Positions 1-24,915 of a DNA stretch of 24,915 bases are shown here, one piece after another; the first letter of the stretch is position 1; the number at the start of each line of letters is the position of its first letter. The notes under the pieces are model-generated. The model was not told where the DNA came from. It ran no database searches and saw only the letters and a program-made list of their open reading frames with translations. The stretch comes from a virus. Made by a program: the position numbers and the translations under genes. The DNA is taken from IMG/VR virus record IMGVR_UViG_3300045135_000812, positions 1-24,915 of that record; one strand, 5' to 3'.

Positions 1-1315
1 TGTTACCTGTAACGTTACCCGTTACATTGCCAGTTACGTTACCGGTTAGATCACCAGTGATACCAGCAGAAGATGTTACAGTTGTGAATGCACCAGTAGA
101 TGCAGTAGTAGCACCGATAGTTGTACCATCGACTGTACCACCGTTAATATCTGCAGTAGCTAGTGTAGCAGTACCTGTTGTATTAACTGTAGTGAATGCA
201 CCAGTAGAACGAGTTGTACCACCGATAGCTGTACCATCGATAGCACCACCGTTAATATCCACCTTAGACTGTACTACACTACCTGTGCCGTTTGGTGTTA
301 GTGTGATGTCACCATTGGTGTTAGTAGAGGTGATTGCGTTGCCATCAATCTTGATGTTGTCGATGGTAGCTTGTGTAGCAGGAGAGGATGCACCAATGCT
401 TACACCATCAATCGTACCACCGTTAATGTCAGCAGTTGTTACTGAACCCAAATCAGAGATGGTAGCACCTGCAAAGTCAGCAGATGTAGTTACGTCAATT
501 GAAGTGAATGCACCAGTAGCAGGTGTAGCAGCACCGATGTCTGTGCCGTCAATTGAACCATCATCAATATTAACAAGGTCAGCATTTAGGCTGTCGATGT
601 TAGCTGTGCCGTCTACGTACAGGTTACGCCATTCTTTGCTCGAAGAACCAAGATCAACTGCATCATCTGTAGTTGGTACAAGAGAGGTAGAGACAGTTGC
701 ATTGACAGTTACTGTGTCTGTAGCAGCATTACCAATCGTGGTATTACCCTGTACTGCAACGTCAGCTACGAATGTAGCATTGCCAGTAACGCCAAGTGTG
801 CCAGCTACAGTAGCATTCTCATCTACTGTCAAAGTGTCGATGTGTGCTTCACCATCAATCCACAGATTACGCCACTCAAGAGAAGCAGAGCCGAGATCGT
901 AAGTACCGTCAGCAGAAGGAGTGATAGAGCCAGTAGCAGATACAGCAGCTACCTTCAAATTACCTTTGATGTAAGCATCTTTAAAATACTTAGCTGCTGA
1001 ACCAAGATCGATGTCGTTGTCTGTAGCAGGCTCAATAACACCGTCTTTGTACACAACCTGTGCTGTAGCTACGCCACCCACTTCTGTGTAGAACGTTACA
1101 GTGTTAGTAGATGTGTCTACAACAACTTTGTTCTTAGCGTCTGCGTCAGCAATAAGGGGGATGTAACCGCCCTCACCCGTGTTGCCGTCATGCTTGTGGC
1201 CGGTAAGAGCCGCAAACGCATCAACCAGCGTGTTGTATTCAGCGTTAATTGGGGCAGCACGTACCGTAGCTCCGGGTATGATGTCTGCTGATGATTGTCG
1301 AGTATATCCCGCCAT
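1..1315 (-). CDS. Repeat-rich tail fibre protein, C-terminus beyond window
   Basis: The reverse strand is open from an ATG at 1315 to the window edge (438 codons, no stop), so the gene is partial at its 3' end. The N-terminus (MAGYTRQSSADIIPG, then GHKHDGNTGEGG near residues 60-71) looks like a virion-attachment domain. The rest is a beta-rich repetitive shaft. DLGS-containing units of the type DLGSSSKEWRNLYVDG occur near residues 102, 140 and 222. NGG-T/A-I/V-DG units followed by IGxxTxxTGAFT occur near 249, 296, 352 and 389. A run of NVTG tetrapeptides occupies about 425-438. Such repeats are typical of trimeric phage fibres that bind the host surface; no receptor-binding tip or chaperone is visible. 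It follows the nozzle gene by 13 bp, with a modest AGAGG site. Fibre function is inferred from repeats and position at the end of the tail cluster. Confidence 0.85.
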   Translation of the reverse strand, partial: MAGYTRQSSADIIPGATVRAAPINAEYNTLVDAFAALTGHKHDGNTGEGGYIPLIADADAKNKVVVDTSTNTVTFYTEVGGVATAQVVYKDGVIEPATDNDIDLGSAAKYFKDAYIKGNLKVAAVSATGSITPSADGTYDLGSASLEWRNLWIDGEAHIDTLTVDENATVAGTLGVTGNATFVADVAVQGNTTIGNAATDTVTVNATVSTSLVPTTDDAVDLGSSSKEWRNLYVDGTANIDSLNADLVNIDDGSIDGTDIGAATPATGAFTSIDVTTSADFAGATISDLGSVTTADINGGTIDGVSIGASSPATQATIDNIKIDGNAITSTNTNGDITLTPNGTGSVVQSKVDINGGAIDGTAIGGTTRSTGAFTTVNTTGTATLATADINGGTVDGTTIGATTASTGAFTTVTSSAGITGDLTGNVTGNVTGNVTGN

Positions 1316-1328
1316 TTATTATAGCCTC

Positions 1329-2879
1329 TTATCTACGGTCGTTGATGCCGAAAAGCAGCACCATGCCCTGAATGCTGTGACTAGCATTCGTGTCGTTTGT
1401 TACGTATTTTACTGAAATGGATGTTCCAGATCCCGCTATGTTTAGCTTGGACACGGGAGATGGGTTGCCGTCGAAGATTGCCCCCACGCCGTACACAGCC
1501 TCGTTGTAATACGCAGCTGCGCCTTCTACCGTTATGTCATAGTTCGCGGGGTTGAAGACTTCTACATCTTCGTAGTCGTACACAATACCGGTGACAAGGG
1601 TACAGTCCCCTTCTGCACGGAGGTATGTCGACAGCTTGAGAAAGTTCTTGCGGAGCTCGGGATCACCCATGTGGTAGAATGGGGTCTGGTACAGAGAAAA
1701 GATCGGGTTTCCGTCGAAAGACGTGCCATACTCCTGCCTGTGTACTTTTCCATCCTCATCCCCGTGTATCACGTATTCGTAGCCCCCCACGTAGCCGGAA
1801 TCCGCGCACGTCGCGCCGAGACCGAGCAGCTGACTAAATTCGTAGCCGATCTGACCTGTCTGCTGGCTCTCCCTCAATCCTCCGAGCATGCCCTGCGACT
1901 CCTCACCCGGGAACATGTAGCGGAACTGCGACTTGCTGCGAACCACAACAGACACAAGCGCATCGAGGTCTTCGTTGGCGGTGATGTCAGTGAAGTACGA
2001 CTGTATGTATTTCGACACCGTCTCTAGGTTCACGTCACCGATCTTGTTGGTTGCGGATATAGGACGAAGTCCATCCGGCCCCATAAACACAAGATCACCC
2101 CCGAGCTCCACCACGCTGTCGGATGCAATACATCCCAAGTCGTTGGTTACTTCTTCAACCACGAAGTCGGCGATGTTGTTGCCCGTCACTTTACGGATGT
2201 GGTTGTTACCGAACACGTACAGGCTGTCACGGAACGTTTTGAGAGCAACGATACCGAACCCCATATTGATTACACCCGCACCTGATGCAGGGGTGAAATC
2301 GAACTCGTCGAGGGGCGCAGAGAAGTAGAGCATGTTTCTGTCGCCGCCATCGTGCGACCCCGCCATGAACAGATGTTTTTTGAATGACTGTACGTGTGAA
2401 GGGGAAGAGGGCGCGTTACTATCCGTTATTTGCGTGTAGGAGGTACCGTCGTACACTGCAGCGGGGTTGTGGCTGTCCACAAAGACAATCCGCGAGCCTG
2501 CCCAGTTGTAACGTTCGAAGCGGAGCTTGGTCACGTCCGTAAGATCCACAGTCCCAACGGTGGTGATAGCCTGCCAGTCTTCTGCGGAATTGTCCCAGTA
2601 GTGGAGGTAGTTGGAGCCGGACGAGGGTTTACGCGCCGCAAAGATGCCGTCGTGTATCCCGCCTGACACGCACACCCCGATGGTTGCGCCCGTTCCCGGA
2701 AGGTCGGGGTACAGGTTTGTGTACCCACTAATACGACGATAGCCACCCGTGATGGATGGCTCGTAGTTGATCAAACGGGTAGCGGACCCCGGTATTCTTT
2801 CACCCTGTGAGAGGAGATCTCGGTTGGTGTTGAGCCCCCCTTCACAGTATACCTTGTGTATCTGTAAATTATCCGGCAT
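1329..2879 (-). CDS. Tail hub/nozzle protein, beta-propeller (P22 gp10 / T7 gp12-like)
   Basis: This 516-aa protein is almost all beta-strand. It has repeated short hydrophobic strands with Gly/Asp turns, for example ISGYTNLYPDLPG, SRIVFVDSHNPAAVYDG, LYVFGNNHIRKVTG and DLVFMGPDGLRPIS. That pattern and the length fit the beta-propeller tail proteins of podoviruses (P22 gp10 packaged-DNA stabilisation protein, T7 gp12 nozzle), which extend the connector and seal the DNA channel. No signal peptide or membrane segment is seen. It starts 2 bp after the adaptor stop (TAGAGATG), so translation is probably coupled. The gene order adaptor, propeller, fibre agrees with a tail assembled outward from the portal. 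The family call is by pattern and position only. Confidence 0.7.
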   Translation of the reverse strand: MPDNLQIHKVYCEGGLNTNRDLLSQGERIPGSATRLINYEPSITGGYRRISGYTNLYPDLPGTGATIGVCVSGGIHDGIFAARKPSSGSNYLHYWDNSAEDWQAITTVGTVDLTDVTKLRFERYNWAGSRIVFVDSHNPAAVYDGTSYTQITDSNAPSSPSHVQSFKKHLFMAGSHDGGDRNMLYFSAPLDEFDFTPASGAGVINMGFGIVALKTFRDSLYVFGNNHIRKVTGNNIADFVVEEVTNDLGCIASDSVVELGGDLVFMGPDGLRPISATNKIGDVNLETVSKYIQSYFTDITANEDLDALVSVVVRSKSQFRYMFPGEESQGMLGGLRESQQTGQIGYEFSQLLGLGATCADSGYVGGYEYVIHGDEDGKVHRQEYGTSFDGNPIFSLYQTPFYHMGDPELRKNFLKLSTYLRAEGDCTLVTGIVYDYEDVEVFNPANYDITVEGAAAYYNEAVYGVGAIFDGNPSPVSKLNIAGSGTSISVKYVTNDTNASHSIQGMVLLFGINDRR

Positions 2880-2881
2880 CT

Positions 2882-3559
2882 CTAGCGCACCACGACTGTA
2901 GAACGGAAGTTGAAGATGTCATCAATCAGGAGGCGACGCATCGTCTTGATCCCATCCTCAAACTCGCCTTTATGGATCTGTGCGCTTTGATCGTTCGAAC
3001 GAAAACGCATCATGTACATCATCGCGCCCGTGATCAGGATGTGCTTGAACCGATCGGGTACGATACACACATCGTCGTATGCCGACATGTCGTCAGGAAA
3101 CGTCCAGTACTTGTACTCGATCTCGTACGCGGAGTCGGGCTTTGGCGACACGCCGAAAGAGCCTTCCTGCGTCTGGTAGATCAGTTCCGGAGCACCCGTT
3201 GCACCCGCTTCGTCGTCAGGACGATGCAGGGTAAGGTACTCAGGATAACTAATCACGGGAAGTTTTTTACCGTCGTTACGGAACGTTGCGTTGCGTTTGA
3301 GATAAAAACTCTCGGGATCTACAGACGAAAACCCCGACGGCAGGTCGTATTCTTGTACGGATGCCGTGAGGGTCTGTGTGTGGGTGGTCAGCGTAAAGGG
3401 CCACTCTTGCGCTTCTTGTACAATGTGGCGTACCGCACTGTTGATCGCGTCTTTTGCGAGGGCCTGTATGTTGCGGGCACCGGAGAAGTCCGCGTCTGGG
3501 ATTGTCACTTCATTGAGACGACGCAGGAGTTCGTTGGTGAGGGAGATGTATGTAGCCAT
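2882..3559 (-). CDS. Head-to-tail adaptor (T7 gp11 / P22 gp4-like)
   Basis: This 225-aa protein begins with helices (ISLTNELLRRLNEV, then a long helix around residues 28-50 containing AINSAVRHIVQEAQEWPF). A central beta part follows (EYDLPSGFSSVDPESFYLKR, EIEYKYWTFP), then C-terminal helices (RFKHILITGAMMYMMRFRSND). The early helical bundle with an 'A.N.AVR.I....EWPF' pattern and the length match podovirus adaptor/tail-tube A proteins, which form the ring under the portal. It lies between lysozyme and the propeller protein. It has its own near-consensus promoter at 3622-3650 and an 80-nt leader, so it probably heads a tail-assembly unit with the nozzle and fibre. The ATG at 3559 lacks a strong Shine-Dalgarno (ACAGGT is 12 nt upstream). 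Confidence 0.75.
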   Translation of the reverse strand: MATYISLTNELLRRLNEVTIPDADFSGARNIQALAKDAINSAVRHIVQEAQEWPFTLTTHTQTLTASVQEYDLPSGFSSVDPESFYLKRNATFRNDGKKLPVISYPEYLTLHRPDDEAGATGAPELIYQTQEGSFGVSPKPDSAYEIEYKYWTFPDDMSAYDDVCIVPDRFKHILITGAMMYMMRFRSNDQSAQIHKGEFEDGIKTMRRLLIDDIFNFRSTVVVR

Positions 3560-3621
3560 ACAAAAATATACCTGTTTTGTGTAAAAGAGGAGAAGGGGGG
3601 AGGGTGCTGACCGGTATACTT

Positions 3622-3650
3622 ATTGTACGGAATATAAGTCAGTCTGTCAA
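3622..3650 (-). promoter_or_regulatory. Sigma70-type promoter for adaptor/nozzle/fibre
   Basis: Read leftward, TTGACA (3650-3645), a 17-bp spacer and TACAAT (3627-3622) form a near-perfect sigma70 promoter. The -35 box contains the TGA stop codon of the lysozyme gene (3649-3647). The start site should fall near 3615, giving a leader of about 55 nt before the adaptor ATG. Confidence 0.75.
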
Positions 3651-4072
3651 ACCCAATCGCCGGTGCGCATCGCATCCGATAGACGGTCCGCACGGCGACC
3701 CACCTGACGGGCCCAGCGAGAGTCTAGCATTTGCGCGGAAGCTTCGTCCCAATCCTCTTCTTCGATGGCGTTCCACATGTTTTGGAACTTCATCAAGGTG
3801 GGGGTACCGAGATTGAATGCCATGTCCACAAGAACACGCTGACGTACAGGATCGAGAGTAGATACGAGAGGCATGCGCTCAAGGAGTTCAACCTCCACAA
3901 TCTCGATGTCGTTGGCGAGCAGGTAGCGCGCCTCATCTTCTGTGATACCACGATCTTCAATGTTGCGGCCCACGCCGATAGTCAGTTTTTCTGCTGTACA
4001 GCGATACGGCATGAGTTCCATACCTTCGTGTTCAATCAGCTGTTCGACGAGATCGTCTGTGTTGTAATCCAT
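3647..4072 (-). CDS. Endolysin, T4-type lysozyme (GH24)
   Basis: This 141-aa protein should cleave the glycan strands of peptidoglycan at lysis. The N-terminus carries the GH24 catalytic stretch: Glu16 in EHEG, then eight residues to Cys25 (PYRC), then Thr31 in LTIGVGRN. This is the E-8-D/C-5-T pattern of phage lysozymes, with Cys where T4 lysozyme has Asp20; such Cys variants are known to be active. The C-terminal helices (VLVDMAFNLG, LMKFQNMWNAI, DSRWARQVGRRADRL) also match the family. There is no signal-anchor or secretion signal, so it would be cytoplasmic and need a holin or another route to the periplasm. The ATG directly follows the stop of the upstream gene (TAAATG), with GGAGGG overlapping that stop. 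The length is slightly shorter than T4 lysozyme (164 aa). Confidence 0.92.
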   Translation of the reverse strand: MDYNTDDLVEQLIEHEGMELMPYRCTAEKLTIGVGRNIEDRGITEDEARYLLANDIEIVEVELLERMPLVSTLDPVRQRVLVDMAFNLGTPTLMKFQNMWNAIEEEDWDEASAQMLDSRWARQVGRRADRLSDAMRTGDWV

Positions 4073-4435
4073 TTACCCTCCTACAGGGACAAAGATTTCT
4101 TCGATGGTTGCAAATACGTGTAGGGACGGAGAACTGTTGCCCGAAGCGGTTACAGTCATGTAGTCGCCGGGTTCAAACACAATATACGCGTCACTAAATT
4201 GGATGTACTCGCCAGTTGTCATGTTTTTGCCGCCGAGTACAGAGAGACTTTGCGCCCCGTTTTGACGTACCCACGACACACTTGTGTCTGTGTTGCCGTT
4301 TGGATTGGAGAGAAAGAGGAGATTCATCATGCCACGTGCGTTAGCTGGACATGTATACAGTGTTACAACCTCATCCTCTGTATCACAGATCACGCTGTTG
4401 GTTATTACACGGGTGCTTTTTGCGATGTTGAACAT
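4073..4435 (-). CDS. Small beta-rich virion protein, function unknown
   Basis: This 120-aa protein is not a recognised family. It consists of alternating beta-strands and Gly/Asn turns (VVTLYTCP, GMMNLLFLSNPNG, TSVSWVRQNG, AYIVFEPGDYMTVTASG, HVFATIEEIFVP), consistent with a beta-sandwich such as a head decoration or fibre-associated domain. It is the first gene after the coat-protein terminator and is served by a new promoter at 4465-4493. It is followed without a gap by lysozyme (TAAATG), so the two are co-translated. The ATG at 4435 has no strong Shine-Dalgarno. A decoration or neck role is inferred from the fold type and position next to the coat gene. Confidence 0.7.
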   Translation of the reverse strand: MFNIAKSTRVITNSVICDTEDEVVTLYTCPANARGMMNLLFLSNPNGNTDTSVSWVRQNGAQSLSVLGGKNMTTGEYIQFSDAYIVFEPGDYMTVTASGNSSPSLHVFATIEEIFVPVGG

Positions 4436-4464
4436 ATAGGTATAACCCCGGCGGGCTTAACGTG

Positions 4465-4493
4465 ATTGTACAGGTGGGATTTGCTTTCGTCAA
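4465..4493 (-). promoter_or_regulatory. Sigma70-type promoter after coat gene
   Basis: Leftward TTGACG (4493-4488), a 17-bp spacer and TACAAT (4470-4465). It lies just past the coat-gene terminator and upstream of the 120-aa gene. Its -10 region reads CTGTACAATCA, the same as in the rightward promoter at 17203-17231. Confidence 0.75.
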
Positions 4494-4512
4494 CACTCTC
4501 GTGGAAAGCATT

Positions 4513-4542
4513 GGCGAAAAGAGAGGGGACCGAAGTCCCCCC
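4513..4542 (-). terminator. Rho-independent terminator after coat gene
   Basis: On the reverse strand a GGGGAC stem, TTCG tetraloop and GTCCCC (4540-4525) are followed by TCTCTTTTC. The UUCG-type loop and U-rich tail make this a convincing intrinsic terminator 17 bp after the coat stop codon. It separates head from tail/lysis transcripts, though read-through is possible. Confidence 0.8.
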
Positions 4543-4557
4543 TAAGTGAGGCTAACC

Positions 4558-5508
4558 TTATAGATCAACTACACCACGTACTAGACCTTCTGGACGTAGT
4601 ACTTTGCGGCCGAATACGTGTAGACCACGTACGATGTCGCTGAAAGTATCAGTTGCGCGAACAACTTCAGTCTTAGCGATGTGTGAAGCAGTAGCTGTAG
4701 AAGACATGTGGCCCGCTAGGATAGCGTTCTCACCAGCACCTAGACCTGTTAGGGTAACGATGTCTGTACCAGAATCGTTTAGTGCAGTTGTCTTGTAGCA
4801 GTTCATGCCCGCAATGTTACCAGCCATTACTAGACCGTTACGTAGTGGAGAAGTACCGTCACCAGTTACCTGAACTTCAGCGAACTTAGAACCAGCAGAG
4901 AACAGTAGTTCGTAGAATGCTGGAGGAGCAACGAAGAAGCGGTTTTCTTCTGGGATAGACTGGTCGTCAAGAGCGCGAGCCATTTTCAGCATTAGGTTTA
5001 CAGCTGCGTCGCCAGTAGATAGGGCCACAGGAGTAGCAACAGTACCTAGACCAGAAACCTGCTGTACAGATGCACCAGACTCACCAGTGATACCAGCACC
5101 ACCAACCATCGCAGTCAGTACGTTAGCGTCGTACTTGCGCTTCAAGCTGTATGCGCCAGAAGAAGTAGCAAGAGATTCGAAGTTTACGTGAGACTGACGC
5201 TCTTCAATGTCGTCGATCTTGAACGCGAAAGCGTTAGCTTGGTCAACAACCATTGAAGTCTGATCATCCGCCAAATCCTGTGGGCTAACAGTAGCGCCAC
5301 GAGAGTAAGCAGATACAGTGATAGTCGGCTCTTTGATGATGTTTACGGTGTCGCCGTAGTTTTCGATCTCACCAGCGTAGTCTGTGTTGGTGATGTCTTC
5401 TACTACAGAAGCACGACGGAAGAACTTCAGAACTTTCTGTGAAAAGATTTCTGGAGTAAAGTTACCATTTGGAAGGTTGGTATAACCTGATGCGCTAGAA
5501 AAAGCCAT
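4558..5508 (-). CDS. Major capsid (coat) protein, HK97-type
   Basis: This 316-aa protein shows the features of tailed-phage coat proteins: an N-terminal arm (FTPEIFSQKVLKFFRRASVVEDI), an early beta E-loop-like region (GDTVNIIKEPTITVSAYSRG), an acidic long-helix segment (DQANAFAFKIDDIEE) and a beta-rich C-terminus (VVRATDTFSDIVRGLHVFGRKVL). Its position after the scaffold gene and its size agree. The start has an AGGGA site eight or so nt before the ATG. A strong terminator follows the stop, consistent with a heavily expressed gene. Codons here are notably A/T-richer in third positions than in the neighbouring terminase genes, as is common for abundant structural proteins. Assignment to the P22-like or T7-like branch is not possible by eye. 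Confidence 0.9.
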   Translation of the reverse strand: MAFSSASGYTNLPNGNFTPEIFSQKVLKFFRRASVVEDITNTDYAGEIENYGDTVNIIKEPTITVSAYSRGATVSPQDLADDQTSMVVDQANAFAFKIDDIEERQSHVNFESLATSSGAYSLKRKYDANVLTAMVGGAGITGESGASVQQVSGLGTVATPVALSTGDAAVNLMLKMARALDDQSIPEENRFFVAPPAFYELLFSAGSKFAEVQVTGDGTSPLRNGLVMAGNIAGMNCYKTTALNDSGTDIVTLTGLGAGENAILAGHMSSTATASHIAKTEVVRATDTFSDIVRGLHVFGRKVLRPEGLVRGVVDL

Positions 5509-5539
5509 TGTTTTGATTCCCTGTTAGAGATAGTTATGT

Positions 5540-6427
5540 TTATTTGCTGTAATCAATCCGGCCTTCTGCTCTTGCTGCGTCGAGTTCAGCTTCGTATTTC
5601 TCGAACTCATGCGGCTTCAAGCGACCGATCTCAGATGCCTTCCATACACGTTTGTCACCACTCTGTGATGCTACCACGTCTTTTGCTGCGGGCGTACGTA
5701 CCGATGCAGCGGGATCTGAGTTTGAGGTCCGCTTTTGTTTCTTGATTCCCATGTCAGCTTTGTACAGGTCAACTACACGTGATGCCCAAGCAGCGTCCTT
5801 GTTGTTTTTGTAGATGCCATCTGAAATAGATGCAGGCTGGTCATCTAGCCACGCTAAGAACTTTTCGTCTGATTTAAGCTGGTTAAAATCTGGGTGACGG
5901 TTCAACAACTCTTTGTACGCACTCTGCACCTCAAGCTCTTGTTCGCGCGACTTCAAAGTCTGAACTTCTTCTTGTAGGTTGCGGAGTTTGTCCTCAGCAC
6001 GTTGTGTCGAGATCGTCTCCATTACGGCGTATACTTCTGGGTACTTCTGCTTAAAAGCTTCTAGTTGTTCAGGAGTACGTGGTAGCTCGCTCGGGGCAAC
6101 GCCCTCTGCTGCACCAACCTGTTGCGCTTTCAACATCTCTTCTCGTTCGTGTTTCCACTCTTCGAGTTTGCTGTCGTAGTGACGTTTCAGGTCGTCGTAA
6201 CGCTTCTTATAATCTGAAGCGGATTCGTCTTCACGTTGGGCGGCGGCGAAACTGTCTGGATTCTGCGGGGTAGCTTCTGGTTCTTCAGAAGGGCCCTCAG
6301 CCTGTTCTTGTTCCTCGTCTTCCTTGTAGACCTCATCACGGTACTTACCGCGGTAGAGGGACTTGTCATTGACAGTACCAAAACTGTCGTTAGCTTTATG
6401 GGCGCGGTGGCCTCGTTGTTTTGCCAT
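5540..6427 (-). CDS. Capsid scaffolding protein
   Basis: This 295-aa protein is highly charged, Glu/Lys/Gln-rich and mostly helical. It has an acidic disordered N-terminal third (EDEEQEQAEGPSEEPEATPQNP), a coiled-coil middle around residues 70-180 (YDDLKRHYDSKLEEWKHEREEM; DKLRNLQEEVQTLKSREQELE) and a helix-rich, charged C-terminus (KPHEFEKYEAELDAARAEGRIDYSK). This composition and the position immediately before the coat gene are typical of podovirus scaffolds, which nucleate procapsid assembly and leave before packaging. The start has a good TAGGAG site about 7 nt before the ATG. The gap to coat is 31 bp. No protease domain is seen, so exit rather than cleavage is likely. Confidence 0.87.
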   Translation of the reverse strand: MAKQRGHRAHKANDSFGTVNDKSLYRGKYRDEVYKEDEEQEQAEGPSEEPEATPQNPDSFAAAQREDESASDYKKRYDDLKRHYDSKLEEWKHEREEMLKAQQVGAAEGVAPSELPRTPEQLEAFKQKYPEVYAVMETISTQRAEDKLRNLQEEVQTLKSREQELEVQSAYKELLNRHPDFNQLKSDEKFLAWLDDQPASISDGIYKNNKDAAWASRVVDLYKADMGIKKQKRTSNSDPAASVRTPAAKDVVASQSGDKRVWKASEIGRLKPHEFEKYEAELDAARAEGRIDYSK

Positions 6428-6444
6428 TGTGTTTCTCCTATCTC

Positions 6445-6515
6445 ACGGGGCCTCATGGCGGAGGGTAGCCGTTGGTTTTAAAACGGGGCCCAACCTCATG
6501 TTGGGGTAGCCGTTG
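6445..6515. repeat. Imperfect tandem repeat between virion protein and scaffold genes
   Basis: Two units (6445-6474 and 6483-6515) share ACGGGGCC, CTCATG and GGGTAGCCGTTG in the same order. The second also contains a hairpin, CCCAAC-ATGAG-GTTGGG on the reverse strand. They occupy the 130-bp gap 6428-6557, just upstream of the scaffold ribosome-binding site. The function is unknown; it may affect read-through into the scaffold and coat genes. Confidence 0.55.
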
Positions 6516-6557
6516 AACTTGTTGGCGGTGGAGAGTCGCCGGGTTTTGTGCGGGTAC

Positions 6558-9473
6558 CTACTTGAGGTATTCCGCTGGAATGTTTATGATTGCGTTTCGA
6601 GAGTGATCAGGACGAACGTGACGGGCTGCAACCTCTGCCATGTTCTGTTTCGAACCCATGATATTGCGGAAGTTACTCAAAAAGTTCCACACAGAAGGTT
6701 CGTATTCACTCTGGTTGAAATTGTACGAATCTTTTATCGTCACCGAGCCATCTTCGTTGTCGTGAGCAGTGAATTTACCTAGACTCGCACGTACTCGGTA
6801 GTCGACGTCTTTGATCTGCTCGTCGTAATCGCCGTGACCTACAGGCTCGTTGATGTTTTCGTCATAGGTCGTAATCGAGGTTCTTCCACGAGAATCTTCA
6901 AAAGAGCGGATCTTGTCCGCAAGCTTACCCATCTCGTCTTCTACGGTAGTCAGGCTGGGGTCGTCGTAGTACCAGAAGTTGTTGTCTTCTGAGTCTACGT
7001 TCTGCCCCTGTTCGTTTTTACGGAATGGGAAGTTGGTACCGAACAGGTCGAGGAGTTCTCCTTCGTACTTGTCGTTTTTCTCGCGTTGCTTTTTGATTAT
7101 CTGGCCGATGTACTGTAGTTCTTCGTCTGTGAAGTCTGCTTCAGTGATGTCATCTTCCTTGCCTAGCATGAAGTCGATGTAGAGCTGCTCGTGGGTAGGG
7201 CGGCGAGCTTCGCCTCCTTTTGCCATAGCCATGCCTTCAGCGGGTAGCTGCTGCTCTTGCTGTGGCTGTTCCCCGTTCTCTTGCAAACGTTTTTCGGTTT
7301 CTTTGGCACCACGTGCGTTTATCTTTTCGAGACGATCGTAACCGATGATTTTAGCGAGGGTAGGAGGAATGACGACTTCGCCTTTAGATACGAGCAAAGA
7401 CACGGCGGTATTCTTATCTATTTTATTGCCGTTGTTAGATATGTCAACCCCTTGCTGCTCTGCTTCTTTCATGGCGTCAAGCAGCATTGTTTTAACATCC
7501 TCTGATCCGGCAAACTCAACTGCGGCTGCGTTCAGTACGTAAGAGCCCTCTGGCACCTCCATCTGAACGTCATCTGCTACAGTTTGCCCATCTTGTACCT
7601 GCTCAGGCTGTTCTCCTACAAACCCTACGGGCCCACCCCCTGCCATCGCCATCTGCGGCAGGGTAGCCTTGCCTTCCTGTAGTTCGACAAGGAATTTGTT
7701 GTACTCAACAACATAGTTTCGCTCCGTGTCGTCCGCTGCAACGCTCGGGTTGATCATGTACTTTTCAGGGTTTCGTTTGATGTCCTCTTGGTTGTTTACC
7801 AAAAAGCCGATATCTACGGTACGGCCTGCTTCTCCGCCCTCAGCCATCTTTTCAATCTTGCCACCGCATGCTGCGCGCGCAACGCCCTGTCTTTCTGCAA
7901 ACAGTTTTGCGTATGGGTTTACGTAGGGTTGAGCTGCTTTAGGCACGAGAGATACTGTTCCTGTGGTTTGGCCCATTACACCGGGGCTCAAGTAAGATGG
8001 GATACCCGCGCTTGTTATCGCGTCGGTGATGGTTGTGCCGCCCGTCGCAGTGTTAGTGACGTTGGAAGTCACGGAACCGCCGCTGTCAGATCCCCCGATT
8101 GCCGCAGATGTGACGTCACTGGTCACGCTCTTAGCGGCTTGTTCTTCCGGAGTCGTCATCGAGCTTGTTGTGCCGCCGAACCATTCCACTACACTAGCTG
8201 CGGGCCCAGTCCACCCTGTGTAGTTGTATGTGACATTGTCACGGTTGGTGATATCCTGCACCACACCCGTCTCAATGTCCCCGACGATTGCGGCGTATGG
8301 GCCGGTTGCCATGTCGATGCCGGCGTTCAAGGCAGCAGTGCCGAATTTCGCTGCGAGAGCGTCCGCGCTATAGCTGCGCATGTCCATGCCGATACGGCTG
8401 TTTTCCATGTCGATGTAGAACTCTGGCTGGTCAAACAGCTGTATATCCTTAAACATCGTGCTTAGGGGCTCGTTTAACTGGCTGATGCCGATCTTAGCTG
8501 CAACGTTGCCCGCTTTTTCAAGCACCGAAATATCTTGGTTTAGGGCGCTCGGTTCGATGAATATACCGGTGCCTTGTGCAGCAGCGGCTGCTCGTACGGC
8601 CTCAAAGTTCGACGTCTTGAACACGCCCGGTTCAAATTCAAAGATATCCCCGTCAGCTGCGATCACTTTCGGGTCTGGGGCGAATCCCTGCGTGAGGGAC
8701 TCCCAGAACGACTTTGTCGTCACATCTTCAAACTTTTCCATGTACGCAATAGTATCTTCGAACTCTTGGTCGAAGGTCTTATCGGCGCGGAACTGGGACT
8801 CGTCTACATTACCCCACATCGGAATGTCTGTGGTGGTGCCGATCTGGTACGAAGCGTCCCGAAGTGAAGACTCAAACGACGCCTGTGTTACATCGTCTGA
8901 CGTGTAGAACCCATCCCCTGTAGCCGGTTGGTTTGACAGCGCCTCGTACATCTCCGAGAATGCGTTGCTGTCTGGTGTTATAGATACATCAGGCACACCC
9001 GCTGCAGATGTGTACGGGGTGTTTACATCCGTCCCCGTGAAAAAGCTGCTGCTGGTATCCGACGTGATAGTAGATGACGGCGAGTATGCGTCTATTACGC
9101 TCGTGTCTGCGGTAAAGTCCGCGGGGTTAAATGCGTAGTTTGGTTCTGTCGGAGTTGGCGGAGTGTACGAGCTGGACCCACTATCATTCGAGGTGCTAAC
9201 CGCGGGAGATGACGACTCGTACGCTGCTCTATCTTCCGTGTACGTGGAATATCCCGAGTCCCCTCGACCGGAGTAGCCACTCGACGTGTCCGTGTTTGTA
9301 GATACGGAGTTTGAGACGCCACCGATTGCGTTGCCGTTGCGGTCCGTGACGTTGCCCGGAGAAGGGGTGGATGTGCTTCCACCGCCACCGCCGCCGCCCG
9401 AACTTCCGCCCGAGTCGCCGCCCCAGTAGGGACCTTTTTCAGACTGTAAACGCACTAACCAGCGACTAAACAT
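6558..9473 (-). CDS. Large internal virion / DNA-ejection protein (probable)
   Basis: This 971-aa protein is not assigned to a named family with certainty. Residues about 17-40 are a Gly/Ser linker, and about 40-200 a low-complexity Ser/Thr/Tyr/Asp-rich stretch without clear fold. A helix- and strand-bearing middle follows. Near 530-550 is ACGGKIEKMAEGGEAG, and near 610-660 a GGGPVGF plus VPEGSYVLNAAAVEFAG block resembling segments in large structural proteins of marine phages. The last 250 residues are charged. No lytic transglycosylase motif or clear membrane helix was seen. The ATG shares its A with the stop of the GNAT gene (TAATG), so translation is coupled. Placement after a gp13-like protein suggests a core or ejection protein. 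Its location between portal and scaffold, rather than after the tail genes, is unusual for T7-like phages. Confidence 0.7.
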   Translation of the reverse strand: MFSRWLVRLQSEKGPYWGGDSGGSSGGGGGGGSTSTPSPGNVTDRNGNAIGGVSNSVSTNTDTSSGYSGRGDSGYSTYTEDRAAYESSSPAVSTSNDSGSSSYTPPTPTEPNYAFNPADFTADTSVIDAYSPSSTITSDTSSSFFTGTDVNTPYTSAAGVPDVSITPDSNAFSEMYEALSNQPATGDGFYTSDDVTQASFESSLRDASYQIGTTTDIPMWGNVDESQFRADKTFDQEFEDTIAYMEKFEDVTTKSFWESLTQGFAPDPKVIAADGDIFEFEPGVFKTSNFEAVRAAAAAQGTGIFIEPSALNQDISVLEKAGNVAAKIGISQLNEPLSTMFKDIQLFDQPEFYIDMENSRIGMDMRSYSADALAAKFGTAALNAGIDMATGPYAAIVGDIETGVVQDITNRDNVTYNYTGWTGPAASVVEWFGGTTSSMTTPEEQAAKSVTSDVTSAAIGGSDSGGSVTSNVTNTATGGTTITDAITSAGIPSYLSPGVMGQTTGTVSLVPKAAQPYVNPYAKLFAERQGVARAACGGKIEKMAEGGEAGRTVDIGFLVNNQEDIKRNPEKYMINPSVAADDTERNYVVEYNKFLVELQEGKATLPQMAMAGGGPVGFVGEQPEQVQDGQTVADDVQMEVPEGSYVLNAAAVEFAGSEDVKTMLLDAMKEAEQQGVDISNNGNKIDKNTAVSLLVSKGEVVIPPTLAKIIGYDRLEKINARGAKETEKRLQENGEQPQQEQQLPAEGMAMAKGGEARRPTHEQLYIDFMLGKEDDITEADFTDEELQYIGQIIKKQREKNDKYEGELLDLFGTNFPFRKNEQGQNVDSEDNNFWYYDDPSLTTVEDEMGKLADKIRSFEDSRGRTSITTYDENINEPVGHGDYDEQIKDVDYRVRASLGKFTAHDNEDGSVTIKDSYNFNQSEYEPSVWNFLSNFRNIMGSKQNMAEVAARHVRPDHSRNAIINIPAEYLK

Positions 9474-9886
9474 TATTCTTCTTCTCCGATGGGCTTGCTG
9501 ATAGTTGTAGATTCATCTGTAAAACCTGATAAAGCACGTAGCCACCCACGTCTACCAATAACTTCCATTCTGTCACAGCCGCGAGATACCCCGTAGCGTT
9601 CCAGAGTTTTTAAGGCAGCATCCCAATCCGCGTTGTCGCCGCCAAGAGTAGTAACGACAATCGCGCGACACTTCGCATATTCTACGATGTTGGTCACGCA
9701 TGCTGATGTAATGTTGCCATCCTCGAGAGCGACCCACAGTTGTCTATGGCCTTCTCGGACGAGAGGATACAGGTCGTCCGTATCACTCCGGTATGTTTCT
9801 ACGCGGGATAGCAGAGGATGCACTGCATCCCATACTACGTCCACGTCTGCCGGCTTAACGAGAAGCGGCTGAATTTGCCTGCTCAA
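9473..9886 (-). CDS. GNAT-fold internal virion protein (T7 gp13-like)
   Basis: This 137-aa protein is almost the same length as T7 gp13 (138 aa). It has the GNAT-like pattern of that family: LLVKPADVDVVWDAVHPLL at the N-terminus, LWVALEDGNITSACVTNIVEY in the core strands, and CDRMEVIGRRGWLRALSGFTD at the C-terminus, where acetyltransferases have the RGWxxxLxxxGF segment. In T7 the homologue is needed for virion assembly rather than known acetylation. The only usable start in this frame is TTG at 9886, because a stop lies 30 nt upstream, so the gene overlaps the 80-aa gene by 32 nt. Its stop overlaps the next ATG. Position beside the large virion protein supports an internal-core role. Confidence 0.8.
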   Translation of the reverse strand: MSRQIQPLLVKPADVDVVWDAVHPLLSRVETYRSDTDDLYPLVREGHRQLWVALEDGNITSACVTNIVEYAKCRAIVVTTLGGDNADWDAALKTLERYGVSRGCDRMEVIGRRGWLRALSGFTDESTTISKPIGEEE

Positions 9887-10097
9887 CGACTGCTCGATGG
9901 CTATCCGGTAGGTTCAGCAGGGTTTCCAGTAAAGCCATCTTCCCCTGCAGCCGGAACATTTCCTGTTCCGATTGTGCCGTTACCAACCCCCGAAGCGTCA
10001 ACTGGTGCAGGTCCGCCAGATACTGGACCAGACCCTCCCATGCTTGGCTGTTGTGGATTAGCGGGGCCACCTTCTGGGCCTGTTCCTTGTTGAGCAT
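9855..10097 (-). CDS. 80-aa helical protein overlapping the portal 3' end
   Basis: The ATG at 10097 opens an 80-codon frame (MLNKEQAQKVAPLIHNSQ...) in a different frame from the portal gene. Its first 197 bp overlap the last ~65 portal codons, and its last 32 bp overlap the GNAT gene. The product has strong amphipathic helices (WEGLVQYLADLHQLTLRGLV; EMFRLQGKMALLETLLNLP). It resembles small helical proteins encoded near portals of other podoviruses, which I recognise only as a pattern. By contrast, the portal tail in the overlap is Gly/Pro/Asn-rich low complexity, as expected if this frame is the constrained one. The Shine-Dalgarno is weak (AGGGA, 8 nt upstream). The function is unknown; chaperone or connector-associated roles are possible. 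Confidence 0.72.
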   Translation of the reverse strand: MLNKEQAQKVAPLIHNSQAWEGLVQYLADLHQLTLRGLVTAQSEQEMFRLQGKMALLETLLNLPDSHRAVVEQANSAASR

Positions 10098-11997
10098 TCT
10101 GGAGTCCCTGTAGTACTTTAGCGTACAACTGTGCTTCGTTGATGTCGTTGACCAGTTCGTCCGGATCGATATCTTGTGAGATTGCGAGTTCCTTGACGAG
10201 GTTTGGCAGCTTCACAAACGGCGCGAGCATCGGATTTGCAACTGTCTGTAGCAGTGTAGTTAGGCGCTGAGAACGCACCTCTTTCTGCATCACGGCTGCT
10301 GTGCCACGCGGTTTGATAGACAGATCGCCTTCAATGTCTGGGGCAGCATCGTTGTACTGCATATTCCACTGAAAGTACGACTCACCCAATGGTTTGAGCA
10401 GGAAGTCGTCGATGTTCTTAACGACTGTCTTGATAGACATGCTACCTGCGCTGAGAAGCATGGACAGACCGGACGATGTACGTCCCGTGCCAGATACGCC
10501 GGTTTGACCGTGCATCACTGACGGGATACCCGTCTCTTCGTCGGCAAGCTGTCGCGCAATCTGATACATCTGAATGTTTTCAGGCGCTGTGTTCGGGAAC
10601 TTCTGCGCGTTGATTGCAGTGCCCGTAACGCCAGACTGACGTCGGAATACTTTACCGGGGAAGATGTCAAAGTTCTGACCGGGAACGAGGGAAGCCTCGT
10701 CCACGTCAAACACGAGGTTGCCCGCCAAAGCTAGGTTGTCGATGGCCATACGGACGTGGCCATTCATGAGCAGCTGTGCGTCTTCCATATTCTCGGCAAC
10801 ACCCACGCCCCAGATCTGGTACGGATCTACTTCGTATGGGAAAGCCATATACGGAATTCGGGCCGGCGTAAATGGATTTAGGACGCAGCGGATAACTTCG
10901 TTTCCACATATCCAAGCATTGATCTGTACCTGATCTAGCTCGGTAACTGTATCCGGAAGGTCCAAGCCGACTTCACGGGCAAACTGTGCGTCGAGAACAC
11001 CCCAGTATTCGAGGATTTCGTAGCGGTTTTCGTTGCCGTACGGTGTGTTTTCCTCTTCTCGGATGGTGCTTTCGAAGTATTTGTCTTGGTAGTTCGGGCC
11101 TTTTACAAGGGCGTTTTCGATGGCTTGCCCATTAAAATATGGACGGTTCATCAGGCCGCGAACCTGTTGGCGAGTCATACGGTGGCGTTGGATGACGTAT
11201 TCTGCGTCTTCCACCGTAACTGCCGAAGGATCTGGGTAGAAATCCCACACGGACACGTGCTCCGAACGAGGTACGACTGTTTCTACCGGATCGTAGACAC
11301 GGGTGCCCTCTTCGTCACGCGACCAACGGTGAGATCGCTTGTAGTAGTTGAAAGGACCCTTCACGATACCTGTACCGAGAAGAGCACCCTCGAACACAGC
11401 GTAGCGCAGTACGTTGACGGCGTCTGTGTCGAGCAGCTGGTCGTGGATGTGTTTTTCCATCCGGCGCGCAGCGTCATCTGCCGGCTTGAACTGAGGTTCG
11501 CCCATCAAGGCGGGTCCCTCAGCCAGCTGGTCCTTCATACTTTCGTACTTGCCGAAGTTTATCCCCGTTGCGCCCGGTTCTAACTCCATTCCGTCTCCGG
11601 GGAAGCCGAACGGGCTTTGCAACGCGTCATCAGCAGGGGTTTTCATGTGGACAAACTCAGCGACGCCATCGGGTACAGGAGTAGCCTCTACCACGATGGG
11701 GAACTTCTTGTTAGCAAACAAGATGTCGATGATTTGACCGTACGCAGACAGGACCTTAGTCTTCGTAATCTTGATGAACACTTTTGAGCGTTCACTGTCA
11801 CGGTACTGAGTCGTAGAGTCGTAAATACCTTTAAAGTTCTTGTACGCCTGCAACCAACGAGACTCGAACGTCTGTCGGCCGTGTTCAGCTTCCGTAAACT
11901 TCTCTTGAATATGACCCGCTAGACCCGGCATACTCGCAGCAGTGTCGAGTACTTCGACCTGACCATCGTCTGGATTTTGGAGGAAACCCTCTGCCAT
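9901..11997 (-). CDS. Portal protein
   Basis: This 698-aa protein forms the dodecameric portal at the packaging vertex. Podovirus-portal features are the N-terminal helical segment (ESRWLQAYKNFKGIYDSTTQYRDSERSKVFIKITKTKV), the wing with EGALLGTGIVKGPFNYYKRSH, the VWDFYPDPSAVTVEDAEYVIQRHRMT block, RIPYMAFPYEVDPYQIWGVGVAENMEDAQ, and the long stem/crown helices ending in SQDIDPDELVNDINEAQLYAKVL. The size is like P22 gp1 (725 aa). The last ~60 residues are Gly/Pro-rich and coincide with an overlapping gene in another frame. The ATG at 11997 is preceded by AAGGTAAGAAGAC, which includes the stop of the 69-aa gene. Location after terminase and before scaffold matches the P22 order. Confidence 0.92.
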   Translation of the reverse strand: MAEGFLQNPDDGQVEVLDTAASMPGLAGHIQEKFTEAEHGRQTFESRWLQAYKNFKGIYDSTTQYRDSERSKVFIKITKTKVLSAYGQIIDILFANKKFPIVVEATPVPDGVAEFVHMKTPADDALQSPFGFPGDGMELEPGATGINFGKYESMKDQLAEGPALMGEPQFKPADDAARRMEKHIHDQLLDTDAVNVLRYAVFEGALLGTGIVKGPFNYYKRSHRWSRDEEGTRVYDPVETVVPRSEHVSVWDFYPDPSAVTVEDAEYVIQRHRMTRQQVRGLMNRPYFNGQAIENALVKGPNYQDKYFESTIREEENTPYGNENRYEILEYWGVLDAQFAREVGLDLPDTVTELDQVQINAWICGNEVIRCVLNPFTPARIPYMAFPYEVDPYQIWGVGVAENMEDAQLLMNGHVRMAIDNLALAGNLVFDVDEASLVPGQNFDIFPGKVFRRQSGVTGTAINAQKFPNTAPENIQMYQIARQLADEETGIPSVMHGQTGVSGTGRTSSGLSMLLSAGSMSIKTVVKNIDDFLLKPLGESYFQWNMQYNDAAPDIEGDLSIKPRGTAAVMQKEVRSQRLTTLLQTVANPMLAPFVKLPNLVKELAISQDIDPDELVNDINEAQLYAKVLQGLQNAQQGTGPEGGPANPQQPSMGGSGPVSGGPAPVDASGVGNGTIGTGNVPAAGEDGFTGNPAEPTG

Positions 11998-12008
11998 GTC
12001 TTCTTACC

Positions 12009-12218
12009 TTACGCGAACTCGCGCATGTCGTTAGCTAGTTTATCGATTTGACCAGTCACAGTCGGTTTAGACTGTTTCTTAGGTGCAGCTTCGATAAGTA
12101 CGTCAGTTTTTGCAACGCCGTCGAACTGCTTCTTAGCGTTCTTCTTAGCAGCGTCGGCTTTGTGATCGTTCACACCTTTGCCACATGCGTTCATAATTTC
12201 TGCTGATACGTAGCTCAT
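12009..12218 (-). CDS. 69-aa Lys/Ala-rich protein, unknown
   Basis: The ATG at 12218 is chosen because AAGGAGA lies 7 nt upstream; the frame stays open further upstream but would overlap the preceding gene. The product (MSYVSAEIMNACGKGVNDHK...) is small, basic in the middle (ADAAKKNAKKQFDGVAK; PKKQSKPTV) and ends in a short helix (IDKLANDMREFA). It sits 11 bp before the portal gene and 16 bp after the 717-aa recombinase-like gene. It is probably translated in large amounts given the strong ribosome site. No family is recognised. A small head-associated or DNA-binding packaging accessory is conceivable from its charge and position, but nothing proves it. Confidence 0.75.
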   Translation of the reverse strand: MSYVSAEIMNACGKGVNDHKADAAKKNAKKQFDGVAKTDVLIEAAPKKQSKPTVTGQIDKLANDMREFA

Positions 12219-12234
12219 GCTAGTCTCCTTGTTG

Positions 12235-14388
12235 TTATTGTCCGAATAGCTCGGATGCTTCGTCATCGATCGAGCGCATCTGAGGACCCGCCATACCACG
12301 ATTCTGTAATTGTTGTGACATCTGTTCCTGTACGAGCGGAGCCATACGGACAGGTCCACCGACCTCATCCATCTGCTGTCGCTGTATAGTCACGGCCTGT
12401 CTTTCGGGTGAAATCTGTTCGCCAGCAGGTTGCGATTGCATCATCGCTACTGGCAACGGCTCTACAGCCTCATATAAGCCCACTCCTGCGCCTTCTAGCA
12501 TAGCCTGTGGGGTAGATGCCCCTCGTTCCTTAGCTTCGCTGTAGCGGCTCGTAGCGGCTCCTGTGATGGCTGTTACACCTAGACCCGCCATAGCAATCTT
12601 GCCGGCGTTCTTTAACATGTCTAGGTAGCGACCAAAGCCCGCCTTCTGTTCGTCGTTCATTGTGTGTGGGGGACGTTCGTTTTCGGCTTCTTGTTGTGCC
12701 GCTTTCTCAGCTTTACGCTGCTCGCGGTTTTCTGCCTGTAAACGTGCCTTCTCGTCTGCGAGTTGAGCCTTACGCTGAACTTCCTGCATTTCGAGTTCTT
12801 GCTGGCCTTTGAGGTAAGCCTGACCTTCTTCACTCTGTAGCCACTGCAGTTTTTGTGCGTCCACTTTCATTCGCTCGAGTTCTGCGGATGATTGTTTTAC
12901 GCTTGCTTCTGCTACCTGTGCTTCTGCAACCTTTGTTTGCTGCTCAGGAGTGAGTTGTACAGGGCGATCGATGAACCCCTGCGATGTGCTCCCGATACCT
13001 GCGCCTTCCCACGAAGTTGCGGCACCTGCTGAATACCCTTGTACGATGTTACCGATCTCTGCAACAACGGCTGCAGGCTGACCCGCGTAGTTCTTACTCA
13101 GGATGCTGACGTCGGTGTGGCCCATCAAGCCTTTCACCAAGTCTTCCGGTACTTTGAACTCGTCGCGGAGCATCTTCGGAATGATAGAGCGGATCGCACT
13201 CGGCGTAGAGATTACGCCCTTAGATGGGTCTTGCTTATCTACGAGAGGAAGCACGTCTTCGTATCCCGCCAACAGAGAAGGCGAGATGTACTGTCGAAAC
13301 GCTGTGTTGAACTTGGCAGGAGACGTGTTGAACAGCATGTCTGTGGTAGCCGTGTCTCGTGCGTTTATGATCAGCTGTCCGATCGGGCTGTCGATTGGGT
13401 ATGAGATGTCTGGACGAGTCTTCTTACCACGTGTTACGCCACGTACGGTAACGGTATCTCCGTCCACACGAACGTCGTCTTTCTTGATGCCGCCCGTACC
13501 GACGATCTGCTCAATACGGTTGCCCGTAGCGCGATGGTACTCCACAGCTGCTGCTGTAGCGGGATCTGTTTCGGCAATCTTAGGAAGCGCCTGTGAATAG
13601 ATTTCATCCAAGCCTGCACGAGGTACTAGACCGCGCATAGGGCGTTCGCCTGCCAATCCTGTACGCTGTGTACCGCCCGACACACCACCTTCACCGGTGA
13701 TCTGTGGGTAGGCGTCGACCATACCGAGACCTTCGACCTCAACCTGCGTACTCAGTACACCCGCCCCCTGTAGAGATGGACGGATAACTTTTTCGAGTGC
13801 CTGTAGGTTGCCGAAGCGGTTAGCACCGCCACCTTCTTTACTAAACTTCTGCCAGACTTCTTCTTTACGCAGATCTGAGTAGAGAGTGTCTGCGCTGAGG
13901 CCCGCCTTTTCGATACCAGAGCGAAGCGCGCTGATACGACGTTTAGCGTTGTCAGATACGGATGGACGTGACTCTGCGTACGAGATTGCTTCGCCGAGTG
14001 TGAGAGATCCCGCTTTTGCTTTCTTAGCTAGATCTTCTGCAGTGAGAGATTTTGCAGGAGCTGGCGCTTTTTCTTCCACGAGTTCTCCGAAGTTGAAAGA
14101 CGGTGCATCCATTCCCATAGACGCACTGGCGATCTTGCGTGCTGCGTTGTCGAGTACGGCCGCGACATCTTTGTCACCGGCCTGTTTGATGTATTCCTGT
14201 GCTAGACTGTCCGCAGACAGACCCGCCTTCTCTGCGTCCGACAAAACCTTTGCACGGAACTTCTGTGCTTCTGCTTCGTTGGTACGGAGATCTGTTTCGG
14301 AAACATACACCTCGATGGCTTCATCCAACAGAAGACTCGCAGGAGTCTGTAGTGCTTTGCCTAGTTGTTCGCCAGTGTACGTTGCCAT
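12235..14388 (-). CDS. 717-aa head-cluster protein with embedded tyrosine-recombinase domain
   Basis: Residues ~280-436 read as a tyrosine recombinase catalytic domain: box I Arg291 in ATGNRIEQI, a beta-hairpin Lys (322/323) in RGKKTR, box II Arg400 in SAIRSIIPKML (with Ser397 where His is usual), His424 in LMGHTDVS and Tyr434 in SKNYAG. The spacing R400-24-H424-10-Y434 is normal for the family. Upstream, two related helical modules (AEKAGLSADSL at 52-62; IEKAGLSADTL at 159-169) may be duplicated core-binding or arm-binding domains. Downstream are a Glu/Gln/Lys coiled coil (480-570), a hydrophobic Gly/Ala segment (595-612) and a Met/Gln-rich tail, all atypical for integrases. The gene abuts terL (TAAATG) and precedes portal. 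Inference: a virion-associated recombinase or ejection protein that reuses the fold. An active integrase is possible but unproven. Confidence 0.8.
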   Translation of the reverse strand: MATYTGEQLGKALQTPASLLLDEAIEVYVSETDLRTNEAEAQKFRAKVLSDAEKAGLSADSLAQEYIKQAGDKDVAAVLDNAARKIASASMGMDAPSFNFGELVEEKAPAPAKSLTAEDLAKKAKAGSLTLGEAISYAESRPSVSDNAKRRISALRSGIEKAGLSADTLYSDLRKEEVWQKFSKEGGGANRFGNLQALEKVIRPSLQGAGVLSTQVEVEGLGMVDAYPQITGEGGVSGGTQRTGLAGERPMRGLVPRAGLDEIYSQALPKIAETDPATAAAVEYHRATGNRIEQIVGTGGIKKDDVRVDGDTVTVRGVTRGKKTRPDISYPIDSPIGQLIINARDTATTDMLFNTSPAKFNTAFRQYISPSLLAGYEDVLPLVDKQDPSKGVISTPSAIRSIIPKMLRDEFKVPEDLVKGLMGHTDVSILSKNYAGQPAAVVAEIGNIVQGYSAGAATSWEGAGIGSTSQGFIDRPVQLTPEQQTKVAEAQVAEASVKQSSAELERMKVDAQKLQWLQSEEGQAYLKGQQELEMQEVQRKAQLADEKARLQAENREQRKAEKAAQQEAENERPPHTMNDEQKAGFGRYLDMLKNAGKIAMAGLGVTAITGAATSRYSEAKERGASTPQAMLEGAGVGLYEAVEPLPVAMMQSQPAGEQISPERQAVTIQRQQMDEVGGPVRMAPLVQEQMSQQLQNRGMAGPQMRSIDDEASELFGQ

Positions 14389-16104
14389 TTAGTATCCGAA
14401 TACAGAGTCTTGTGGTTTGAAGGTGGAGTCTTTGATTGCCTGTAGCGACTTGTGGATGCTGGCGTATCCCGATGTACGGGTCATCAGCATGTAGCGCAAG
14501 GCATCGTATGCGTGGTCTTCTGCCTTTGTGTCCACGTCTTCACTGTTTGTCTTAGAGAGCGGTATGCCCGCCATCTGACGCACAGTGTTAGTACAGGTTT
14601 CGAAGATCTTGAGGGTTGGTTCTTGTGTGAATTCATTGAGACCGAGACGACGGTGTATTTCCATCTTACCGGCGATGCGGTTACGATCCGACGGTGTCCA
14701 GCGACATCCCATGCGGATCATGGTCTCTGCAATTGATGGTCCGTACCCTGTTCTGTTCCAACACGATGAGTCGAGAACAGCGTAGTGAGGGTCAGGATCG
14801 AATTGTTCCAATTCTAGTATTTTAGCAGCCAACTGCTCTGCTGTAAAGTGTTTTACGTAAAGTTCTCTGTATACCCAGATGTTGTTGTCCCAGTCGATGG
14901 CGCCCCATAGCACACACGATGGACTTGCATACCCGTAGTCGGCCGCACGGATGCGTGGCCAGTTGGTCGGCAACTCGAAGGGGTCAACCACGTGACGGAT
15001 CTTACTGAACTCAGGGAATGCGGCACCTTCAGCCACGTCCCAGTCACCTTCGAGCAGTCGCTTACGCTCTACTTCAGGTAGAGAGAGCAGCATCGCCTCA
15101 TATTGGCCGTCTGCCATGAGGAAGGGGTTGTCGGTCAGTTTCGCGGGCACGAACTTCCTGTAGTACAGGGGCTCGCCCTCTTTTGCGTGGCCCGGAGGGT
15201 AAACAAGAGGCTTTTCACTGTCGAGGTCGATCGGTACGAAGGGTTTCCCCGGCTCGTTTTGATCGATGTACATCTTCTTCACCCACCAGCCACCGACACC
15301 ACCGGGGTTGGCAGTACATCGCATCGACAGGTTCGGTGCCAACTCGGGGTCTGTGGTACGTAGACGAGAACGGAGGTACTCCCACACGTACGGTGTCGGA
15401 TACTGGGTTATCTCGTCGATGGCGATCCAGTTGAATGCCTGCCCTTGATAGCGCGTGACGTCCTTCTCTTTGTCGAGGTACGAGAACCAGATGGTTGCGC
15501 CCGATGGGAATACCCACGTGGACTTTGATTCACGGAACACCGCACCGGGAAAGGCTTTGGGGTAGAGCTGCTTCGACTTTGAAATCAGTTCAGTGAGTTC
15601 GTCGAGAGTTCGACGTAGTAATAGCCCGCGGTGATTAGGATTATGGCAATAACGCAGAGGGTCAGCAAGAAGAGCAAAAGACTTACCGCCACCCGCAGCC
15701 CCTCCGTAGAGAACATCGCGCTCAGGAGCCGACAGAAACTCTTCTTGAGGACCCGCATTGGGCTGGAAAACAACTTCTGAATCACCTACAACCTCCTTCA
15801 CCGACGACGGCAATTCGTTTACGTCGCCCATGTCTATTACGCGTGATTTATCCCCTGCGAGGCCGTCCTGCACCTTCTGTGCCGCTGCCTGCTTCTTACG
15901 GGCGTTTTGACGACGTTTTTTAGCCCGTTCCATCTCCCTGTCGGCCTGTTTCAGGTCTCGACGGATCTTCGCCTGTGTCGCGCGACGGGCACGTTCGTTC
16001 GGGCCCAAGCGATAGGTTGCTTTGGGTGCATTTGGGTCTTTTTTTGGGCGTCCGCGCTTCTTCGGGGCGGGCTGTTCGTCTGTTTTTTCGATTTCGTCTG
16101 TCAT
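14389..16104 (-). CDS. terL: Terminase large subunit (ATPase/nuclease)
   Basis: This 571-aa protein drives packaging of DNA through the portal and cuts concatemers. Visible motifs are Walker A GGAAGGGKS at 134-142, Walker B WIAIDE with Asp230/Glu231, the coupling-type stretch SMRCTANPGG at 260-269, and nuclease acids at Asp389 (RAADYGY), Asp445 (AVLDSS) and Asp534 with Asp530 (KAEDHAYDALRY). The first ~85 residues are an unusual, strongly basic helical extension with an AT-hook-like KKRGRPKK at 15-22, likely for DNA contact. The gene starts 9 bp after the ParB-like gene and ends adjacent to the recombinase-like gene. The Shine-Dalgarno is poor, so coupling to upstream translation is likely. 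Confidence 0.96.
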   Translation of the reverse strand: MTDEIEKTDEQPAPKKRGRPKKDPNAPKATYRLGPNERARRATQAKIRRDLKQADREMERAKKRRQNARKKQAAAQKVQDGLAGDKSRVIDMGDVNELPSSVKEVVGDSEVVFQPNAGPQEEFLSAPERDVLYGGAAGGGKSFALLADPLRYCHNPNHRGLLLRRTLDELTELISKSKQLYPKAFPGAVFRESKSTWVFPSGATIWFSYLDKEKDVTRYQGQAFNWIAIDEITQYPTPYVWEYLRSRLRTTDPELAPNLSMRCTANPGGVGGWWVKKMYIDQNEPGKPFVPIDLDSEKPLVYPPGHAKEGEPLYYRKFVPAKLTDNPFLMADGQYEAMLLSLPEVERKRLLEGDWDVAEGAAFPEFSKIRHVVDPFELPTNWPRIRAADYGYASPSCVLWGAIDWDNNIWVYRELYVKHFTAEQLAAKILELEQFDPDPHYAVLDSSCWNRTGYGPSIAETMIRMGCRWTPSDRNRIAGKMEIHRRLGLNEFTQEPTLKIFETCTNTVRQMAGIPLSKTNSEDVDTKAEDHAYDALRYMLMTRTSGYASIHKSLQAIKDSTFKPQDSVFGY

Positions 16105-16113
16105 AATGGGGTA

Positions 16114-16500
16114 TCAGGCCGCGTATTCGCGCGGATTCATCTGTATTTTCTCTTCCCACGACGTCAAAAACGCGAGATCTGGGCAGATGTAGGCTTCGAT
16201 GAAGCGGTAGCCGAGTTCTGTGGCCGCCCAGTAGCGATTATTTCCGGTGTAAACGAAGTATTCGGCTTCTGGGTTGTCGACACACTGTTCGATCACGTAG
16301 TAATCCAGCTTTTCGCCCATCAAATGACGGGGGATGACCACGATCGGGTTGATCAAGCCCTCTCGAACGATCGATTCTTCGACCTGCTTTCCTATCACGG
16401 GGTGAGGACGGTAGAGGGAGGACAGTTTCTCCATCGGGAGAAGCTTGATATCGACCTCGAGAGGGTTGTTCTTACTAAACAGATACACACCGCACCCCAA
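16114..16500 (-). CDS. ParB/sulfiredoxin-fold protein between the terminase genes
   Basis: This 128-aa protein shows the ParB N-terminal-like pattern: VDIKLLPMEKLSSLYRPHP, then VEESIVREGLINPIVVIP, and the signature YTGNNRYWAATELGYRFIEAYI (compare G-R-R-AA-LG of ParB/Srx proteins). There is no C-terminal helix-turn-helix domain, so it is a stand-alone domain. The start is TTG at 16500, one base after the terS stop, with GGAG 9 nt upstream. GTG at 16488 is an alternative, while the internal ATG at residue 23 would cut the first beta-strand. ParB-like domains bind nucleotide and can act as DNA clamps or nucleases. Lying between terS and terL, it may help recognise or prepare packaging DNA; that role is inferred from context. 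Confidence 0.78.
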   Translation of the reverse strand: MGCGVYLFSKNNPLEVDIKLLPMEKLSSLYRPHPVIGKQVEESIVREGLINPIVVIPRHLMGEKLDYYVIEQCVDNPEAEYFVYTGNNRYWAATELGYRFIEAYICPDLAFLTSWEEKIQMNPREYAA

Positions 16501-16501
16501 A

Positions 16502-16927
16502 TCAGTCTTCTCCGTGATCGATGACCATCTCTTTCTTGGGAGGTAGGAGGACTACACCGTGTACAGCCTGTACCGTGTGGTTGATCTGCTCCTGTTTGCC
16601 GAGACCGATACGGTTGAGAACCGATTCTGCGGCCGATATACGGGTGTTGGAATGGCGGTCGAGATCCTGATCATCGATGGAGTTTACGAGGCGGTTGGCT
16701 GCCTTGATGGCACCCCCCGCGAGGATGGCCTTCGACTTCTCGATGATCTCGTCTGCGAGCGACTCACGGAGCCACGATATCGATTTCTCACTGTAGCCCA
16801 CCTCTTTGGCGGCAACTGCGAAGTTGCCTCCGTTCTCGAACAGAGCGTCGAGAAACGCGGACTGCTTTTCTGTGAGTTCACGGCCTTTCGCCGGCTTCTT
16901 TTGAAGGAGATGGGTTGAGGTTGACAT
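16502..16927 (-). CDS. terS: Terminase small subunit
   Basis: This 141-aa protein starts at ATG 16927; the frame extends upstream but that part is Pro-rich and lacks coding character. Residues ~15-60 contain a helix-turn-helix (TEKQSAFLDALFENGGNFAVAAKEVGYSEKSISWLR), followed by helices for oligomerisation (ADEIIEKSKAILAGGAIKAANRLVNSI) and a loose C-terminus (VVLLPPKKEMVIDHGED) for contacting TerL. This is the usual terS plan: DNA recognition at the packaging site. There is no clear Shine-Dalgarno before this ATG. The leader of ~115 nt from the promoter at 17049-17077 includes an A/T palindrome at 16938-16952. Immediate location upstream of ParB-like and terL genes supports the call. Confidence 0.85.
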   Translation of the reverse strand: MSTSTHLLQKKPAKGRELTEKQSAFLDALFENGGNFAVAAKEVGYSEKSISWLRESLADEIIEKSKAILAGGAIKAANRLVNSIDDQDLDRHSNTRISAAESVLNRIGLGKQEQINHTVQAVHGVVLLPPKKEMVIDHGED

Positions 16928-16937
16928 GGATTTTATA

Positions 16938-16952
16938 CCAAAAAATTTTTGG
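16938..16952. repeat. A/T-rich palindrome before terS
   Basis: CCAAAAAATTTTTGG is a 15-bp symmetric sequence 10 bp upstream of the terS ATG. It could be a bent-DNA or protein-binding site, or part of a packaging initiation site. The flanking region 16953-17048 is C-rich untranslated leader with no gene. Confidence 0.5.
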
Positions 16953-17048
16953 GGAAGAAGGGGTGGGGGGGCGAGCGGTACGAGACTGTTACGTATAGGT
17001 AATGCTACTGTGTGGTTCTCTCCGCCGTTGTGCCACCCCACATGAGCA

Positions 17049-17077
17049 ATGTTAATGCACGCGGGGATCTTTGTCAA
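17049..17077 (-). promoter_or_regulatory. Leftward promoter for the structural genes
   Basis: Reverse-strand TTGACA (17077-17072), a 17-bp spacer and TAACAT (17054-17049). The -35 is perfect; the -10 has four of six consensus bases including the key first T, second A and last T. The start site is near 17042. It is the only good promoter upstream of terS and probably drives the 12-kb head operon. Confidence 0.7.
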
Positions 17078-17082
17078 CTTTA

Positions 17083-17182
17083 TTCATGTTGCGGACACCC
17101 AACATGTGTTGGATTCATGATGGGGGTGTGGTATCATGAACACAATTCATAACAATATCAAACTGCATGAACATCTTTCATG
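17083..17182. promoter_or_regulatory. TTCATG/CATGAA operator cluster between divergent promoters
   Basis: Half-sites are TTCATG at 17083-17088, TTCATGA at 17114-17120, TCATGAA at 17134-17140, CATGAA at 17166-17171 and TTCATG at 17177-17182, plus a partial TTCAT at 17146-17150. Two further inverted repeats overlap: CATGTTG/CAACATG (17085-17091, 17100-17106) and CCAACA-TG-TGTTGG (17099-17112). The cluster lies between the leftward promoter (17049-17077) and the rightward one (17203-17231), as expected for a regulator-controlled divergent switch. Confidence 0.6.
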
Positions 17183-17202
17183 TATAAGGGTACGGAGACT
17201 CC

Positions 17203-17231
17203 TTGACGGATTGTTATTCCGACTGTACAAT
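17203..17231 (+). promoter_or_regulatory. Rightward sigma70-type promoter
   Basis: TTGACG (17203-17208), 17-bp spacer, TACAAT (17226-17231). Both boxes and the flanking CTGTACAATCA match the leftward promoter at 4465-4493. The predicted start is 17237-17239. No gene follows; transcription would meet a terminator at 17285-17323. Confidence 0.75.
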
Positions 17232-17236
17232 CATAG

Positions 17237-17323
17237 AACACCCACCGGGGTTATATACCATATAATCCCACACTCCCCCATCGACCCCTGTACGGTATCC
17301 CACTGACTGTACGGGGGTTTTTT
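17237..17323 (+). ncRNA. Candidate ~87-nt small RNA
   Basis: A strong promoter (17203-17231) and an intrinsic terminator (17285-17323) bracket an 87-nt stretch with no start codon plus ribosome site and no plausible peptide. Inside is a second hairpin, GG-TTATAT-ACC-ATATAA-T-CC (about 17249-17268). The two-hairpin, promoter-to-terminator layout is that of a stand-alone regulatory RNA or an origin-proximal RNA (for example a replication primer or an antisense/decoy RNA). Its target and role are unknown. It could instead be an attenuated leader with read-through into the region to the right, but no rightward gene is found before 22741. Confidence 0.55.
17285..17323 (+). terminator. Rho-independent terminator of the candidate small RNA
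   Basis: CCCCTGTAC (17285-17293) pairs with GTACGGGGG (17309-17317) through nine base pairs including one G-U, with a 15-nt loop. Six Ts follow at 17318-17323. Confidence 0.75.
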
Positions 17324-17434
17324 GTGGGGGACACGCACCCACGTACACCCCCGTGTACCCCCAATAGGTTGCGGGTGGGTTGCCGGAGGGCTAACCAATG
17401 GGTCGCCGGGAGATGTCCACAGAAACACCCGTAG

Positions 17435-17443
17435 TTATCCACA
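17435..17443 (+). promoter_or_regulatory. DnaA box
   Basis: TTATCCACA is an exact match to the high-affinity bacterial DnaA site. Only one exact copy was seen in this gap; a weaker TGTCCACAG lies 20 bp to the left. Confidence 0.6.
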
Positions 17444-17469
17444 AGGGGCACCCCTTCGGTATGCCCTTT

Positions 17470-17487
17470 ATGTTGACCGCTGTCAAG
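17470..17487 (+). promoter_or_regulatory. Operator-like palindrome, copy 1
   Basis: ATGTTGACCGCTGTCAAG. The core TTGAC-CGCT-GTCAA is a perfect inverted repeat. It matches copy 3 at 15 of 18 positions. TTGACA on the reverse strand (17486-17481) could serve as a -35 box covered by the site. Confidence 0.6.
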
Positions 17488-17874
17488 TAAACCCTAAATC
17501 CAACAAAAATATGTCGGGGTTGCTAGCACTATCCCCCTCCCCCCCGGGTGTCCCTTGCCCTCCCCCAAAGGTTGCATATCTTTTTCCCCATCGATGATGA
17601 GCCGTGGCCCAAAGGTTCTCCCTCCGTGTGTCCGGCCGGTGCTCTTGTCGGTGTCTCCCTGTAATAACCCCGTCATGTGTACCTGATTTTTTATCCCCTC
17701 TTGCAAATCCGTGTATAAACCCCTTCGAAATCACCCCTCCGGTGGCCTGTTTTGCCTGAAAAGGGGTGTGTTGGGGGCACGTTGGCGCACACTACGGGTA
17801 ATCCCGAAAAACACCCCCGCCCAGTATTCACGCCGGTTTGCCCCTTTTTCTAGCACGCCAGTTCCCCCGTTACA

Positions 17875-17892
17875 CTTTACCGTCGTAAACAT
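17875..17892 (-). promoter_or_regulatory. Operator-like palindrome, copy 2
   Basis: Reverse strand ATGTTTACGACGGTAAAG, core TTTAC-N4-GTAAA. It lies beyond the terminator of the leftward accessory block. Confidence 0.6.
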
Positions 17893-17906
17893 ACCGTTCG
17901 CCCACC

Positions 17907-17927
17907 AAAAAGGCCCCATTCGGGGCC
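17907..17927 (-). terminator. Terminator of the leftward accessory block
   Basis: Reverse strand GGCCCC-GAAT-GGGGCC (17927-17912) followed by TTTTT (17911-17907). It sits 28 bp after the stop of the 83-aa gene. The stem is the same as in the terminator at 18261-18285. Confidence 0.85.
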
Positions 17928-17955
17928 CCGTGTTTGTCCGGTGTGTTGCGGGTGG

Positions 17956-18207
17956 TTAGCCGGTGATCTCGGCCGGCGAAAGATGGCGCAACAGTTCGCG
18001 GTAAGACTTCGCGCTGTACATGAGGTGCTCGCGCAGTGATTCGTGGTACAGGTGCACGGCCGCCTTGAAGAGTGAGCCGTGTCGAAATATGTCGTAGTCA
18101 TGAACTACGGCGCTGTGGTTGCCCATCTTGTAGACGTGTAGAAACTTGCCCTCGATTGAAGATGGGCGGCTTTTGATCTGGATGCGTGGTTTGCTGTGGT
18201 TGTTCAT
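17956..18207 (-). CDS. 83-aa protein, unknown
   Basis: The ATG at 18207 is fixed by the shared leader (CGGAGATTTTCTCAC immediately upstream). The product (MNNHSKPRIQIKS...) is basic and His-rich, with a beta-hairpin-like start (EGKFLHVYKMGNHSAVVHDYD) and an amphipathic helical second half (LFKAAVHLYHESLREHLMYSAKSYRELLRHL). No family is recognised. It has its own -10-like TATAAT (18244-18239) and is bracketed by two terminators with the same stem, so it forms a single-gene transcription unit at the downstream end of the accessory block. The shared leader suggests it is expressed together with the other accessory genes. Confidence 0.75.
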   Translation of the reverse strand: MNNHSKPRIQIKSRPSSIEGKFLHVYKMGNHSAVVHDYDIFRHGSLFKAAVHLYHESLREHLMYSAKSYRELLRHLSPAEITG

Positions 18208-18209
18208 GT

Positions 18210-18222
18210 GAGAAAATCTCCG
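18210..18222 (-). promoter_or_regulatory. Shared RBS leader, copy 1 (83-aa gene)
   Basis: Reverse strand CGGAGATTTTCTC, two bases before the ATG at 18207. The GGAG Shine-Dalgarno lies within a GAGA-TTT-TCTC mini-palindrome that recurs before four other genes. Confidence 0.75.
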
Positions 18223-18238
18223 TTTTGGTTGAGGGCCC

Positions 18239-18267
18239 ATTATAAGCCCATGTTGCCCCCAAAGAAA
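18239..18267 (-). promoter_or_regulatory. Possible promoter for the 83-aa gene
   Basis: Reverse strand has a perfect -10 TATAAT (18244-18239). The -35 position (18267-18262) reads TTTCTT, which is weak. It follows directly after the terminator at 18261-18285, so a new start here makes sense. Confidence 0.45.
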
Positions 18268-18285
18268 AGGCCCCGTTCAGGGGCC
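18261..18285 (-). terminator. Rho-independent terminator after the 65-aa gene
   Basis: Reverse strand GGCCCC-TGAAC-GGGGCC (18285-18269) then TTTTCTTT (18268-18261), 8 bp after the stop codon at 18293. Confidence 0.85.
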
Positions 18286-18292
18286 CTTTGGT

Positions 18293-18490
18293 TTACATGT
18301 CGTCGAATGCCGGCCCGAGATCCCAGACGCGCTCCACGTCGTATTCTCTGATTGTGGTGTGGCTGTCGACGGTGTCGCCGTATCCGTCCTCAAATGCCTG
18401 TTCGGCCTCCTCCAAACTGGATGCTACCAGTTCAAGGGTCCGCTCCTCCGTGTAGGCTACTCGAGCACGGTAGATGATACGCGGTTTCAT
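18293..18490 (-). CDS. 65-aa DpnD/PcfM-like small protein
   Basis: The ATG at 18490 shares its A with the upstream stop (TAATG), which fixes the start. The product (MKPRIIYRARVAYTEERTLE...) has a beta-strand, then VASSLEEAEQAFEDGYGD, then a beta-strand with acidic residues (TTIREYDVERVWDLG). This beta-helix-beta plan, with an 'A.S.EEAE.A' helix start, resembles small phage proteins of the DpnD/PcfM type, whose function is not established. The 56-aa gene at 21892-22062 has the same plan and may be a distant paralogue. It is the last gene before a strong terminator. Confidence 0.72.
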   Translation of the reverse strand: MKPRIIYRARVAYTEERTLELVASSLEEAEQAFEDGYGDTVDSHTTIREYDVERVWDLGPAFDDM

Positions 18491-18735
18491 TACGCGTCAT
18501 CCTGCGTGAAGTTCAGCTCGAGTTGCGCGTCGTGTCCTGCACGATAGAACAGAGTCGAGATACGCTCCGCGAGTTGCTGATCGTCATCAGACAGGTACAG
18601 GTAACGTTTGCCGCTGTTGGTTTCATCCGGTGTCGCCCACTTAACCTGCGTTAATACGGCGCGCAGATGTTCAAACTGGGTTGCAGTGAGAACGATACGT
18701 GTTGTTGCTTCGAGTGTTGGTTGCTTGTTAGTCAT
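18490..18735 (-). CDS. 81-aa protein, unknown
   Basis: The ATG at 18735 directly follows the shared leader (CGGAGATATTCTC-ATG; one base differs from the other copies). The product (MTNKQPTLEATTRIVLTATQ...) has an N-terminal strand, a helix (TATQFEHLRAVLTQVKWA), a polar loop and a second helix (DDQQLAERISTLFYRAGHD), ending acidic. No family is recognised. Its stop overlaps the next start by one base, so it is co-translated with the 65-aa gene. It lies 25 bp downstream of the winged-helix/SSB-tip gene, in the same probable transcript. Confidence 0.75.
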   Translation of the reverse strand: MTNKQPTLEATTRIVLTATQFEHLRAVLTQVKWATPDETNSGKRYLYLSDDDQQLAERISTLFYRAGHDAQLELNFTQDDA

Positions 18736-18748
18736 GAGAATATCTCCG
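18736..18748 (-). promoter_or_regulatory. Shared RBS leader, copy 2 (81-aa gene)
   Basis: Reverse strand CGGAGATATTCTC, immediately before the ATG at 18735. The central TTT is TAT here, so the 4-bp GAGA/TCTC arms are kept while the loop differs. Confidence 0.75.
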
Positions 18749-18760
18749 TTGTGGTTACGA

Positions 18761-19261
18761 TTAAAAAGGTAGGTCGTCGGATGTTGTGCCAAAGCCAGAG
18801 AGGACGACGTCGGCGGTCGTTTCCTCTTCCTCTGGTGGTGACATTTCGAGCACGTATGGCCCGTTGTACTCTTTCGAGATTGTGCCCCATCCATTGCGGT
18901 TGATCTCGCTGATGATGGTTGCGACGGTCGACTCCTTATAGTCGGTGAGTTTAGCGAGGTCGGCCAGTTCGAGGGTCCCGCTGAATCGCTTCAAGGTCTC
19001 GATCACTGCACGGTGGCGGTCACTGAATACCAGTTGCACGCGGGCACGGTCGACAAGGTCCTGTGTTTTGAGGCGCTCGTCCATTTCGAGGGTCTCGAGG
19101 TCCATGATCGAGGTGGTGATGCCGCTTGTAAGGTCCTGCAGACAAACGGTGTCAGCCTCCAGTTTTTGGATGGTGTCGAGCATCTGGGACTGTAGGCGCG
19201 CGAAGTCGGCCTGCAGATCATTAAGTTGATTCAGTACTGATTCGAATGTCGGGTTGTTCAT
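18761..19261 (-). CDS. Coiled-coil + winged-helix protein with SSB-like C-terminal tip
   Basis: The ATG at 19261 follows the shared leader. The 166-aa product has a coiled coil over residues ~5-60 (heptads of Leu/Ile; VLNQLNDLQADFARLQSQML), then a winged-helix DNA-binding domain at ~80-140 (HRAVIETLKRFSGTLELADLAKLTDYKESTVATIISEINRNGW, then a strand wing TISKEYNGPYVLEM). An acidic linker (PPEEEETTADV) and the end SDDLPF follow. Bacterial SSB proteins end in DDIPF or very similar, the tip that recruits replication and repair enzymes. No OB fold is present. Inference: a DNA-binding protein that mimics or competes with the SSB tip, or a phage replication-recruitment factor. A transcription regulator with a fortuitous tail is the alternative. 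Confidence 0.78.
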   Translation of the reverse strand: MNNPTFESVLNQLNDLQADFARLQSQMLDTIQKLEADTVCLQDLTSGITTSIMDLETLEMDERLKTQDLVDRARVQLVFSDRHRAVIETLKRFSGTLELADLAKLTDYKESTVATIISEINRNGWGTISKEYNGPYVLEMSPPEEEETTADVVLSGFGTTSDDLPF

Positions 19262-19263
19262 TT

Positions 19264-19277
19264 GAGAAAATCTCCGG
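19264..19277 (-). promoter_or_regulatory. Shared RBS leader, copy 3 (winged-helix gene)
   Basis: Reverse strand CCGGAGATTTTCTC, two bases before the ATG at 19261, preceded by AATTGAA. Confidence 0.75.
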
Positions 19278-19282
19278 TTCAA

Positions 19283-19360
19283 TTAAGAAAGTTTTGCAAG
19301 GATTACAATGAGGAGGACTACCCAAAGTAGCCTCCATACGTTTGCGATTAACTCGCTCAT
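19283..19360 (-). CDS. 25-aa single-span membrane peptide
   Basis: The start ATG at 19360 overlaps the stop of the 20-aa peptide (TTATGAGC), and the frame ends in TAA at 19283. The product starts MSELIANVWRL and continues into a run of Leu/Val/Ile (LWVVLLIVILA) before KLS. The polar N-terminus and hydrophobic stretch of about 16 residues suggest a small inner-membrane peptide. It lies between DUF932 and the winged-helix gene with no intergenic space, so translational coupling is likely. Such peptides can be holin-like, regulatory or toxin-like, but there is no direct evidence for which. Confidence 0.62.
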   Translation of the reverse strand: MSELIANVWRLLWVVLLIVILAKLS

Positions 19361-19419
19361 AAGCAGATGCTCTGGTAGGCTTCAAACGCCCACCAAACGA
19401 CAACAATAGCAGTGATCAT
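19357..19419 (-). CDS. 20-aa hydrophobic peptide
   Basis: The ATG at 19419 overlaps the DUF932 stop (GCATGATC; ATGA overlap). The frame has 20 codons, MITAIVVVWWAFEAYQSICL, then TGA, which overlaps the next ATG. The N-terminal two thirds is hydrophobic and Trp-rich. The overlap at both ends in a compact operon argues that it is translated. No family can be assigned. It and the next peptide could form a pair acting in the membrane. Confidence 0.55.
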   Translation of the reverse strand: MITAIVVVWWAFEAYQSICL

Positions 19420-20420
19420 GCTACGGCCTCCAAACGTTTCCAAGCGTCAGAATCGAGCACGTTGCGAACCTTTTGGTTTCGTTGGTGCTGTACCATGTGA
19501 CGGTTGCTGTTAGCGCGGCCCGTTGCCAGTTCGGTGGTGGTGCCGTCGTCATTGATACGGGTCCACGTTTCATCGGTGTGGGTTGCCCAGTGTGTCAAAG
19601 CGTTGTAACCGGCCCAGAGAGTCGATCCGAGCTCCTTTTGCTCTTCCGTGAAACGGTGGACCATGTAGTCGAGCAGTTTACCGTTTACGCGGGCAGACTT
19701 ATCAGACGATAGCGCGGCGCCGGTCGAACCCTTCGCGCAGATTGTCTGTTCCATAATCTCTACCCATTGCGACGCGTCCAAGTCGATTGTGCGCCATGCG
19801 TCCATCTGGTCACGGTGCTGATCGAACATCGCCAAGCCAATATGCGCTTTCGCGACCATTGCTTCCGGTGATAGGTTCGACGTGTGTTTTTTCTTTTGGT
19901 GGTATGTCTTCTGGCCGCCAAAAACGCACGTGTTGCGGCAGTATTCACGGTAAGCGCCGCTGAATACCTGAAACGCCCATGACATGTCGACGCTGTTCAC
20001 AATGTCGGCACGGGCCGTGATCCCGTTGCCGTATCCGTCCAAGTCCCATGTCATGTCGTTAAACAATACCTGTCGAGTCGCGCGGCGGCCGTCTTCAAAT
20101 ACGCGATCGATCACGGTCAAATCGCTGTGCGGCAGTTCGGGGTTTGCCATCAGGTCGCGGCCCTGCATGGCGTAGACTTCCGCGTGATCGAGTAGCTTAT
20201 AGCCGCGGGTCACTGGTGGTGATGTGAGCAGTTCGCGGGTTTTGCTGTTTTGCAAACCGTAGTAGCCCTCAAGCAAACGGCCGTGAGTATCAAACAGAGG
20301 GACCTTAGAAACGCGGCCCTGTTCAGCGAATAGATCAACGTTGCGCGGGTCATCGTGTACCAATTCAAAGCCGCCCTTGATCGGTGTGATTGTTGCACTG
20401 TGTTGTAGTTGCATATTCAT
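19416..20420 (-). CDS. DUF932 family phage/plasmid protein
   Basis: This 334-aa protein resembles the DUF932 (YubP/YfjQ-like, phage/plasmid-like TIGR03299) family. It has an N-terminal beta part with VPLFDTHGRLLEGYYGLQNSKTRELLTSPPVTRGYKLL, the family-like central block with FNDMTWDLDGYGNGITARADIVNSVDMSWAFQVFSGAYREYCRNTCVFG, and a helical C-terminus (LWAGYNALTHWATHT near the end, followed by NSNRHMVQHQRNQKVRNVL). Members are common in phages and plasmids and usually sit near replication genes; the biochemical function is unknown. The start at 20420 is 10 nt after GGAG of the shared leader; the ATG two codons later is also possible. The gene heads the downstream half of the accessory block under a candidate promoter with TTACGTAA boxes. 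Confidence 0.85.
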   Translation of the reverse strand: MNMQLQHSATITPIKGGFELVHDDPRNVDLFAEQGRVSKVPLFDTHGRLLEGYYGLQNSKTRELLTSPPVTRGYKLLDHAEVYAMQGRDLMANPELPHSDLTVIDRVFEDGRRATRQVLFNDMTWDLDGYGNGITARADIVNSVDMSWAFQVFSGAYREYCRNTCVFGGQKTYHQKKKHTSNLSPEAMVAKAHIGLAMFDQHRDQMDAWRTIDLDASQWVEIMEQTICAKGSTGAALSSDKSARVNGKLLDYMVHRFTEEQKELGSTLWAGYNALTHWATHTDETWTRINDDGTTTELATGRANSNRHMVQHQRNQKVRNVLDSDAWKRLEAVA

Positions 20421-20422
20421 AA

Positions 20423-20436
20423 GAGAAAATCTCCGG
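20423..20436 (-). promoter_or_regulatory. Shared RBS leader, copy 4 (DUF932 gene)
   Basis: Reverse strand CCGGAGATTTTCTC, two bases before the ATG at 20420. Confidence 0.75.
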
Positions 20437-20475
20437 TTAGTTATCCGGTGCGCCCACTGCGCCGCCGGTGTGGTT

Positions 20476-20532
20476 ACGATCCCAGAACATTACGTAACTG
20501 TCAATGTTTATTTACGTAACTTTTTTACGTAA
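20476..20532 (-). promoter_or_regulatory. Candidate promoter with three TTACGTAA palindromes
   Basis: TTACGTAA occurs at 20490-20497, 20512-20519 and 20525-20532. A reverse-strand TTGACA (20504-20499) lies between the first two; 17 bp on, GATCGT (20481-20476) is a poor -10. The palindromes flank and overlap the promoter as operators do. The last one also contains the stop of the 19-aa frame. Confidence 0.5.
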
Positions 20533-20584
20533 TAAGCTGCTGTTTGCGTACCCACGTTTTAAGGATCGATTCACTGGGGGTCAT
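20525..20584 (-). CDS. 19-aa peptide frame coupled to the 57-aa gene (doubtful)
   Basis: ATG at 20584 overlaps the upstream TGA (GGATGACC). It encodes 19 residues (MTPSESILKTWVRKQQLIT) before TAA within the last TTACGTAA box. It may be a translated peptide, or simply a frame created by the overlap. There is no independent ribosome site. Confidence 0.3.
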   Translation of the reverse strand: MTPSESILKTWVRKQQLIT

Positions 20585-20754
20585 CCCGCCCAGAAATAAA
20601 GCGCGATCAACGCGCCCACGAACATCAGCTCATAAGCGCTTATCACTTTGCAATCGGCGCGGACCTCTCTCCGTGCAGGGTTGTTTAAACTTATTGTTGT
20701 TGATCGTCGGTTATACCCGACATTTGGTTTTTTAGGCTCGAAATTTTCGCCCAT
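20581..20754 (-). CDS. 57-aa single-span membrane protein
   Basis: A frame from ATG 20754 to TGA 20581 encodes 57 residues (MGENFEPKKPNVGYNRR...). The N-terminal 40 residues are polar and basic (NPARREVRADCK). Residues ~42-56 are hydrophobic (ELMFVGALIALYFWAG), giving a C-terminal tail anchor or N-in span. A GGGAG site is 10 nt upstream of the ATG. The start region coincides with a 30-bp element (20735-20764) that also occurs twice at 22610-22681. The gene lies 23 bp after the GP88-like gene and is probably in its transcript. No family is recognised. Confidence 0.65.
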   Translation of the reverse strand: MGENFEPKKPNVGYNRRSTTISLNNPARREVRADCKVISAYELMFVGALIALYFWAG

Positions 20755-20764
20755 AACAAGTTCG
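20735..20764 (+). repeat. 30-bp gapped repeat, copy A
   Basis: GGCTCGAAA, 11 variable bases, AACAAGTTCG. The same 30-bp frame recurs at 22610 and 22652. Here it spans the start codon of the 57-aa gene on the reverse strand. Confidence 0.8.
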
Positions 20765-20777
20765 CTCCCTGTACCGG

Positions 20778-21461
20778 CTAGTGTGTTTTGAAAATGATCC
20801 GCAACTCTTTCTTATCCCAACAGAGTGAACAGGTCGTGCAAGCTTTTGTTTTGCCGGTTTGCTCGGGGCATACAACGGCCGTTCTCTTTTCTTCCGTGTC
20901 GATCTCTTCGCTGTTCGCGCTGAACGCCTCCCACGGCTGATCTGACCAACGGACGGCCCAACGGTCGCCCCACTGGTGGCGCATCCTTACAAGCGCGGAA
21001 TAAGTCGGGTAATTATTATCGCGGGTCACGTGTGTATAACCCCAGACGTGTAGATTCGGTAATGCTTCGAACAATCGATCCCACATGAAAACGTATTCAG
21101 GCCGGTAGAATTCCCCGAGCACATGCAAGCGGATCAAGATGTCGCGTCCCTTTTCAGCGGCCGCAAAACATTTGTCGGTAACTTCCTTTTCGAGTCGCGC
21201 TTCCAACTCTGGCCCTCCTTCGAACCGGTGCGCGAACGGCATATTGTTGCCGTAGCAGTCGTTCCAGTGTCCGCAATCGTCGGGGCATGTTTCACGCTCC
21301 GTCAGTGTGAGCGTGTAAACTTCCGCCCCTTTCAATTTACCTTTAGTAACAAAGCGGCCCGCGGCGCCCAGTTTTTTACTGGATGGTTTTTTGAGCAGGT
21401 CGTGTGGATACGCGGACAGGTCGCGAACCACTGATTTTTGATAGCGTGTTGTTGTTAGCAT
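20778..21461 (-). CDS. GP88-like Cys-rich phage protein
   Basis: The ATG at 21461 is chosen over the one at 21476 because GGGAGG lies 7 nt upstream of it. The 227-aa product has a Cys cluster at 59, 63 and 69 (ETCPDDCGHWNDCYG). It also has the block ILIRLHVLGEFYRPEYVFMWDRLFEALPNLHVWGYTHV and a C-terminal Cys cluster (198, 208, 211, 214; CPEQ..KACTTCSLCW). This Cys/HxxGEF/WxYT pattern is that of the phage 'gene product 88' family, whose function is unknown; the Cys clusters could bind metal, possibly iron-sulphur. It overlaps the 146-aa gene by 7 nt (ATGCTAA). Confidence 0.78.
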   Translation of the reverse strand: MLTTTRYQKSVVRDLSAYPHDLLKKPSSKKLGAAGRFVTKGKLKGAEVYTLTLTERETCPDDCGHWNDCYGNNMPFAHRFEGGPELEARLEKEVTDKCFAAAEKGRDILIRLHVLGEFYRPEYVFMWDRLFEALPNLHVWGYTHVTRDNNYPTYSALVRMRHQWGDRWAVRWSDQPWEAFSANSEEIDTEEKRTAVVCPEQTGKTKACTTCSLCWDKKELRIIFKTH

Positions 21462-21895
21462 GTTGCATCCTCCCATGTACCCTCGACGGCGTCCCTTTCC
21501 AATTCGTAAAGGATCGCGGGGTCATAATTCCAAACGTGAACTTTTCTTCCTTCTGCAGTTAAACGCGCCCAATCGGCCCGCGTGAATTCCAACTGGGGTT
21601 GATCACGATAAGTAAAAGAGGGCCCTTTATACGGGTTGTATGTAACCTCGCGCGCGCGTATCGGCTCCCTAAACCACGTTTTGCCGGTCTCGATCAATTC
21701 GCCCACGATGCCGGCGTGCACATTTTTGCGCTGTTCGCTGATCACGCGACGACGGCCGGCTTCCGATACTTTCGGTTTAACGTTATGTAAAGCAACGGCT
21801 TCGGCGTGTTTAATAACGCGGCCCTTCTGGGGTCCTTCCATTGCGCGAATCGACCACACTTTTTTGTGTAGGTTAAAATAAACGAATACTTTCAT
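21455..21895 (-). CDS. 146-aa phage protein, unknown
   Basis: The ATG at 21895 overlaps the upstream stop (CATGA). The product begins MKVFVYFNLHKKVWSIRAME, followed by GPQKGRVIKHAEAVALHNVKPKVSEAGRRRVISEQRKNVHAGIVGEL. It then has a Tyr/Arg-rich segment (EVTYNPYKGPSFTYRD), and the C-terminus is acidic. I recognise the N-terminal pattern as a hypothetical-protein family recurring in phages and proteobacteria; its role is unknown. The basic helix around residues 45-60 could bind nucleic acid. It is translationally coupled to both neighbours. Confidence 0.78.
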   Translation of the reverse strand: MKVFVYFNLHKKVWSIRAMEGPQKGRVIKHAEAVALHNVKPKVSEAGRRRVISEQRKNVHAGIVGELIETGKTWFREPIRAREVTYNPYKGPSFTYRDQPQLEFTRADWARLTAEGRKVHVWNYDPAILYELERDAVEGTWEDATC

Positions 21896-22062
21896 GGCGT
21901 CGGCTCCACTTGTTCAATCTCAACTATTTCGTCGTCGGTGATCCAGTCGTCAATTTCTTCTGACTGGTAGTGAACGTGCTTATCTATCGCTTCGGCCTCG
22001 TCGACAGCATCCACAAGATAAACGACGCGTTTTTTTATTTCCGCGTAGATTTTAAACTTCAT
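21892..22062 (-). CDS. 56-aa acidic DpnD/PcfM-like protein
   Basis: The ATG at 22062 overlaps the stop of the WYL_2-like gene (GCATGAAG), and the stop overlaps the next start (CATGA). The product (MKFKIYAEIKKRVVYLVDAV...) is a beta-strand, then DAVDEAEAIDKHVHY (helix), then a very acidic strand region (EEIDDWITDDEIVEIEQVEP). This is the same beta-helix-beta plan as the 65-aa gene at 18293-18490. DpnD/PcfM-like proteins are small, of unclear function. It is too short for many gene finders, but the overlaps at both ends support translation. Confidence 0.75.
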   Translation of the reverse strand: MKFKIYAEIKKRVVYLVDAVDEAEAIDKHVHYQSEEIDDWITDDEIVEIEQVEPTP

Positions 22063-22397
22063 GCTGTAACCTCGCTAATCTCGAGAGAACCGTCGGCGGC
22101 GTCGTTGTTTATGGTGTAGGTTTTATTCCCGCAACTAATTCGTTTTAAGGTCTCGAGATTGATGGCCCGATATCCGTCGGCGTGCATATCGAAAACGGTC
22201 ACGTATTGGGAATAGTTATCTAAAGTATTTATTCCGCCGTGTTGGTTTTTCTTAACACCTAAGCGCGCGGTCATGTCGCGAGTCGTGCCGTCCTTTTTAA
22301 TAAAGGTAGCAGAAAAGATTCGGCCTTTTGTTTCAGCAACTAATTGATTCAGGATCTCGATTCGGTGCTGTGGTCCAAAGTGAAGTTTTATTTGCAT
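22059..22397 (-). CDS. WYL_2/DUF2693-like SH3-barrel protein
   Basis: This 112-aa protein has the pattern of small phage proteins with a Sm/SH3-like barrel (WYL_2, DUF2693). The middle reads FSATFIKKDGTTRDMTARLGVKKNQHGG, then a strand YVTVFDMHADGYRAINLETLKRISC. This is the usual 'F.KKDG..R.M..RLGV...GG......VFD...GGYR.INLDT...I' pattern. Its role is uncertain; it probably binds nucleic acid or other proteins. It is the first gene of the accessory operon. Its start at 22397 lies directly after the shared leader. The 3' end overlaps the 56-aa gene. Confidence 0.82.
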   Translation of the reverse strand: MQIKLHFGPQHRIEILNQLVAETKGRIFSATFIKKDGTTRDMTARLGVKKNQHGGINTLDNYSQYVTVFDMHADGYRAINLETLKRISCGNKTYTINNDAADGSLEISEVTA

Positions 22398-22411
22398 GAG
22401 AAAATCTCCGG
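22398..22411 (-). promoter_or_regulatory. Shared RBS leader, copy 5 (WYL_2-like gene)
   Basis: Reverse strand CCGGAGATTTTCTC, immediately before the ATG at 22397. Confidence 0.75.
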
Positions 22412-22437
22412 TTTGTTTAAGTTACGGGTCAATCTTA

Positions 22438-22455
22438 CTTTACAGCCGTAAACAT
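22438..22455 (-). promoter_or_regulatory. Operator-like palindrome, copy 3
   Basis: Reverse strand ATGTTTACGGCTGTAAAG. It overlaps a candidate leftward promoter for the accessory operon (TTGCTT/TAAGAT). Confidence 0.65.
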
Positions 22456-22609
22456 AAGCAACTGGTTTTTAACGTTTTTTTTCAGAGACAATCACATCAG
22501 TGCGCGGCGCTCAGGCGCGCCGACCATCGGGGGGTTTGTATGGGTGTACCCCGGCAGGGGGTAGCGTGATCATATCATGACGCGCATCATGTAGCAACCC
22601 TTTTAAATA

Positions 22610-22639
22610 GGCTCGAAAATTCTGGCGAAAACAAGTTCG
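22610..22639 (+). repeat. 30-bp gapped repeat, copy B
   Basis: GGCTCGAAA, 11 variable bases, AACAAGTTCG. Starts 42 bp before copy C; both are preceded by TTTTAAA. Confidence 0.8.
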
Positions 22640-22651
22640 CATTTTAAAAGG

Positions 22652-22681
22652 GGCTCGAAATTTCCAAAAGAAACAAGTTCG
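22652..22681 (+). repeat. 30-bp gapped repeat, copy C
   Basis: Same element as copies A and B. It ends 4 bp before operator copy 4 and 60 bp before the primase start. Confidence 0.8.
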
Positions 22682-22684
22682 TTA

Positions 22685-22702
22685 ATGTTGACGGCCGTAA
22701 AC
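22685..22702 (+). promoter_or_regulatory. Operator-like palindrome, copy 4
   Basis: ATGTTGACGGCCGTAAAC. It contains TTGACG, the likely -35 of the replication-gene promoter, so a bound protein would block the promoter. Confidence 0.65.
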
Positions 22703-22740
22703 TTATGTGTAAGACTCTGCTCTCCAAACAGGAGGACGAT

Positions 22741-23508
22741 ATGGACGTACGGAATTATGTGGAAACGCTCGGTGTGCAACCAAACACATCCCAGCGACAC
22801 GACTGCCCCATGTGCGGAGGTCGTAAAACATTCTCTGTAACTAACAATGGTACTGAGACGCTCTGGAACTGCTTTCACGCGTCGTGCGACCTAAGAGGTA
22901 GGTCAGGTGCAAGAATGACGTTGGACAACGCAGAGAGCTTTATAGCCATGCAGATCAACGCGTTGCAGAACAAGGAAGAAGAGGTAGCTGAGTTCGTGAA
23001 ACCAAACACGTGGAAAGAACCCAACGCTGCTGCACGTAAATTCTTCGATTCAGTATATACAACAGGTAGATACAAGGACCTTTACTATGACCTACGACGG
23101 AATCGTGCGGTTTATGGATTGCGTGATGCTAACGGCAATCTTGTGGATGGGGTGGGCAGAACCCTTGAAGGGGCAAGACCTAAGTGGTACCGCTACGGTA
23201 ACTATCACGGAGGTTTTATCTGCGGTACAGGTAGCACCGTAGTCGTGGTAGAAGATGTACCTTCTGCTGTGGCCATCAGCGACTGGGTAACGGGCTACGC
23301 TCTCATGGGCACCAGTCTCCGTGATCAACAGCTTGATGAGTTACGCAAGTACGACAGGGTTATCATCGCACTCGACATGGATGCGACCGACAAGTCTGTC
23401 AAGATAGCAAGAGAAGTAGGGGCAGCCGGCGTACTGTTCTTGGACGAAGATCTAAAAGCAATGGGAGAAGAAGATCGTGAATCAACTATCAGATCAATCC
23501 TCGCTTGA
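22741..23508 (+). CDS. DNA primase (zinc finger + Toprim)
   Basis: The ATG at 22741 has AGGAGG 6 nt upstream; an in-frame ATG at 22705 lacks such a site. The 255-aa product has a zinc ribbon with Cys22, Cys25, Cys44 and Cys49 (CPMCGG ... CFHASC). The linker to residue ~165 includes YGLRDANGNLVDGVGRTLEG. The Toprim domain has Glu171 (VVVVED) and Asp212/Asp214 (ALDMDATD). This is the primase half of a T7 gp4-like protein, here encoded separately from the helicase. It would make RNA primers at the fork together with the adjacent helicase. Its end overlaps the helicase start by 32 nt, so the two are coupled. It is the first rightward gene, under the control region at 22412-22740. Confidence 0.93.
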   Translation: MDVRNYVETLGVQPNTSQRHDCPMCGGRKTFSVTNNGTETLWNCFHASCDLRGRSGARMTLDNAESFIAMQINALQNKEEEVAEFVKPNTWKEPNAAARKFFDSVYTTGRYKDLYYDLRRNRAVYGLRDANGNLVDGVGRTLEGARPKWYRYGNYHGGFICGTGSTVVVVEDVPSAVAISDWVTGYALMGTSLRDQQLDELRKYDRVIIALDMDATDKSVKIAREVGAAGVLFLDEDLKAMGEEDRESTIRSILA

Positions 23509-24712
23509 ATCTCGCATCTTGGGGTTCTGCCTCAAGTACGAGTTCTACGAGAGAATCAAAAACATCTTGGACCGCAGTATGTTCGACGGGCACTGGGGCG
23601 AGATATGGCACATCGTGGTGGAAGCGCACGCACGCTTCGAGGGAAATGTATCACATAGTGAACTTTGTTCATTATTCGATACACTCAACCCCGCACTTCC
23701 TGACAGCGCACGCAGCCGTTACTACGACCACCTCAACGCCATTGATATCGATGACTCGAATGCCTACGACCTACAGTATGAGATTGTGGTCGAGTTTTGG
23801 AAACGCAACCAAGCGCGTCTCATCTCTGAACAGGCTGTCAAGATCTATCTCGGCAAGAGCGACGAGTTCGGCGAACTACAGCGACTCATTGAGGGATCAT
23901 CCACTGACCACATAGGAGAGAAGGCGACCTATACTGAAGTTACAGGCGACTTGGATGAGATGCTCGAGCAGTTGCAGATTGATCCCGAGTTCAAGTTCAA
24001 CAGTCACCTGTTCAATGAAGACAACGTTATAGGACTCGACCGCGGCCACTTCGGCATCATCTTCGCACGCCCTGAAACAGGCAAGACTACGTTCTGTTCA
24101 TTCATAGCGCAGGGGTACATCAAGAATGGCTTTAAAGTCGCGTACTGGGGCAACGAGGAGCCTGCAATACGCACGAAATTGCGCATCATACAGTCATATT
24201 ACGGAATAACGCGCAAAGAATTGCACAATGACCGTGTCAACCTGAAACAGCGCATGAAACAGGACATCGACCCCTACCTCCACGTGCTCGACTCTGTTGG
24301 CACCTCCATTCAGGAGATCGACGACTGGTGTAAGATCAACAAGCCTGACATCGTGTTCATCGACCAGATGGATAAGGTACGCATCGAAGGTAAGTTTAAC
24401 CGCGGCGACGAGAAGCTGAAGGAGATTTACATTCACGGGCGTGAGATTGCTAAGAGAAATAAATGTCTTGTATGGGCGGTGTCGCAGGCGTCAGCTGAAG
24501 CAGACAACCGTATGCACATCGACTACTCGCTGCTCGATAACTCGAAGACAGGTAAAGCAGGCGAAGCTGACCTGATCATTGGTATCGGTAAGCAGGGTGA
24601 CGCAGACGTGGAGAACACCATGCGCTACCTGCACATATCCAAGAACAAACAGAACGGCTGGCACGGGACAATCAACAGTCACATTGATATTGAGAGAGGT
24701 GTGTATGAATAA
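23477..24712 (+). CDS. Replicative DNA helicase (DnaB-type)
   Basis: The start is GTG at 23477, inside the primase gene, with GGGAGAAGAAGATC upstream; the next Met is residue 35. The 411-aa product has an N-terminal helical domain (SLESRILGFCLKYEFYERIKNILD...) for primase contact. The RecA-like ATPase follows: Walker A ARPETGKT at 197-204, the catalytic-Glu region WGNEEP near 224-229, Walker B IVFIDQMD with Asp296, and a sensor VWAVSQAS. It has an interrupted 'KTGKAGEADLIIGIGKQ' segment, as in DnaB proteins. It should be a hexameric fork helicase, 5'-3' as family members are. The stop overlaps the next gene. Confidence 0.94.
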   Translation: MNQLSDQSSLESRILGFCLKYEFYERIKNILDRSMFDGHWGEIWHIVVEAHARFEGNVSHSELCSLFDTLNPALPDSARSRYYDHLNAIDIDDSNAYDLQYEIVVEFWKRNQARLISEQAVKIYLGKSDEFGELQRLIEGSSTDHIGEKATYTEVTGDLDEMLEQLQIDPEFKFNSHLFNEDNVIGLDRGHFGIIFARPETGKTTFCSFIAQGYIKNGFKVAYWGNEEPAIRTKLRIIQSYYGITRKELHNDRVNLKQRMKQDIDPYLHVLDSVGTSIQEIDDWCKINKPDIVFIDQMDKVRIEGKFNRGDEKLKEIYIHGREIAKRNKCLVWAVSQASAEADNRMHIDYSLLDNSKTGKAGEADLIIGIGKQGDADVENTMRYLHISKNKQNGWHGTINSHIDIERGVYE

Positions 24713-24869
24713 CTGCAGTATCTGCTCGGTGGAGATGGACGAGCCGTACGTGGAGGGGTACTTCGGTATTTTGCCCGTAACTTTTTGCGGAGACTGTTTT
24801 GGTTGTATGATAGATATGGCCGAACAGTACAACGACTACACATCAGAGGAGGCCGATCAAGATGAGTGA
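24705..24869 (+). CDS. 54-aa Cys-rich zinc-finger-like protein
   Basis: The ATG at 24705 overlaps the helicase stop and has GAGAGG upstream. The product (MNNCSICSVEMDEPYVEGYF...) has paired Cys: CSIC near the N-terminus and CGDCFGC in the middle. This fits a zinc ribbon or treble-clef finger, followed by an acidic C-terminus (YNDYTSEEADQDE). Its position right after primase and helicase suggests a replication or transcription accessory role, but no family is recognised. Confidence 0.75.
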   Translation: MNNCSICSVEMDEPYVEGYFGILPVTFCGDCFGCMIDMAEQYNDYTSEEADQDE

Positions 24870-24915
24870 ACGCCACCACCGAGCCAAGATCAGTGAAGAG
24901 GACGTGAACCTCATC
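24862..24915 (+). CDS. Start of the next rightward gene (partial)
   Basis: ATG at 24862, preceded by AGGAGG, opens a frame that continues to the window edge (18 codons, MSERHHRAKISEEDVNLI). The His/Arg-rich start and 'AKISEEDVNLI' resemble N-termini of helix-turn-helix phage proteins (often next to HNH nucleases), but too little is visible to name it. It overlaps the 54-aa gene by 8 nt. Confidence 0.65.
   Translation, partial: MSERHHRAKISEEDVNLI

Follow-up and report, generated by a model that had tools for sequence, protein, structure and literature searches.

A cysteine-free tyrosine recombinase with exchangeable heads, encoded between terL and portal in uncultured HMO-2011-type podoviruses, is a candidate ejected virion protein

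In tailed phages, tyrosine recombinases are normally products of early or lysogeny genes and are synthesised inside the cell. What, then, does such a protein do when its gene lies in the late operon, between the genes for the large terminase (terL) and the portal? This question is raised by a 24.9-kb viral record (the window, meaning the whole stretch of 24,915 nt analyzed here). A gene at 12235..14388, on the minus strand like all other features of the window given below, encodes a cysteine-free protein of 717 amino acids with the features of a modular tyrosine recombinase (YR). The earlier note, made from the sequence of the window, had placed this gene against terL with the portal gene after it. 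This arrangement was confirmed, except that a small ORF of about 70 amino acids (12009..12221), found in nearly all relatives, intervenes before the portal gene. The stop codon of terL (14389..16104) adjoins the ATG of the recombinase gene (...TACTAA ATGGCA). The portal protein (9901..11997) is of the SU10/HMO-2011 type. It is followed by a small protein of 137 amino acids (9473-9886) with a weak PHROG match and unknown function, which overlaps the next gene by one base. This next gene encodes a large post-portal protein (6558..9473, 971 amino acids, one cysteine), a candidate ejection protein on the basis of its cysteine content and its relatives. A weakly ParB-N-like protein is encoded between the small and large terminase genes (16114-16500) and was recognized by similarity in only one other among the first 151 loci fetched. 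TerL and portal show 48-58% and 43-52% identity, respectively, to those of HMO-2011, CRP and HTVC phages, which were among the best matching isolates. By these similarities, the window is placed as a member of an uncultured clade of HMO-2011-type podoviruses, which are marine bacterial viruses.

The slot gene, as the gene in the terL-portal interval is called here, encodes a protein composed of several distinct regions. Residues 114-215 (13744..14049) form an N-terminal helical, core-binding-like (CB) domain, delimited by helices in the AlphaFold (AF2) model and by a Foldseek alignment which covers lambda Int in both its core-binding and its catalytic region. An extra copy of this helical module occupies residues 1-108 (14065..14388) in the window and in the relative L081, and most relatives are without it. 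The duplication had been noticed earlier, and it holds, as the local score of 68 was not reached in any of 1000 shuffles (0/1000, maximum 62). The catalytic domain covers residues 256-450 (13039..13623) according to alignment, AF2 and Foldseek. Residues 478-570 (12679..12957) are charged, rich in alanine, glutamic acid, lysine and glutamine, and probably helical. Of the coiled coil proposed for this region, the helical stretch stands while the heptad pattern is weak. Residues 590-717 (12238..12621) comprise a moderately hydrophobic segment and the C-terminal tail, the portion of the protein which different recombinase subfamilies have in common in the relatives. The hydrophobic segment of the earlier note is thus present, but it varies across the family. 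A conserved transmembrane segment is unsupported, as a KD value of 1.6 was reached by only 9/105 slot proteins.

The catalytic residues R291 (13516-13518), K323 (13420-13422), R400 (13189-13191), H424 (13117-13119) and Y434 (13087-13089), as well as K322, were found at the positions reported before. The Arg, beta-hairpin Lys, Arg, His and Tyr follow the order of the family with XerD-like spacing. In an alignment of 28 relatives with about 20-40% identity, which was made blind to the motif, R291, K323, F353, R400, G423 and H424 were invariant. Y434 was invariant in the L-INS-i alignment and conserved in more than 90% of the sequences in another. The pattern therefore exceeds chance. Lack of conservation of R291, R400 and Y434 in homologues had been named as the result that would speak against a recombinase, and it did not occur. 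From the proposed Lys322/323 pair, only K323 is retained by the family, K322 being unconserved. The first box II His is replaced, as had been stated, by S397 in the window and by Ser, Thr, Gly, Ala or another non-His residue in all 28 relatives, and the HxxR motif is accordingly missing family-wide. This position varies within the tyrosine recombinase superfamily, so that membership rests on the fold and the other residues.

Sequence profiles recognized the relatives more readily than the window protein itself. The window protein alone gave no match in Pfam, nothing significant for a recombinase in a PDB sequence search, and a marginal match to the PHROG integrase (E 0.012). Its PDB sequence matches were of the coiled-coil-type, low-complexity kind and were discounted. 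In the profile search suggested in the earlier note, PF00589 had no match in the window protein and matched 11/28 relatives (best 7e-6); the PHROG integrase matched 14/28 (best 1e-8). At the curated profile cut-off, the window protein had no match and one clade genome was above it. The AF2 model of residues 103-456 was predicted with a pLDDT of 88.4 and a pTM of 0.78. All of the top 16 PDB matches in Foldseek were tyrosine recombinases, with lambda Int (E 9e-5), XerH and Tn1549 Int on top (probability 1.00), and the recombinase fold is thereby borne out by the predicted structure. The TM-scores were moderate (about 0.5), as expected when a two-domain protein is compared with DNA-bound forms. 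A second, very divergent cluster of slot proteins possesses invariant R178, K203, R279, R302 and Y311, an R-K-R-R-Y pattern with arginine in the place of the second His of box II. It was also predicted to be a YR (pLDDT 90.6), with Cre and XerA as the best Foldseek matches. Within subfamilies, dN/dS of the recombinase region was mostly 0.02-0.2 (0.37 in one pair; some pairs were saturated), and the C-terminal part showed laxer selection. These values show purifying selection on the recombinase domain. The slot protein is almost certainly a conserved tyrosine recombinase of the active type, its activity being predicted from these features.

Relatives were collected via terL and portal similarity. 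All of the clade terL-portal loci (113/113) have a gap of 1.5-3 kb with a slot gene, which is directly beside terL in every clade locus examined. Of 200 sister-lineage loci, all have a shorter gap apart from two: in Sinorhizobium phage phiM6 and in Rhizobium phage N3_19 it is as long or longer and filled by other genes. These are a GDSL-hydrolase-like gene in phiM6 (L154:5222-6829) and a FAD-oxidoreductase-like gene in N3_19 (L157:3935-6484), both with ordinary cysteine content. The 105 distinct complete slot proteins (513-759 amino acids) fell into three broad blast clusters, or into 22 stricter and very divergent subfamilies. Profile comparison linked the group of the window to four other subfamilies (E 6e-7 to 1.5e-15) and SC7 to SC4; the remaining small subfamilies were joined by blast clustering and by eye only. 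Peptides of the window protein itself had no match in phage isolates or viral contigs, and five representatives of different subfamilies had none in 50,697 phage records, a collection in which no isolate of the clade turned up.

The slot proteins share a peculiar composition. Cysteine is absent from 105/105 of them (65,711 residues), and histidine (0.52%) and tryptophan (0.24%) are also low. When only one protein per subfamily is counted (13,892 residues), a cysteine rate of 0.25% would give about 35 cysteines, and zero was observed. TerL from the same loci contains about 1.1% cysteine (average six per protein), and 15 canonical integrases of sister phages contain 0.98% (average 3.3), none of them being cysteine-free. 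The proposal that any gene in this slot is cysteine-free was rejected, since FAD oxidoreductase, GDSL hydrolase and HNH slot genes elsewhere have 5-8 cysteines. As the slot genes of phiM6 and N3_19, which are unrelated to the recombinases, have 5-7 cysteines, the signature belongs to the recombinase and not to the place. A similar composition is known from ejection proteins. T7 gp15/gp16, P22 gp7/gp16/gp20 and N4 gp50/gp51/gp52 are, like the slot protein, cysteine-free, similarly low in histidine and tryptophan and rich in alanine. They have no recombinase domain, and the likeness is one of composition, with no sequence relation claimed. Exceptions among ejected proteins are T7 gp14 and gp6.7 with one cysteine each. 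On the other side, the P22 and T7 scaffolds, P22 gp26, the major head protein of N4 and some tail proteins are cysteine-free too. Absence of cysteine is therefore not specific to ejected proteins and is a correlate rather than a definition. For the N4-like virion RNA polymerase (vRNAP), cysteine-free composition has been proposed to aid passage through the tail or periplasm (PMC3715699, PMC2784036, PMC3915230).

Apart from the recombinase itself, the large proteins without cysteine in three near-complete genomes of the clade are the post-portal protein, some tail or fibre proteins, a scaffold-like protein and the products of a run of five genes which closes the structural module. Cysteine does occur in those replication proteins of the same genomes that were checked. 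In G001 (29462-38635; near-complete relatives L385-L393), the run consists of five consecutive genes for proteins of 442, 159, 182, 717 and 1552 amino acids, and three of its genes are without PHROG match in G002. It is probably an ejection-protein set. The post-portal protein is cysteine-free in many relatives, and the window copy has a glycine-rich N-terminus. Its counterparts in phiM6 and N3_19 are cysteine-free as well and match a cell-wall hydrolase family (E 1e-5 and 2e-3), which fits what an ejected protein might carry. The earlier suggestion of a recombinase built into the virion or ejected is supported, independently though indirectly, by the absence of cysteine, the composition resembling that of T7, P22 and N4 ejection proteins, and the cysteine-free, probably ejected neighbours. 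The slot protein is probably located in the virion.

The slot gene is modular. For comparison of its parts with the lineage of the phages, a tree of terL plus portal was constructed for 70 phages, and tail types were defined as short similarity clusters of the last 70 amino acids, their number depending on the threshold. Recombinase subfamily required at least 37 changes on this tree (minimum 17; shuffles average 53) and tail type required 24 (minimum 16; shuffles average 49). The C-terminal tails are common to several recombinase subfamilies, the largest tail type being paired with nine, and the subfamily of the window was paired with ten tail types. The phages L070, L074 and L080 have upstream terL flanks which are 96-98% identical, yet their heads belong to YR3, YR16 and YR10. 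Between phages with different heads, homology breaks off about 3-12 nt past the start codon of the slot gene and sets in again close to the end of the gene. Heads are thus exchanged almost at the start codon, and tails track the phage lineage better. The conserved 5' sequence at the exchange boundary is the C-terminal coding end of terL. Direct repeats or conserved motifs, expected at the boundaries in case of self-mobilisation, were not seen by eye. Low dN/dS within subfamilies and unrelated heads in close phages indicate that the diversity arose mostly via head replacement; fast evolution alone is disfavoured on the same grounds.

The family was also compared with known integrases and related recombinases. 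Lambda Int, XerH, Tn1549 Int and Cre (PF00589) share with the slot protein the predicted CB plus catalytic fold and the order of catalytic residues. The slot protein differs from them in the lost first box II His, the long C-terminal extension, the late operon, the absence of cysteine and the exchange of heads against a retained tail. The integrase of HMO-2011 (gp09) and CRP-3 (gp02) is from the same phage group and superfamily, with profile similarity at E 1e-4 for a three-sequence profile. It is encoded in the early region beside the replication genes, has about 300-360 amino acids and contains cysteine, and its carriers are without the slot gene. The integration site of CRP-3 is a tRNA-Met gene (PMC6918029). 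Among sister records of at least 45 kb, 12/18 had one strong integrase match. Six clade genomes of 47-57 kb had no integrase match outside the slot, and five of them had a weak one inside it (none in the sixth). The slot gene anticorrelates with canonical integrase. This anticorrelation, the domain exchange and the family-wide conservation go beyond the earlier note.

No attP and no tRNA were found in the window, and inverted repeats within slot genes were not enriched (2 seen, 3.4 expected). A scan of a few early-region proteins from one clade genome brought up no lysogeny gene such as a repressor or excisionase gene. Prophages of the clade were not found in GTDB genomes with recombinase and portal as queries, in a pattern search which finds close relatives only. 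The portal relatives found on plasmids, at 21-29% identity, are remote and uninformative. In the assemblies of three genomes, the two ends overlap by about 91, 100 and 786 bp, of which only the first overlap was seen to be consistent from both ends. This fits terminal redundancy or circular permutation, and if so, homologous recombination could already circularise the genomes.

The reading we prefer, with a probability of roughly 0.55, is that the virion contains a catalytically competent recombinase, which is ejected together with the DNA; its loading, ejection, activity, target and task are deduced rather than observed. The protein would be translated after terL and made late alongside the packaging machinery. 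It would enter the head and be held there by its variable C-terminal tail, docked to the head or ejection machinery of its own phage. It would then leave with the DNA and refold in the host cell, where the CB-plus-catalytic head with its R-K-R-H-Y site may cut and rejoin DNA via a 3'-phosphotyrosyl bond soon after entry. N4 vRNAP provides the precedent of an ejected enzyme acting on DNA. The likeliest task may be circularisation or integration of the genome upon its entry, a role which sister phages leave to their early-region integrase. The task is the least certain part, because the searches yielded no site and the assemblies would also fit terminal redundancy. As specificity is proposed to lie in the head, phages would swap heads in order to act on another target, retaining the tail suited to their own virion.

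The main rival is a recombinase of late packaging or genome processing, which would act on concatemers or junctions in the producing cell and might stay in the particle. Its model is VLF-1 of baculoviruses, a virion structural protein of the lambda Int family with a place at the ends of the nucleocapsid, affinity for cruciform DNA and a presumed role in genome processing (PMC6669607). Nudivirus VLF-1 appeared in the Foldseek list, and the constant adjacency to terL would suit such a role. The similarity is weak (E 0.025), VLF-1 is from eukaryotic viruses, and the analogy here is functional only. Modular head exchange is not known from VLF-1. The packaging role by itself leaves unexplained the total loss of cysteine, which the neighbouring TerL retains, and the frequent exchange of heads among closely related phages whose terminase and portal are the same. 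We regard it as unlikely.

Less likely still is an ordinary temperate-phage integrase relocated to the late operon and working outside the virion. It would explain the anticorrelation with canonical integrase, and head swapping resembles the exchange of integrases that alters attachment sites, but a late position, a C-terminal extension of 150-300 amino acids and zero cysteines are not expected from it, and neither lysogeny genes, among the few clade proteins scanned, nor prophages in GTDB genomes were recognized. The ejected recombinase might instead be a weapon against host or competitor DNA such as resident prophages and plasmids, hence its polymorphic heads. The exchange of heads and tails resembles polymorphic effector families, and several head subfamilies occur in the very close phages L070, L074 and L080; recombinases rarely act as toxins, however, and the target is purely hypothetical, which makes this reading improbable. 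The least probable is a catalytically dead fold serving as a structural protein, the alternative that the earlier note itself had offered. The first box II His is indeed absent everywhere and the second cluster has Arg for the second His. Topoisomerase IB, however, works with Arg-Lys-Arg-His-Tyr, lacking that first His. In both clusters, the few invariant positions include the other residues of the active site, despite only 20-40% identity among the relatives, and selection on the recombinase region is purifying.

If the preferred reading of an ejected, catalytically competent recombinase is true, the enzyme would act before any phage gene expression, and its delivery by the particle would explain why a recognisable integrase is missing in the clade. 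It would be a second kind of ejected DNA-acting enzyme, besides the N4-like RNA polymerases. Somewhat short of even odds, we tentatively propose a class of virion-delivered recombinases in which a swappable, site-specific head is joined to a lineage-faithful, virion-docking tail and which replaces the early integrase. Such a class, if true, would allow the genome to be integrated or circularised, or resident DNA to be attacked, without phage gene expression.
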